A stretch of DNA of 64,000 nt from Winogradskyella sp. GTDB lineage: Bacteria > Bacteroidota > Bacteroidia > Flavobacteriales > Flavobacteriaceae. Made by a program: the position numbers and the translations under genes. The number at the start of each line of letters is the position of its first letter. The stretch's first letter is position 1. The stretch covers positions 1 to 64,000 of the forward strand of contig JASBSA010000099.1 in the NCBI GenBank assembly GCA_030149175.1. The letters are read 5' to 3'. Below are positions 1 through 64,000 of the stretch, in pieces. The notes beneath the pieces were generated by a model. The model did not search any database. It was not told the DNA's origin and was given only the letters and a program-made list of their open reading frames with translations.

Positions 1-74
1 ACAGGTGTTTTGTGAATAAATGGTTTTATTCTTTGGTGGGTTTGTATGAGAAGTTCTTTGTTCATTCAAAAAAA

Positions 75-100
75 GATTCCTGCCTACGCAGGAATGACAA
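75..100. repeat. Dispersed palindromic repeat gattcctgcctacgcaggaatgacaa
   Basis: ATTCCTGC/GCAGGAAT hairpin plus TGACAA tail; related copies elsewhere in the window. Confidence 0.85.
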
Positions 101-104
101 AACT

Positions 105-884
105 TTATTTTCCTTTAAAAGTTGGTTTACGTTTTTCTACAAAAGCTGAAACGCCTTCTTCGTAATCTTCGGTTTGAGCTGCTTCTATTTGTAATTTTGA
201 CTCTAATGCTAGTTGATCTTCTAAATTATTGGTTAAAGATTGATTGAAAGCTTCCTTAATTTTTCCTAAAGCTAATGTTGCCATATTAGCGAGTTTTAAG
301 GCTAGTTTATTTACTTCCTCTTCAAAACTTTCTAAGGGCAAAACTTTGTAAATCATTCCTATTTTTTCGGCTTCATCGGCTGAAACCTTATCTCCTAACA
401 TTGCTAAAGCTGATGCTTTTTGAAAGCCTATTAATCGTGGTAAAAAGAACGTTCCTGCGCTATCAGGTATCAAACCAATTAAACTAAAGGCTTGAATGAA
501 GCTTACTTTTTCGTGTGCCACGACGATATCACAAGCCAACGCAATATTAGCTCCTGCTCCTGCCGCTACACCATTTACAGCACCAATAACTGGTTTCTTA
601 ATGTTTCTAATTCTGGTGATGATTGGGTTGTAATGTTCCTCTAGAATTTTCTTAAACCCTGGATTTAGTTCGGGACTTGTAACTTCCTTTAAGTCTTGAC
701 CTGCACAAAACGCTTTTCCGTTTCCAGTTAAAACAATAGCTCTTACTTCTGGATTGCTTTCACAGTCATCTAAAACTGATTGAAGTTTTAAGGCCATTTC
801 GCGGTTGAAGCTATTAAAGACTTCTGGTCTATTTAAATTAAGCCAAGCAATGTTATTCTCTATTTTCGATTGAATCGAACTCAT
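105..884 (-). CDS. paaG: Enoyl-CoA hydratase/isomerase, PaaG-type, last gene of the paa operon
   Basis: Crotonase motifs (GNGKAFCAGQDL, AAGAGANIALACDIV, PDSAGTFFLPRLIG); next to paaABCDE. Confidence 0.9.
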   Translation of the reverse strand: MSSIQSKIENNIAWLNLNRPEVFNSFNREMALKLQSVLDDCESNPEVRAIVLTGNGKAFCAGQDLKEVTSPELNPGFKKILEEHYNPIITRIRNIKKPVIGAVNGVAAGAGANIALACDIVVAHEKVSFIQAFSLIGLIPDSAGTFFLPRLIGFQKASALAMLGDKVSADEAEKIGMIYKVLPLESFEEEVNKLALKLANMATLALGKIKEAFNQSLTNNLEDQLALESKLQIEAAQTEDYEEGVSAFVEKRKPTFKGK

Positions 885-887
885 ATT

Positions 888-1250
888 TTAAGGTAATTTG
901 AAATGTGGATTATAAATAATTCCTATTATATTTTCCCAAGGATCTTTAACCGTTGCCACCATAATATCCTCTCCTACATTATGAGGTGCTTCGTGTTCAG
1001 CAGCTCCTAAGCTGATTAACTCGTGATACGCTTCTTGAATATTTTCTACGCCCCAATATGATAGAACATTGTCACCTTTTTGAGATTCGTCTGGCAACAA
1101 TCCTAATTCGTAACCACCAATATTAAAGCCCACATAAAAGGGCTCATCAAAATACGGTTGTGTTTTAAATGCTTTGGAATACCATTCTTTAGCATCTTTT
1201 AAACTTGCAACTTTATATATTGTTGTTCGTAATCCCTTCATTTCAAACAT
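888..1250 (-). CDS. VOC/glyoxalase-family protein inside the paa operon
   Basis: 120 aa with VOC-like pattern (TTIYKVASLKDAKEWYSKAF, VGFNIGGYELGLLPDE, VKDPWENIIGIIYNP); start overlaps the paaD 3' end. Confidence 0.75.
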   Translation of the reverse strand: MFEMKGLRTTIYKVASLKDAKEWYSKAFKTQPYFDEPFYVGFNIGGYELGLLPDESQKGDNVLSYWGVENIQEAYHELISLGAAEHEAPHNVGEDIMVATVKDPWENIIGIIYNPHFKLP

Positions 1251-1774
1251 TTAAAATAATCAAAGGGTTCTAGGCAGTCCTCACACTGAAATTGTGCTTT
1301 GCAGGCTGTAGAACCAAATTGACTTATCATTTTTGTATTTGTGCTTCCGCATTGCGGACACTTCACTAATTTTTTTCCTTCTAACAACACCAATTTATCA
1401 GACTCAGCATCTAATGGTGCTGCGATTCCGTAATCTTCCAAAGCTTTTCTACCTCTTGGTGTAATCCAATCGGTTGTCCAGGCTGGATGTAAAATCAAAT
1501 CTACTTCTGCCGTATAACCTGCTTTTTGCATAGCCCGTTTGATATCGTCTCCGATAACATCCATTGCAGGACAGCCACTGTAGGTTGGTGCGATTTCGAT
1601 TTTCACAAGGTTGTTTTCGATAACCGCAGAACGTACAACTCCCATATCCATGATTGACAATACTGGGATTTCTGGATCTGATATAGACTCTAGAATTGAG
1701 ACCAAAGCCCCATCCACCTTCCCCAAAAGGGAAGAGTTATCACTCGGCTGTAATATTTGATTTTCTTTACTCAT
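1238..1774 (-). CDS. paaD: 1,2-phenylacetyl-CoA epoxidase subunit PaaD
   Basis: DPEIPVLSIMDMGVVR, PTYSGCPAM, PAWTTDWITPRGR, CPQCGSTNT, EFGSTACKA-like and EPFDYFKC motifs. Confidence 0.95.
   Translation of the reverse strand: MSKENQILQPSDNSSLLGKVDGALVSILESISDPEIPVLSIMDMGVVRSAVIENNLVKIEIAPTYSGCPAMDVIGDDIKRAMQKAGYTAEVDLILHPAWTTDWITPRGRKALEDYGIAAPLDAESDKLVLLEGKKLVKCPQCGSTNTKMISQFGSTACKAQFQCEDCLEPFDYFKCLK
1702..1738. repeat. Dispersed repeat (tcttcccttttggggaaggtggatggggctttgg on minus) lying inside the paaD coding sequence
   Basis: Matches the inverted copy at 1781-1815. Confidence 0.75.
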
Positions 1775-1780
1775 ATTTTT

Positions 1781-1815
1781 ATTCTTCCCTTTGGGAAGAC
1801 TGATATGGGCTTTTT
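1781..1815. repeat. Dispersed repeat attcttccctttgggaagactgatatgggcttttt in the paaC-paaD gap
   Basis: Inverted relative to 1702-1738. Confidence 0.75.
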
Positions 1816-2570
1816 TACCATTCCATATTTGGATAGGTACGTTGCATGTATTGTAATTCTGCTAGCAAGTAACCCATGTGTTCAGTATGAATACCTTGTT
1901 TCCCACCTTTCTGAAAATATTTACTTTCCGGCACGCTTAATGTTGCTTCTTCTAAAACTGAATTTACTTCTTCGTAATAAGCGCCTTTTAATTTAGTGAC
2001 ATCTACGCCAACACCTTCAGCAACCATAGCTTCATCAGCTTCGGTTTGATGAAATAATTCATCTGTATAGGTCCACAAATCGTTTATTGCGGTTTGAATA
2101 CGACTATGGCTTTCTTCGGTACCATCTCCTAATCGATTAATCCAATCAGATGAGAAACGCTTATGGTAACTTACTTCCTTGATGGATTTTTTTGCAATTG
2201 CAGACAGATTTAAATCGGTACTTTTTTCTAATTCGGTTAGCATTAAAAAATGATACACATCGAATAAGAACTGCCTTGCCATTGTATATCCAAAATCGGT
2301 ATTTGGTTGTTCTACCAATAACACATTAAAGTATTCGCTTTCTTTGCGAAGCATGGCAATATCATCTTCTGTTCTACCATCACCTGCAATTTTTGCCGCA
2401 TATTGATAATAACTACGCACTTGCCCTAATAAATCTAGTGACATATTGGTGCACGCGATATCGGTTTCTAAACTTGGTCCGTGACCGCAAAGTTCTCCTA
2501 ATCGCTGACCCAGAATGAGGCTATTATCTGCGATGCCTAGGATGTAGTTGTATAGGTTTTTGTTTTTCAT
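1815..2570 (-). CDS. paaC: 1,2-phenylacetyl-CoA epoxidase subunit PaaC
   Basis: DNSLILGQRLGELCGHGPSLETDIACTNMSLDLLGQ; paa gene context. Confidence 0.95.
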   Translation of the reverse strand: MKNKNLYNYILGIADNSLILGQRLGELCGHGPSLETDIACTNMSLDLLGQVRSYYQYAAKIAGDGRTEDDIAMLRKESEYFNVLLVEQPNTDFGYTMARQFLFDVYHFLMLTELEKSTDLNLSAIAKKSIKEVSYHKRFSSDWINRLGDGTEESHSRIQTAINDLWTYTDELFHQTEADEAMVAEGVGVDVTKLKGAYYEEVNSVLEEATLSVPESKYFQKGGKQGIHTEHMGYLLAELQYMQRTYPNMEW

Positions 2571-2583
2571 TTTTAATCAAATT

Positions 2584-2695
2584 GAGACCTTTCGACTGTG
2601 CTCAAGGTGACATTTAACCCTAATAAATGAGATCCTGAAACAAGTTCAGGATGACAATTGTTTCCTCTTTAATTAGATTCCTGTTTTCACAGGAA
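2584..2695. repeat. Three different short palindromic repeats in the paaB-paaC gap
   Basis: gagacctttcgactgtgctcaaggtgaca, gagatcctgaaacaagttcaggatgacaa, agattcctgttttcacaggaa. Confidence 0.8.
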
Positions 2696-2697
2696 TT

Positions 2698-2988
2698 TTA
2701 CATATGCTTTACATCGTCTGGTAAATCGTAAAATGTTGGATGACGATAAACCTTGTCTTTTGCTGGTTCAAATAATTCGCCATTATGCTCTGGATTTGAT
2801 GCTGTAATATGTTTACTTTCTACAACCCAAATGCTTACGCCTTCATTACGTCTTGTATACACATCTCGTGCGTTTTCTAAGGCCATTTCCGCATCTGCTG
2901 CGTGAAGACTACCGAAATGACGATGTTCTAAACCGTTTTTACTTCTTACGAAGACTTCCCAAAGTGGCCAGTTCTTTTTATTAGACAT
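2698..2988 (-). CDS. paaB: 1,2-phenylacetyl-CoA epoxidase subunit PaaB
   Basis: WPLWEVFVRSKNGLEHRHFGSLHAADAEMALENARDVYTRR. Confidence 0.95.
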   Translation of the reverse strand: MSNKKNWPLWEVFVRSKNGLEHRHFGSLHAADAEMALENARDVYTRRNEGVSIWVVESKHITASNPEHNGELFEPAKDKVYRHPTFYDLPDDVKHM

Positions 2989-2993
2989 TTTTT

Positions 2994-3075
2994 ATAGTAT
3001 TGAGAAGTGAGTATTGCATATTGAGAACAAAAGGATTAACTATCTAAAATCTCATTACTAATATCTCACTACTAT
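2994..3075. repeat. Imperfect inverted repeat in the paaA-paaB gap
   Basis: tagtattgagaagtgagtattgcatattgaga ... tctcattactaatatctcactacta. Confidence 0.55.
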
Positions 3076-3080
3076 TTTGA

Positions 3081-4061
3081 TTAAACTGCTTCTTTTGCTT
3101 TTCTTTCTTGTTGTTTTTCAGCGTGAGCCATTGCTGCATCTCTCACCCATTCTCCACGCTCCCAGGCACCTACTCTGGCTTTCATTCGTTCTTTGTTCAT
3201 TGGTCCGTGACCTTTAACAACTTGCCAAAACTCATCCCAATTAATTTCTCCGAAGTCATAGCTTTGACGTTCTTCATTCCATTTTAAATCTGGATCTGGA
3301 ATTGTTAACCCTAAAATTTCAGCTTGTGGCACAGTTTGATCTATAAACTGTTGGCGGAGTTCGTCGTTGGTTTTACGCTTTAACTTCCACTTCATACTTT
3401 GTTCGGTATGTGTAGATTCTGCATCTGTTGGACCAAACATCATTAAACTTGGCCACCACCAACGGTTAAGCGCATCTTGAGCGAGTTCCTTCTGTTCTGC
3501 TGTTCCTTCACACAACTTCAACATAATTTCGTAACCTTGTCTCTGATGGAAACTTTCCTCTTTACACACACGTACCATTGCCCTAGCATAAGGACCAAAA
3601 GATGTGTTGCACAACGGTACTTGATTTATAATGGCTGCGCCATCTACCAACCAACCGATTGCTCCAATATCTGCCCAAGTAACTGTTGGATAATTGAAAA
3701 TGGAAGAATATTTTGCTTTACCAGAATGTAACTGCTCGTATAACTCGTCTCTAGAAATACCCAATGTTTCGCAAGCACTATACAAGTATAATCCGTGACC
3801 AGCTTCGTCTTGCACTTTTGCCAATAAGGCTACTTTGCGACGTAGAGATGGTGCTCGCGTAATCCAATTGCCTTCTGGCAACATCCCAACGATTTCGGAA
3901 TGCGCGTGCTGACTGATTTGTCTAATATGCGTTTGGCGATACTTTTCTGGCATCCAGTCTTTAGGTTCAATTTTTTCATCTCGCGCGATACGCGCTTCAA
4001 ATTCTGCTTCTAGGCTTCGACTACGCTCAGCCTCCATTTTTTTTATTTGATCTTCACTCAT
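3081..4061 (-). CDS. paaA: 1,2-phenylacetyl-CoA epoxidase subunit PaaA
   Basis: Ferritin-like di-iron motifs ([26 protein letters not shown]) and PaaA-type sequence. Confidence 0.96.
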
Positions 4062-4133
4062 CTTTTTAGTTTTTTGCTATTAGCTTTTCGCTTTTAGCTA
4101 GTGAAACTTATTTCTCTTTTTCAATATGTTTTT

Positions 4134-4162
4134 AGATTCCGGTTACGATCGGAATAACAATT
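4134..4162. repeat. Dispersed palindromic repeat agattccggttacgatcggaataacaatt in the paaA-paaE gap
   Basis: ATTCCG/CGGAAT hairpin with AACAA tail, same architecture as 75-100. Confidence 0.75.
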
Positions 4163-4166
4163 CTTT

Positions 4167-5240
4167 TTATACATCAAAATCAACAACCACTTTTTTGGTT
4201 CTTGGTACGGCCTGACAGCTTAACACATAATTTTGCGCTACCTCATCTTCTTCTAACGCGTAATTAATTTTCATTTCAACTTCACCTTCCATAACCTGAC
4301 ATTTGCACGTACTACAAACGCCTCCTTTACAAGCAAATGGCAAATCTGCTCCAGCTGTTAAAGCACCATCCAAAATATTATCATCGTCTTGTTGCATCAC
4401 AAAATGGAACTCTTTTCCACCATCAATAATGACAACTTCAACACCATCGATTTTTTGTTCCGAAAGTCGCTCTGCGCGTTTTTTATCTTCTTCAGTAAGG
4501 CCTTTAATAAATAATTCGAAATGAATTAAGTTCTTTGGCAAACCAGCTTTTTCTAGATAATTACTCACGTAATTCACCATATCTTCTGGACCACACAAAA
4601 ACACTTCACTAGTATCTGGAATATCAATAAATGTTTTAGTGAGCACTTCCATTTTTTCATCGTCAAAACGTCCATTGAACAACTCTATATCTCGCTTTTC
4701 CTTGGTTAGGAAATAATAGATTTCCAACCTCCCGAAATACGTGTTTCTTAATTGCTCTAGCTCTTCCTTAAAGATAATGGATTTTGCGGTTTTATTCACA
4801 TAAAACAGTTTGCAAGTTGAATTTGGCTCTGCAACCAAATGCGCCTTTATCATAGAAAGAATTGGCGTAATTCCACTTCCTGCAGCAAAGAACAAGTAGT
4901 TTTTGGCCTTATCAGCATTACACTCGACTCCGAATGTTCCGCTCGGCACCATTACTTCGAGTTCATCTCCTGTTTTTAACGTAGAGTTTACGAAAGTTGA
5001 AAACTTACCTCCGGGAATTTCCTTTACAGCTACTTTCCATTCGTTATCAAAAGGACTTGAACACAATGAATACGAACGACGTACATCTTCACCGTTGATT
5101 AAAGTTTTGAGCGTTAAGTGCTGTCCTTGCGAGAATTTAAATTGATCCTGTAACGCTTCCGGAACATCAAAAGCCACAACTGAAGTATCTTTTGTTTCCT
5201 TATAAATATCCTTAATTCTTAATTTATAAAAATCTGCCAT
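4167..5240 (-). CDS. paaE: 1,2-phenylacetyl-CoA epoxidase reductase PaaE
   Basis: FNR-like domain (RRSYSLCSSP, AAGSGITPILSM) plus C-terminal 2Fe-2S ferredoxin domain (CKGGVCSTCKCQVMEG). Confidence 0.94.
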   Translation of the reverse strand: MADFYKLRIKDIYKETKDTSVVAFDVPEALQDQFKFSQGQHLTLKTLINGEDVRRSYSLCSSPFDNEWKVAVKEIPGGKFSTFVNSTLKTGDELEVMVPSGTFGVECNADKAKNYLFFAAGSGITPILSMIKAHLVAEPNSTCKLFYVNKTAKSIIFKEELEQLRNTYFGRLEIYYFLTKEKRDIELFNGRFDDEKMEVLTKTFIDIPDTSEVFLCGPEDMVNYVSNYLEKAGLPKNLIHFELFIKGLTEEDKKRAERLSEQKIDGVEVVIIDGGKEFHFVMQQDDDNILDGALTAGADLPFACKGGVCSTCKCQVMEGEVEMKINYALEEDEVAQNYVLSCQAVPRTKKVVVDFDV

Positions 5241-5279
5241 TAAGAGTAAATGTCTATAACTAGATTACTTTTAAGTTTG

Positions 5280-5333
5280 TATTCGAAATCGTTTTCGAAT
5301 AACGAACCAAAAAAAACTAACATTTGTTAGTTT
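5280..5333. promoter_or_regulatory. Two dyads between tetR and paaE: ATTCGAAA-TCGT-TTTCGAAT (5281-5300) and AAACTAACA-TT-TGTTAGTTT (5314-5333); probable TetR operator and paaE promoter region
   Basis: Perfect 8-bp and 9-bp inverted arms read directly; TTTG-N20-TAGTTTT on the minus strand resembles a Bacteroidetes promoter and overlaps the second dyad. Confidence 0.7.
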
Positions 5334-5354
5334 GCTTGACAAATTTACAAAAAA

Positions 5355-5933
5355 TTAATTGATTTTTTTGTTAATTCCTTTAACAAGGACCGTACTTAAT
5401 TGTTGTGACAATTTTTCTGGGTTTAAGTAGTCCTTTTTAGGAATCCAAAGGTATAATGATCGTAATGTAGACAAGATTGAAAACAACATTATCTCGATAT
5501 TTTCATCAATGATCTCATCGTTCTTTACACCTTCGGCTATGATATGTCGCAATTCCTCTTCGTAATTGGAACGTAGTTTTAGGTAATAGTCTCGTCTTTC
5601 TTCTAAGTGCATCCAATCATTATTTAAGGATGCCATACCATACGTGTTCTGAGAGGTAATGTTAACGTGAAGCTTTACAACCTCTTCTATTTTTTCGATA
5701 CTGGATGTGTTAGATTGTTGAATTAACTCCAAACCTTGGGTAAACTCTTCTGCCAATGAAATGATAATTTCCTTTAGAATTTCTTGTTTGGACTTAATGT
5801 GATTATAAAGACTTGCTGCTTTTATTCCCATTGCTGACGCCAAATCGCGCATGGTTACAGCACTATAACCTCTTTCTTTAAATAGCTTGGCCGCAGTGTT
5901 GATTATTTCGTCTTTACGAGTTTCGGTTTTCAA
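5355..5933 (-). CDS. TetR/AcrR-family transcriptional regulator of the paa operon
   Basis: TetR HTH (IINTAAKLFKERGYSAVTMRDLASAMGIKAASLYNHIKSKQEIL); first gene of the minus-strand paa cluster. Confidence 0.9.
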   Translation of the reverse strand: MKTETRKDEIINTAAKLFKERGYSAVTMRDLASAMGIKAASLYNHIKSKQEILKEIIISLAEEFTQGLELIQQSNTSSIEKIEEVVKLHVNITSQNTYGMASLNNDWMHLEERRDYYLKLRSNYEEELRHIIAEGVKNDEIIDENIEIMLFSILSTLRSLYLWIPKKDYLNPEKLSQQLSTVLVKGINKKIN

Positions 5934-5981
5934 TTTTAGGAAGTGATTAATTCAACGTAAATTTATACAAAAAGAAAAACT

Positions 5982-6287
5982 ATGGGATTTTTTGATTTTA
6001 TTTTTGGCACTAAGAAGCGACAAGTTGCAGAATTTTTAGAAAGTGGCGCTGTGATCTTGGACGTTCGCAGTCAAAGCGAATGGGATGCTGGACACATTGA
6101 AAATGCTTTGCACATTCCGATAGACGAACTTAGCAATAGAGTTGAGGAAGTAAGGAAACTTAACAAACCAGTGATAGCTTGCTGTGCTAGTGGCGTACGT
6201 TCCGCTAAGGCTGCTAAATTTTTAAATATGAATAATATTGAAGCCACCAATGGTGGTGGATGGGTTTCTTTGAGAAACAAGTTATAA
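5982..6287 (+). CDS. Rhodanese-like domain protein
   Basis: VILDVRSQSEWDAGHIENALHIP and active-site CCASGVRS. Confidence 0.9.
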   Translation: MGFFDFIFGTKKRQVAEFLESGAVILDVRSQSEWDAGHIENALHIPIDELSNRVEEVRKLNKPVIACCASGVRSAKAAKFLNMNNIEATNGGGWVSLRNKL

Positions 6288-6896
6288 CTTCAAATTATTT
6301 AAGCCATCCAAGCTCTCGATAGGTGTTTGGTTATATTCTAATTTCCAGCCCAATGAGTTAGTTAGGATGTAGAATTTAGACAATTCGCTAAGCAATCTAT
6401 TTTGAGCATTTGATTTTAAATCTGATACTTCGATTTTCTTCATTAAGGATTTTTTTACGATTTCCTTTATATTGTTATAATCATCTGCTTCAAACTGATT
6501 TAAGAAATCAGCCTGGATATCGTAGTATTCTAAATCTGGGCTTATCTTTATTTCTTCCTTTGGTATATTAAGGATCCGAAGGATTTTGTTTTCATCATCA
6601 ATTTCATACTCTATCTTGCTTAAATCGAAACCAACCGTAACATCTGCATTTACAATGACAATAGCTTGCTTTTTAGCTTCTAAGAAATCACCAAAAACTG
6701 CCTTGGAATTTTTGTATGTAAACACTTCACTAAAATGCCCTTCGGTCACTACCAACTTACTCACATTTTTAAGCTGCTCCTGAATAAGTGCAGAGTTTTC
6801 TTTAAGGATAATTTGATCTTTCTTCTTGTCACCACAATACTTAAAAGTAAAAAGTATAACGAGGGTAACAACGACTCCGAATAAGATTTTTCTCAT
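6282..6896 (-). CDS. DUF4230-like membrane-anchored protein
   Basis: N-terminal TM segment and a family pattern I associate with DUF4230; no database check. Confidence 0.6.
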   Translation of the reverse strand: MRKILFGVVVTLVILFTFKYCGDKKKDQIILKENSALIQEQLKNVSKLVVTEGHFSEVFTYKNSKAVFGDFLEAKKQAIVIVNADVTVGFDLSKIEYEIDDENKILRILNIPKEEIKISPDLEYYDIQADFLNQFEADDYNNIKEIVKKSLMKKIEVSDLKSNAQNRLLSELSKFYILTNSLGWKLEYNQTPIESLDGLNNLKL

Positions 6897-6980
6897 ATGC
6901 TAATTTAAAGAATTATATGCTTAGTAAACTTTTTACAGTAATAATAACTCATCAAATAATTGTAAATTAGAAAACTAAAT

Positions 6981-8771
6981 TTGTTTAAGATGACAATAAT
7001 GAAATTTTCACCATTATATTTTACAATCACCTTCTTACTATTGCTTACTAGCTCTTGTTCAGAAACCTCAAAAGAAACCGCAACTATGCTTGTTTATGGC
7101 GGAACGATATACACTGTTGATTCTACCTCAACCACAGTACAGGCTGTTGCAATTAAAAACAATATAATACTCTATGCGGGAAACTTGTCTGGAGCAGAAC
7201 AATACAAAACTGAGGAAACCAAAGTTTTAGATTTAAAAGGGAAAACTATGACACCTGGTTTTATAGAGGGCCATGGTCATTTTATGGGATTAGGGTATAA
7301 CGAGTTGAACCTAGACCTTATGAATACAAGTAGTTATCAAGACATTATAGATGCCGTAGCAGAGCGTGTTAAGACGGCAAAGCCAGGCGAATGGATAGTT
7401 GGAAGGGGTTGGCACCAAAGCAAATGGGACAGTATGCCATCTGAAGTTGTTCACGGTTTTCAGACACATCACCTACTAAGTGAGGTTTCGCCAGACAATC
7501 CCGTTTTTCTAAAACATGCAAGTGGACATGCAGGCTTTGCAAACTCAAAGGCAATGGAAATTGCAGGTCTAACAAATTTAGCCTTAGATGGAATTAAAAA
7601 ATTTGAAGTTGAAGGCGGCGAAATACTTGTTGATGCCCTAGGCAGACCAACTGGAATTTTCAATGAACGAGCCCAAACGTTAATTACACAACATATTCCC
7701 GAAAGAACACCAGAGTCTGATAAAAAAGCTTTTGAGCTTGCCATAAAGGCTTGTCACAAAAACGGTATAACAAGTTTTCATGATGCGGGAATCCCAAAAG
7801 AAACTATCGATTTATACGACGAAATGAAGTCTAATGGCAAGATGGACGTTAGAATATATGCTATGCTAACAGGCTGGGACAAAGATCTTTTAACTGATTG
7901 GTATAAAAAAGGAATTATGGTTGACGATGACCATCTCTTTACTATACGCTCAATAAAGCTTAATTGCGATGGAGCACTTGGCTCTCGTGGAGCCTGGCTA
8001 TTGGAACCTTACACAGACAGACCTGGTCATTTTGGACATGAAACCTTACCTATGGAGTTCGTTAAAGAAACTGCTGTAAGTGGGCTTAAAAATGGCTTTC
8101 AAGTATGCTCACATGCTATTGGAGATAGAGCTAATAGGGAAATATTAGACCGCTATGAAATTGCTTATAAAAGTTTACCTAACGCAACAAAAGACCACAG
8201 GTTTAGAATAGAACACGCGCAACATCTTCATCCAGAAGATATTCCTCGTTTTGCTGAGTTAAATGTTATACCTGCAATGCAAGCTGTACACATGTCGTCT
8301 GATAGACCTTGGGCCATAGATCGTTTAGGTGAAAAACGAATAAAAGAAGGTGCTTACATGTGGCAATCTTTACTACAAAGTGGTGTTCCTATAGTTAATG
8401 GGACTGATGTTCCTGTTGAACCCATAAACCCAATAGCTAGCTTTTACGCCAGTGTGAGTAGAAAAACATTAAAAGGTACTCCTGAAGGCGGATACGAACC
8501 AGACCAGAAAATGACCAGAGCACAAGCTTTGAAATCCTACACCTTAGATGCTGCTTATGGTGCTTTTGAAGAACATATTAAAGGCTCTATTTCCATCGGA
8601 AAGTTAGCGGACTTCACAATTTTTGATAATGATATAATGACCATTCCCGAAGATAAAATTCTAACCACTAAGGTTGTAATGACAATTTTTAATGGAGAAG
8701 TGGTTTATAATTCAGAGAAAAAAAACACTAGTTCTCTTCTCTTAATGAAGATCCAACTAATGTTTAAATAA
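6981..8771 (+). CDS. Amidohydrolase family lipoprotein (YtcJ-like)
   Basis: Lipobox-like LLLLTSSCS; TPGFIEGHGHF, NCDGALGSRGAWLLEPY, RIEHAQHL; true start may be M at 6999. Confidence 0.85.
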   Translation: MFKMTIMKFSPLYFTITFLLLLTSSCSETSKETATMLVYGGTIYTVDSTSTTVQAVAIKNNIILYAGNLSGAEQYKTEETKVLDLKGKTMTPGFIEGHGHFMGLGYNELNLDLMNTSSYQDIIDAVAERVKTAKPGEWIVGRGWHQSKWDSMPSEVVHGFQTHHLLSEVSPDNPVFLKHASGHAGFANSKAMEIAGLTNLALDGIKKFEVEGGEILVDALGRPTGIFNERAQTLITQHIPERTPESDKKAFELAIKACHKNGITSFHDAGIPKETIDLYDEMKSNGKMDVRIYAMLTGWDKDLLTDWYKKGIMVDDDHLFTIRSIKLNCDGALGSRGAWLLEPYTDRPGHFGHETLPMEFVKETAVSGLKNGFQVCSHAIGDRANREILDRYEIAYKSLPNATKDHRFRIEHAQHLHPEDIPRFAELNVIPAMQAVHMSSDRPWAIDRLGEKRIKEGAYMWQSLLQSGVPIVNGTDVPVEPINPIASFYASVSRKTLKGTPEGGYEPDQKMTRAQALKSYTLDAAYGAFEEHIKGSISIGKLADFTIFDNDIMTIPEDKILTTKVVMTIFNGEVVYNSEKKNTSSLLLMKIQLMFK

Positions 8772-8958
8772 TGATTAATAGCAATACAAAAATAGAATAC
8801 TTCTTTTCATTTAAGATTATCTAATTCTTATCAATATATTAATTGTTTATTATGCTATTTAACTTCAACGATATTTAAAAACTTATGTCGATGAGATAGT
8901 TTTTTCAACCTAAAAAAAAGTATTCTACCTTAAAAAAACCTGTGCCCTATTGGCATAA

Positions 8959-8977
8959 ATTATCTTTGTCGTAAGTA
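8959..8977 (+). promoter_or_regulatory. Probable promoter (TATCTTTG -7 box) with extended match ATTATCTTTGTCGTAAGTA
   Basis: TAnnTTTG-type -7 element; 17/19 match to 11979-11997. Confidence 0.45.
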
Positions 8978-9023
8978 TTTGAATGAATACTATTTGTTTC
9001 CCCAAAAACAAAGCCTACTTATT

Positions 9024-9743
9024 ATGACAAGACTATTAACAGCACTACTATTGCTTTTGGCTACATCCGCTTATGGCCAAAAATCTACTTTATTAAAAAA
9101 TATCAATTACAGAGCTAGTGAATTGTATCACAGCTTAAATAAAACTGGAGATACTTTAATCTTAAAGGGTGAGCGTACTATCGATAAGGTTGAGATTTTT
9201 AACAATGATTTTCAAAAAGTATATTTAGTTAATAGTTTAGACACAGAAATACCTCTAGGAGATATTCCGAATGGTAGATTCGTTACTGAGGTAAAAGTGA
9301 GTGATAAGCTCATTATCATCACTCTTTTACGACATGACTCCCTTGAAGAAGAAAATCAAGAAATCACGGAGATAGAAACTAACGAACAGAATAGTATTTT
9401 CGGTCAGTCCACTTACCAAAGTAAGGCCCATGGAAAAGTAGCCTCTGAAGTTGAAACTAAAGAGCCATTAAGAAAGCCTGTAAGGTTTTATTGGATTGTA
9501 AAGCATATAAACAAAGGTCACGGCTCTAGCAAAAAAATGCGCATTGGAGATAAAGAAGTTGTTGACAAAATGATTGCCCAGCATGAGATAGACTTAAAGT
9601 CTAAAGCTGGTAAAAACAATCAATTGACCGTTTGGGAAGTTTACGATACTTCTAAGTTTTTGCGTTTTAAAAGGCAAAACCCAGATTATGCAACTGTTGA
9701 AAAATCTGAGAGCTTTAATACCAATCCTTTTTATAAATCTTAA
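9024..9743 (+). CDS. Hypothetical secreted protein
   Basis: Signal peptide MTRLLTALLLLLATSAYGQ; ORF track start 8979 is probably too far upstream. Confidence 0.65.
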   Translation: MTRLLTALLLLLATSAYGQKSTLLKNINYRASELYHSLNKTGDTLILKGERTIDKVEIFNNDFQKVYLVNSLDTEIPLGDIPNGRFVTEVKVSDKLIIITLLRHDSLEEENQEITEIETNEQNSIFGQSTYQSKAHGKVASEVETKEPLRKPVRFYWIVKHINKGHGSSKKMRIGDKEVVDKMIAQHEIDLKSKAGKNNQLTVWEVYDTSKFLRFKRQNPDYATVEKSESFNTNPFYKS

Positions 9744-9762
9744 GCTAGTTAAAGCTATAAGA

Positions 9763-10098
9763 TTACTTTTTTAACTCTAACTTCTCTGCAAAATAGTCAC
9801 AGAAGTCTTTCATCGTTGCCGTCATTTTCTCGTCTTGTGTAGCACGCAGAAACGTATCACTCATAGTAACTAAAGTCTGGTGAAAAAACAGTTTCATTTC
9901 ATCAACAGGCATATCTTTAGTCCACAAATCTATTTTTAAGGTTTCCTGAGCGTTGCTATCCCAAACAGAAAGCATAACTGCCTTAGCTTCTTCATTTTTT
10001 ACTCCACCATCTTCAGCAGACCAGTTCAGTTTTTCTGGCACTCTGTTTTCATCGAGTTCTACGTTTAGTTCTATTTTAGATGTTATGGTTTTAGCCAT
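9763..10098 (-). CDS. gldC: Gliding motility protein GldC
   Basis: Small protein directly downstream of GldB; sequence resembles GldC. Confidence 0.85.
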   Translation of the reverse strand: MAKTITSKIELNVELDENRVPEKLNWSAEDGGVKNEEAKAVMLSVWDSNAQETLKIDLWTKDMPVDEMKLFFHQTLVTMSDTFLRATQDEKMTATMKDFCDYFAEKLELKK

Positions 10099-11072
10099 TA
10101 TTTCTTTGGTTTAAATTTTGCTTTGTTAAAAATTTCTTCAGGTTCTTTTTCTAAAATGCTCAACACATTTTCTTCGGTACTATCGGCATAAGCTCTTACA
10201 ATTTGCCAACCTATATATTGACCTAATCGTCCCGGAGATTCGTTATCTAATTCTAAATAAAACTTAGAATAAGGTGCATCTGCAATAAAGCGACTCGGCA
10301 ATTTACTATCGGTACTAAATAGAAGTTCTTTTTCAATAAAATAACTCCATATCGGACTTTCGTTAGCTTCTGCCCATTTCAACTCCTGTTCTGTGTAACC
10401 TATTTTTTCTTCATCGGTTTTAAAAGGAAGCATTACATCTTTAAAATAGAGCAACTTTCCGTGGTAAATCATTTCATCTAAAAGAGTCTCTCGCTTAGCT
10501 TGATAGGTATATTTCTTAGCGTAAGCTTCTGCAACCTCTGATATAATTTGGTTCTTTTTCATGTTTTTGGCCAAGTACCTAGGTATGTTTTGATAAAACT
10601 CATGGTCTTCTCCAAGAAAGTTGTCTAGTGCAACAAGTAGCAGAGAATCTGTGACTATCGTTTTATTTCTGTAATCCACATCATTTGTCAACGTTACCAC
10701 TCTTGGTACGCTAAAGGTTTTATCATAGTATTGTAAGTGTTGAAACAAACCCTCAAAATCCTTTTTCAGCCCCTTAAAATCAGAATATACCTTCCCAACT
10801 TCAGTTAACAACTGATCTTGTAACGTATCATTAATTCTGTCAATCCAAATAGAGTCTGACACATGCTTAGAAAATAAAAACGGATAAGCTTGTTTTAGCT
10901 TAGATAAGTCAGCTGGTGTTGCTTCGGCATAAGCTTTATCAAAACGCTCAACAATAAAGTCTACTTCAATTTTTGAAATTTCTTCTTCTACTTTAGAGTC
11001 TTCATCACAAGATATAACAACCACGCCTAATACTAACAAAATGAAAATTCTCAATGACATATTATGAAACAT
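10098..11072 (-). CDS. gldB: Gliding motility lipoprotein GldB
   Basis: Lipoprotein signal (ILLVLGVVVISCDED), GldC neighbour; ORF track N-terminus (to 11180) overlaps nadE and is probably over-extended. Confidence 0.88.
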   Translation of the reverse strand: MFHNMSLRIFILLVLGVVVISCDEDSKVEEEISKIEVDFIVERFDKAYAEATPADLSKLKQAYPFLFSKHVSDSIWIDRINDTLQDQLLTEVGKVYSDFKGLKKDFEGLFQHLQYYDKTFSVPRVVTLTNDVDYRNKTIVTDSLLLVALDNFLGEDHEFYQNIPRYLAKNMKKNQIISEVAEAYAKKYTYQAKRETLLDEMIYHGKLLYFKDVMLPFKTDEEKIGYTEQELKWAEANESPIWSYFIEKELLFSTDSKLPSRFIADAPYSKFYLELDNESPGRLGQYIGWQIVRAYADSTEENVLSILEKEPEEIFNKAKFKPKK

Positions 11073-11144
11073 TTTTAATCCTAACACGTTTCCGTTATTT
11101 TTGTTGTGCAAAGGTACGTTTCTTTGTTTTAAATTGTAAACATT

Positions 11145-11933
11145 ATGCAAACAGAAAAGGTTGTAAATCACATAGTACATTGGTTAAAAGATTACGCAAA
11201 AAGCGCAAAAGTTAATGGTTTTGTCGTTGGTATTTCTGGCGGAATAGACTCTGCAGTAACTTCTTCACTCTGCGCCAAAACAGGTTTAGACCTTTTATGT
11301 ATAGAAATGCCAATACACCAAGCCGCAAGCCATGTTACTAGAGCACAAGAGCATATTGCTCAACTAAAAAAGCGTTTCCCAAATGTTAGTGATGCTCGTG
11401 TTGACTTAACACCTGTATTTGAAGAATTTAAAACCGAAGTAAGTCTTAATGGCAAACAAACCACTGTAGATATGGCCTTGGCCAATACAAGAGCCAGATT
11501 ACGAATGACCACACTTTATTATTACGCAGGTCTACAAGGAAGATTAGTTGCTGGTACTGGAAATAAGGTGGAAGACTTCGGAGTCGGCTTTTATACTAAA
11601 TACGGTGATGGTGGAGTAGATTTAAGTCCCATTGCCGATTTATTAAAATCTGAAGTTTATAAAATTGGCGAGTATTTAGAAGTTCCTGAGTCTATAATGG
11701 AAGCAGCGCCGAGTGATGGTTTATTTGGTGATGCACGTAGTGATGAAGATCAAATTGGTGCTTCATATCCAGAATTAGAATGGGCCATGAAAATGAAGGA
11801 TGAAGGCAAAACCGCTAATGATTTCTCTGGAAGACAAAAAGAGGTTTACAATATTTTTATGAGCTATAACACTAGAAATCAGCATAAAATGATTCCTATC
11901 CCTGTTTGCGAAATCCCAAAAAATTTAAGATAG
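11145..11933 (+). CDS. nadE: NAD+ synthase
   Basis: VGISGGIDSAV P-loop, GTGNKVEDFGVGFYTKYGDGGVDLSPI. Confidence 0.96.
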   Translation: MQTEKVVNHIVHWLKDYAKSAKVNGFVVGISGGIDSAVTSSLCAKTGLDLLCIEMPIHQAASHVTRAQEHIAQLKKRFPNVSDARVDLTPVFEEFKTEVSLNGKQTTVDMALANTRARLRMTTLYYYAGLQGRLVAGTGNKVEDFGVGFYTKYGDGGVDLSPIADLLKSEVYKIGEYLEVPESIMEAAPSDGLFGDARSDEDQIGASYPELEWAMKMKDEGKTANDFSGRQKEVYNIFMSYNTRNQHKMIPIPVCEIPKNLR

Positions 11934-11978
11934 TTATTACAGTTTGTCGAATAAATTGCTGTTTCTGCTTATTTTTTG

Positions 11979-11997
11979 ATTACCTTTATCGTAAGTA
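11979..11997 (+). promoter_or_regulatory. Probable promoter ATTACCTTTATCGTAAGTA
   Basis: 17/19 match to 8959-8977; TAnnTTT-type box. Confidence 0.4.
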
Positions 11998-12072
11998 AAT
12001 CCTACAAGACACTTGACTTAGTAATACTTGTTATTACACCGATTAACCCTAACCAAACCAAAATCAATTGTC

Positions 12073-12702
12073 ATGATACGTATTTTGATTGTTGACAATC
12101 ACCCTATTGTAAGAACTGGGCTAGAATTGTTCCTTAACAGTAAACCCGATTTAAAAGTTGTTGGTAAATTAAGTAGCGGTATAGAAATTTTTGAATTTGT
12201 AAGACGTCACGAAGTTGACGTTATCATATCAGAAATTGATCTACCAGAACTTAATGGCATCACAGCTTTAAGGGCCATTAAAAAAGAAAATAAATCCGTT
12301 AACGTATTGATGTTCAGTCACCAGCCTGAAGAAATCTATGCCATTAGTACACTAAAGGCAGGAGCTTCTGGCTATCTAAACAAAACTGCTAATGTAGAAG
12401 CTATAGAAGCAGCTGTTAGAAAAATTCATGGTGGTGAAGTCTCACTAAGCGAAAAAATGGATAAACACTTGCGCTATGAAGATACGCGTAAGAGTAAAAG
12501 CCGCATGTTTAAAAAACTATCTACCAGAGAGGTTGAAGTTTTAAAACTTTTATCTATTGGACGAAAAAACAAGGAGATAGCAGAAGAGTTAGATATTAAC
12601 GAAAAAACAGTGAGTACATATAAGGCCAGGCTTTTTAAGAAACTTAATGTTAATAATATTGTAGATTTGATTCATCAGGCGAAGCACCATAATCTAACTT
12701 AA
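12073..12702 (+). CDS. LuxR/NarL-type response regulator with atypical receiver (Glu at acceptor position)
   Basis: MIRILIVDNHPIVRTGLELF receiver, ISEIDLPELNG, LSTREVEVLKLLSIGRKNKEIAEELDINEKTVSTYKARLFKKL HTH. Confidence 0.9.
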   Translation: MIRILIVDNHPIVRTGLELFLNSKPDLKVVGKLSSGIEIFEFVRRHEVDVIISEIDLPELNGITALRAIKKENKSVNVLMFSHQPEEIYAISTLKAGASGYLNKTANVEAIEAAVRKIHGGEVSLSEKMDKHLRYEDTRKSKSRMFKKLSTREVEVLKLLSIGRKNKEIAEELDINEKTVSTYKARLFKKLNVNNIVDLIHQAKHHNLT

Positions 12703-14670
12703 TTAACCACCTATAACTTTACCTAGTTTACGAGATAAAAGCATCTTAAGACCAAGATAATCTTTTACATCTTCCATTACGGAGCGTGTATCTACATTAT
12801 CTCTAAGGGTTTCGTTTTTGTATTCTGCTACTTTTTGGTCTATGAGGTAACAGCGTAAACTTAAGATTGTTTGACTTACTAATTGCGAAATTGAGTGTTC
12901 TTTTTCCTTTGGTATTATTTGATTGCGTTGCCAATCGTGAAGATTATATTTTTCATCCTCCATTAAAATACTAGTGACTTCGGTCGCAGACTCTTGGTCT
13001 AGTTGATTGATAAAATCTTTGGTCGAAAAATTTTCGTCTTGGTTCAATCTATCTATAATAGAATAGTATAATTCCCTGAACTTTTCATTAGAAAACATCA
13101 TTTCATCTTCCTGAAGGTCTAAGTAAATTTTTTCAAACACGCGTGCTTCATGTACTGCTGGCTCTAAAATTAAATCACCAGACACTTCATCTTCTTTTAA
13201 TATTAAATCTTCAAATTGCTCAGTTCTATCACCATACAACATCAAAATTTCTATAATCTTTCGTTCTAATTCATACTGAACATCAATCTTTGGTTTCTTT
13301 TGCTGTTCACTCTTTACAACTTCAAACGCCTTTTGATCTTGTTTGTATTTTTTATTTGCCTCTTGAAATTCTTTTTTACTGATTTGAGCCAACGTGCTAA
13401 AGAGCACATTTTCGCTAATATCCATTATTGATGCACATTCTCTAACATAGATTTCGCGCTTAATGGCATCGGGAATTTTAGCAATGCTATTAACAATATC
13501 TCTAATAGTTTCAGCTTTTTTTATAGGGTCATTATTGGCTTCTTTAACCAAAAGCGATGCCTTAAACTGAATAAAATCCTTTGCATTTTCGTTTAGGTAT
13601 TCCTTAAGTTCTTCTAAGGTATTAGACTTTGCAAAACTATCTGGGTCTTCACCATCTGGAAAAGTACAGACCTTCACATTCATACCTTGCTCCAAGATTA
13701 AATCTATGCCACGAATAGAGGCTCTAATACCTGCTGCATCGCCATCAAAAAGTACTGTAATATTGTTGGTAAGCCTATTAATGAGTCTAATTTGTTCAGA
13801 CGTTAATGCTGTACCAGAAGAAGACACTACATTTTTTACACCAGTTTGGTAAAACTGAATAACATCTGTATAACCCTCGACCAAAAAACAATTATCTTCT
13901 TTGGCTATGGTCTGCTTGGCAAAAAACAAACCATAAAGGACCTTACTCTTATGATAAATATCGCTCTCTGGCGAGTTAAGATACTTTGCCGCTTTTTTAT
14001 CGTTAGTCAAAATCCTTCCCCCAAAACCAAGTACTCTCCCACTCATACTATGAATAGGAAACATCACACGGCCTTTAAATCTATCGAAACGCCGCTCATC
14101 CTTTACTATGGTAAGTCCTGTTTTTTCTAAAAACTCTAGCTTATAACCTTTACCCAAAGCATCGTCTGTAAAGGCTTGCCACTCATCTAAGGAATAACCA
14201 AGTTGAAATTTTTTTATCGTGTCTTCTGTAAAACCACGTTCTTTAAAGTAGCTTTTACCAATGGCTTGTCCTTGATCTGTTTTTTGTAAAACTTTTTGAA
14301 AATACTCATTAGCGTACTCACTTACCAAATACAAACTTTCTTTAGCATTGGCCTGCTCCCTTTCCTCGTCTGTACGCTCGGTTTCTTCAATCTCTATATT
14401 GTACTTTTTAGCTAGGTAGCGTATAGCTTCAGGATAAGTGAAGTGCTCGTGCTCCATTAAAAAGGTAATGGCATTACCTCCTTTTCCAGTTGAAAAATCT
14501 TTCCATATCTGCTTTACAGGCGATACCATAAAGCTTGGTGTACGCTCTTCGCTAAACGGACTAAGCCCTTTAAAGTTACTGCCTGCTTTTTTTAATTGTA
14601 CAAAATCACCAATAACCTCCTCTACGCGAGCAGTTTCAAAAACTTGTGATATGGTGTTTTGTGAGATCAT
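12703..14670 (-). CDS. dnaG: DNA primase
   Basis: CHC2/TOPRIM features (FKGLSPFSEERTPSFMVSP, LVEGYTDVIQFYQTGVKNVVSSSGTALT, FDGDAAG). Confidence 0.96.
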   Translation of the reverse strand: MISQNTISQVFETARVEEVIGDFVQLKKAGSNFKGLSPFSEERTPSFMVSPVKQIWKDFSTGKGGNAITFLMEHEHFTYPEAIRYLAKKYNIEIEETERTDEEREQANAKESLYLVSEYANEYFQKVLQKTDQGQAIGKSYFKERGFTEDTIKKFQLGYSLDEWQAFTDDALGKGYKLEFLEKTGLTIVKDERRFDRFKGRVMFPIHSMSGRVLGFGGRILTNDKKAAKYLNSPESDIYHKSKVLYGLFFAKQTIAKEDNCFLVEGYTDVIQFYQTGVKNVVSSSGTALTSEQIRLINRLTNNITVLFDGDAAGIRASIRGIDLILEQGMNVKVCTFPDGEDPDSFAKSNTLEELKEYLNENAKDFIQFKASLLVKEANNDPIKKAETIRDIVNSIAKIPDAIKREIYVRECASIMDISENVLFSTLAQISKKEFQEANKKYKQDQKAFEVVKSEQQKKPKIDVQYELERKIIEILMLYGDRTEQFEDLILKEDEVSGDLILEPAVHEARVFEKIYLDLQEDEMMFSNEKFRELYYSIIDRLNQDENFSTKDFINQLDQESATEVTSILMEDEKYNLHDWQRNQIIPKEKEHSISQLVSQTILSLRCYLIDQKVAEYKNETLRDNVDTRSVMEDVKDYLGLKMLLSRKLGKVIGG

Positions 14671-14796
14671 ACAACTTCCTGCGAAGGCAGAAATATCTTT
14701 AATTTTTTAAATTATAAATGCCAAACTACAAAAACACTTCGACAAGACTTCGACAGGCTCAGCCTGACAGCTATGTGCGAGACGCAGGAATGACAA
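14671..14796. repeat. Degenerate and composite dispersed palindromic repeats upstream of dnaG
   Basis: acttcctgcgaaggcagaaat next to the dnaG ATG; cacttcgacaag|acttcgacaggctcagcctgacagctatgtgcgag|acgcaggaatgacaa at 14735-14796. Confidence 0.7.
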
Positions 14797-15060
14797 GTGT
14801 GTAAAATTAAGATAATCTATTTGTTTTAGAAATTTGTGTTGAAAAGTTATTTGATTGATTTTGATAATGCGATACAAAAACTTTTCTTATCCCAAAATTA
14901 AAAAGAGGATTATGATTTATATTTATTGACATATAACAACTTAGCTTTAATACATCACTCAGAACTATAAATGAATTTTATTTTAAAAATATGGATTTGG
15001 ATAACATTCATTAGGAATAAAGAAAAATTACCAACGAAATCTAGAATTGACAACCCAAAA

Positions 15061-15126
15061 ATGAAATATAAAACAAGTCTTTTTAGCTTAATTTTACACA
15101 CAACCTTCGTTATAGGTCAACCCTGA
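15061..15126 (+). pseudogene. Possible remnant of a secreted-protein gene (signal peptide only)
   Basis: ATG reading MKYKTSLFSLILHTTFVIGQP then TGA, followed by AT-rich sequence with no ORF. Confidence 0.35.
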
Positions 15127-15317
15127 TTTTGCAATTATAAAGACCTAATTTTTTTTTTTTTTTTCAACTTTTAAGGCTAAAACTTTTTTGAATATTATAC
15201 AACTCATCAAGACTATTCAACAATTCAGTTTTATAATATTTCTACACTTTGTATATTAATGGAAATTAGCAAGTGTAAAATATTTATATCCTGTTCTATT
15301 AAAAGCAAAATGACATC

Positions 15318-16337
15318 ATGAAAAAAAAGATATTTAGAATCGTCTTGTTAGTTGGCACCATAGTTTCATTATTCTACGTACCATGGATTTTGGTTTGGGC
15401 TTGGATTTTGCCATTGCCAAACAGCATACAAGAACAAGTAGACGAAACCCTATCTCATGGTTTTGAAGGTATGATTGTATACGTAGACGAAGCAGGAAAA
15501 CCGCCAGCATTTTATACTGGTGGGTGGAAAGACAGAGAACAACAAATACCAGCAGACCCAAAGTCGTTATTTAAAATTGCAAGTATCAGCAAACTATATA
15601 CTGCTGTTTCTATTGCTAAACTCGCTAAAGCCAATGAATTGTCGTTAGATGATACACTTGCAGATTACTTTCCGGAATTGGTTGGTAGAATTGAAAATGC
15701 AGAGACCATTACTTTAAAAATGATGGTACAACATCGTAGTGGTATTCCAAATTTTACAGACAATCCTGCGTATTGGGAAAACGAACAAGAACATGGTAAA
15801 AGAGCGCTTGATTTTGCCTTGGATTTACCAGCAAAGTTTAAACCAGATAAAGGTTACGAATACTCTAACACCAACTACTTGTTACTTCGTAGGATAATGG
15901 ATAAGATTTTGGGCTATAGCCACGAACAGTACATCAAAGAAACCATATTGCGTCCACTTCATCTTAACCGTACATTTTTCTCACTCAAAGAAGTCAACTT
16001 AGATGATGTAATGAGTGGCTATTATATTGGCATTGACAAAGATTTTAAAACCAATGAAAATGGCATGTTGGCCACAGCAGAAGATGTTGGTAGATTCTTA
16101 CGCGCATTAAATGATGGTTCTGTTTTTAACGAAGGTGAAAGAGATATTTATGCTTCTATCTATGAGTTTGAACATGGTGGATTGGTGCCAGGTTACCAAA
16201 GTCTTGCCGAATACCATGAAGACATAGACACTGTTGTCATTCAATTTCTAAACACAACAGATTTTAATGGCTACGAATGGAATTTATCAGAGATTTCGAT
16301 TAATCGCATTGTAAAAATCATTAAGAATCAGAAATAA
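15318..16337 (+). CDS. Serine hydrolase (beta-lactamase/class C-like)
   Basis: SISK SxxK motif in LFKIASISKLYTAVSIAKL; YSNTNY (YxN); MVQHRSGIPNFTD. Confidence 0.88.
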   Translation: MKKKIFRIVLLVGTIVSLFYVPWILVWAWILPLPNSIQEQVDETLSHGFEGMIVYVDEAGKPPAFYTGGWKDREQQIPADPKSLFKIASISKLYTAVSIAKLAKANELSLDDTLADYFPELVGRIENAETITLKMMVQHRSGIPNFTDNPAYWENEQEHGKRALDFALDLPAKFKPDKGYEYSNTNYLLLRRIMDKILGYSHEQYIKETILRPLHLNRTFFSLKEVNLDDVMSGYYIGIDKDFKTNENGMLATAEDVGRFLRALNDGSVFNEGERDIYASIYEFEHGGLVPGYQSLAEYHEDIDTVVIQFLNTTDFNGYEWNLSEISINRIVKIIKNQK

Positions 16338-16393
16338 AGTGCATGTAGAAGCTTTTAGCCGTTGCATACAAACTAACAAATCAATATTAACCA

Positions 16394-17071
16394 ATGAAAT
16401 ATATTTTATTATTCAGTTTGGTACTAGCAATGGGTTGCTCCAGTAAAACCAAGCCTGAAACCACATCAACAAAAACGAAAAATCAAGAAAACTTAATCGC
16501 AGTTTTAGATACTATCTGGAAAGCTGAACAACTACCAATTAGAAAAAGAGATTCTCTTATGAAACTATATGGTGCCGAATCGGAATTAGTTAAAGAACAA
16601 CAAGCAATCTATAAAAAGAACCATAGTATCAATGAAAAAAAAGTAAAGGATATTCTAGATACTTATGGATGGCCAACCAAAGAAATGACAGGTGGCGAAC
16701 AAGGAAATTGGACAATATGCAATGTTATACAACACTCAGACAATGCAGTTAGAATAAAGTATCTACCAATGATGAGACAAGCTGTAAAAGATAAAAAACT
16801 AGAGCCTCGATTTTTAGTTAGAGCAGAAGATCGCATAGCAACCGAAAGAGGTGATTTACAAATCTATGGTGGACAAATGAAGTACTACCCAGAAACCAAG
16901 AGCTTTAATCTTTGGCCTGTATTTGAACCTGAAAATATAGATAAAAGAAGAACTGAAATCGGACTCGATTCAATAGCGATATTTCTAAAAAATAGATTTA
17001 ATTTTGAATGGAATCTCGAAGAGCAAATAAAGCGAACGGAAGCTTTTTTAAAAGAACGTAATAAACGATAA
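16394..17071 (+). CDS. DUF6624-like lipoprotein
   Basis: Lipobox VLAMGCSS; YGWPTKEMTG...VIQHSD pattern. Confidence 0.6.
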   Translation: MKYILLFSLVLAMGCSSKTKPETTSTKTKNQENLIAVLDTIWKAEQLPIRKRDSLMKLYGAESELVKEQQAIYKKNHSINEKKVKDILDTYGWPTKEMTGGEQGNWTICNVIQHSDNAVRIKYLPMMRQAVKDKKLEPRFLVRAEDRIATERGDLQIYGGQMKYYPETKSFNLWPVFEPENIDKRRTEIGLDSIAIFLKNRFNFEWNLEEQIKRTEAFLKERNKR

Positions 17072-17074
17072 AGA

Positions 17075-17110
17075 AAAAGCCGTAATCTAAATATTAAGAT
17101 TACGGCTTTT
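17075..17110. terminator. Bidirectional intrinsic terminator
   Basis: AAAAGCCGTAATCT-aaatatta-AGATTACGGCTTTT. Confidence 0.85.
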
Positions 17111-17182
17111 AACACTCAAAAATTGATTGATGACCACCTTCGCTATAGCTTTGGCGATTTTTTTAAAAAAATTATTTCATTC

Positions 17183-18271
17183 TTAATCCATATCAAATCT
17201 TAAACCTACAGATATATTATTTTGATCAAAAGCTTGATCTTTAAATAATGGGTTAAGATCGTACTTAGCATATAAAGCCATTGAACCCCAAGAAATATAG
17301 CCACTCAATCCATATACAAACTCATTAACTTCAAACTCACCCCTTTGCTTATCTTTAACACGATCACCATCTTCTTTATATTTTAGTTTTTGCATGCTAC
17401 CAATGTTGAGACCTGCATAGCCACCTAACCCCATTTTAAACTTGTTTACTGTTGAGTATCTAAAATAGTTTTCCTTTTCAATTTTTTTAGAAGGCCCGAA
17501 CTCTAAGTGAACAGGAAAGACTAGGTTTGTAGTTCTAAATTTTGCTTTCTTTAAGTCAAGAGGAAACTCTTGGAGTGATACATTTCCTTCATCGTTTACA
17601 AAATACTGGTTGTTTTTGATGTTTAACTTATTCCACTGAAAAGAAAACCCATATTTTAATCTCCAAAAGTTGGTATTATCAAAAATTCGTGTTTTCCATG
17701 CAAGACCTAGTTCTAAAAACCCTGAACCTCCCAACTTATAGGGTGAGTCGTCTAAACTTCGCTCTTCGCTTACGGTATTATTAAAACCAAAGGCAAATAC
17801 TAAGTCGCTCTTAGTACGTCTGTCGTATTTTTTGGGTTTGTTTTTTTTGCCTAGCCTTATAGCTTGCCATTCTTCATCATCCTCCCCAAAGGATATAGAA
17901 AAATAAGACCCTTCATTATCCTTAACTAAATAACCAGGTTCATTTCTACTTAGAAGTGCAATCTTATTATCTATGATACTAAGTCTGTTTTCTATATTTG
18001 CAGCTCTTTTTTTTGCAGCTTCTTTCTTTAATTCCTCAGCTTCTTCCACAGTAATTTGCTTAGTATCTAAGCGCTCATTAATAGCTTCTATTTCTTGCCT
18101 TAAAAAGTCCTTTTCTTCTTTTTCTATTTTAATTTTCTGCTCTTCTAAAGCTTCAATTTTGTAGTCTACGGATGTCTTTTTTATGCTATCTACTTCCTTT
18201 TCTTGTGCTTGTGTTGTAGCAAATGTTAATGATATTATGGCATATACTACTAATCTTGTAATTGTGTTCAT
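17183..18271 (-). CDS. Predicted outer-membrane beta-barrel protein with N-terminal coiled coil
   Basis: Signal peptide, Glu/Lys-rich coiled coil, beta-barrel-like C-terminus ending NISVGLRFDMD. Confidence 0.65.
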   Translation of the reverse strand: MNTITRLVVYAIISLTFATTQAQEKEVDSIKKTSVDYKIEALEEQKIKIEKEEKDFLRQEIEAINERLDTKQITVEEAEELKKEAAKKRAANIENRLSIIDNKIALLSRNEPGYLVKDNEGSYFSISFGEDDEEWQAIRLGKKNKPKKYDRRTKSDLVFAFGFNNTVSEERSLDDSPYKLGGSGFLELGLAWKTRIFDNTNFWRLKYGFSFQWNKLNIKNNQYFVNDEGNVSLQEFPLDLKKAKFRTTNLVFPVHLEFGPSKKIEKENYFRYSTVNKFKMGLGGYAGLNIGSMQKLKYKEDGDRVKDKQRGEFEVNEFVYGLSGYISWGSMALYAKYDLNPLFKDQAFDQNNISVGLRFDMD

Positions 18272-18332
18272 AACTGTTCGTTTTTTGATGATTTATATTT
18301 GTTTAATTTGATTCTTATTTTAAATTTTAACT

Positions 18333-18395
18333 ACACTTCGGCTCACTTCGACTTCGCTCAGTGACCATCGCTCAGTGACCCACGCTCGGTGTGAT
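18333..18395. repeat. Composite/nested dispersed palindromic repeat
   Basis: cacttcggctcacttcgacttcgctcagtgaccatcgctcagtgacccacgctcggtgtgata; CGCTCAGTGACC-like unit three times. Confidence 0.75.
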
Positions 18396-18403
18396 ATTCC
18401 TTT

Positions 18404-19180
18404 TTAATTGTTACGCTGAGCAACTGCTGTTTTTACGGTTTGGTATCCATCTTTTAATACTTCGTAAACTTTAGTTCTAAAGGACTGCCCCATTTCATCT
18501 TCTACATCTTCAAGCAACGATTTTGCATCTACTGTTCTACTTGCTTCTTTTTGTAATTTGTCTTTAAAAAGTTCCTTGCTTGCTACTTTTAAAAGCGAGT
18601 CTACTTCTCTGTCCGTAACTTCTTTTTTTTCAGTATTTAATTCCTTTAAAGTTTGTACAACTACAGCCTTGTCTATTGTAACTTCTTCTATAATTGCTTT
18701 CTGCTCGTTCTTAGTATAGCTGATGTCTTTTGTGTTGGAGTTCTCTGTTTTTTGATCAACTGCTAGTTGTGTTTTTATATTACCTTTAGTAATTGATTTG
18801 TAGTTTAAAATTTCAGGTTTTTTCTTGTCATCTTTCTCATCAGAACTGTCTTCAACCTCATCGTTCTCTGATGCTAATTCGGTTTCTTCGATAGTCTTCG
18901 GTAGAGACTCTTCAACTTTTTCTATATCTTTTTGTGCTTCTTGTTCTACAACTATCGGCAAGATTTCCTCAGTATCATTAGTTTCTAAAGTTTGTACAAC
19001 TACAGTTAGTGTAATTATAACTGCTGCCGCAATTCCCATCCACCAAAACCAAGGGTTTTTAGATTTCTTTGCATCTGCATCTAAGCGTTTAGACAGTTTT
19101 GCCCAACTATCTGCAGACGGTTGTAAGCTTCGTTTCTCTAGCTTGTCCTTTAATTGTTCTTCAAATTTAATTGGTGCCAT
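18404..19180 (-). CDS. Hypothetical single-TM protein, possible anti-sigma factor
   Basis: One TM segment (WWMGIAAAVIITLTVVVQT), start overlaps the ECF sigma gene. Confidence 0.6.
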   Translation of the reverse strand: MAPIKFEEQLKDKLEKRSLQPSADSWAKLSKRLDADAKKSKNPWFWWMGIAAAVIITLTVVVQTLETNDTEEILPIVVEQEAQKDIEKVEESLPKTIEETELASENDEVEDSSDEKDDKKKPEILNYKSITKGNIKTQLAVDQKTENSNTKDISYTKNEQKAIIEEVTIDKAVVVQTLKELNTEKKEVTDREVDSLLKVASKELFKDKLQKEASRTVDAKSLLEDVEDEMGQSFRTKVYEVLKDGYQTVKTAVAQRNN

Positions 19181-19730
19181 AACTGCTGTTGTTTAGTTCT
19201 TTTATTTTTTTCTGAAGCATCTGCCTCGCTTTAAACAATTGAGACTTTGATGTACCTTCTGATATATTCAATAATTCTGCTATCTCATTGTGTTTGTAGC
19301 CTTCTATAGCATACATTATAAATACCATTTTATAACCTTCTGGCAGACTATCTATTAACTGCTGAATTTCTGCTACTTCAATGTTGGTTTTAATATTATT
19401 AGTGTAGTCTTGCTCTAAATAATCGTCTTCAATAGCAAACTCAATATGCTTTTGTTGCCTTAAAAACGAAATAGCTTCTCTTACCATAATACGTCTTATC
19501 CAACCTTCAAAACTACCTTCATTTTTAAATGTCTTTAAATGCTTAAAAACTTTAAAAAAGCCATTCAACATTACTTCTTCAGCCTTATGCACATCCTTAA
19601 TGTAGTATCTACATACACTAAGCATTTTTGGGGCGTGCAACTCATATAGCACATGTTGTGCTTCGCGATTATTCTTCGCTGCTCTTTGTATGAGTTTAGT
19701 TTCGTTTTTATGAAGCTGAATAACTTTCAT
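19167..19730 (-). CDS. ECF-type RNA polymerase sigma factor
   Basis: Sigma2/sigma4 features (YIKDVHKAEEVMLNGFFKVFKHL, GWIRRIMVREAI, YKHNEIAELLNISEGTSKSQLFKAR). Confidence 0.93.
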   Translation of the reverse strand: MKVIQLHKNETKLIQRAAKNNREAQHVLYELHAPKMLSVCRYYIKDVHKAEEVMLNGFFKVFKHLKTFKNEGSFEGWIRRIMVREAISFLRQQKHIEFAIEDDYLEQDYTNNIKTNIEVAEIQQLIDSLPEGYKMVFIMYAIEGYKHNEIAELLNISEGTSKSQLFKARQMLQKKIKELNNSSYGTN

Positions 19731-19966
19731 GTTGTTGGTTACGATTGCTCTTCTATTTATAAAGACGCAAATATCTGGCTAATGGTTGCCTGGAAAGTAA
19801 ATTTTTTTTTGATAAAATTTTAATTTGTTGTTTTACAAATACTTACAGTCAAAACAATTTAACAAATTGTGTCAAACAATAGCTATCATTAACTAAAGTA
19901 ATTTAAAATTACAGTTCATTTTTTTGCACTAATGATTAATCCTTATACTTTTACAGAAAAAGTACT

Positions 19967-21229
19967 ATGAGATATTTTTTCTTCCTTTTTATAATTACTG
20001 CATTTATTCTAAGTTGCAAAAATGACGACGATCAAGTTAATGATCCAGTAGTGTTATCAGAAAATGTTGAAGTTTATGAAAGTGATGCTTTTGAAAACAG
20101 CTACGTATTAGCAATAGAAAATGGTGGCACAAATTCCTATCTATTAAACAAGGAAGGTTTTAGAGTTCACGAATGGACTTTTGAAGATAATCTAGGAAAC
20201 GATTTAGAAATTTTGCCAAATGGTAAGTTAGTTGGCATATTTAAAGTTGAAAACCCTGAAATTGCTTTCGGCGGATCTGGCGGGATCATAAAAATACTAA
20301 ACGCTGATGGAAGCACAGATTGGGAACTTCCGTACTCCTCTTCAGATATGATAGCTCATCATGATGTAGAGATGCTACCTAACGGCAACGTTCTTTTTAT
20401 TGTTTGGGAGCGCATTGATAGTACTTTTGCTGCACAACAAGGTGTAGACACAACCACAACCGATATTTTCCCTGAGGTTTTAGTTGAAGTAAACCCGAGT
20501 ACTAACCAAGTAGTTTGGGAGTGGCATAGTTTTGACCACATTATTCAAGACCAATTTAGTAATTTACCAAACTATGGAGATGTAGCAGCGAATCCTCAAT
20601 TAATCGACATTAATTATGACGTTGTAGATAATGGAGATATAATGCATGCTAATGGCATAGATTATGACGAGGAAAAAGATGTTATCTATTTAAGCGTTAA
20701 TTTTTACAGCGAAGTTTGGGTAATAGACCATAGCACAACCTCTGCAGAAGCAGCAACAAATTCTGGCGGCAACTATAATAAAGGAGGTGATTTGTTATAC
20801 AGGTTTGGTAATCCAAGTACATACAAAAACACAGTAGGTGAACGTATGTTTTTTAATAACCACTTTCCAAATTTGCTAGAAGGCAGTGAGCCTGGTGCTG
20901 GTAACATACTCGTCTATGGCAATGGTGTGGACCAATCTACAGTTTTTGAATTAGACCTACCTGAAAACTTTACGCTAACACCAAATGCCAACAACGAACC
21001 AAACATTGTTTGGAGTTTTACAGATCCTGATTTTTATTTTGGAAGAATATCTGGCGCTGTGCGTTTACAAAATGGTAACACACTTATTGCTGAAGGCGAT
21101 TATGGTTTTTGGGAAGTAACACCTAACAATGATGTTGTTTGGAAATATTATGGGCAAGGTACACGCTTTTGGAGATGCTACGGCTACTTGCCAGATGATG
21201 AAGCCATTATAAACTTAGATATTTTCTAA
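19967..21229 (+). CDS. Arylsulfotransferase-family lipoprotein
   Basis: Lipobox FILSCKND; HDVEMLPNGNVLFIVWE, MHANGIDYDEEKDVIYLSVNFYSEVWVIDHS. Confidence 0.75.
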   Translation: MRYFFFLFIITAFILSCKNDDDQVNDPVVLSENVEVYESDAFENSYVLAIENGGTNSYLLNKEGFRVHEWTFEDNLGNDLEILPNGKLVGIFKVENPEIAFGGSGGIIKILNADGSTDWELPYSSSDMIAHHDVEMLPNGNVLFIVWERIDSTFAAQQGVDTTTTDIFPEVLVEVNPSTNQVVWEWHSFDHIIQDQFSNLPNYGDVAANPQLIDINYDVVDNGDIMHANGIDYDEEKDVIYLSVNFYSEVWVIDHSTTSAEAATNSGGNYNKGGDLLYRFGNPSTYKNTVGERMFFNNHFPNLLEGSEPGAGNILVYGNGVDQSTVFELDLPENFTLTPNANNEPNIVWSFTDPDFYFGRISGAVRLQNGNTLIAEGDYGFWEVTPNNDVVWKYYGQGTRFWRCYGYLPDDEAIINLDIF

Positions 21230-21232
21230 AGA

Positions 21233-22210
21233 TTATTTCTTCCTATCTATTACATAGTTTACCATGAGCTCAAGTGAAGCTTTGTATGAGGATTCAGGGT
21301 ATTTACTGAGTAAGTTCAAGGCTTCTTGTTGAAAGTCTTTCATTTTGGAAATAGCATAATCCAAACCGCCATGGGATTTTACAAAAGCTATAACTTCCTT
21401 AACGCGTGTTTTATCTTTGTTATGGTTTTTTACAGAATTGATTAACCATGATTTTTCTTTGCTTGAACAATTATTCAGAACATAAATTAAAGGCAAGGTC
21501 ATTTTTTGCTCTTTAATATCTATACCTGTTGGTTTACCAATTTTTTCTTCTCCATAATCGAATAAATCATCTTTTATCTGAAATGCCATACCTATAAGCT
21601 CTCCAAACTTTCGCATGGTATCTACCTCAGAAGAATTTGGTTTTACCGATGCTGCACCTAAACTACAACAAGCCGCAATCAAAGTTGCTGTTTTTTGGCG
21701 GATGATATCGAAGTAAACATTTTCTGTAATATCAAGTTGTCTAGCTTTTTCTATCTGTAGCAATTCTCCCTCGCTCATTTCGCGTACGGCAACAGATATA
21801 ATCTTAAGTAGATCGAAATCGTTATTATCGATAGAAAGCAATAAGCCTTTAGAAAGGAGATAATCACCAATTAAAACTGCTATTTTATTTTTCCAAAGCG
21901 CATTGATTGAAAAGAAGCCTCTCCGTCTATTGCTATCATCAACAACATCGTCGTGCACTAAAGTTGCTGTGTGAATCAATTCTATAACTGAAGCACCTCT
22001 GTAAGTACGCTCACTAACTTCACCATTATTCAACATTTTTGCGACCAAAAACACAAACATGGGTCGCATTTGCTTACCCTTCCTGTTAACAATGTAATGT
22101 GTAATTCTATTAAGCAAGGCCACCTTACTTGCCATAGACAACTGAAACTTCTGTTCAAAAAGTTCCATTTCGTATGCAATTGGTTGCTTAATTTGTTCAG
22201 TAATCTTCAT
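21233..22210 (-). CDS. Polyprenyl diphosphate synthase
   Basis: FARM/SARM motifs LVHDDVVDDSNRRRG and IKDDLFDYGEEKIGKPTGIDI. Confidence 0.93.
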   Translation of the reverse strand: MKITEQIKQPIAYEMELFEQKFQLSMASKVALLNRITHYIVNRKGKQMRPMFVFLVAKMLNNGEVSERTYRGASVIELIHTATLVHDDVVDDSNRRRGFFSINALWKNKIAVLIGDYLLSKGLLLSIDNNDFDLLKIISVAVREMSEGELLQIEKARQLDITENVYFDIIRQKTATLIAACCSLGAASVKPNSSEVDTMRKFGELIGMAFQIKDDLFDYGEEKIGKPTGIDIKEQKMTLPLIYVLNNCSSKEKSWLINSVKNHNKDKTRVKEVIAFVKSHGGLDYAISKMKDFQQEALNLLSKYPESSYKASLELMVNYVIDRKK

Positions 22211-22341
22211 AAATGATTGTAAAGCTTTGCAAAATTACAAATAAAGCCTCTTTTTATCGCTAAAAATTGAATATTACAAAATTAACATGTTTGGTAAACA
22301 AATATTTGTAACTTTAGGCAATTAATCTAAAAACAAACTTT

Positions 22342-24000
22342 ATGAAAAAAATTACTTTATTGATGGCATTAGTCTTTTCCTCTAGCCTAATGTTTGGACA
22401 AGTCTTATCAGAGGATTTTGAAGGTGGGCTTAGCCTACCTGCAGGTTGGACCAACAACGAAATTGCACCTGGAGGTGGAGTTTGGGGATTTGCATCTGGT
22501 GGTGAAGCTGTTGGTTATAATCCTCCAAATACTATTTATTATGATGATGGTTTATTATTTGGCAACTACGCTTTATTCGATAGCGATGGTCTTGGTCCCG
22601 ATGGAAATGCAGAAGAAGCAGCGTTAGAGAGCCCTTCTTTTGACGTTTCTGGAGCTACAAATGTTATTCTATCTTTTAATCATTTCTTCACAGCTGGTTA
22701 TGGTGGGCAAGGTTTTGTTGAAGTTTTCGATGGTACCTCATGGGTACAGGTAGCTTCATACTCTGGTGCCGACCAAGCTGCTTCATCATTTGGTTTAGAA
22801 GAAATTAATGTTTCTACTGAAATAGGTGGAGTAGCAAATGCACAAGTACGCTTTAGATGGGTAGGAGACTACTCTTGGGGATGGGCAGTTGATAATATTG
22901 AGGTTAATGCACCTACCTGTATTGATCCTTCAGGATTTGTTATTGGCCCTAACGGTGTTTCTACTACCACTTTTGATATAGAGTGGACTGATTCCAATGG
23001 AGGCGGAACAGTATTTGACATTGAATGGGGAGTTGTAGGGTTTTTACCTGGATTAGGTAATATGGTAAATGATTTAGCAGCTACTAATTACGAATTTACA
23101 GGTTTAATGCCTGATACAAATTATGAATTTTATATCACTGCAAATTGTACAGGTGGTAATGGAGATAGTAACCAGATAGGACCTATTGGTTTCAGTACTA
23201 ATTATGATTGTTCGCTTTATGACTTGCCTTTCTCAGAAGATTTTTCTAATCAAAATGCATTTAGCTCTTGTTATGACATTGAGGATACTAATGCTGATAA
23301 TACTTCTTGGGGATATAATAACGGTAATGATTTTGACGGAGATACTGTAAATGATCCTGTAGCTCTTATTTTCCCACCAAATCCAACTGTTGCTAAAGAT
23401 GATTGGTTATTCTTACCAATTGCCATCAATGGTGTAGCGAATGGAGATTATGACGTAACAATAGTATATAATGTTTTTGATAACCCAGTAGCTGGTAGTG
23501 AATCTTTTGACATTGTAGCTTTAGATAGTCCTTCCTCTGCAGCCACAATGCAAACAGTGTTTGGCTCTTATAGTGGTATTACTCAAGCTGGCGCAGGTGT
23601 TGAAGACCTTTTACCTAATGCTTATACAAGTACTGCAACATATACTCCTGCAGCCGACGGTACCTTTTATATTGGTATTCACGCAACCACACCTGTAAGT
23701 ACCAGCGCAATTATCACTATTTTCAGCATTGACATAAATGAAACTTTAGGTCTCAATGATTTTGAAAACAATGACTTTTCTCATAGCTATAGTAAAAACT
23801 TAGAGACATTAACTTTAGAGTCTTCTAATTTAGAAATGACTAATATTGAAATCTATTCTATATTAGGTCAGAATGTGATTTCTAAGCCATTATCTAGTAC
23901 TAGAGAGGTTATTGATGTTGCATCATTAAATGATGGTGTTTACCTAGCAAAAGTATTTGCTGATGGTGGTTCTAAGACTATTAAGTTTGTGAAGAACTAA
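22342..24000 (+). CDS. Secreted adhesin-like protein with T9SS C-terminal sorting domain
   Basis: Signal peptide; LSEDFEGGLSLPAGWT; FNIII-like region; IYSILGQNVISKPL...LNDGVYLAKVFADGGSKTIKFVKN. Confidence 0.85.
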   Translation: MKKITLLMALVFSSSLMFGQVLSEDFEGGLSLPAGWTNNEIAPGGGVWGFASGGEAVGYNPPNTIYYDDGLLFGNYALFDSDGLGPDGNAEEAALESPSFDVSGATNVILSFNHFFTAGYGGQGFVEVFDGTSWVQVASYSGADQAASSFGLEEINVSTEIGGVANAQVRFRWVGDYSWGWAVDNIEVNAPTCIDPSGFVIGPNGVSTTTFDIEWTDSNGGGTVFDIEWGVVGFLPGLGNMVNDLAATNYEFTGLMPDTNYEFYITANCTGGNGDSNQIGPIGFSTNYDCSLYDLPFSEDFSNQNAFSSCYDIEDTNADNTSWGYNNGNDFDGDTVNDPVALIFPPNPTVAKDDWLFLPIAINGVANGDYDVTIVYNVFDNPVAGSESFDIVALDSPSSAATMQTVFGSYSGITQAGAGVEDLLPNAYTSTATYTPAADGTFYIGIHATTPVSTSAIITIFSIDINETLGLNDFENNDFSHSYSKNLETLTLESSNLEMTNIEIYSILGQNVISKPLSSTREVIDVASLNDGVYLAKVFADGGSKTIKFVKN

Positions 24001-24020
24001 AACACAGTCATAACACTCAT

Positions 24021-24050
24021 AAAAAAAAGCGGCTAATGGCCGCTTTTTTT
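24021..24050. terminator. Bidirectional intrinsic terminator between convergent genes
   Basis: AAAAAAAGCGGC-taatg-GCCGCTTTTTTT. Confidence 0.9.
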
Positions 24051-25104
24051 ATGCTTTATTTTTATTTGCTAACTGACCACAAGCAGCATCTATATCCTTA
24101 CCTCTGCTCCGTCTTACAGTTACTGTAATATTATTAGCTTCTAAAACAGTCACATACATATCCAAGGCTTTGGAATCTGCTTGTTGAAACTCACCATCAT
24201 CAATAGGATTGTATTCAATAAGGTTTACTTTACTTGGTGCAAATTTGCAAAATTCAACCAATGCATCTACGTCTTTACGCTTATCGTTTATGCCTTTCCA
24301 AACAACGTACTCATATGTGATTCTGTTTTTTGTTTTAGCATACCAATATTCTAAAGCTTCTCTCAAATCTTTTAAAGGAAATGTGGCGTTAAAAGGCATA
24401 ATTGAAGTCCTAACCTCATCTAAAGCTGAATGTAAGGATACGGCCAGTTTAAATTTAACCTCATCATCAGCCATTTTCTTTATCATTTTTGGGACTCCAG
24501 ATGTTGATACTACAATTCGTTTTGGTGACATCCCTAAACCTTCTGGTGATGTGATTTTATCAATGGCTTTAAGTACATTATTATAATTCATGAGTGGCTC
24601 TCCCATACCCATAAACACAATATTACTTAGTGGTCTGCCATGGTATAATCTGCTTTCATTATCTATAGCTACAACTTGATCATAAATTTCATCTGGATTA
24701 AGGTTACGCATTCGCTTTAACCTTGCTGTTGCACAAAACTTGCAATCTAAACTACAACCAACCTGCGAAGATACACAGGCTGTTGTACGTGTCGATGTTG
24801 GTATTAATACAGATTCTACTATTAAATCATCATGCAACCGTACAGCGTTTTTTATAGTTCCGTCAGAACTGCGCTGCATTTGATCTACCTTAATATGGTT
24901 AATTACAAAGTTATCCTTTAGCATTTGACGGGTTTGCAAGGATATATTGGTCATATCTTCAAAACTATGGGCCGACTTTTGCCATAACCACTCGTACACT
25001 TGGTTTCCTCTAAACGCTTTATCTCCTTGGTTTACAAAAAAATCTCTAAGTTGGTCTTTGGTTAAGGCTCTTATATCTTTCTTTTTAACTTCCATATTGT
25101 ACAA
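24049..25104 (-). CDS. rlmN: 23S rRNA (adenine2503-C2)-methyltransferase
   Basis: CSLDCKFCATARLKRMRNL radical-SAM motif, NIVFMGMGEPLMNYNNV. Confidence 0.96.
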   Translation of the reverse strand: MYNMEVKKKDIRALTKDQLRDFFVNQGDKAFRGNQVYEWLWQKSAHSFEDMTNISLQTRQMLKDNFVINHIKVDQMQRSSDGTIKNAVRLHDDLIVESVLIPTSTRTTACVSSQVGCSLDCKFCATARLKRMRNLNPDEIYDQVVAIDNESRLYHGRPLSNIVFMGMGEPLMNYNNVLKAIDKITSPEGLGMSPKRIVVSTSGVPKMIKKMADDEVKFKLAVSLHSALDEVRTSIMPFNATFPLKDLREALEYWYAKTKNRITYEYVVWKGINDKRKDVDALVEFCKFAPSKVNLIEYNPIDDGEFQQADSKALDMYVTVLEANNITVTVRRSRGKDIDAACGQLANKNKA

Positions 25105-25141
25105 AAATAGGTATTTGTTACTTCATCTATTTTCATGAAAT

Positions 25142-25180
25142 AAAAAACCTCTACTCTTTTGTTTTATATGAGTAGAGGCT
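25142..25180 (-). terminator. Intrinsic terminator downstream of queA
   Basis: GCCTCTACTC...GAGTAGAGGTTTTTT on the minus strand. Confidence 0.85.
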
Positions 25181-25203
25181 TTGTATTATTTTAAAATTCT
25201 TAA

Positions 25204-26253
25204 TTAGATGATTAACATGGCATCACCATAAGAATAGAATCTATATTTTTCCTTTACTGCTTCATCATAAGCTCTTTTTACAAAATCATGACCTGCAAAT
25301 GCTGAAATCATCATAAGCAATGTTGATTTTGGTGTATGAAAATTGGTAATCATACAGTTTGCAATACTAAAATCGTAAGGAGGAAAAATAAATTTGTTTG
25401 TCCAACCTTCATACGGGTTTAATCTACCATTTGAAGATACAGAACTTTCTATAGTACGCATAGATGTAGTACCTACTGCACAAACACGTTTTTTATTTTC
25501 TATTCCTCGATTAACAACATCAGCAGACCTTTGACTAATTATAATTTCCTCACTATCCATTTTGTGCTTAGACAAATCCTCGACTTCAACTGGGTTAAAC
25601 GTGCCCAAACCAACATGAAGGGTAACCTCTGCCATCTCAACACCTTTAATCTCTAAACGCTTTAATAAATGTTTAGAAAAATGCAAACCTGCTGTTGGTG
25701 CTGCTACTGCTCCTTCATTTTTTGCGTAGATGGTTTGGTAGCGTTCTTCATCTTCTGGCTCTACATCTCTCTTAATGTATTTTGGAAGTGGTGTTTGTCC
25801 TAACTCGGTTAATTTTCTTCTAAAGTCATTATAAGACCCATCATATAAAAAGCGTAACGTACGTCCTCTTGACGTTGTATTATCAATAACCTCAGCTACT
25901 AAGGTTTCGTCTTCACCAAAATAAAGTTTGTTACCAATTCTAATTTTACGTGCTGGATCTACTAAAACATCCCAAAGACGTTGGTCTTGATTTAATTCTC
26001 TTAATAAAAAAACCTCTATACGAGCACCAGTTTTTTCCTTATTACCATACAATCTGGCCGGAAAAACCTTGGTGTTGTTCATTATCATCACATCACCTTC
26101 ATCAAAATAATCAATAATATCTTTAAAAAGTTTGTGTTCGATAGTTTGATTAGCTCGGTCTAGAACCATTAACCTAGATTCATCTCTATGTTCTGCAGGA
26201 TGTTCGGCTAATAATTCGTCTGGAAGGTCAAAATTAAAATTTGATAATTTCAT
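25204..26253 (-). CDS. queA: tRNA preQ1(34) S-adenosylmethionine ribosyltransferase-isomerase
   Basis: [44 protein letters not shown]. Confidence 0.96.
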
Positions 26254-26324
26254 TTGTGAATGTTTGTTTTTTTGAAGTTGCAAATATACAATCTCAAAAT
26301 AGGCCTTGTCAAGTAATTAGCCGT

Positions 26325-27581
26325 TTATTTTATTTTGAAACCTATAGAGCTCAAATCATCCCAAAATTGAGGGTAAGATTTACTCACTACTTCAGCATCT
26401 TTAATCTGCAAATTTGTCTTTAATCCTAACGGTGCAAATGCCATGGCCATTCTATGATCGTTATAGGTATTTACAGACACATTACTTTTTATGGACTTAG
26501 ACTTACTTAAGTATAAGGACTCATTTGTAATAGTTACTTCGGCCCCTAATTTTTCTAATTCCGTTTTAAGAGCTACTAATCTATCTGTCTCTTTAATTTT
26601 TAGTGTATGCAAGCCTTTTAGGAAACATTCCAATCCCAGTCCGAATGCTGTAACCGCAATTGTTTGGGCAATGTCTGGTGCGTTTGCTAAATCTAAATCG
26701 ATTTTAGATTGACGATTGACGATTGATGATTTTTGTAGTGTTATGGAAGTAGCGCCAAATGTGGTATCAACACCAAAAAGATTATAAATTTTGGCCAATA
26801 CAGCATCTCCTTGCAATGACTCTTTTTTATATGAAGACAAGGTTATTTCTGTACCTAAATCACTTAATGCTACAATACTATAAAAATAGGAAGCTGAAGA
26901 CCAATCAGACTCAACCACTAGCGTTTTCGATTCTACTCCGTTTGTCTTTGGTTTTACAGTAATTACATTATCCTCAAACGTAGTTTCCACTTCTATTTCA
27001 CTTAATAAGTCTAAGGTCATTTTTATATATGGAACAGACGTTATTTTTCCATTTAGAGTAAGCTCTAATCCGTTCTCTAGTCTTGAAGCGATAAGCAATA
27101 GGGCCGAAATGTACTGACTACTCACGTTTGCCTTTAAATCAACTCTTGGATTGGTTAGTTTTTTTCCTCTGATTTTAAGCGGAGGAAACCCTTCATTTTC
27201 TATGTATTGAATATCTGCTCCTAGTTGTTTAAGAGCTTCAACAAGAATTGCAATTGGGCGTTCTTTCATTCTTGAAGAACCCGTCAGTGTCACTTCTGTG
27301 TTTTCTTGAATAGAAAAATAGGCAGTTAGAAAGCGCATGGCTGTACCTGCATGATGAACATCAATAACTTCATCATCTGATGACAGTGCTTTTTGCATTA
27401 ATACTGAGTCGTCTGAGTTCGATAAATTTTCAATTGAAATTTGAGGATATAAGGCTTGCAATAGTAGCAATCTATTAGATTCGCTTTTAGACCCAGTAAT
27501 CGTAATTGTTGATTGACGATTAGCGATTGACGATTTTAGAATTTGAGTATGCATGCAGTTTTCCTTCTTTAGCAGAAACAA
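26325..27581 (-). CDS. aroA: 3-phosphoshikimate 1-carboxyvinyltransferase (EPSP synthase)
   Basis: ITGSKSESNRLLLLQAL, GTAMRFLTAYF, YNDHRMAMAFA. Confidence 0.95.
   Translation of the reverse strand: MFLLKKENCMHTQILKSSIANRQSTITITGSKSESNRLLLLQALYPQISIENLSNSDDSVLMQKALSSDDEVIDVHHAGTAMRFLTAYFSIQENTEVTLTGSSRMKERPIAILVEALKQLGADIQYIENEGFPPLKIRGKKLTNPRVDLKANVSSQYISALLLIASRLENGLELTLNGKITSVPYIKMTLDLLSEIEVETTFEDNVITVKPKTNGVESKTLVVESDWSSASYFYSIVALSDLGTEITLSSYKKESLQGDAVLAKIYNLFGVDTTFGATSITLQKSSIVNRQSKIDLDLANAPDIAQTIAVTAFGLGLECFLKGLHTLKIKETDRLVALKTELEKLGAEVTITNESLYLSKSKSIKSNVSVNTYNDHRMAMAFAPLGLKTNLQIKDAEVVSKSYPQFWDDLSSIGFKIK
26707..26734. repeat. Dispersed GATTGACGATTGACGATT-type repeat inside aroA
   Basis: gattgacgattgacgattgatgattttt, translated in-frame as KSSIVNRQS. 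Confidence 0.8.
27511..27537. repeat. Second copy of the same repeat inside aroA, near the N-terminus
   Basis: gattgacgattagcgattgacgatttt, translated in-frame as KSSIANRQS. Confidence 0.8.
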
Positions 27582-27583
27582 AA

Positions 27584-27910
27584 CTACTTCAATTTTTCAT
27601 TATTATGATGTCTGTCGTGGTCTCGTTTGGCTTTTTTGTCCATTTTCTTATCAAACGAGGCTTGTAAATCTATACCTGTTTGGTTAGCTAAACATAACAC
27701 TACAAAAACGACATCGGCTAATTCTTCACCAAGATCTTTATTTTTATCACTTTCCTTTTCACTTTGCTCTCCATAACGTCTGGCAATAATACGAGCTACC
27801 TCACCCACTTCTTCCGTTAGTTGCGCCATATTAGTAAGTTCATTAAAGTATCTCACTCCATGTTCTTTAATCCAATTATCTACGTCTTTTTGTGCGTTTT
27901 TTATGTTCAT
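27584..27910 (-). CDS. MazG-like nucleotide pyrophosphohydrolase
   Basis: LTEEVGEVARIIARRYGE...DLGEELADVVFVVLCLAN. Confidence 0.9.
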   Translation of the reverse strand: MNIKNAQKDVDNWIKEHGVRYFNELTNMAQLTEEVGEVARIIARRYGEQSEKESDKNKDLGEELADVVFVVLCLANQTGIDLQASFDKKMDKKAKRDHDRHHNNEKLK

Positions 27911-27915
27911 AATCT

Positions 27916-28368
27916 TTATTCTCTATTTTTTGAATCTATAATAATAGTTACAGGGCCATCATTAACCAAACTGACTTTCATATCTGCGCCAAACTCACCT
28001 GTTTGTATAGTTTTATCCAACTTGTTCTCTAATGTTGCTATAAAGTTTTCGTAAAGAGGAATTGCTACATATGGCTTTGCAGCTTTTATATAACTTGGCC
28101 TGTTTCCTTTTTTGGTACTTGCGTGAAGGGTAAACTGACTAACAACGATTACGTTTCCGTCAGCATCTTTTAGTGAAGTATTCATAACACCATTCTCATC
28201 TGGAAATACACGAAGATTTATAACTTTTTTGCACAACCAGTCTATATCATCTTGAGTATCTTCATCGACTATACCCAATAAGATTAAAAATCCTTTGCCT
28301 ATTGATGCTACTTCGTTGTCATTAATAACCACTGAAGCTTTTGAGACGCGCTGTATGACTACTTTCAT
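27916..28368 (-). CDS. dtd: D-aminoacyl-tRNA deacylase
   Basis: MKVVIQRVSKASV, VSQFTLHASTKKGNRPSY, EFGADMKVSLVNDGPVTI. Confidence 0.96.
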   Translation of the reverse strand: MKVVIQRVSKASVVINDNEVASIGKGFLILLGIVDEDTQDDIDWLCKKVINLRVFPDENGVMNTSLKDADGNVIVVSQFTLHASTKKGNRPSYIKAAKPYVAIPLYENFIATLENKLDKTIQTGEFGADMKVSLVNDGPVTIIIDSKNRE

Positions 28369-29315
28369 TCCTTATCCCAATTATCGGTTCTGTAATGTTC
28401 CTCTTCTCCTTCTAAAATCTGAAGGTAGCTTCTATACCTTGAATAAGATACTTCATCATTTTCTAAGGCTTCTTTAACCGCACATTTTGGTTCTTTTAAG
28501 TGTAAGCAATTATTGAATTTACAATCCTGCTTTAAGGCAAAAAACTCAGGAAAATAATCGCCGACTTCTTCTTTTTCCATATCCACAACTCCAAAACCTT
28601 TAATACCAGGTGTGTCAATGATTTTGGCATCAAAACTTAAATCGAACATCTCTGCAAATGTGGTCGTGTGCTGCCCTTGCATGTGTTGCTCAGATAGTTC
28701 TTTGGTTCTTAAATCCAAGGATGGTTCTATGGCATTAACCAAAGTAGATTTACCAACACCAGAATGACCAGTAAACATGCTAACCTTTCCTTCCATTAAA
28801 GTTTTAACCTTATCAATATTATGGCCTGTAGTTGCAGAAATCTCAATACATTCATACCCTATTTTTCTATAAATACTCTCAAGATATTTTACTTCGAGCA
28901 ACTTTTCTTCGTCGTAGGTATCTATTTTATTAAAGAGTAAAATGGTCTTCACAGAGTACGCCTCGGCAGTCACCAAAAAACGATCAATAAAGCTTGTAAA
29001 TGTTGGTGGATTATCTAAGGTAATCAACAAAAATACTTGGTCTATATTGGCTGCTATAATATGAGTTTGCTTAGACAGATTTACTGATTTTCTAACAATG
29101 TAGTTGGCGCGTTCTTCAATGCGATGAATAACCCCTGTTTCGGTATTGTTTTTAGTTTCTAATTCAAACTCTACTTTATCGCCTACTGCGATGGGATTAG
29201 TACTCTTTATACCCTGAAGCCTAAACCTACCCTTTATTCTACACTCATAAAACTTACCGTTCATTGTTTTAACGGTATACCAACTTCCGGTAGATTTATA
29301 AACTGTTCCTATCAT
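28365..29315 (-). CDS. rsgA: Ribosome small-subunit-dependent GTPase A
   Basis: Circularly permuted GTPase motifs FTGHSGVGKSTLVNAI, IDTPGIKGFG; Zn motif CKFNNCLHLKEPKC. Confidence 0.95.
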   Translation of the reverse strand: MIGTVYKSTGSWYTVKTMNGKFYECRIKGRFRLQGIKSTNPIAVGDKVEFELETKNNTETGVIHRIEERANYIVRKSVNLSKQTHIIAANIDQVFLLITLDNPPTFTSFIDRFLVTAEAYSVKTILLFNKIDTYDEEKLLEVKYLESIYRKIGYECIEISATTGHNIDKVKTLMEGKVSMFTGHSGVGKSTLVNAIEPSLDLRTKELSEQHMQGQHTTTFAEMFDLSFDAKIIDTPGIKGFGVVDMEKEEVGDYFPEFFALKQDCKFNNCLHLKEPKCAVKEALENDEVSYSRYRSYLQILEGEEEHYRTDNWDKE

Positions 29316-29393
29316 TAAATAATAAATAATAACAAAGTAACAACTTTTCATTAAAAAAGTCTTTACTTTTATAGGTAATCAAAACCTAACGCA

Positions 29394-29882
29394 ATGAAAA
29401 AAAACTTCTTACTAGCAGCAGCCATTATAATAGGCTTCATTTCATTTTCTTTTATTAGTAAAGAAACTCTAAAAGACGAAAAACCAACAAACCAAGTTGA
29501 GTACAAAGTTATTACAAGTGTAGAATCTATTGTCCCTAACGGATTGGGACGCTCTAGGCTTATATCGTCTAATGTTGATAGGGATTATTCTGAATTTACC
29601 ACCGAGCAAACGGAAGATGACAACTCTAGAAACAAATCTAAGCGGAAAGATATTCGTGTTAAAGATTTTGAGGAAACCAAACTTCTTAATTTTTATAATT
29701 TAGGAGGAATTCGTTTTCAAAACATTGTTGCTAATGATGCTGTTGTTGCCTCTAAATTAACAGCAATGGGTAATGAAGGCTGGGAACTCGTTTTTGTATC
29801 TAGCTCTTCTGAAAGTGATGCAGGCAAAGATGATGGACAAGGTATTTTTGTTACCAGATATATATTTAAAAGAAACTTATAA
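29394..29882 (+). CDS. Secreted protein with DUF4177-like C-terminus
   Basis: Signal peptide; EYKVI...LTAMGNEGWELVFV. Confidence 0.6.
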   Translation: MKKNFLLAAAIIIGFISFSFISKETLKDEKPTNQVEYKVITSVESIVPNGLGRSRLISSNVDRDYSEFTTEQTEDDNSRNKSKRKDIRVKDFEETKLLNFYNLGGIRFQNIVANDAVVASKLTAMGNEGWELVFVSSSSESDAGKDDGQGIFVTRYIFKRNL

Positions 29883-29896
29883 TCTCAATCTCATAT

Positions 29897-29926
29897 AAAA
29901 AGGCTCACATCTGTGAGCCTTTTTTT
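29897..29926. terminator. Intrinsic terminator between convergent genes
   Basis: AAAAGGCTCACA-tc-TGTGAGCCTTTTTTT. Confidence 0.9.
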
Positions 29927-29938
29927 AATTATTAGGTT

Positions 29939-31021
29939 TTAGTGATTAATAATTTCTTCTTGGTGATTAATAGATTCTTGGTGAATGGCCTTAAACATCC
30001 TGAGGATAAATTCTTCGCTTAAATTCTTTTCTTCACCTTGTAAAATCATTTTACCTAAAATTTCATTCCAACGCTTATTTTGCAACACTGCAACATTATG
30101 CTTCTTTTTTAAAGCACCAATATCATCCGCCACTTGCATACGCTTGCCTAGAATTTCAATAAGCTGATGATCTATAACATCTATCTTTGTTCTTAAAGTA
30201 TTAATCTTGTTTTTAAACTCTGCAGCTTCACCAACCTCTTTTCTTATGCGTAAATCTTCAGTGTATTTTATTAATGTACTTGGTGTAATTTGTTGTGCGG
30301 CATCACTCCATGCATTGTCTGGGTCGTGATGAGTTTCTATCATCAAGCCATCGTAATTAAGATCTAATGCTGTTTGGCTTAAATCGAAAATGATATCTCT
30401 ACGTCCTGCAATATGCGAAGGGTCTAAAATTAAAGGCAGATCTGGGAAACGACTTTGTAAGTCTACCGCAATCTGCCACTCCGGATTATTTCTGTAACGT
30501 GTTTTCTCGTAGGTAGAGAATCCTCTGTGGATGACTCCTAAATTTTTTATATCAGCCGTGTAGAAACGTTCTACCGCTCCTAACCATAATGACAAATCTG
30601 GGTTTACCGGATTTTTAATCAACACGGGTTTATCGGTTCCTTTTAAAGCATCCGCAATGTCTTGAACTATAAACGGGCTAACCGTTGTACGTGCGCCAAT
30701 CCAAAGAATATCAACATCGTGCTTTAAAGCTAATTCTACATGATTGGCATTAGCTACTTCTGTAGTGATAAGCATACCCGTTTCTTCTTTTGCCTTTTGA
30801 AGCCATTTTAAACCAAGTGCTCCTACACCTTCAAAATTACCTGGACGTGTTCTTGGTTTCCAGATCCCTGCTCTAAAAACAGTGGCATCGCTATCTTTTA
30901 ATTGATGTGCTATTTTTAAAACTTGTTCTTCGGTTTCTGCACTACAAGGTCCCGCAATCACTAGTGGATGCTCTAAATTAAAAGCATCTAACCAGTTCCT
31001 TAATTCTTTCTTATTTTCCAT
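29939..31021 (-). CDS. Bifunctional 3-deoxy-7-phosphoheptulonate synthase / chorismate mutase
   Basis: AGPCSAETEEQ, GIWKPRTRPGNFEGVG, DPSHIAGRRD; C-terminal CM segment LRTKIDVIDHQLIEILGKRMQV. Confidence 0.94.
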   Translation of the reverse strand: MENKKELRNWLDAFNLEHPLVIAGPCSAETEEQVLKIAHQLKDSDATVFRAGIWKPRTRPGNFEGVGALGLKWLQKAKEETGMLITTEVANANHVELALKHDVDILWIGARTTVSPFIVQDIADALKGTDKPVLIKNPVNPDLSLWLGAVERFYTADIKNLGVIHRGFSTYEKTRYRNNPEWQIAVDLQSRFPDLPLILDPSHIAGRRDIIFDLSQTALDLNYDGLMIETHHDPDNAWSDAAQQITPSTLIKYTEDLRIRKEVGEAAEFKNKINTLRTKIDVIDHQLIEILGKRMQVADDIGALKKKHNVAVLQNKRWNEILGKMILQGEEKNLSEEFILRMFKAIHQESINHQEEIINH

Positions 31022-31050
31022 TTTGCTAGTATTCTTCTTTTTCTAAATTT

Positions 31051-31902
31051 TTATTCTATTCCGTTTAAAATATCCTTAATATGATTTGTGGCTTCCATCT
31101 CCTTAAAAATTGCTTCAAAATCATTGCTTTGCATCAATTTCTTGAAATGCTTTAGGTTATCTATATATTCATCTAATGTTTCTATGACATTGGTTTTGTT
31201 TTGTTTAAAAATAGGAGTCCACATGGCTGGAGAACTTTTTGCCAAACGTACTGTACTTGCAAAACCACTGCCTGCCATATCAAATATATCGCGTTCGTTT
31301 TTTTCTTTTTCTATTACTGTTTTCCCGAGCATAAACGAACTAATGTGGGACAAATGCGACACATAAGCAATGTGCTTGTCATGGGCTTTAGGATTCATAT
31401 AACGTATGCGCATTCCTAAATCCGAAAATAATTTCAACGCTTTTTCCTGAAGCTTGAAGGCTGTTTCTTCAACTTCACAAATAATATTAGTCTTGTTATT
31501 ATACAAATTATGAATTGCCGCCTCTGGACCAGAAAACTCAGTACCAGCAATAGGGTGTGCTGCTAGAAAGTTTCTACGCTTCGGATGATTTTTAACTTTA
31601 AGACAAATAGCTTCTTTTGTTGAGCCAGCATCGAACACAATAGTCTCATCAGAAACCAAATCCAACACTTTTGGCAACACCTCTAACATTGCATCTACAG
31701 GAATGGCAACAATGACAATATCGGCTTGATTTAAATCATCAAAACTTGCCTTTTTATCAATAATACCAAGAGCCTTCGCTCTGTCTAAATGTGCTTCATT
31801 TTTGTCTATACCATACACAACGCAATCAGGGTTTTGCTTTTTAGTATCTAAGGCAAAACTTCCGCCAATTAATCCAACTCCTATGACAAAAACATATTTC
31901 AT
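31051..31902 (-). CDS. tyrA: Prephenate dehydrogenase
   Basis: IGVGLIGGSFALD, AHPIAGTEFSGPEAA, SHLSHISSFML. Confidence 0.92.
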   Translation of the reverse strand: MKYVFVIGVGLIGGSFALDTKKQNPDCVVYGIDKNEAHLDRAKALGIIDKKASFDDLNQADIVIVAIPVDAMLEVLPKVLDLVSDETIVFDAGSTKEAICLKVKNHPKRRNFLAAHPIAGTEFSGPEAAIHNLYNNKTNIICEVEETAFKLQEKALKLFSDLGMRIRYMNPKAHDKHIAYVSHLSHISSFMLGKTVIEKEKNERDIFDMAGSGFASTVRLAKSSPAMWTPIFKQNKTNVIETLDEYIDNLKHFKKLMQSNDFEAIFKEMEATNHIKDILNGIE

Positions 31903-31906
31903 AAAC

Positions 31907-33049
31907 CTAAATTCTCGCTATTGCTTCTTTAATTGTTTCTTCTGTGCAGCAGAGTGAAAACCGCACGTATCCTTCACCATTACTCCCAAAAACAGTTCCA
32001 GGTGTTATAAATATGGAATGTTCTTTTAATACCAAATCCGTAAACTCTTCAGATTTTAGGTGTGGTGGTAATTTTGCCCAAACAAACATACCTGTTGCGT
32101 ATTCATCATAAGTACAATTTAAAGCCTCTGCCAATTTCCAGATAAGCTCGCGTCTTTGTTCGTAAACGCTATTTAAACTTACAAACCACATGTCTGAACA
32201 TTTTAAGGCTTCAATAGCCCCTTTTTGAACAGCATAAAACATACCTGAATCCATATTACTTTTAACCTTTAGCACTGCGCTTAAATGCTCGTAACTACCA
32301 ATCAACATTCCAACTCTCCAACCTGCCATATTAAAGGTTTTACTAAATGAGTTTAACTCTAAGCAAACTTCTTTTGCATGGTTATAGCGCATTATGCTAA
32401 TTGGCTTTTTATTTAGAATAAAACTATAGGGATTATCATTAACGATTAAAATATTATGTCGTCTTCCAAAGGCTATAACTTCATCATAAAACTTATTAGG
32501 TGCATTGACTCCTGTTGGCATGTGTGGATAGCTAATCCACATAATTTTAACCTTGCTTAAGTCCAAGCGTTCTAAAGCAATAAAATCTGGCAACCAATGA
32601 TTCTCTTCAGTTAAATCATAAAAAACTGGTTTAGCTTCTACCAATTTTGTTACTGCAGAATAGGTTGGGTAGCCAGGATTTGGAATCAAGACTTCATCAC
32701 CAGGGTTTAAAAAAGCCATGGAGATGTGCATAATCCCTTCTTTGCTTCCTAAAAGTGGTAGCACCTCAGTTTGCCCACTTAGATTTACTTTGTATTGTTT
32801 TTTGTAAAAATTGGCAATCTCTTCTCTTAACTCTGGTAAACCTTGGTAACTCTGATATTTGTTGGCTCCTTCTTCATCCAAACTATCTTTTAAAAGCATC
32901 GTAGCCTTAAAAGGTGGCTCTAAATCCGGACTACCAATACCAAGATTTATAATGGGTTTTCCTTGAGATTGCAAAAAAGCTACTTCTCTTAACTTTTTAG
33001 AAAAGTAGTATTCTTCGACATGTTTTAAACGGTTGGCTACTTCAATCAT
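31907..33049 (-). CDS. Pyridoxal phosphate-dependent aminotransferase (aromatic/aspartate class I)
   Basis: INLGIGSPDLEPP, NPGYPTYSAV, NSFSKTFNMAGWRVG. Confidence 0.92.
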   Translation of the reverse strand: MIEVANRLKHVEEYYFSKKLREVAFLQSQGKPIINLGIGSPDLEPPFKATMLLKDSLDEEGANKYQSYQGLPELREEIANFYKKQYKVNLSGQTEVLPLLGSKEGIMHISMAFLNPGDEVLIPNPGYPTYSAVTKLVEAKPVFYDLTEENHWLPDFIALERLDLSKVKIMWISYPHMPTGVNAPNKFYDEVIAFGRRHNILIVNDNPYSFILNKKPISIMRYNHAKEVCLELNSFSKTFNMAGWRVGMLIGSYEHLSAVLKVKSNMDSGMFYAVQKGAIEALKCSDMWFVSLNSVYEQRRELIWKLAEALNCTYDEYATGMFVWAKLPPHLKSEEFTDLVLKEHSIFITPGTVFGSNGEGYVRFSLCCTEETIKEAIARI

Positions 33050-33873
33050 GTTTTTGCATTTTTATATTCACCTAACACTTTAAAATTCTGAGCCATAATT
33101 TGCATAATAGCGTGTGCCTTTTCGTAGTCCTTGTACTCATCAAAAGTAACATCTACAAAGAAGGCATACTTCCAAGGGGTCTCAATTTTTGGTAAGGATT
33201 GTATTTTAGTTAGGTTTAATTTACAATCACTCATTACATTGAGTATAGTGGCTAAGCTACCACGTTTATGGTCTAATTCAAATTTTAAGGACGCTTTATT
33301 TATTCCATTTTTTTCGAGATTAGCATTCTCTCGCATTACAATCACAAAACGTGTTTCGTTATGCTTTATGGTTTGTATGCTCTCAGCCAAAATATCCAAT
33401 CCGTATAAAATTGCTGCATTCTTACTCGCTATTGCTGCTATACCTCTACTTTGGTGTTTTGCAATCTGTTTAGCAACATCTGCTGTATCTTTAGCTTCTA
33501 CCAACTTAATATGCGGAAAGTCTTTAAAGAATGTTTTGCACTGTAGCAATGCCATTGGGTGCGAATGTACTTCATTTATGGTTTCTAGGCTTTCGCCTTC
33601 TAAGGCCAGTAAATTATGTTGAATATCTAGATAGTACTCACCTACAATACTTAAATTATGCTTATCTATCAATGCGTAATTAGGGATTATGGAACCTGCA
33701 ATAGAATTTTCTAATGCCATCACCATACTATCGGTTTGCCCTTGCAATAAATTTTCCACAGCACTATCAAAAGACATGCACTCAATTACTTCTGTTGTTG
33801 AACAGAAGTATTTTTTAGCCACTTCGTGATGAAATGACCCTTTAATTCCTTGTATGGCTATTGGTTTTTTCAT
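33046..33873 (-). CDS. pheA: Prephenate dehydratase
   Basis: IAIQGIKGSFHHEVA, ENSIAGSI, NETRFVIV, ACT-domain sequence HKRGSLATILNVMSDCKLNLTKIQSLP. Confidence 0.94.
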   Translation of the reverse strand: MKKPIAIQGIKGSFHHEVAKKYFCSTTEVIECMSFDSAVENLLQGQTDSMVMALENSIAGSIIPNYALIDKHNLSIVGEYYLDIQHNLLALEGESLETINEVHSHPMALLQCKTFFKDFPHIKLVEAKDTADVAKQIAKHQSRGIAAIASKNAAILYGLDILAESIQTIKHNETRFVIVMRENANLEKNGINKASLKFELDHKRGSLATILNVMSDCKLNLTKIQSLPKIETPWKYAFFVDVTFDEYKDYEKAHAIMQIMAQNFKVLGEYKNAKT

Positions 33874-33876
33874 AAC

Positions 33877-33905
33877 AAAAAAGTCCCGAATTAATCGAGA
33901 CTTTT
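33877..33905 (-). terminator. Attenuator terminator of the pheA operon leader
   Basis: Minus strand AAAAGTCTCGA-TTAAT-TCGGGACTTTT-TT, 11-bp stem with one G-T wobble, ends 3 nt before the pheA ATG. Confidence 0.9.
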
Positions 33906-33934
33906 CTAAACTTATATTTTATAACTAAAACATA

Positions 33935-34003
33935 CTAAGCCTCGTTTCTTTCTGTAAAAAAGAAATAAAACCAGTTATAATATGTTTTTGCTGTGTGTAT
34001 CAT
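33935..34003 (-). CDS. Aromatic amino-acid leader peptide MIHTAKTYYNWFYFFFTERNEA (attenuator)
   Basis: ATG...TAG ORF of 22 codons with Y Y N W F Y F F F run, directly upstream of terminator and pheA. Confidence 0.9.
   Translation of the reverse strand: MIHTAKTYYNWFYFFFTERNEA
33937..33944 (-). promoter_or_regulatory. Antiterminator segment CGAGGCTT
   Basis: Complementary (one G-T wobble) to AAGTCTCG in the terminator 5' arm; overlaps the leader-peptide stop codon. Confidence 0.8.
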
Positions 34004-34014
34004 TATTTGTTTGG

Positions 34015-34044
34015 CTAATGTAATTAATATTTTTAAAAATCAAA
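34015..34044 (-). promoter_or_regulatory. Probable promoter of the pheA attenuator leader: TTTG-N18-TACATTAG
   Basis: Close to the Bacteroidetes TTTG/TAnnTTTG consensus (one mismatch), ending about 11 nt before the leader ATG. Confidence 0.6.
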
Positions 34045-34149
34045 ATTGTCCTTTGCTCTTTTTTGGGCTACTGATAAAGTTTTAAAGATTTTGTAATAAA
34101 TAATGTGTCGTATTAGATATTAATTATTTTTGATTAAATATTCTGGATT

Positions 34150-35043
34150 ATGTCTATTGAAGTCAATAATATTTCAAAATTATATAAAGATCAAAAAGCA
34201 TTAAACAACGTTTCTTTTAAAGTAAACGATGCTGAGATTGTTGGTTTTTTGGGGCCAAATGGTGCTGGTAAATCTACAATGATGAAAATCCTCACCACTT
34301 ATATTGAAGCTTCTGAAGGTGATGCAAAAGTGAATGGTTTTGATGTTGCTACCGACAAAAAGAATGTACAGAAAAGTGTAGGGTATCTACCTGAACACAA
34401 TCCGCTTTACACCGACTTATATGTTAGAGAATATTTAAACTTTAATGCCAATGTTTATAGCACGCCAAAGTCTCGAATAGACGAAGTAATTGAACTCACT
34501 GGTCTATCACCAGAAGCTCACAAAAAAATAGGTCAACTTTCTAAAGGTTATAGACAGCGTGTTGGCTTGGCTAATGCCTTATCACACAATCCTGATGTGT
34601 TAATTTTAGACGAACCAACAACTGGCCTAGACCCAAATCAGTTAGTAGATATAAGAAATCTTATACGAAATATTGGTAAAGAGAAAACCATATTTTTGTC
34701 AACTCACATTATGCAAGAGGTTGAAGCCATGTGCCACCGGGTTATTATTATAAATAAAGGCGAAGTGGTTGCCGATAAATACTTGAAAGATCTAAGAGAA
34801 GGACAAGAGCAAGTGATTATTGTGGAGTTTGATTATCGCGTAGAAGACACCTTTTTACTAAGGCTACCTAAAGTAAGCTCGGTAAAAAATACTGATGGTT
34901 TTATTTACGAAATTACCTTTTCTACCAAAGAAGATATGCGCTCTCACGTTTTTGATTTTGCACATGATAACGAATTAAAAATTCTCCAGTTGAATCAAAA
35001 GAATACCAGTTTAGAGAGTTTGTTTAGAGAATTAACGAGTTAG
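34150..35043 (+). CDS. gldA: Gliding-motility ABC transporter ATP-binding protein GldA
   Basis: GFLGPNGAGKSTMMKILTTY, LSKGYRQRVGLANAL, LILDEPTTGLDPNQ. Confidence 0.9.
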   Translation: MSIEVNNISKLYKDQKALNNVSFKVNDAEIVGFLGPNGAGKSTMMKILTTYIEASEGDAKVNGFDVATDKKNVQKSVGYLPEHNPLYTDLYVREYLNFNANVYSTPKSRIDEVIELTGLSPEAHKKIGQLSKGYRQRVGLANALSHNPDVLILDEPTTGLDPNQLVDIRNLIRNIGKEKTIFLSTHIMQEVEAMCHRVIIINKGEVVADKYLKDLREGQEQVIIVEFDYRVEDTFLLRLPKVSSVKNTDGFIYEITFSTKEDMRSHVFDFAHDNELKILQLNQKNTSLESLFRELTS

Positions 35044-35047
35044 AATT

Positions 35048-35248
35048 TTGGAAATTATCTTAGAATTTCTGAGTGGTATATTTATAGAGACACTGCCTGA
35101 ACTCTTAAAATACTTTGGAGCTTCTATTAAATGGCTTTTTTATTTGGGCAAGAAACCTTTTACAACTATTATACAAGAAGAATGGAATAGGAGGCTTGGA
35201 TTATTTATAATTGTTTTAACTATAGTGATAATCGTGAATCTAAGCTAA
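35048..35248 (+). CDS. Small hydrophobic protein with TTG start, downstream of gldA
   Basis: 66 aa, C-terminal TM segment LFIIVLTIVIIVNL. Confidence 0.45.
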   Translation: MEIILEFLSGIFIETLPELLKYFGASIKWLFYLGKKPFTTIIQEEWNRRLGLFIIVLTIVIIVNLS

Positions 35249-35988
35249 TCAAAAAACAACTGACCAGTGTAAACACGTTCTACATCTACCATTGGCGGTT
35301 CATTTACTGAAATCAGATTTCCAGTTCCTCGTAAGATGCCTGTGAGTGATAATTGCGGATTTACAATCATATCATTACTGCCTCTGTGATTAACCTCTAC
35401 ATGTTGAGCTATTAAATTCTCACCTTCAAAACGTCCAGAACCCGAAAAAAACCCAACAAACAAATTTTCGACTTCACCATCAATGTAAAACGATGAGATG
35501 TTGTTAGATATAATATCTAAATTTTCAGAATCTAGAGACAGTCTAAAATCACCAACAGTAAATTCAACGTTCTCATTAAAGTCTTCTGAAATCAAACTCA
35601 AATCCTGAAAGGCTAAAATACCATTAGATGACACCTCATACTGTGAGGAATTCCTTATTTCGGTAAGAATTGGCGCTTCGACATAAATTTTTGTGATGCC
35701 ATATTCTCTTACGTAGTTACATGTGTTATCATCGGTAAGCACTAATCTATTGCCAATGACCTCAGCCCTTACATCGTTGATTAAATTTTCACCAGTTTCA
35801 ACAGTGACCTTGTATTCTGGCGCTTCAGTGATGATTAACTCTATATCCCTGTTTACCAAAATGCTTTCAAAATCAGCAACCTCAACCTCTTGTTGAATTA
35901 TATTTCCGGCTGTTTGAAAACAATCGTTAGCATCTTCGCTATTGCAAGCGAATATTAACAAAATACAGACAAGAATAATTCTCTTCAT
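35245..35988 (-). CDS. DUF2807-like (head GIN domain) putative adhesin lipoprotein
   Basis: Lipobox LIFACNSE; DFESILVNRDIELIITEAPEYKVTVETGENLI. Confidence 0.8.
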   Translation of the reverse strand: MKRIILVCILLIFACNSEDANDCFQTAGNIIQQEVEVADFESILVNRDIELIITEAPEYKVTVETGENLINDVRAEVIGNRLVLTDDNTCNYVREYGITKIYVEAPILTEIRNSSQYEVSSNGILAFQDLSLISEDFNENVEFTVGDFRLSLDSENLDIISNNISSFYIDGEVENLFVGFFSGSGRFEGENLIAQHVEVNHRGSNDMIVNPQLSLTGILRGTGNLISVNEPPMVDVERVYTGQLFFD

Positions 35989-36000
35989 ATTAAAAAAATA

Positions 36001-36050
36001 GATTCCTGCCTCACTTCGACTTCGCTCAGTGACCAACGCAGGAATAACAA
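36001..36050. repeat. Nested dispersed repeat: gattcctgcct[cacttcgacttcgctcagtgacca]acgcaggaataacaa
   Basis: Outer element equals the repeat at 75-100 (one difference at aatgacaa/aataacaa) with a clean 24-nt insert in the loop. Confidence 0.9.
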
Positions 36051-36052
36051 AT

Positions 36053-37147
36053 TTACAATCTTACACCTACACCAAATTCAACAGCTTCGGCTTTTGCACC
36101 ATGCGATTTTAAGGTGATGGCGCCAAAAAATTTCTTTCCAAAATAACGTTTTAAACCAATCCTGAGATAGGTTCTTCCTTCAAAATCGAAAGGATAATAT
36201 ACATAATAGCCTATTTGTGACTCAATAGACATTTTATTGATAAACAACTCGTGACCCACAAACAAACCTACACGCTTGTAATCTTCGTCTCCGCTAACAT
36301 TCAATTCTGGAAAAGAGACCGACTGATAATAAATGAGTTCTTTTAGAAAATTAGAAAAAAAGACGTCGGCACCAAATTGGATGGCACTAACATGACTTAA
36401 GCGTTTATCTGCATATGCAGACAGAATATAAAACGGAAATTGTCCGCTACCAATAATATCGCTCTGATTAATACCACTTCTAAAGGCAATATTGTACTTG
36501 ATACGTTCTGTAAACTTTTCGTCAGTAAGATTATCTATATATTCGGCTTCTTCTTCATCCAAGCTATAGGTTACCCCTAAATTTAATGTCATTGAGTTAA
36601 CACTTGTGTTTGGTGCTTTTACATTAGCATTTGAGTAATGTACCAAAGACAAGCCACCTTGTAAACCGATCCGATCAAAAATTCGCTCTTTTTTATAGTT
36701 GAGCATCACATAAGTAGAGCTTAACAGATGAGAACCAAAAGCTATGTTTTTATGATTTTCAACTTTATCATAAGGATTCGTATTATAAGCAATCCCTTGC
36801 CCAATCCTAAACATTACCTTACGTTTAAAAAAGTAGAAATTATAATGTGCGTAGAGTCCGTAATTTTCGCCTAGCACCTCATTTTTTAAATCCTGATAAA
36901 TAAATGACGCTCCATAATCTGGAAAATTAAAACGCTGTTGCCAAGCTTCCTCACCAAAGGTTTTTTTATTCCAACTTAAGATCATCCCTTCGGGATGCCC
37001 TGTAATAAGATGCAATATATCATTATTATGAAGTGCAATTGTTCCTGAGAAATAATTGACATCTACATACGAATTTGGTGCGCTATCGTTCTGGGAAAAC
37101 GTCAAGAGCCCAGAGCAAATCATAACAGCTATAAGCCAGTACTTCAT
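36053..37147 (-). CDS. Acyloxyacyl hydrolase / lipid A deacylase-like outer-membrane protein
   Basis: Signal peptide; NYGLYAHYNFYFFKRKVMFRIGQGIAYNTNPYD, LSLVHYSNANVKAPNTSVNSM. Confidence 0.75.
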   Translation of the reverse strand: MKYWLIAVMICSGLLTFSQNDSAPNSYVDVNYFSGTIALHNNDILHLITGHPEGMILSWNKKTFGEEAWQQRFNFPDYGASFIYQDLKNEVLGENYGLYAHYNFYFFKRKVMFRIGQGIAYNTNPYDKVENHKNIAFGSHLLSSTYVMLNYKKERIFDRIGLQGGLSLVHYSNANVKAPNTSVNSMTLNLGVTYSLDEEEAEYIDNLTDEKFTERIKYNIAFRSGINQSDIIGSGQFPFYILSAYADKRLSHVSAIQFGADVFFSNFLKELIYYQSVSFPELNVSGDEDYKRVGLFVGHELFINKMSIESQIGYYVYYPFDFEGRTYLRIGLKRYFGKKFFGAITLKSHGAKAEAVEFGVGVRL

Positions 37148-37185
37148 ATTAAATTGGTTACTGGCAAAAGTAAAAGAATAATTGA

Positions 37186-37272
37186 TTAAAAAAACAAGGT
37201 TACCACTAAAGATAATACCGTAATGGCTAATAGCTTTAAAGCAAAACCTAGTTCTAATTTATATTTTTTCAT
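37186..37272 (-). CDS. Small ORF, 28-aa single-TM peptide MKKYKLELGFALKLLAITVLSLVVTLFF
   Basis: ATG-to-TAA ORF below the ORF-track threshold, hydrophobic C-terminal half. Confidence 0.4.
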   Translation of the reverse strand: MKKYKLELGFALKLLAITVLSLVVTLFF

Positions 37273-37351
37273 GGATTTGGGTTTTCAGCAAAATTGAACA
37301 ATAAAAAAAACACCTAGCTTAGTTTTAGGGAAATAAAACGTTATGAAACCA

Positions 37352-38446
37352 TTAAACAAATCTACCTATATAAATTTTCTGTAAATGGGTTGATAACTTT
37401 ATAATATCTGACAATACTCCCCTTGCTGTGACTGCTTTACCAGCACCAGACCCTTGTATGACCAAAGGCTGCACTTTGTAAGCATCAGTATAAATTTCAA
37501 ACAAATTATCCGTTCCTTTTAACTGGCCTAAAGGAGACGCTTTGGGCTCTGTAACTAACTTAACCTCGAGCGAACCGTCAACCACATTCAATAAGCCTAC
37601 ATAACGCAATACAGTTTCGTTTTTAAGTCTAGATTTAAGAGCTCCAAAAACACCATTTAGCTGCTGCACTTGTAGGTTAAATTGCTGTTGTGTTATGTTT
37701 CCGTTACGCTGTTTTGGTACTAAAGATTCAATTTTCACATCGCTCAATTCCGCTTCAATACCAAGTTCTCTAGCTAATATCAATAGTTTTCGTGCCACAT
37801 CTTTTCCGGATAAATCGTCTCTAGGATCTGGCTCTGTTAATCCTTGATCAACCGCATTATTCAGTACCTGATGAAATGGCAACTCTCCTTCTGAAAACTG
37901 ATTGAATATATAACTCAATGAGCCCGAAAACACTCCTTTTATTTTTGTTATTTGCTCTCCAGCTTGGTGTAAGCTCTTAACCGTTTCTATAATTGGTAAC
38001 CCAGCACCCACATTGGTCTCGTAGAGAAATTCTTTGTTGTTTGTTTTTAAAATTGTCCTTAATCGTTTGTAAAAGTCATAGTCTAAGGTGTTCGCCACCT
38101 TATTGGCAGAAACAATGTGAAATCCGTTTTCAATTAATGTTTCGTAATGCGCCACAAATTCGGAGCTAGCTGTCACATCAATAGCAATGGCATGTTCTAC
38201 ATTTAAGGCTTTAAAATGATAGATTATATCTTCAAAAGTGTAGGGTTCTGAAAACTTTTCGAAATCCACTTTCCAGTTAATTTCGTTATCATCAGCAAAA
38301 AAAGCCAAAGTAGAATTTGCAATCACAGGAATTTTAATTGCTATGTGCTGAGTTTTTAAAAGTTCAGATTTAATCTTTTGTATTTGATTGATTAATGTAG
38401 AGCCTACATTACCAATTCCGAATATAGCTAGATGTATGGTCGTCAT
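37352..38446 (-). CDS. hom: Homoserine dehydrogenase
   Basis: IFGIGNVGSTLINQ, SANKVANT, NVGAGLPIIETVKSL, EPDPRDDLSGKDVARKLLIL. Confidence 0.88.
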   Translation of the reverse strand: MTTIHLAIFGIGNVGSTLINQIQKIKSELLKTQHIAIKIPVIANSTLAFFADDNEINWKVDFEKFSEPYTFEDIIYHFKALNVEHAIAIDVTASSEFVAHYETLIENGFHIVSANKVANTLDYDFYKRLRTILKTNNKEFLYETNVGAGLPIIETVKSLHQAGEQITKIKGVFSGSLSYIFNQFSEGELPFHQVLNNAVDQGLTEPDPRDDLSGKDVARKLLILARELGIEAELSDVKIESLVPKQRNGNITQQQFNLQVQQLNGVFGALKSRLKNETVLRYVGLLNVVDGSLEVKLVTEPKASPLGQLKGTDNLFEIYTDAYKVQPLVIQGSGAGKAVTARGVLSDIIKLSTHLQKIYIGRFV

Positions 38447-39425
38447 AGTGTTCTTGTTTTAGGCTAAAAACTGGTTTTAATAACTTCGTGAGTTGTTGAT
38501 GCTCTATTAAAAAAGCATCATGCCCATCGCTAGATTTTAGCTCTCCAATGGTAACATTTTCCTTTACGGATTTTAACTCTACAAAGGTGTTCCAATTTTC
38601 TTCTGATTTAAACAGTAAATCTGAATTAATGGTGATGATGTGAATATGGGATGTGATTTGTCTTGCCACTTCTGTAAATGAACCTCTTCCTTTTGTAATA
38701 TCAATGGTTTTCAAAATTTGATTCATCATTTTATAAGCAGACAACTGAAACCCGTTTTCAAGCTTTTCGCCATGGTGTGCCAACCACGCTTCTATTTTAA
38801 AAGCATCCTTTCCTTGCTTTTCTCTTTTGAATTTGGCAGCAAACGACTCTGGTGTTCTGTAAAAGGTCATGGCATGCATTCTAGCATCAAGTAGTGGTCG
38901 GGAAGAATAGTTGAGTATTTCATCTTGAATGTAACAATTGCCAATTACCCAATCTGTAGATTTCCAATCTGTTGCAATTGGCACCACATATTCCGCTAGG
39001 TTTGGTCGTAGAGCGGCCAACTCCCAAGTAACACCACCACCAACCGAAGCACCTATAATTGCATACAAACTATGAATCCGTAACCTATTTAAACCCTCTG
39101 AAAAAATACGAGCGATATCTCTAGCAGTAAAATCCTTATAATCATCTACAAATAATTCTTCAATACCACCATAACCATTCCCTGGGCAATTAAAGGCCAA
39201 TACAGCATAAACATCTGTATCTATAACCTTGCCTTTACCTACAACATCATTCCACCAACCTTGTTTTCCAGTAACACAAGAATTACCAGTTAATGCATGG
39301 TTAATCAATATAACTGGGCTTTTACCTATAGGTTGTCCAAAATTTTGATAGGACAATCTTAGGTTTAACTTCTTGCCATTGCATAATTCAAAATAATCGA
39401 GTTCTATATATTTAAGAGCGTTCAT
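38409..39425 (-). CDS. metX: Homoserine O-acetyltransferase (alpha/beta hydrolase)
   Basis: LINHALTGNS, NCPGNGYGG, IIGASVGGGVTWELA, SSDGHDAFLIEH. Confidence 0.9.
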   Translation of the reverse strand: MNALKYIELDYFELCNGKKLNLRLSYQNFGQPIGKSPVILINHALTGNSCVTGKQGWWNDVVGKGKVIDTDVYAVLAFNCPGNGYGGIEELFVDDYKDFTARDIARIFSEGLNRLRIHSLYAIIGASVGGGVTWELAALRPNLAEYVVPIATDWKSTDWVIGNCYIQDEILNYSSRPLLDARMHAMTFYRTPESFAAKFKREKQGKDAFKIEAWLAHHGEKLENGFQLSAYKMMNQILKTIDITKGRGSFTEVARQITSHIHIITINSDLLFKSEENWNTFVELKSVKENVTIGELKSSDGHDAFLIEHQQLTKLLKPVFSLKQEHYDDHTSSYIRNW

Positions 39426-39465
39426 TAAGTATGAATTTTAACTTAGTTTACGATACCTCAGATCA

Positions 39466-39498
39466 GACCGAGCGAAAAAAGTTCGCTCAGTCCAATTT
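39466..39498. repeat. Hairpin between metY and metX
   Basis: GACCGAGCGAA-aaaag-TTCGCTCAGTC followed by caattttt on the plus strand. Confidence 0.6.
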
Positions 39499-39514
39499 TT
39501 GCAACACTAACAGA

Positions 39515-40807
39515 TTAAACTAATTGGGATTTGTTAACGCGATTAAAAGCCTCTTTAAGATCGGATTTTAAATCTTCAATGTTTTCTATACCCACGGACA
39601 GACGTATCAAATCCTTGGTTACACCTGTACTCTCTTGGGCATCATCACTTAATTGCTGATGTGTTGTACTGGCCGGATGAATGATTAAAGACTTTGTGTC
39701 ACCAATGTTGGCCAGTAATGAGAATAATTGGGTTTTATCTGCTATGACTTTTGCGGCTTCATATCCACCGTCTACTCCAAATGTTACAATTCCGCTTTGT
39801 CCCTTTGGTAAATATTTTTTGGCTAAATCATAGTATTTACTCGACTCTAAACCAGGATAATTCACCCAAGTTACCTCTGGTTGTTCTTGTAACCACTTGG
39901 CAAGTTCTAAGGCATTTTCGCTATGCTTTTTTATACGTAACTCTAAGGTCTCCAAACCTTGAATGATTTGAAAGGCATTAAACGGGCTTAATGCTCCACC
40001 ATAATCCCTCAACCCTTCAATTCTCACTTTAGCAATAAATGCAGCAGCTTCTAATGCTTCACTATATACCAAACCGTGGTAACCTGGAGAAGGCTCTGTA
40101 AATTCTGGGAATTTTCCATTGCTCCAATCAAAGGTTCCTGCATCAATAATTGCACCTCCCAACGCAGTTCCATTCCCATTAATATACTTTGTTAGAGAAT
40201 GGATTACAATATTTGCGCCATATTCAATTGGATTCAACAAATAAGGTGTGGCTACGGTATTATCTACAATTAATGGCACTTTAAAAGCGTTAGCTTCTTT
40301 AGAAATGGCTTCGATATCCAAAACGTCAAGCTTTGGATTTCCTAAAGATTCTATGAAAAATGCTCTAGTATTTTCTTGAGTAGCTTTTTGGAAATTCTCT
40401 GGATTAGAAGGATCCACAAAAGTTGTTGCAATACCATGTCTTGGTAATGTTACGCTCAATAGATTATAAGTGCCACCGTACAAGCTATTAGAGGCTACAA
40501 TGTGATCCCCTGCTTTTAACAAAGTAAGCAATGTTGTTGAGATGGCAGATGTACCAGAGGCTGTTACTACTGCTGCTAAACCTCCTTCTAAATCTGCTAA
40601 ACGTTGCTCTAAAATATCGTTTGTAGGATTGTTGATTCTGGTATATATATTACCAGTCTCGGTAAGGGCAAAAAGGTTTGCGGCATGATCTGAATCGTTG
40701 AAAACATAAGCTGTTGATTGGTAAATTGGCACCGCTCTTGTTCCACCATTACTATTTACATCATGACCTGCGTGCAACGCTTTTGTTGCAAATTTTTGTG
40801 TACTCAT
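39515..40807 (-). CDS. metY: O-acetylhomoserine aminocarboxypropyltransferase
   Basis: TKALHAGHD, VPIYQSTAYVF, IVDNTVATPYLLNPIEYGANIVIHSLTKYINGNG. Confidence 0.94.
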   Translation of the reverse strand: MSTQKFATKALHAGHDVNSNGGTRAVPIYQSTAYVFNDSDHAANLFALTETGNIYTRINNPTNDILEQRLADLEGGLAAVVTASGTSAISTTLLTLLKAGDHIVASNSLYGGTYNLLSVTLPRHGIATTFVDPSNPENFQKATQENTRAFFIESLGNPKLDVLDIEAISKEANAFKVPLIVDNTVATPYLLNPIEYGANIVIHSLTKYINGNGTALGGAIIDAGTFDWSNGKFPEFTEPSPGYHGLVYSEALEAAAFIAKVRIEGLRDYGGALSPFNAFQIIQGLETLELRIKKHSENALELAKWLQEQPEVTWVNYPGLESSKYYDLAKKYLPKGQSGIVTFGVDGGYEAAKVIADKTQLFSLLANIGDTKSLIIHPASTTHQQLSDDAQESTGVTKDLIRLSVGIENIEDLKSDLKEAFNRVNKSQLV

Positions 40808-41093
40808 TTTTCTAAGTTTTTGAGTTAATAATGAGTGCTATTTGCAGAACAAGATTAATGGAGTAAAAAGCATCTTTTTCGCTAATACTTCAAAATAAAA
40901 ATTGACCGTAGCCAAGGCTATGCTAAATTTTTATTTCTCGTCTAATCAAAAAATCTATCTGTTTCTCTATCATTAATCTCATTCAACAAATAGCACGATT
41001 AAACCAAAAGCCAAATAAACTTCTTAACGAAGCGTACTTAATAGAAAAATGTTATAAAGAAAATGCTAATCACAAATGGGTAATTAGTCTTGA

Positions 41094-41214
41094 GTTATCT
41101 ATCCGAACTGACAAGAAATGACTTGCACATTCAAGTAGAATTTAGCACCTTCTTAGTAAGTCTAAGGGTTGCTAAGGCTTCAAAGGGTCTATTCCCTCCA
41201 CCTTTCTTGATAAC
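41094..41214 (-). ncRNA. SAM-I (S-box) riboswitch upstream of metY-metX-hom
   Basis: Minus strand GTTATCAAGAAAGGTGGAGGGAATAGACCCTTTGAAGCCTTAGCAACCC...AAGGTGCTAAATTCTAC...CGGATAGATAAC; P1 GTTATC/GATAAC. Confidence 0.95.
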
Positions 41215-41469
41215 ATTTCAATAAGTGTTTTGAACTTTATGAGTACAAATATTGCAACACAAAAATTTAAATTCAAAATTATTTTAAGGATTTTTTTATA
41301 GTTTAACACATAAACAGGTCTGCAAAAGTTCCTAAAACCCTTGTGTTTTCTATTGTTAAGCAAAAATTTTATAATGTAAAACATAATACCTGCAACTCAT
41401 TTTATGATTTCATTATCATTTGAAGATGCTCAATCTTAAATTTAATCTTTATTTTTGCCAAGATTTATA

Positions 41470-41543
41470 AAGAGGAAAAATTTGTCTGATTGCAACCTCT
41501 TAAAACTGAAACTATTTCGGTTTGAATAAAAATGCTAAAGCAG
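41470..41543 (+). ncRNA. SAM-II-like pseudoknot riboswitch candidate (long-loop variant) upstream of metK
   Basis: P1 AAGAGG/CCTCTT; loop ends CTGATTGCAA; inserted 9-bp hairpin AAACTGAAA-CTA-TTTCGGTTT; 3' AATGCTAAAGCAG with CTG/CAG pseudoknot. Confidence 0.75.
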
Positions 41544-41607
41544 TTAGTTTTTCAACTTCTCTAGCAGCTACGCAATCTCAATTTTTTAATAAACAAAAAT
41601 AGGATTT

Positions 41608-42861
41608 ATGCCATATTTATTTACTTCAGAAAGTGTTTCGGAAGGACATCCAGATAAAGTTGCTGATCAAATTAGTGATGCATTAATTGATAATTTTTTA
41701 GCTTTTGACCCAGAGTCTAAAGTAGCTTGCGAAACCCTTGTAACAACTGGCCAAGTAGTATTAGCTGGCGAAGTAAAATCTAATACTTATCTAGACGTAC
41801 AGCAAATAGCTAGAGACACCATTAATAAAATCGGTTACACCAAAGGCGAGTACATGTTTGATGGCAACTCGTGTGGAGTCATTTCTGCCATACATGAACA
41901 GTCAGAAGATATTAATCGAGGTGTAGATAGAGCAACCAAAGAAGAGCAAGGTGCTGGCGACCAAGGGATGATGTTTGGCTATGCTACCAACGAGACCAAT
42001 AATTATATGCCTTTGGCATTGGATATTTCGCATCTTATACTTAAAGAACTGGCTGCATTACGTCGCGAAAATAAAGACATCACCTACTTAAGGCCAGATT
42101 CTAAAAGTCAGGTAACTATTGAATATAGTGATGACAATACACCGCAACGTATTGATGCCATTGTTATTTCTACACAACATGACGATTTTGATACAGATGA
42201 CGTTATGTTAGACAAAATTAGAAAAGACATGGTAAACATCTTGATACCTCGTGTAGTAGCCAAAGTACCAGACCATATAAAACCTCTATTTACAGATGAT
42301 ATTAAATATCACATCAATCCAACAGGAAAATTTGTAATAGGTGGACCTCATGGTGATACTGGCTTAACAGGCAGAAAAATAATCGTTGATACTTATGGCG
42401 GAAAAGGCGCACATGGTGGAGGAGCATTTTCTGGAAAAGATCCAAGTAAAGTAGACAGAAGTGCAGCTTATGCAACAAGACATATCGCCAAAAATTTAGT
42501 CGCTGCTGGTGTTTGTGATGAAGTGTTGGTACAAGTGTCTTATGCTATTGGTGTTGTAGAACCTATGGGAATTTTTATTGATACTTATGGTACATGTCCT
42601 TTTAACCTTACAGATGGTGAAATAGCAGAAAAAGTTTCTGAAATTTTTGACATGCGACCAGCTGCCATTGAGGAACGTCTTAAACTACGTCAACCAATGT
42701 ATAGCGAAACAGCAGCCTATGGCCATATGGGAAGACACAATGAGATTGTTACTAAAACTTTTGACCAACCTAACGGTGAATCTAAAACTCTAGAAGTTGA
42801 ACTATTCACATGGGAAAAATTAGATTATGTGGATAAAGTAAAAGCAGCCTTTGGATTGTAA
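41608..42861 (+). CDS. metK: S-adenosylmethionine synthetase
   Basis: [54 protein letters not shown]. Confidence 0.97.
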
Positions 42862-42883
42862 AATTTGAAGTACAGATAAAAAC

Positions 42884-42916
42884 AAAACTCTGATTATAAT
42901 ATAGTCAGAGTTTTTT
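42884..42916 (+). terminator. Intrinsic terminator after metK
   Basis: AAAACTCTGA-ttataatatag-TCAGAGTTTTTT. Confidence 0.88.
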
Positions 42917-43012
42917 CTTTTTGTGACCTCAAGGTAGGAGTTTTAAACATATGGCTGTTTTATTTTCACAAGGTCTTTTTTAAGACTTACTTTTTAACTA
43001 AATCAATGCAAT

Positions 43013-44836
43013 ATGAAAAGAATTAAAAATTTCCCAAATCTTATTTTAATGCTTTTATTATCATTAATTATGGTAACCTCTTGCCAAAAAGATGATAGCC
43101 CTTCTGGAAATAACGACCCACAAGAAAATATACCTGATAACTTTTCTGAATATTTTGGCAATGAAATCTCTCGCGACTTTTTAGGTACCGTTATCGACAA
43201 AAACCATAATCCCATTGAAGGCGCAACCATTACTATCGGTAGCGAAACCGCAACAACAGATAGTAATGGTGTTTTTATGATTAACGGAGCTACAGTTAAG
43301 CAACGTTTTGGTTATATAAAAGCCGAGAAAGCTGGATACATTCATGCTTCACGTAGTGTTGTGCCTTCTAACGGCACCAACAAAGTGACCATTATGATGT
43401 TAGAAGCTACTGTTGTAGGCTCAGTAACCAGTGGAAGTTCGGGAACCGTAACCGATAACGATGGGAGCTCTGTGAGTTTTGACGGTAATTTTATAAAAGA
43501 AGATGGCACTGCTTATTCTGGATCGGTAGACGTAATCATGCATCACCTTGATCCTGCTGATGTGGATATGCCACTACAAATGCCTGGTATGCTTTATGCC
43601 GAAAATGAAAATGGAGCAGAACGTATGCTTCAAACTTTAGGTATGCTTGCAGTGGAATTACGCGGTTCTGGTGGTGAAGATTTAAATTTAGCAGAAGGTT
43701 CAACTTCTGAAATAAAAATTCCTGTAGATGCTAGTTTAATGAGTATAGCTCCTGCAACCATTCCGCTTTGGTATTTTGATGAAACTACTGGTTATTGGAA
43801 AGAAGAGGGTGAAGCTACGCTTCAAGGCAACATGTATGTTGGTACAGTATCACATTTTAGCTTTTGGAATTGTGATATACCAGCAGAAGCAATTACACTT
43901 TGCGTTACTGCGACAGATGAAGATAATATACCTCTAGCAAATATGTCAGTGTCTATTACTAGCACAACATTTGGAACAACCTATGGCTATACAAACGACA
44001 ATGGCGAAGTCTGTGGCTATGTGCCAAGCAATGAAAGTTTAGTGCTTAATGTTTACAGTTATAACTTTTGTGATGATGCTTCTTTGTATAACGAAACCAT
44101 AGGACCCTTTAACTCAGATTCTAGTATTACAGTTGTAGTACCAGATAACCCTGATGTCATTCAGGAAACAGTGGTAGGTACATTTAACACATGTAACGGT
44201 CAGCCTGTTTCGGATGGTTATGTCCAACTGAGCTACGGCAACCAAACCTTTATCGATGCTGTAACTAATGGTGATTTTGAAATTAATCTTTTGAGATGTA
44301 CTGAAAGCAATACATTTGGTATTGAAGCTAGCGACTATGTCAACCTACAAGTCACTGATAGCATTAGTTACACCTTTACGACACCTTTAACAAATATAGG
44401 AACTATAAGTGCATGTAATGCTGTAACTGAGTTTATAGAATACACAATTGATGATGGAGAAAGCGTATTTATTTTCGAAAACATTTCTGCTAACTTCTAT
44501 GCAGAGAGTCCGAATTATCCAGGACCAACCATCGATATTTTTGCATCAAGTAACAATCAGGAAAACTGCTATTATATGTTTGGAGTCCTAAATGATCCTG
44601 ACTATTTAGGTACTTATGATAGTTTTGCTTTTGACGGCACAGTTTCCGATGATACAGGCTTCTTTATTGGAGAATGTCTAAACGTTGCTCCAGAAAACAA
44701 CAATATTACTTACAATCTTACCTCATTAGGGGACGTTAGCGAGTATATAGATATCAATTTTAATGGTTCTTATGAAGATTACCAAGGTAATCCGCACACC
44801 ATAACTGGAGTAGTGCATGTATTGAGAGACAATTAA
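43013..44836 (+). CDS. Lipoprotein with carboxypeptidase-regulatory-like domains
   Basis: Lipobox MVTSCQKDD; FLGTVIDKNHNPIEGATITIGSETATTDSNGVFMINGA. Confidence 0.8.
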   Translation: MKRIKNFPNLILMLLLSLIMVTSCQKDDSPSGNNDPQENIPDNFSEYFGNEISRDFLGTVIDKNHNPIEGATITIGSETATTDSNGVFMINGATVKQRFGYIKAEKAGYIHASRSVVPSNGTNKVTIMMLEATVVGSVTSGSSGTVTDNDGSSVSFDGNFIKEDGTAYSGSVDVIMHHLDPADVDMPLQMPGMLYAENENGAERMLQTLGMLAVELRGSGGEDLNLAEGSTSEIKIPVDASLMSIAPATIPLWYFDETTGYWKEEGEATLQGNMYVGTVSHFSFWNCDIPAEAITLCVTATDEDNIPLANMSVSITSTTFGTTYGYTNDNGEVCGYVPSNESLVLNVYSYNFCDDASLYNETIGPFNSDSSITVVVPDNPDVIQETVVGTFNTCNGQPVSDGYVQLSYGNQTFIDAVTNGDFEINLLRCTESNTFGIEASDYVNLQVTDSISYTFTTPLTNIGTISACNAVTEFIEYTIDDGESVFIFENISANFYAESPNYPGPTIDIFASSNNQENCYYMFGVLNDPDYLGTYDSFAFDGTVSDDTGFFIGECLNVAPENNNITYNLTSLGDVSEYIDINFNGSYEDYQGNPHTITGVVHVLRDN

Positions 44837-44872
44837 TAATATATACAAATTAGGGTTTTAATAAAAACTCTC

Positions 44873-44902
44873 AAATCTAAACTTTAAGATTTGAGAGTTT
44901 TT
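44873..44902 (+). terminator. Intrinsic terminator
   Basis: AAAAACTCTCAAATCT-aaacttta-AGATTTGAGAGTTTTT. Confidence 0.9.
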
Positions 44903-44960
44903 ATTTATAAGTATTTTAACGCAACCCTTTTACCGTTTCTGTATCTTCGATATAGAAACC

Positions 44961-45413
44961 ATGGGTAATCAAAAAAACATAAAACTTATAATTCCAACAA
45001 TATTGGTGGTTTGTATTTGTATACTTTTAATATCCTCTAGCGATGCCTTTAAAGACAAACCAGACAAAAAGAACACAAAACCTTTATCAGAATATCTTGG
45101 TGAACGTGTAGACATTAGTCTAAAAGGATCTGTTGTTAATGATAATAATGAACCTTTAGACAGTGTTACCATTACCGTTGGAAATCAGACTGTGCAAACC
45201 GATACTCAAGGTCAATTTGAAATAAAAAATGCTGCGGCTTACGAGAATTTTTTACCCGTAGAAGCGCAACGAAAAGGGTATCAAAACATGGTCATAAACC
45301 TAAATCCTAAGGATAAAAAAAACGATATAGATATTACTCTAAAAAAAGAAGGAACCACATGTCTATTCTGGTTTTGCAAGCATAATCACAACCTTCCTGC
45401 TACTATAAATTAG
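44961..45413 (+). CDS. Short carboxypeptidase-regulatory-like protein, paralog of the upstream lipoprotein N-terminus
   Basis: LSEYLGERVDISLKGSVVNDNNEPLDSVTITVGNQTVQTDTQGQFEI. Confidence 0.7.
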   Translation: MGNQKNIKLIIPTILVVCICILLISSSDAFKDKPDKKNTKPLSEYLGERVDISLKGSVVNDNNEPLDSVTITVGNQTVQTDTQGQFEIKNAAAYENFLPVEAQRKGYQNMVINLNPKDKKNDIDITLKKEGTTCLFWFCKHNHNLPATIN

Positions 45414-45495
45414 ATTTTATTGAGGATTTTTTTAATAATTCTTCAAAAGCACATCCTTTGATTAGTGTTTTTTTATATGGAAAAAAACTTTTAAT

Positions 45496-45524
45496 AAAAA
45501 GCCTTCTTTCAGAAGGCTTTTTTT
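45496..45524. terminator. Bidirectional intrinsic terminator
   Basis: AAAAAGCCTTCT-ttc-AGAAGGCTTTTTTT. Confidence 0.9.
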
Positions 45525-45528
45525 AATC

Positions 45529-48288
45529 TTATAAAGTATATGTCAACCTAAACGTAATAAATCGTGGCTGTACAAAGGTTTCGGAACTAAATACTGAAAT
45601 AGTACCTGCACCATTACTAATGTTAGAATCGATATCTAATAAGTTAGACGCTCTTAGGGAGTATTCCCATTTGGCGTCTCTATCTTTTCTGTAACGTAGT
45701 GACGCATCCCAAGTTTTAAATACTTGTGTTTGCCCATTACCTTCTTGCTCGTTGTAGGTAAACTCGGTAACAAAAGTAAGGGCATTCCAAATGTAAGCAT
45801 CGAACTCTATAGACGGCGCTCTGGTTATAAACTTAGTGGTATTATTACCTTGGTCATTATCTCGTTCTGTAAATCTGTAGCGCAATCTTACATTTGGTGC
45901 TTCTCTAAAGTTTGTTCTTAACTCTGGTGAATAGGTTTGTGTAAAACTCTTGTTTATAGAAGGGTTTTCTACACTTTGAATAAATTGATTAAACTTACTG
46001 TAATTGAAATTAGCTCCAAAACGTGCTCTAATTTTTCCAAAGGTACGCTCCACACGCCCAAATAAAGACGCATTCTCGTCCGCAAATTGTGAGTTGAAGA
46101 ACGAACTCGTTCTAATAACACTTTCAAAATTGGTTAACGAACGGATTTGATCTTCGTTTTTACTATAGTTAGCACCTGCAAATACGTTGGTATAATTAAA
46201 CAAGTTAAAACTGCTGTAAAACAATCTAAAGTTATGAGATAACGCATTCTGCAATTCTGGATTACCATATTGTATACTGTTAAAGTTATTGAGCACCAAG
46301 CCTTCAGCAATATTGGTAACGTCCGTAAAGGTATTTTGCATATTGTAATTAAACTGCAAGGATTCACTCTTTTTAAATTGAATACGAGCTTCAAAATCTG
46401 GCAATACATTAAAGAAGTTATCTTTAAATGTGTCTCCGTTTTGAGTGTTTTGATTGCTATAAGCATGGAAGGACACACCTGGTGTAAAGGTGAATTTCCC
46501 TGTTTTAAACCTGTAATGCACACCTAAATACACATCACTAAAGCGATATTCTACATTGTCGTTTTCTGCAGAAAGCAACTCACCTTCATTCGTTATAGTC
46601 GGTGTAGGATCTAAACGTGTACCATCATCCAAAAACTGAAAAATATTAGAGTTAAATTTCTGGTTGCTGAAGATTGTTCCTAAGGTAAGGTTAATGTTAC
46701 TTTTGGAATTCAAAATATTATAATAATCTAACTTAGCATCTAATTGGTTGCTCTTTACACGTCTTTCCTGGTTTAAATCATAACTCAACTGGTTTAGATC
46801 TAAGCCCAAGCCTGTTGCCGTGTTATCAAAAGCATCATTCTCATCATCTAAAATAGCGTTGTAAAACGGATCTTCATCCTTAATTAAATGCTGTGCTTCA
46901 AAAGCGAAGATGTTGTTTTCGTTTAGGGTGTAGTAATAATTCAAGTTTTGATTGATGCTAAAAGGTTTTACTTGATCTACTTGATTAGTATTTCCTACTA
47001 CCGAAGAAAACAAATTCTGACGTTCTTCATCATCAGAAGTACGCGCTAACACATCATAATCTAATTGATTATTTACATTAGGTTTATAGGAGGCACTTAA
47101 CTTAGCAATTAATTGATTAGTTGCTTCTCTACCAGTGGATGTAGTTTCCTCATTTGGAGGTATATTAGATTCATCAATGGGAGTGTTTGGATCGTCTTCT
47201 ACCTCAATATACTCAATAACATTATTCTCTCGTGTTCTTAATCGGCTACTGTTATAAATTAAAAAACCACTTAAGTCTAGCGCTTTATTAGGTGAATAAC
47301 TAAAGTTGGCTGAGGTTAGTTTGGTGATTACCTCTTGAGCGTTGGCTATGTTGGTTAACCCTCCTAGTCCGTTATCGCCTAAATTTATATTTGTACCACT
47401 GGTTCTACTTGGTAACCTAAAGCCACCTCCAAAACCTCTTAGGTCTCTATTGGTTAATGCTACTTCACCAATATTATTCATATCACCAATAAGGTTAATA
47501 CTGTATTTTGGACTGTAATAAAATAGTTTTGGCTGTACGAGGTATAACTCATCATTTGGAGAAGGTGCTGCACCTGCACCAGCGGTAACATCACCAAACC
47601 AGAAGTTCTTTTTGCCTTCTTTTAATTTAATATTGATCGCTACGTTATCTTGATTGTTCTGAACACCTCTCAATTGACCAACCTCTGCATAATTACGAAG
47701 TACCTGTACTTTATCTACCGCATTGGACGGTATATTCTTTGTAGCTAATTTAGTATCTCCATCAAAGAAATCTTTCCCTTCAACCATTATTTTAGAAACT
47801 GCCTTCCCCTCGACTTCAATCTGGCCATCATCATTTATTTCTACACCTGGTAGTTTTGCCAATACATCTTCTAATTTTCGTTCGGATCCATTTTTAAAAG
47901 AGTCTGCGTTGTAAATGAGTGTGTCACCTTTTATGGTTACAGGCATTTCATAGGTTAACTCTACAGCATCCAAAGCATTATCTGGCATTAAGGTAAAATC
48001 CTTGGTAATATCAGTTTCGGCTGTGCTAATTATTTCTTCATAAGTTGTAAGACCTATGTAACTTACCTGTAATTTGTATTTTCCGTTTTTACCTAAAGAC
48101 AAAATATATTTTCCTTTGTCATTGGTAACAGCATAAGATTCCAAACCATTTGTTTCTTGATTAATAGCAATAACATTAGCCAATTCTAATGGTGTACCAA
48201 TACTATCTTTTACCACACCTTGCATTTTGATTTGAGCAAAAGTGTTGCCAGCCACTACTAAACATAGTAGCATTAAAATGTTCTTCAT
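45529..48288 (-). CDS. Outer-membrane beta-barrel / TonB-dependent receptor-like protein with N-terminal carboxypeptidase-like domain
   Basis: QGVVKDSIGTPLELANVIAINQ; DVLAKLPGVEINDDGQIEVEGKAVSKIMVEGKDFFDGD plug-like; aromatic C-terminal strand PRFITFRLTYTL. Confidence 0.85.
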   Translation of the reverse strand: MKNILMLLCLVVAGNTFAQIKMQGVVKDSIGTPLELANVIAINQETNGLESYAVTNDKGKYILSLGKNGKYKLQVSYIGLTTYEEIISTAETDITKDFTLMPDNALDAVELTYEMPVTIKGDTLIYNADSFKNGSERKLEDVLAKLPGVEINDDGQIEVEGKAVSKIMVEGKDFFDGDTKLATKNIPSNAVDKVQVLRNYAEVGQLRGVQNNQDNVAINIKLKEGKKNFWFGDVTAGAGAAPSPNDELYLVQPKLFYYSPKYSINLIGDMNNIGEVALTNRDLRGFGGGFRLPSRTSGTNINLGDNGLGGLTNIANAQEVITKLTSANFSYSPNKALDLSGFLIYNSSRLRTRENNVIEYIEVEDDPNTPIDESNIPPNEETTSTGREATNQLIAKLSASYKPNVNNQLDYDVLARTSDDEERQNLFSSVVGNTNQVDQVKPFSINQNLNYYYTLNENNIFAFEAQHLIKDEDPFYNAILDDENDAFDNTATGLGLDLNQLSYDLNQERRVKSNQLDAKLDYYNILNSKSNINLTLGTIFSNQKFNSNIFQFLDDGTRLDPTPTITNEGELLSAENDNVEYRFSDVYLGVHYRFKTGKFTFTPGVSFHAYSNQNTQNGDTFKDNFFNVLPDFEARIQFKKSESLQFNYNMQNTFTDVTNIAEGLVLNNFNSIQYGNPELQNALSHNFRLFYSSFNLFNYTNVFAGANYSKNEDQIRSLTNFESVIRTSSFFNSQFADENASLFGRVERTFGKIRARFGANFNYSKFNQFIQSVENPSINKSFTQTYSPELRTNFREAPNVRLRYRFTERDNDQGNNTTKFITRAPSIEFDAYIWNALTFVTEFTYNEQEGNGQTQVFKTWDASLRYRKDRDAKWEYSLRASNLLDIDSNISNGAGTISVFSSETFVQPRFITFRLTYTL

Positions 48289-48309
48289 TTTTTGATTGTG
48301 TTAGATTTT

Positions 48310-49197
48310 TTAATTTCTTCTCCCTCTATCTCCTCTGCGTCCACCATACATTTCACGCATTTCCTGCATTTTTTTAGTGATGATCTCATTGTACTCAGCT
48401 TTGGTAACCTCATCACCTTTTTCAGGTTTTTCTATGACTTCTTTTTCTTCGGGATTCATAACTATTTTAGTGCAGAGAATAGTTGTTCGGTCTGCATTAA
48501 TTTCTAGAATTAAACCTGGCAAACCCCAATAATCATCTGGCCCTTGATTGATTGGCACCTGAGGTGTGTACCATGCTACTACCTCTATTGTTTTTGGTAC
48601 TTCAATCTCGTTCATTGGGTCGTTATCTTTTTTTATAGAATCATTTTTCTTCTCGCTATCCTTTTTATTTTCATCTCTATCTCTTCTTCGTCTCATGCTT
48701 CGCCAGTCAAACTCATCAACAGTTTTTATAGCTGTGGCTTTAAAACAAGTGTACTGACCAATTTGCTTGGTTTCTGTACCCATTTTCCATTCTAAAGATT
48801 TTAATTCGTCTTTGATTAAAAATTGTTTACCAAAAAACTCCTGATCTTGCAGCAATTCTTTAGACTTAACATTTTTATATTTTGGACCACCTGTAAAACT
48901 ACTTGCAAAACCTCCCCAACCTCTTCCTGAACCTGGCGCTTCTAATTTTTCGTCTTCTTTATAAATTGACTCTTCCTTATTAAAGGTCAAGATGTATTCT
49001 TTTTCAAGAAAGCTTTTCATTCGCTCTTCGATACGCTTTTTTTGTTCGGCACTCATTTCTCGTCCTCCCCATTGATCTAAATCCATAGTAGTTTTAGACA
49101 TGTAATAGGCTTTGCCTTGAAAATTTTGTTGGGCAAATGAATTGGTAAAAAAGCATAACAAAACTAAGAAGGTAAGTTTTTGAAGTAATTTTTTCAT
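48310..49197 (-). CDS. GLPGLI family protein (copy 1)
   Basis: YWGLPGLILEINADRTTILCTKIVMNP. Confidence 0.9.
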   Translation of the reverse strand: MKKLLQKLTFLVLLCFFTNSFAQQNFQGKAYYMSKTTMDLDQWGGREMSAEQKKRIEERMKSFLEKEYILTFNKEESIYKEDEKLEAPGSGRGWGGFASSFTGGPKYKNVKSKELLQDQEFFGKQFLIKDELKSLEWKMGTETKQIGQYTCFKATAIKTVDEFDWRSMRRRRDRDENKKDSEKKNDSIKKDNDPMNEIEVPKTIEVVAWYTPQVPINQGPDDYWGLPGLILEINADRTTILCTKIVMNPEEKEVIEKPEKGDEVTKAEYNEIITKKMQEMREMYGGRRGDRGRRN

Positions 49198-49308
49198 GTT
49201 ATAGTTTAATCTTGATTAACAAATGTAAATGTATTGTTCTAAGTGCTTACTTAGACCTCTTTAGATGCCATTTGTTGAATTTAATTGCGTTAAACTTATG
49301 TTAATAAA

Positions 49309-50193
49309 TTAGCCTCTTCGTCTTCCTATTCGATTATTTCGAAATTCTTTCATCTTATCTACTATGGTTTTCTGATACTCTGCTTTGGTGGTTTCCTTAC
49401 CTTTATCTGGCACAATAATTTCTAATTTCTCTTTTGGATTTAAAACTATTTTGGTACACAACATAGTGGTATTTCCAGCACTGACTTCTAGAATTAAACC
49501 TGGTAAACCCCAATATTCTAAAGGACCATGCCCTACCGGAATCTGGGGAGAATACCATGCTTCTACATCTGTCATATCTACACTAGGATCATTGGTTGTT
49601 CTACTTATGGAATCGCTTTGTTTTTCTGTATTGCTATCTTCATTACGCAATCTGCTCCAAGAAAAATCATACCAAGCCAATTCACTTGTTGGAATAGATG
49701 CCGTAGCCTTAAAGCACGTATAGTTTCCTATTTGTTTCGTTTCCTTGTCCAATTTCCAATTAATGTCTTGTAACTTATCCTTTACCAAAAACTTTTTTCC
49801 ATAAAACTCTTGACTCTGAATTTGAGTGTTGGTTTTAACATTTTTATATTGCTTACCAGGTGAGAAATTTTTTCCCCAAGAATCTGTAGCACCTGTCATA
49901 GCATCTAGTTTTTCATCTTCATAAAACAAGGCCTCTTCTTTGTTAAAAGTTAAGATGTATTCCTTTTCTAACCTATTCTTTAACCTAGCTTCTATTTGCT
50001 TTTTCTGTGCCTCACTCAATCGCTCTCCCCATCTTCCAAGTTCCATTTTAGATTTAGACACATAAAATGCTTGACCTTGAAAATCATCATTTACAGCCTC
50101 GTAATTAGAACTTAAATTCGTTTTCAGTTCTGGCAAAAAACCTATGAGAAATAAAAAGATAACAACGCCGAATTTTAAGAATATTGATTTCAT
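49309..50193 (-). CDS. GLPGLI family protein (copy 2)
   Basis: YWGLPGLILEVSAGNTTMLCTKIVLNPKEK. Confidence 0.9.
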   Translation of the reverse strand: MKSIFLKFGVVIFLFLIGFLPELKTNLSSNYEAVNDDFQGQAFYVSKSKMELGRWGERLSEAQKKQIEARLKNRLEKEYILTFNKEEALFYEDEKLDAMTGATDSWGKNFSPGKQYKNVKTNTQIQSQEFYGKKFLVKDKLQDINWKLDKETKQIGNYTCFKATASIPTSELAWYDFSWSRLRNEDSNTEKQSDSISRTTNDPSVDMTDVEAWYSPQIPVGHGPLEYWGLPGLILEVSAGNTTMLCTKIVLNPKEKLEIIVPDKGKETTKAEYQKTIVDKMKEFRNNRIGRRRG

Positions 50194-50295
50194 GACTAAA
50201 CAGTTTGGTTAATTATTTTGTTTAACAAATATATTTAATCATTAAACAATAATTTGCTGTTTATCATAAAATTAACAAGCCATATTACTTTTAAT

Positions 50296-51147
50296 TTAAC
50301 CACCAATAGTTATACTAAAGCTACTACCGTCATTTCTATCTCCTTTTTTTGGCCTGAATCGCTCCATCATTTCCTTAGCCTTCTTTTCCATGATGTCATC
50401 ATACTTTTCTTGGTTAACTTCTTTACCTTTATCTGGCTCAGTAATATCTATCTTTTCTTTAGGGTTAAGTACAATCTTACTACACACAATCGTCAACTTT
50501 CCATCATGAACTTCTAAAATTAAACCTGGTAGTCCTTGATAGTTGTCTGGCCCATGATTAACAGGGATTTGCGGTGTGTACCATGCTGTAACTGTTCGTT
50601 CTTCCATCTCTGGCTCTTTATCTTCTTCATCTTCTTCTCCATTAATAACCACTCTTGGTTTTTCAATAGTTTTGGTAAAAGTGGCTTTGTAACAAGGGTA
50701 TTCACCAATATATTTGGTTTCAGAACCTAACTGCCACTCAATCTTTTCAATATTATCTTTAACCAAAAAGATTTTACCATAAGTATCTACCTGCTCGGTG
50801 TATCTTTGCTCTTTTGTGTTTTTGTATAACACATCAGAGCCTCCTCCGCCTCCAATAGAGACGATCTGAAATTCACCTCCCATACCAACATTGGGCTTGC
50901 CTAATTCTTCCTCCTGCTTATAGGTAGATTCTTCTTTATTGAAGCTAAGCGTAAATGTTTTTTGGAATTGCTTTTTCATCATCTCCAACATTTTGGTTTG
51001 CATCTCGTCATTCATCTGAGTGCTATCTAGCTTAATGTCTACTTTTCGCTGTGTCTTGTATGTTGCTATACCTTGAAAGTCTTGTGCATTAACAGCCGTA
51101 AAAACAGCTGTCAATAGCAAAACTATAACTCTAACAATTGTTGTCAT
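50296..51147 (-). CDS. GLPGLI family protein (copy 3)
   Basis: YQGLPGLILEVHDGKLTIVCSKIVLNPKEK. Confidence 0.9.
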   Translation of the reverse strand: MTTIVRVIVLLLTAVFTAVNAQDFQGIATYKTQRKVDIKLDSTQMNDEMQTKMLEMMKKQFQKTFTLSFNKEESTYKQEEELGKPNVGMGGEFQIVSIGGGGGSDVLYKNTKEQRYTEQVDTYGKIFLVKDNIEKIEWQLGSETKYIGEYPCYKATFTKTIEKPRVVINGEEDEEDKEPEMEERTVTAWYTPQIPVNHGPDNYQGLPGLILEVHDGKLTIVCSKIVLNPKEKIDITEPDKGKEVNQEKYDDIMEKKAKEMMERFRPKKGDRNDGSSFSITIGG

Positions 51148-51159
51148 TTTTGATTAGTT

Positions 51160-51528
51160 TTAATTATTATAATATTTAATAGCTGATTTTCTTAGCCTAG
51201 AAACTAAAGTTAAGAATTCTTCTGGTTCGCCCGTATTACCTTCAATTTTATAGGTCATAGTGGACTTTTTTCCGTTAGACATCATGGTTCCATTACAAAC
51301 CAGACTAAATGAAATAGCTTCGTTGGGATCTGCTTCATTCAAAATTTCTTTAATGTCTTCCACTTTAAAAGTGTTTTCAATATCTTTTGCTGAATCTACA
51401 GTAACCACGACCTCCAAATTTGAGATTTTGGTCTGTGAAAGATTACTTGTTTTACCATTTAACTGGTTTTGACTTAATGCTGCTGTTGCAATTGTTAGCA
51501 TTAAGCATGTGAACATTTTTTTAAACAT
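51160..51528 (-). CDS. Hypothetical secreted protein, first gene of the GLPGLI cluster
   Basis: Signal peptide MFKKMFTCLMLTIATAALSQ. Confidence 0.65.
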   Translation of the reverse strand: MFKKMFTCLMLTIATAALSQNQLNGKTSNLSQTKISNLEVVVTVDSAKDIENTFKVEDIKEILNEADPNEAISFSLVCNGTMMSNGKKSTMTYKIEGNTGEPEEFLTLVSRLRKSAIKYYNN

Positions 51529-51586
51529 AACTGTCGTTTTATTGATTAATACATCACAAATATCTACAGTAAGTTTTATTCTTTGA

Positions 51587-51612
51587 GTTAACTAGTGTTA
51601 ACGTGTGTTAAC
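51587..51612. promoter_or_regulatory. Triple GTTAAC array, 10-bp periodic, candidate response-regulator operator
   Basis: GTTAAC-TAGT-GTTAAC-GTGT-GTTAAC read directly at 51587, 51597, 51607. Confidence 0.75.
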
Positions 51613-51652
51613 CGATTGATGCTAAGTAGTTTTTTACAATTACTTTTGAAAT

Positions 51653-53152
51653 ATGAACGATAAAAGATATAAATGGATTTTATATACCATAGTAGCTGTT
51701 ATAGCAGTTACAATTGGCATACAAGTGTTTTGGAACTACAAAAACTACCAATCCAATAAACAACAACTTGTTAATGATGTACAAATAAGTTTAGATAAAG
51801 CAGTTGATGATTATTATGCCGCTCTTGCCGAACGCACTACAGTAGGAATCTTTTTAGAAGGAGACCAACAAAAAGACCCATTGAATGAGGAAGGGCATAT
51901 TAAAAAGTTTTTACAGCAAATTGACACTGACTCTTTTGGTTTTAAGAATATAGATAAAATAGATATTAGTAATATAGAGGGTGTTACCGTACTTAGAGGT
52001 TTTAAGGCAGATTCTATGTCTAAAGTTATAGATGAACAAATAAAACCTTCCAAAGCAGAAGATTTTAAAAAGAAACTAGATAGCATCAAGCAAAATAAAA
52101 ATATCAAGGATATTTCTGAATTTGAAATTTTAACTTCCAAGATAGTAGTATCCATAAGTAATGACAGCTTAGATCTTATAGAATTGGATAGTTTGGTAAG
52201 GCAAGAATTTTTAAGAAAGAAACTTTATTTAGATTATAATTTACATTTCAATAGAGTAAAAAACAAAGACTCGTTACCAAGTTTAAAGAACAAACTACAT
52301 ACCTCATCAAAATCCACCTTTTTACCAAAAGGAAGTCACTTAGGCATTAGTTTCACCAACGAAACTAAACTTGTGTTAAAACGAAGTTTGGGAGGTATTC
52401 TTATTTCCACTTTACTAATTGCTGCGGTTATAAGTAGTCTCTTTTATCTTCTTATGATTATTAAACACCAAAAGCAATTAGCCGAAGTAAAAAACGACCT
52501 AATCAGTAATATTACGCACGAGTTTAAAACACCAATTGCCACTATAGGAGTAGCTTTGGAAAGTATTAGCAACTTTAATGCTATTGAGGACAAAGAAAAA
52601 ACCAAGAACTATGTTAACATGTCTTCACAGCAATTAGACAAGCTGAATCTTATGGTTGAAAAATTATTAGAAACCGCAACCTTAGACAGTGACAAATTAG
52701 AGCTTAAAAAAGAGTGTATAGATGTAGTAACGCTTCTTAATGACTTATCTAGACGCTACAAAATTCAGTTTCCAGAAAAGGAATTCAACACAAGTCTAAA
52801 AGTTGAACATTTAGAAACTAAGGTCGATGTTTTTCATTTTGAAAATGCGCTGAACAACATACTAGACAATGCGGTAAAATACGGTGGCAAAATTATTTCT
52901 GTAGATCTAATTCCAAAAGAAAAGAGTTTTGACATTCTAATTTCAGACAACGGAAACATATTATCTAAAGCTAACAAGGAACGTATTTTTGAAAAATTCT
53001 ATCGTGTGCCAAAAGGAAATACACACGATGTAAAAGGGTTTGGTATTGGCTTATACTACACAAAATCAATAATCGAAAAACATGGTGGAACTATAAATGT
53101 AGATCTCAGCAGAGATTTAACTACATTTAAAATTACATTACCAAATGGCTGA
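51653..53152 (+). CDS. Sensor histidine kinase
   Basis: Two TM segments, H-box NITHEFKTPIATI, N-box ALNNILDNAVKYG, G-box GFGIGLYYTKSI. Confidence 0.94.
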   Translation: MNDKRYKWILYTIVAVIAVTIGIQVFWNYKNYQSNKQQLVNDVQISLDKAVDDYYAALAERTTVGIFLEGDQQKDPLNEEGHIKKFLQQIDTDSFGFKNIDKIDISNIEGVTVLRGFKADSMSKVIDEQIKPSKAEDFKKKLDSIKQNKNIKDISEFEILTSKIVVSISNDSLDLIELDSLVRQEFLRKKLYLDYNLHFNRVKNKDSLPSLKNKLHTSSKSTFLPKGSHLGISFTNETKLVLKRSLGGILISTLLIAAVISSLFYLLMIIKHQKQLAEVKNDLISNITHEFKTPIATIGVALESISNFNAIEDKEKTKNYVNMSSQQLDKLNLMVEKLLETATLDSDKLELKKECIDVVTLLNDLSRRYKIQFPEKEFNTSLKVEHLETKVDVFHFENALNNILDNAVKYGGKIISVDLIPKEKSFDILISDNGNILSKANKERIFEKFYRVPKGNTHDVKGFGIGLYYTKSIIEKHGGTINVDLSRDLTTFKITLPNG

Positions 53153-53828
53153 AAAAATAAAACTACTCCTTGCTGAAGACGAAGCAGCGTTAGGACAAAT
53201 CATAAAAGAAAGTTTGGAAACCCGTGATTTTGAAGTCATCCTCTGTGATAATGGCGAAAAAGCATTTGAAAAATACCAATCCGAGCAACCAGAACTATTG
53301 GTATTGGATGTTATGATGCCCAAAAAAGACGGTTTCACTTTAGCAAAAGATGTTAGAGCAATTGACGATGCAATTCCTATTATTTTTTTAACTGCTAAAT
53401 CTCAAACAGCAGATGTGGTAGAAGGGTTTTCTATTGGAGGCAATGACTATCTTAAAAAACCTTTCAGCATGGAAGAACTTATTGTACGTATTCATAATTT
53501 ACTGAATCGTACCAAAGTTCAAAAAACATCTGAAAGTTTGGTCATTGGAAAATACACTTTTGACTTCCCGAAACAACAACTTAGCTTTCAAGATGAAGAA
53601 GCGATACAACTTACACATCGAGAATCCCATTTGTTATTTCACCTCATAAAAAACAAGAATCAAGTTTTAGATCGTTCTTTAATCCTTAACAAACTTTGGG
53701 GAACAGACGATTTTTTCTCTGCTAGGAGCATGGATGTCTTTATAACTAAACTCAGAAAAAAACTAGACAAAGACGAAAGTCTTCAGATTATAAATGTCCG
53801 TGGGTATGGTTATAAACTCACGGATTAA
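53145..53828 (+). CDS. OmpR/PhoB-family response regulator
   Basis: LLAEDEAALG, LLVLDVMMPKKDG, winged-helix TKLRKKLDKDESLQIINVRGYGYKL; overlaps kinase stop. Confidence 0.95.
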   Translation: MAEKIKLLLAEDEAALGQIIKESLETRDFEVILCDNGEKAFEKYQSEQPELLVLDVMMPKKDGFTLAKDVRAIDDAIPIIFLTAKSQTADVVEGFSIGGNDYLKKPFSMEELIVRIHNLLNRTKVQKTSESLVIGKYTFDFPKQQLSFQDEEAIQLTHRESHLLFHLIKNKNQVLDRSLILNKLWGTDDFFSARSMDVFITKLRKKLDKDESLQIINVRGYGYKLTD

Positions 53829-53920
53829 GGCATTATACTATTTTTGTCTTGTTGAATTCTTGTCTGCCGAAAGACAGGTATTTCAGCAACTCCATTAATT
53901 CTTAAACCTATATTTTTAAA

Positions 53921-53948
53921 AAGATTCTGAAACTAGTTCAGAATGACA
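53921..53948. repeat. Dispersed palindromic repeat aagattctgaaactagttcagaatgaca
   Basis: Same architecture as 2629-2657 (gatcctgaaacaagttcaggatgaca). Confidence 0.75.
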
Positions 53949-53985
53949 CAATCATTGGTGCAATTTTTGTATTTTTCTGTCTTAT

Positions 53986-54768
53986 ATGAAGTGTTTAGTT
54001 TATTCCCTTTTTCTAATTAGTCTTCCACTCTGTGCTCAAGATAACGTACAGATGCAAATTGAAGATTCAACCAAAATACAGGCTAAATCCGTTTTTGGAA
54101 TAGATACGTTTGGCACACTATATTATGCCACAGATAATAACACCTTTAATAAAAAAACGAAGGATACAACCATAACTTATGCTAACTTTCAACTTGGAGA
54201 AATCACAACAGCAAATAGTTTTAATCCATTAAAAATCAATCTTTTTTATAAGGATTTCAATACTGTTGTTATTTTAGACAATCGTTTGGCAGAAGTATTT
54301 AAAGTAGACTTTAACACACTTCAAGATTATAAGAATGTAAGCTTTGTTTCTACAGGCTTTGACAATACACTTTGGATTTTTAATCAAGACCTACAACAAT
54401 TAGAATTGTACGATTACAAAACCAATAAAATAAAGCAAAAAACGGTCCCAATACAGTCGGAGGTTTTAGATCTAAAAAGCGATTACAACAATTGCTACAT
54501 GCTTACCGAAAAGTATCTTTACGTCTACAATTATTTTGGAAGTCTTATTGCGAAGCACACAAATACTGGATACAAAAGCATGGCATTTAGTAAAGCTCAT
54601 TTAGTTTTAAGAAAAGAAAACAATCTCTTTTTACTTTCTAAAAACAGTAATGAAATAAAACCTATCGAGCACCCAAATTTGTTAATAAGTCAGTTTTTGG
54701 TAACCAACGAAACCTTGTATATTTACCACGACGAAATTCTGCGTCAATACCAACTAAAATTACAATAA
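53986..54768 (+). CDS. Hypothetical secreted protein, beta-propeller-like repeats
   Basis: Signal peptide; long ORF abutting the dNK gene. Confidence 0.55.
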   Translation: MKCLVYSLFLISLPLCAQDNVQMQIEDSTKIQAKSVFGIDTFGTLYYATDNNTFNKKTKDTTITYANFQLGEITTANSFNPLKINLFYKDFNTVVILDNRLAEVFKVDFNTLQDYKNVSFVSTGFDNTLWIFNQDLQQLELYDYKTNKIKQKTVPIQSEVLDLKSDYNNCYMLTEKYLYVYNYFGSLIAKHTNTGYKSMAFSKAHLVLRKENNLFLLSKNSNEIKPIEHPNLLISQFLVTNETLYIYHDEILRQYQLKLQ

Positions 54769-54771
54769 ATT

Positions 54772-55386
54772 ATGCATTTTGCTATTGCTGGAAATATAGG
54801 AGCAGGAAAGACGACGTTGACTAAAATGTTAGCCAAACACTACAAATGGGAAGCCCAATTAGAGGATGTAGTAGACAACCCATACTTAGATGATTTTTAC
54901 AATCAAATGGAACGTTGGAGTTTTAACCTACAGGTATATTTTCTAAACAGCAGATTTCGTCAGATTAATCAGATTCAAAATAGTGGTAAAGACATAATAC
55001 AGGACAGAACCATCTATGAGGATGCGCATATCTTTGCTCCTAACTTGCACGCTATGGGCTTAATGACCAATCGCGATTTTGAAAATTACTCATCGTTGTT
55101 TGAATTGATGGAATCCTTTGTTAAAGGACCTGATTTATTGATTTACCTAAGAAGCTCTATTCCTAATTTGGTAGCTCAGATCCATAAACGCGGTCGTGAT
55201 TACGAAAACACCATTAGTATCGACTACTTGAGCCGTCTTAACGAGCGATACGAAGCTTGGATTACCAAATACGACAAGGGTAATTTATTAATTATTGACG
55301 TTGATAATTTAGACTTTGTTGCCAATCCTGAAGATTTAGGTGGTATCATCAATAAAATTGATGCAGAAATCAATGGTTTATTTTAA
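54772..55386 (+). CDS. Deoxynucleoside kinase family protein
   Basis: IAGNIGAGKTTLTKMLAKHY P-loop, QDRTIYEDAHIFA. Confidence 0.92.
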   Translation: MHFAIAGNIGAGKTTLTKMLAKHYKWEAQLEDVVDNPYLDDFYNQMERWSFNLQVYFLNSRFRQINQIQNSGKDIIQDRTIYEDAHIFAPNLHAMGLMTNRDFENYSSLFELMESFVKGPDLLIYLRSSIPNLVAQIHKRGRDYENTISIDYLSRLNERYEAWITKYDKGNLLIIDVDNLDFVANPEDLGGIINKIDAEINGLF

Positions 55387-56381
55387 ATAATAAACTTGTT
55401 TTCCCTAGCATGCTCAATGGCCTGCGAACTACTTTCTACCAACAACATTTTTGTAGTTTTATAATTATCCACAAGACTCTTTACACGAAGCATTTTCTTT
55501 TTGTGCTTAACGCTACGTAGGTATATAGCTAAAATTCTATTAGGGAATTTTTCTGCTATTTTTATATAGATATCTGGATCGTGTTCGCCACTATCACCAA
55601 TTAAAATGAACGGTAAATTAGGATAGGTCTTCAGCAAATTTAATATTTCTTTTTGCTTTTGTGGTTTTTCATCTTGGGGTTGTTTTCTAAGAAGATTACT
55701 AAAATTCCTTAATAAAATTGGGCCTTTAGGAAATTTATGTTGTCTTAAAAACAACTCGAGATAACGGTATAAGTTCCAAGGGCTATGACTCACATAAAAA
55801 ATAGGATTGGCATTTTTTCCTGAGGCTCCTCGATGAAGTTTATGATAAAAATCTGCAGCTCCTTCTAGTGGAATTCTATTTTTGGCGTGTTTAAATACCG
55901 AATTATAAATCACTTTCCATTTTAAAGTACTTACCACACCTGTATGAATTATAGTATCATCTATATCACTTACAACACCAAATTGAGCATTAGTTGAAGG
56001 TATCAGTATTTCTCCAGGAAATCTATTGTCATTTTGAATAGTTCTCTTGATGTTTACATCGTTATAAGATAATTCAAAAGGCAACCAACCTTCGTCATTA
56101 GTAAGTTTAGATAACTCGGCTAAATTGGCTTCAACTTTATAATAACCATCTCTATCCGTTTGTCCTTTTAAAACACTTCCATTTGGTAATTTTATATTGA
56201 CACCAACGTTTTTAATTTCATCAGTTTCAAACCGTTTCCAAGTGTTAACAATGAGATGCCAAGTATTCTGATTTTCGAGATCAATAGACTCATCTTCTAA
56301 AGCTCTTCCACGTGCATAGAAGTGGGTATCTGTACCATACCCTTGAAATGCAATAATTTGAAGCGGATCTTTTTTTAACAT
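55383..56381 (-). CDS. App1-type phosphatidate phosphatase domain protein (DUF2183)
   Basis: VVSDIDDTIIHTGVVS, YVSHSPWNLYRYLE, LIGDSGEHDPDIY. Confidence 0.88.
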   Translation of the reverse strand: MLKKDPLQIIAFQGYGTDTHFYARGRALEDESIDLENQNTWHLIVNTWKRFETDEIKNVGVNIKLPNGSVLKGQTDRDGYYKVEANLAELSKLTNDEGWLPFELSYNDVNIKRTIQNDNRFPGEILIPSTNAQFGVVSDIDDTIIHTGVVSTLKWKVIYNSVFKHAKNRIPLEGAADFYHKLHRGASGKNANPIFYVSHSPWNLYRYLELFLRQHKFPKGPILLRNFSNLLRKQPQDEKPQKQKEILNLLKTYPNLPFILIGDSGEHDPDIYIKIAEKFPNRILAIYLRSVKHKKKMLRVKSLVDNYKTTKMLLVESSSQAIEHARENKFII

Positions 56382-56405
56382 CTATTAATCTTAATATGTA
56401 AAAAT

Positions 56406-56434
56406 AAAAAAACCACGCTGTTTAGCGTGGTTTT
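56406..56434. terminator. Intrinsic terminator
   Basis: AAAAAACCACGCT-gttt-AGCGTGGTTTT. Confidence 0.88.
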
Positions 56435-56454
56435 AATTATTAGTTATTCAAAAA

Positions 56455-58854
56455 TCATTCTTTAGTGATTTTAATGTCTTCTATTACTTTTTCAACTTTA
56501 TCTGCACTTGTTTTAACAGTTGCTTCAAAAGCCTCTAATTCTTTTTTTACTTCAGCTTCTGTACCTTCAAAAGTAATCACTTCAGAAACTTTTTTACCAT
56601 CTTTCGTAGTAGAATAGTTTACTGTAGCTTTTGCCATATCTTTTGACTCTACTGTCATTTCTATTGAAACTTCATCTTCATTGTTAGCCAAACCTTCATC
56701 AGAAGCATGACCACCTAAAATTGGTGCTATTACTAAACCAACTAAACACGTTAATTTTATTAAAATGTTCATTGAAGGCCCAGACGTATCCTTAAAAGGA
56801 TCCCCAACTGTATCACCTGTTACTGCTGCTTTATGTGCATCAGAACCTTTATATTCCATCTTTCCATTGATTTCAACACCAGCTTCGAAAGACTTCTTAG
56901 CGTTGTCCCATGCACCACCAGCATTGTTTTGAAAGATAGCCCACATTACACCACTTACACAAACACCAGCCATGTAACCACCTAGTGGTTCAGCACCAAA
57001 AACTAAACCAACGATTATAGGAGTAATGATTGTAATAAGACCTGGCAGTAACATTTCCTTTAACGCTGCTTTTGTAGAAATATCTACACATTTTGCATAT
57101 TCAGGTGTGCCAGTACCTTCCATAATACCCGGAATTTCTTTGAACTGACGACGTACTTCTTGTACCATTTCCATTGCAGCTTTACCTACAGATTGCATTG
57201 CTAAAGCAGAGAAGATCACAGGAATCATACCACCAACAAATAACATAGCTAAAACGTCTGCTTTAAAGATATTAATACCATCTATACCAGTAAAAGTAAC
57301 GTAAGCCGCAAATAAAGCTAAGGCTGTTAAAGCAGCAGAAGCAATCGCAAACCCTTTACCTACAGCAGCAGTTGTATTTCCTACTGAATCTAAAATATCT
57401 GTACGCTCACGAACGTGAGGCTCTAATTCACTCATCTCTGCAACACCACCTGCGTTATCTGCTATAGGTCCAAAAGCATCAATAGCCAATTGCATAGCAG
57501 TCGTCGCCATCATTGCTGAAGCTGCCAAAGCAACACCATAGAAACCTGCTAAGGCATAAGATCCATAAATTGCAGCTGCAAATAATATTACTGATAAGAA
57601 CGTAGATTTCATACCGACTGCTAAACCTGCTATAATGTTTGTTGCAGCACCTGTAGAACTATTTTTCACAATATCTAAAACTGGTTTTTTACCTAAAGAT
57701 GTATAGTGTGCCGTAACCATAGAGATTAAAGCTCCAACGGCCAATCCAATCATTGCCGCATAGAATACGTGACGTGATGGTATCATTTTTACTCCTTCAC
57801 CGAAAAATTTCATTTCCATTGTCATTGGCAGCATCCAACGGATTAAGAACCAACTTGCAATAAGTGTAATAATTATTGACACCCAGTTACCCATATCCAA
57901 TGCCTTTTGAACTTGGGCTTCTTTAGCATCGTTTGAAGAAATTCTTACCAAGAATGTTCCGATGATAGATGCTAACACTCCAACACCAGCTATCACTAAA
58001 GGTAATAATATTGGTCCCATGTTATTAAAGGCATCCGTAAACTGTGTTGTTGCAGACATGTCCTTAATAACATAGTTGCCCAATACCATAGCAGCTAGTA
58101 CCGTTGCCACATAAGATCCGAATAAATCAGCTCCCATACCTGCTACGTCACCAACATTATCACCAACATTATCTGCAATGGTTGCTGGGTTACGAGGATC
58201 ATCTTCTGGAATACCAGCTTCAACCTTACCTACTAAGTCAGCACCTACGTCTGCAGCTTTGGTATAGATACCACCACCAACTCTAGCGAATAATGCAATA
58301 GATTCAGCTCCTAATGAGAAGCCTGCTAAGGTTTCTAAAACCACAGTCATTTCATTATAGAAACTTCCCCCTTCAGTCATGAACTGACCTAAAAAGATAA
58401 AGAATAATAAACTTAAGCCTAAAACTGCTAAACCAGCCACACCAAGTCCCATTACTGTACCACCACCAAAAGATACTTTTAGTGCGTGTGGCAAACTTGT
58501 TTTAGCTGCCTCTGCAGTACGAGCATTAGCTTCTGTAGCAATACGCATACCTACATTACCTGCTAAAGCCGAAAATACAGCTCCTAAAATAAAAGCAGGA
58601 ATTATCATAACGCTAGTCGTATCAACAACCTGAGATATACCGAACAGTGCAGCTGATGCTATAATTACAAAAACTAGCAATAAACGATACTCAGCACCCA
58701 AAAAGGCCAATGCTCCTTCTTTAATGGATTTTGAGATGTTTTGCATTTTTTCGTTTCCTGCATTCTGCTTTTTTACCCATGACATTTTTATAAACATAAA
58801 AAGCAATCCGACGATTGCTAATACCATTGGTACAAAAATCATATTTGATTCCAT
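56455..58854 (-). CDS. hppA: Membrane-bound ion-translocating pyrophosphatase with extra C-terminal tail
   Basis: [48 protein letters not shown]. Confidence 0.97.
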
Positions 58855-58920
58855 AAATATTTATTGAGATTAGTTATTCGCTTTTAAAACTGGGCAAAAG
58901 TAGTAAATTAATGTTAATAG

Positions 58921-58953
58921 AAAAACCCTTTTACCATCAATGTAAAAGGGTTT
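58921..58953. terminator. Intrinsic terminator between ppa and hppA
   Basis: AAACCCTTTTAC-catcaat-GTAAAAGGGTTT. Confidence 0.85.
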
Positions 58954-58977
58954 ATGTATTTTAATTGAGAGATTTAA

Positions 58978-59526
58978 CTATATCGTAAAATCTCCATTAG
59001 ACTTATGCTCACTATTGTTGTATCTCTCAATGCATTTCTTTACAATGCCACGAGCTTCCTCGGCATTTCCCCAACCATCTACGTCAACTTTTTTCTTTTC
59101 TAAGTCTTTATAAACTTGAAAAAAGTGGGTTATTTCATCTAGCCTATGAGGGTTAAGGTCACTAATATCTTCTTTTAAACTCCATATGGGATCAGAAACC
59201 GGGACGCAAACTACCTTTTCATCTGGACCTTTTTCATCTGCCATATGGAACACGCCTATTGGCTTCACCTCCATAACACACATCGGAAATGTTGGCTCGT
59301 GTCCTAAAACTAAAACATCTAAAGGGTCTCCATCTAGCGCTAACGTTTTTGGAACAAAACCATAATCGCCAGGGTACATCATTGATGAAAACAGCATCCT
59401 ATCGAAACGGATTTTCTTCAACTCAAAATCATACTCATACTTATTACGGCTTCCTTTTGGAATTTCTATTAATACGTCAAAAGTTAATTGATTATTTTTT
59501 TCCATGTGCAAAACTAAAGATTGCAA
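58978..59526 (-). CDS. ppa: Inorganic pyrophosphatase (family I)
   Basis: EIPKGSRNKYEYD, YPGDYGFVPKTLALDGDPLDVLVLG. Confidence 0.95.
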   Translation of the reverse strand: MQSLVLHMEKNNQLTFDVLIEIPKGSRNKYEYDFELKKIRFDRMLFSSMMYPGDYGFVPKTLALDGDPLDVLVLGHEPTFPMCVMEVKPIGVFHMADEKGPDEKVVCVPVSDPIWSLKEDISDLNPHRLDEITHFFQVYKDLEKKKVDVDGWGNAEEARGIVKKCIERYNNSEHKSNGDFTI

Positions 59527-59574
59527 ATATAGCCTAAGACTGATGTTTCACAAAACATCGTGATTAATTTGTGT

Positions 59575-62085
59575 CTAAAAATAAAACCCGAAACTACCTG
59601 TAATACCAAAGCGTCTAGCATCAGGATTATCCAGATAGTTTCCTCTAAAATTGAAATCTATTCTTAAGATTTTGAAAATATTGGCCACACCTACACTATA
59701 CTCATAATACATGCGAGTATCTGGTGCTATAAGGGGAAATTCTAAAGGGTTTCCTGTAGTACTTAATGCTATATTTTCATCAGACAATTCACCCCAAACA
59801 CCACGCAAACCAACAATAGCCCTAAGATTGTACTTCTTTAGAAATGGAATACGAGAGAATAAACGACCATTAAAATTATGTTCTAAATGTACCGACGTAT
59901 AGGTATCTGTTACAAACTCATAAAAATCGAGTTGAGAGAATGTATTGTAAATTGAAAAATAGGTTTGATTACCTGGTACAACACTAAGTAGCCCTAATGG
60001 GACTTCACCAAACGTTTTACCAGCTTCGATAGAGGTTACCAAACGCCCAAAACCACCAACTTGCCATGGTTGTATGTAAGAAAACTGAACTTTAGTATAA
60101 TCAAAATCACTATCAAACCAATTGCGATCTCCACGAGTAACCTGAGCAAAAAGGGTTGCAAAGTCATCATTTTTATTTTTGCGCTCTACTCCAAAACCTG
60201 TCATTTGTCGTTTTGGAAAATAGGACAGTGCCAGTCGACTTTCAAACTGTTTAATTTCTGAAGAAACACCAGTGGCTGACTCCAAATCATTATAATCTAA
60301 ACTAAATGTTGGAGATGCCGATCTTAAAGATCTAAAGCTCCCATCTAAACGGATTTCAAAATTTCTTAGCGGCTCTATTGAAAATCCCAGATTGGTTAAG
60401 TTAATGTTGGTAAGTTTATCATTGGCTCCTGCTGTGAATACTGCGTTTGAAGCTAAACTTCTTCCTAAAACATCTGTAGAACTTGTTAGACTTGCACCGA
60501 TTTGCTCTATATCTCTTCTGTTACCACCAAAAATGGTTAGTCGACTTCGTTTATCTAAAAGCCACTTTCCTGAAATTCCGTATTTAAATTTATCATCTCT
60601 AAAACCATAAGCCAAAAAACCTTCTAATCTCCAAAGATCATTTGGACCAAAGTATGTACGACCACCCGTTCTAAGACGTAAGCCTTCTACTTCATTAAAA
60701 CCGAATGTTGAAAATATTGGACCATAATCAAAGTTGATACTTGGAAATTCTACATACCCTGAAGCCAATATGCTTCCTAGATTATAAAGTCGTTTGAATT
60801 TCTTTACAGTTTTTAAAGTGTCTAGCATTTTATAAACGCCTTTTTCATCTTTATTAAGTGCCTCTAGCCTGTTCTTTTCCCAAAAGTCATCTTCTCTATT
60901 ATAAATGTCTTCATCATAGCTATAAACCACCTTATCATAGAACTTTTCATCCTTTGGTTGGTTAAATTTATAATTATCATATAACGTAGTTCGTTTACCG
61001 TAAACTCCACGTGATTTTTCTTTTTTATTCAATGCAAAGTCAGATAAAAAATAATCGCGTTTTATGAGGAATACCGAATCATTAAGCACTTCAAACTCTT
61101 GCTCTATGTAGATTTCTTTTACCCAATTGATATTGGCACTTTTGGATGCTTGAAGATTTATTTCTTTAATAGCATAGGTTGAGTCATTGACCCAAAAATC
61201 TCCTTTAAAAGTCAGTTCATTTTTTCGCCTTGGGTAGTAAATAATGTTATAACACCACTTGTTATCTATATAAGCACTGTCTGAAAGTACATAATTATAC
61301 GTTTGAATTCCTGTACGACTCAACGGACTTACAAAACTCTTATCAAAAAATTTTAAGTAGTTATTATAAATATTGTAATCAGAGTACAAGTCGTCAATAA
61401 AATCTATAATAACTTGGTTATTGCTGAATCCAGAGTTTTTATTCCCTACTAAATCTTCTCGCTTTTCATTAATGATATTATCACCATATACCTTCTTTAC
61501 AGACTCGTTTAGGAAAATTGGCAGATAGGTTTTACCCGTTACTGAAGATGTGTCAACCTCTTCAAAAACAAATTCCATTCCCTTAAACAGTTTGCTTTTT
61601 ATTAGCGAACTATCTATGGTATTAAGATCAAACTCTACTTTTTCGTATTGGTCGTATTCGTATTGGTCAAATTGGTTAAGACCATTTTGTCTTTTGCGTT
61701 CCCAGATTTTTTTTAGAATTCGTATTGCAGGGTTTTCTGAGGCCTTTTTTGACTGCTTACCACTAACGATTACAACTTCCTTCAATGACTCAGCCTCTTC
61801 TTTGAGCACAAATCTTAAATCGTAATTTACTCTTTTTGAAAGTGGATATTCTAAAACCTCATAACCGACAAAAGAGACTGTTAATGCATTCCAAGTCTCA
61901 TCAGATTCTAAATAAAATCTACCTTCCTCATTTGTTATAGTACCTTCTGTCGATCCTTTAAAAACGACATTTGCGAACGGAATCGGATCATCGTTTACAT
62001 CATACACATAACCACTTACTTTTGTTTGTGAAAAAACAGAGGTTAAGGCAATAGAGAATAGGGCTAAAAATAGTTTTAACTTCAT
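59575..62085 (-). CDS. DUF5686 / carboxypeptidase-regulatory-like outer-membrane protein
   Basis: SGYVYDVNDDPIPFANVVFKGSTEGTITNEEGRFYLE and long barrel-like C-terminus. Confidence 0.8.
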   Translation of the reverse strand: MKLKLFLALFSIALTSVFSQTKVSGYVYDVNDDPIPFANVVFKGSTEGTITNEEGRFYLESDETWNALTVSFVGYEVLEYPLSKRVNYDLRFVLKEEAESLKEVVIVSGKQSKKASENPAIRILKKIWERKRQNGLNQFDQYEYDQYEKVEFDLNTIDSSLIKSKLFKGMEFVFEEVDTSSVTGKTYLPIFLNESVKKVYGDNIINEKREDLVGNKNSGFSNNQVIIDFIDDLYSDYNIYNNYLKFFDKSFVSPLSRTGIQTYNYVLSDSAYIDNKWCYNIIYYPRRKNELTFKGDFWVNDSTYAIKEINLQASKSANINWVKEIYIEQEFEVLNDSVFLIKRDYFLSDFALNKKEKSRGVYGKRTTLYDNYKFNQPKDEKFYDKVVYSYDEDIYNREDDFWEKNRLEALNKDEKGVYKMLDTLKTVKKFKRLYNLGSILASGYVEFPSINFDYGPIFSTFGFNEVEGLRLRTGGRTYFGPNDLWRLEGFLAYGFRDDKFKYGISGKWLLDKRSRLTIFGGNRRDIEQIGASLTSSTDVLGRSLASNAVFTAGANDKLTNINLTNLGFSIEPLRNFEIRLDGSFRSLRSASPTFSLDYNDLESATGVSSEIKQFESRLALSYFPKRQMTGFGVERKNKNDDFATLFAQVTRGDRNWFDSDFDYTKVQFSYIQPWQVGGFGRLVTSIEAGKTFGEVPLGLLSVVPGNQTYFSIYNTFSQLDFYEFVTDTYTSVHLEHNFNGRLFSRIPFLKKYNLRAIVGLRGVWGELSDENIALSTTGNPLEFPLIAPDTRMYYEYSVGVANIFKILRIDFNFRGNYLDNPDARRFGITGSFGFYF

Positions 62086-62096
62086 ATTTAAAAAAC

Positions 62097-62149
62097 AAAC
62101 TTCATCAACAACCGTGCTAAAATTGTTTTTTTGGTTGTTGATGAAGTTT
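62097..62149 (-). terminator. Long hairpin (17-bp perfect stem) between pdhB and the DUF5686 gene
   Basis: AAACTTCATCAACAACC / GGTTGTTGATGAAGTTT, 19-nt loop, T-rich 3' flank on minus strand. Confidence 0.75.
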
Positions 62150-62175
62150 ATAAAACGCAGAAAACTACGATTTAT

Positions 62176-63153
62176 TTATTTATACATTACTTTTTTCACC
62201 GCTTTTACCACGTCATCGCTATTAGGCAACCACTCTTCTAAAAGTACTGGTGAATATGGTGCAGGTGTATCTGCTGTGTTAATTTTTACAACTGGTGCAT
62301 CAAGGTAATCAAATGCTTCAGATTGTACTAAGTATGTAATTTCTGTTGCTACATTACCAAACGGCCAAGCTTCTTCTAATACTACGAGACGATTAGTTTT
62401 TTTAACGGAATTAACAATCGCTTTTCTATCCATAGGTCGTACCGTACGCAAATCTATAATCTCACAAGAGATACCTTCTTTCTCTAGTTCATCAGCGGCT
62501 TTATAGGCTTCCTTTATGATTTTACCAAAGGATACTATAGTGACATCTGTACCTTCACGTTTTATATCCGCAACTCCCAATGGAATAGTATATTCACCTT
62601 CCGGAACTTCTCCTTTATCTCCATACATCTGCTCGCTTTCCATAAAAATAACAGGATCGTCATCTCTAATTGCAGATTTCAGAAGCCCTTTGGCATCATA
62701 GGGATTAGATGGTACGACCACCTTAAGCCCTGGTGTATTGGCAAACCAACTTTCAAACGCTTGCGAGTGTGTTGCTGCTAGCTGACCTGCAGATGCTGTT
62801 GGTCCTCTAAAAACAATCGGACATTTAAATTGCCCTCCAGACATTTGTCTAATTTTTGCTGCATTATTTATAATCTGATCAATACCAACTAAAGAGAAGT
62901 TAAATGTCATATACTCCACTATTGGGCGATTACCAGTCATTGTAGAACCTATGGCTATACCTGCAAAACCAAGCTCAGCAATAGGTGTATCAATAACACG
63001 TTTTGGTCCAAACTCATCTAACATACCTTTAGATGCTTTATACGCACCATTATATTCTGCAACCTCTTCACCCATAAGATAAATACTTTCATCTCTGCGC
63101 ATTTCTTCGCTCATGGCTTCAGCGATAGCTTCTCTAAATTGAATTGTCTTCAT
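62176..63153 (-). CDS. pdhB: Pyruvate dehydrogenase E1 component beta subunit
   Basis: REAIAEAMSEEMRRDESIYLMGEEVAEYNGAYKASKGMLDEFGPKRVIDTPIAE. Confidence 0.94.
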   Translation of the reverse strand: MKTIQFREAIAEAMSEEMRRDESIYLMGEEVAEYNGAYKASKGMLDEFGPKRVIDTPIAELGFAGIAIGSTMTGNRPIVEYMTFNFSLVGIDQIINNAAKIRQMSGGQFKCPIVFRGPTASAGQLAATHSQAFESWFANTPGLKVVVPSNPYDAKGLLKSAIRDDDPVIFMESEQMYGDKGEVPEGEYTIPLGVADIKREGTDVTIVSFGKIIKEAYKAADELEKEGISCEIIDLRTVRPMDRKAIVNSVKKTNRLVVLEEAWPFGNVATEITYLVQSEAFDYLDAPVVKINTADTPAPYSPVLLEEWLPNSDDVVKAVKKVMYK

Positions 63154-63222
63154 TATTCTGTTTTTAAACGAATAGCAAAAATAGCAATAAATGAAAAATT
63201 AAATAAATCAAATTTCTTTAAA

Positions 63223-63246
63223 ATTTACTATGCGTGCATAGTAAAT
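63223..63246. promoter_or_regulatory. 24-bp dyad ATTTACTATGC-GT-GCATAGTAAAT in the pdhB/etfB divergent intergenic region
   Basis: Perfect 11-bp inverted arms. Confidence 0.8.
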
Positions 63247-63363
63247 ATTCGAAATAAAATTTTTACCTTCGTAACCTCAATTTTTTGAAGTTTTACAAAT
63301 AATTAACGAAATCGTTTTAGTAGAATTTCTCACAAGTAATGTAAACTTAAATAAGATATAAGT

Positions 63364-64000
63364 ATGAAGATTTTAGTATGTATTAGCCATGTACCTGATA
63401 CAACTTCCAAAATTAATTTTACAGACGGAGATACCAAGTTTGATACTAATGGCGTTCAGTTTGTCATCAATCCTAATGACGAGTTTGGTTTAACCAGAGC
63501 CATGTGGTTTAAGGAAAAGCAAGATGCTAGCGTAGATGTTGTAAACGTAGGTGGTGCGGAAACAGAGCCTACACTAAGAAAAGCATTAGCAATTGGTGCC
63601 GATACAGCTATAAGAGTTAACACTGAAGCCACAGATGGATTTTCTGTAGCAAAGCAATTAGCAAAAGTGGTTAATGATGGTGGTTACGATTTGGTTATAG
63701 CTGGAAGAGAATCTATAGATTACAATGGCGGCATGGTTCCTGGTATGCTAGCAGCTATGACTGGTGCCAATTTTGTAACTAACTGTATATCTCTAGAAAT
63801 TGACGGTACAAGTGCAAAAGCAGTAAGAGAGATTGATGGAGGTAAAGAAACTGTAAGTACGTCGCTACCGTTAGTTATCGCAGGGCAAAAAGGTATTGTT
63901 GAAGAAAGTGATCTTCGCATACCTAACATGAGAGGTATTATGATGGCTCGTAAAAAACCCTTAAATGTAGTTGAACCAATAGATGTTACTTCAGAAACTA
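63364..64000 (+). CDS. etfB: Electron transfer flavoprotein beta subunit (partial, runs off window end)
   Basis: Translated by eye: MKILVCISHVPDTTSKINFTDGDTKFDTNGVQFVINPNDEFGLTRA...VIAGRESIDYNGGMVPGMLA; absent from ORF track because no stop in window. Confidence 0.93.
   Translation, partial: MKILVCISHVPDTTSKINFTDGDTKFDTNGVQFVINPNDEFGLTRAMWFKEKQDASVDVVNVGGAETEPTLRKALAIGADTAIRVNTEATDGFSVAKQLAKVVNDGGYDLVIAGRESIDYNGGMVPGMLAAMTGANFVTNCISLEIDGTSAKAVREIDGGKETVSTSLPLVIAGQKGIVEESDLRIPNMRGIMMARKKPLNVVEPIDVTSET

Follow-up and report, generated by a model that had tools for sequence, protein, structure and literature searches.

Several described SAM-sensing RNAs resemble the element studied here. The compact SAM-II aptamer of alphaproteobacteria, for instance that of S. 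meliloti metA and metZ, shares with it the H-type pseudoknot, an AUUGCAA before the 3' strand of P1 and a GCUAAA 3' segment (PMC9373788). In S. meliloti the metA pseudoknot is predicted to interfere with the SD/ribosome site, while at metZ SAM drives a terminator (PMC9373788); in the family described below the 3' strand mostly lies 57-98 nt from the AUG and a terminator was not found. The closest relative is the 'SAM-II long loops' motif published in 2010 and labelled 'Bacteroidetes, marine' (Weinberg et al. 2010, PMC2864571). RF01726 and our element have in common the pseudoknot aptamer, the conserved GAUUGCAA and AAUGCUAAAG, optional extra hairpins, the Bacteroidetes host and the metK context; at the aptamer level we see no difference, and the downstream strand described below was not found in the accessible part of PMC2864571. 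SAM-V is a related SAM pseudoknot, for which our region has no listed match at an E threshold as permissive as 10. SAM-I (RF00162) binds the same ligand by a different fold; its copy here shares the intergenic region but is encoded on the opposite strand, and the genes behind it are metY-metX-hom instead of metK. In the literature searched, which comprised few subscription journals, we found no account of how RF01726 controls its gene and no earlier description of the leader strand or of an intergenic region with two SAM riboswitch classes. Here we describe the metK leader of Winogradskyella sp. (Flavobacteriaceae) and its relatives.

The aptamer and its distribution

The window is the complete stretch analysed, 64,000 nt of contig JASBSA010000099.1 (assembly GCA_030149175.1), and its features are collected in Table 1. 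Screening by means of cmscan with Rfam release 15 gave an RF01726 (SAM-II, long loop) match that covers model positions 1-60, full length and untruncated, with an E-value of 4e-9 for the whole window and 3e-11 for 501 bases. The element is an above-threshold member of RF01726, well beyond chance; the aptamer belongs to an already known family, of which the window copy is a further member. The initial annotation had proposed a SAM-II-like aptamer, maybe the long-loop Bacteroidetes/marine variant, and had placed it correctly to one base, P1 beginning at 41470. The parts it had read from the sequence are all present: P1 around a loop ending CTGATTGCAA, CTG opposite CAG, the SAM-II 3' segment AATGCTAAAGCAG ending at 41543, the hairpin AAACTGAAA-CTA-TTTCGGTTT, which includes one G.U pair, and metK as the gene downstream. 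Of the checks it had suggested, comparison with the long-loop covariance model and a survey of covariation in P1 and CTG/CAG both bore it out.

Table 1. Features of the metK leader and its surroundings in the window (positions within the 64,000 nt)
Feature	Position	Strand	Evidence
Bacteroidetes-type -7 promoter box TATTTTTG, consensus TAnnTTTG	41450..41457	+	placed likewise in relatives
SAM-II long-loop aptamer, RF01726	41466..41548	+	cmscan 60.3 bits, gathering 44
P1 helix AAGAGG/CCTCTT with 20-nt loop	41470..41501 (41470-41475 with 41496-41501)	+	sequence, covariation
Pseudoknot 5' strand CTG, partner CAG 41541-41543	41486..41488	+	covariation
Inserted 9-bp hairpin between P1 and 3' strand	41503..41523	+	fold z -4.8
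Possible competing hairpin TGCTA/TAGCA (+ AGTT/AACT)	41533..41566	+	MFE fold
3' strand GCTAAAGCAG, conserved SAM-II 3' segment and pseudoknot 3' strand	41534..41543	+	sequence, RF01726
Switching strand GCAATCTCAATTTTTT (putative)	41572..41587	+	co-evolution of leader region across relatives
AGGATTT and metK start codon ATG (41608-41610)	41601..41610	+	sequence
metK, methionine adenosyltransferase	41608..42861	+	TIGR01034, E 1e-152
SAM-I (S box) riboswitch, same intergenic region, divergent	41092..41216	-	RF00162, 74.6 bits, gathering 44.4
metY	39515-40807	-	TIGR01326, passes curated cut-off
metX-like	38409-39425	-	TIGR01392 match, below curated cut-off
Homoserine dehydrogenase (hom)	37352-38446	-	NF006959 match, below curated cut-off

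RF01726 was identified in 53 of 60 relatives and, nearly always before metK, in 143 of 151 Flavobacteriaceae genomes sampled at one per genus. It occurs in 101 of 148 genomes sampled across the order Flavobacteriales and is rare elsewhere in the phylum (26 of 198 genomes, most of the 26 being Flavobacteriaceae). Among the 221 copies that were parsed, 216 lie upstream of metK. Compensatory changes are seen in both P1 and the pseudoknot: 307 leaders contain the P1 variants GAGG/CCTC (228), GTGG/CCAC (49) and AAGG/CCTT (4), and the pseudoknot variants CTG/CAG (277) and CCG/CGG (3). In 208 of 216 relatives a -7 box precedes P1 by 4-23 nt (mode 15), and from the position of this box the transcript likely starts at the 5' edge of the aptamer. 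The distance from the pseudoknot 3' strand to the metK start is 65 nt in the window.

The inserted hairpin of the window folds better than its shuffles (z-score in Table 1). In 89 of the 216 metK leaders the gap between P1 and the 3' strand measures at least 20 nt and is predicted to hold one (68), two (14) or three (7) hairpins, with very different sequences among leaders and a mean fold z of -3.5; most of the remaining leaders are without any insert. Because it lies in a loop position away from the conserved bases, the simplest reading of the insert is that of an optional, spacer-like module that would leave the binding pocket untouched. It is a common module of RF01726, so the initial annotation's other option, a further variant of the family, is unneeded.

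A few copies deviate in structure or context. One same-class relative of the metK SAM-II (L329) has its extra sequence not after P1 but within the P1 loop, where it separates UUUG from GAUUGC. In another (L034), at a contig end, an N run joins two partial copies of the metK leader, which looks like an assembly join. A metY-like gene preceded by SAM-II (L064) was found in a genome (G063) without a detected SAM-I riboswitch, which suggests that one SAM riboswitch class was replaced by another. Two small-genome flavobacteria have second SAM-II copies before queF-II (L220, L222), which encodes preQ1 synthase (TIGR03139; by profile scan in L220 and judged by eye in its close relative L222) and is an unexpected target of a SAM switch. 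A further second copy (L221) precedes a gene for a DUF6580 membrane protein and is possibly a clue to the substrate of that protein.

Co-evolution of a leader strand with the aptamer

A strand located 45-17 nt before the metK AUG complements the 5' half of the aptamer. In the window GCAATC (41572-41577) is complementary to GATTGC (41488-41493) in the aptamer, and CAATTTTTT is largely complementary to the A-rich loop preceding GATTGC. The leader strands differ by genus, GTCAAATC, GCAATC or CAAATCCTTCC, for example, being the complements of aptamer GATTTGAC, GATTGC or GGAAGGATTTG, respectively, and aptamer-complementary strands are also present at the SAM-II copies before metY (L064) and queF-II (L220, L222). 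The duplex energy of the aptamer 5' half with the leader had a mean z of -2.4, as compared with +0.4 for early coding sequence, and uninterrupted complements of at least 8 nt occurred in 107 of 216 leaders as compared with 11 of 216 when the leader was reversed. In one relative (L126) the complement measures 13 bp and reaches beyond the most conserved aptamer bases. The window's own aptamer/leader duplex is A/U rich and, with -11.0 kcal/mol and a z of +0.3, no better than shuffles; its helix is weak, and the case for the window rests on its relatives.

Since conserved complements could be inherited without meaning, each sequence was matched, once only, with its closest relative according to metK DNA, and the pairing of aptamer and leader was compared between own and swapped combinations. 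Sequences containing N (e.g. L034) were excluded. Own pairing was better than swapped over 97 independent sister pairs (mean -2.98 kcal/mol, p 1.7e-10), with 71 negative differences, i.e. own better, and 15 positive ones. The reversed-leader control over the same 97 pairs was null (p 0.97), as was coding sequence as pairing partner of the aptamer, and the signal is limited to about -40..-7 relative to the AUG. Around the UUUG/CAAA anchor several Watson-Crick types are found at one position (A-U 74, U-A 7, G-C 5), and pairing around the anchor amounts to 55% in register versus 34-42% when slid. The signal was recovered in 37 held-out leaders from families other than Flavobacteriaceae (p 1.7e-3), where the reversed control kept a slight trend (p 0.058). 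It was also recovered in a set of 35 named Winogradskyella and relatives (p 2.0e-3) that partly overlaps the genomes used earlier; within the genus of the window alone it is modest (p 0.027). RNAalifold applied to 41 leaders with GCAATC yielded no informative consensus beyond P1. The strand some 45-17 nt upstream of the AUG and the aptamer 5' half co-evolve.

The start region and the mode of control

We consider it likely that the element is a SAM-II long-loop switch at the 5' end of the metK mRNA, which exerts SAM feedback via an aptamer-complementary ON strand. Inferred here are the binding of the ligand, which state is ON and which OFF, and the masking step. At low SAM the strand would pair with the aptamer 5' half, in the window by means of GAUUGC/GCAAUC and flanking A/U pairs, such that the binding pocket would be absent, the start codon open and metK translated. 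Upon SAM binding P1 and the CUG/CAG pseudoknot would close and free the leader strand, after which this strand or its neighbour may mask the ribosome-binding region and start codon, and metK translation would fall.

The start region provides several indications. The own aptamer 5' half pairs worse than a swapped one with the start region (-10..+15), by +1.2 kcal/mol (p 4e-8): the aptamer avoids the start region, likely to prevent misfolding, as would follow if the start has to be accessible in the open state. When the aptamer closes, the predicted exposure of the start codon drops by over 0.1 in 65 leaders, and 18 leaders show a rise. In the predicted ligand-bound fold of the window AAAAAT..GGATT and the start codon are available for pairing with GCAATCT..ATTTTT, but the predicted exposure is unchanged between states (0.59 versus 0.61). 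Closed-state hairpins over the start are predicted as UUGCUUU/AAAGCAA just before the AUG in five leaders (L057, L058, L060, L061, L069) and as GGCUAUCUUC with GAAGAUGGCU in two (L106, L014). When the switching strand was tested for co-evolution with the start region, p-values ranged from 7e-4 to 2e-2 in narrow windows and reached 0.15 in a broad one; a mimicry test for resemblance of the start region to the aptamer was negative. Masking of the start region in the ligand-bound state would be clade-dependent, and is weakly supported across all leaders.

The competing hairpin of Table 1 would tentatively trap the pseudoknot 3' strand without ligand; the arms of this anti-pseudoknot hairpin, GCUA/UAGC, gave no significant co-evolution (p 0.13). 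An upstream ORF (conserved AATG, AUG CUA AAG CAG...) was considered and rejected, since its stops and length vary and relatives such as L002 (AATTGCTAAAG) lack its AUG, as read by eye from the sequences.

The aptamer could also act alone, its SAM-dependent pseudoknot closure affecting the ribosome directly while the downstream complementarity has no role. The prediction for S. meliloti metA (PMC9373788) is a precedent for this, and a metH copy (L146) whose AUG follows the start of the aptamer 3' strand by 9 nt is consistent with it, as a closed aptamer could there mask the start codon directly. Before metK, however, the 3' strand is with its 57-98 nt mostly too distant from the AUG to mask it directly, and co-evolution links the leader strand to the aptamer, which makes this explanation unlikely.

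Transcription attenuation, in which closure of the aptamer by SAM would let an intrinsic terminator arise in the leader, has its counterpart in the SAM-II of alpha- and betaproteobacteria, often linked to terminators (PMC2258182). A G+C-rich hairpin followed by a U-run, as expected for intrinsic termination, was found between aptamer and start codon nowhere in the window and in only 1 of 216 leaders. Attenuation by an intrinsic terminator is therefore improbable, and we favour a model in which SAM represses translation and the aptamer/leader helix serves as the ON arm.

The reverse assignment, in which the strand is an OFF arm and metK translation goes up once bound SAM has freed the leader, would fit the location of the strand, since an initiating ribosome could reach -45..-17. 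It runs contrary to the feedback logic expected for metK, to the predicted start-codon exposure, which more often falls than rises on aptamer closure, and to the avoidance of the start region by the aptamer, and we regard it as very improbable. Finally, chance resemblance in A/U-rich DNA, for which speaks the very A/U-rich leader of the window, is already refuted by the 60.3-bit covariance match, the conservation in 143 of 151 genera and the compensatory changes, and has a negligible probability.

The divergent SAM-I unit and significance

The intergenic region upstream of metK contains a second SAM riboswitch, which the initial annotation had missed, as it had the downstream switching strand. 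This SAM-I riboswitch precedes metY-metX-hom (37352..40807, minus strand) and lies 250 nt from the SAM-II aptamer. SAM-I and SAM-II are both present in 116 of 151 flavobacterial genera, and a divergent pair within about 400 nt was counted in at least 17 of the 151 genera and at least 12 genomes of the window's genus, these being lower bounds counted by hand from the listed matches. As of 2007 no species with both SAM-I and SAM-II was known (PMC2258182). On the other side of metK, two plus-strand ORFs (43013-44836 and 44961-45413) encode CarboxypepD_reg-like domains with similar N-terminal regions, perhaps the result of a duplication.

Shine-Dalgarno pairing is generally regarded as little used in Bacteroidetes, and the textbook model of SD masking is therefore not simply transferable to these leaders. 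The interest of the locus resides in the co-evolving leader strand and in the two-class intergenic region. On balance we favour the view that the flavobacterial long-loop SAM-II uses an expression platform not described before, in which a strand shortly ahead of the start codon, evolving as a complement of the aptamer 5' half, pairs either with the aptamer or with the ribosome-binding region, and that the switch often stands back to back with SAM-I. If true, one intergenic region would sense SAM via two unrelated, oppositely facing RNAs in many genomes. The co-evolving strand provides a concrete two-state model for the near-universal metK switch of the Flavobacteriaceae, and points to a mechanism in bacteria for which none had been described.
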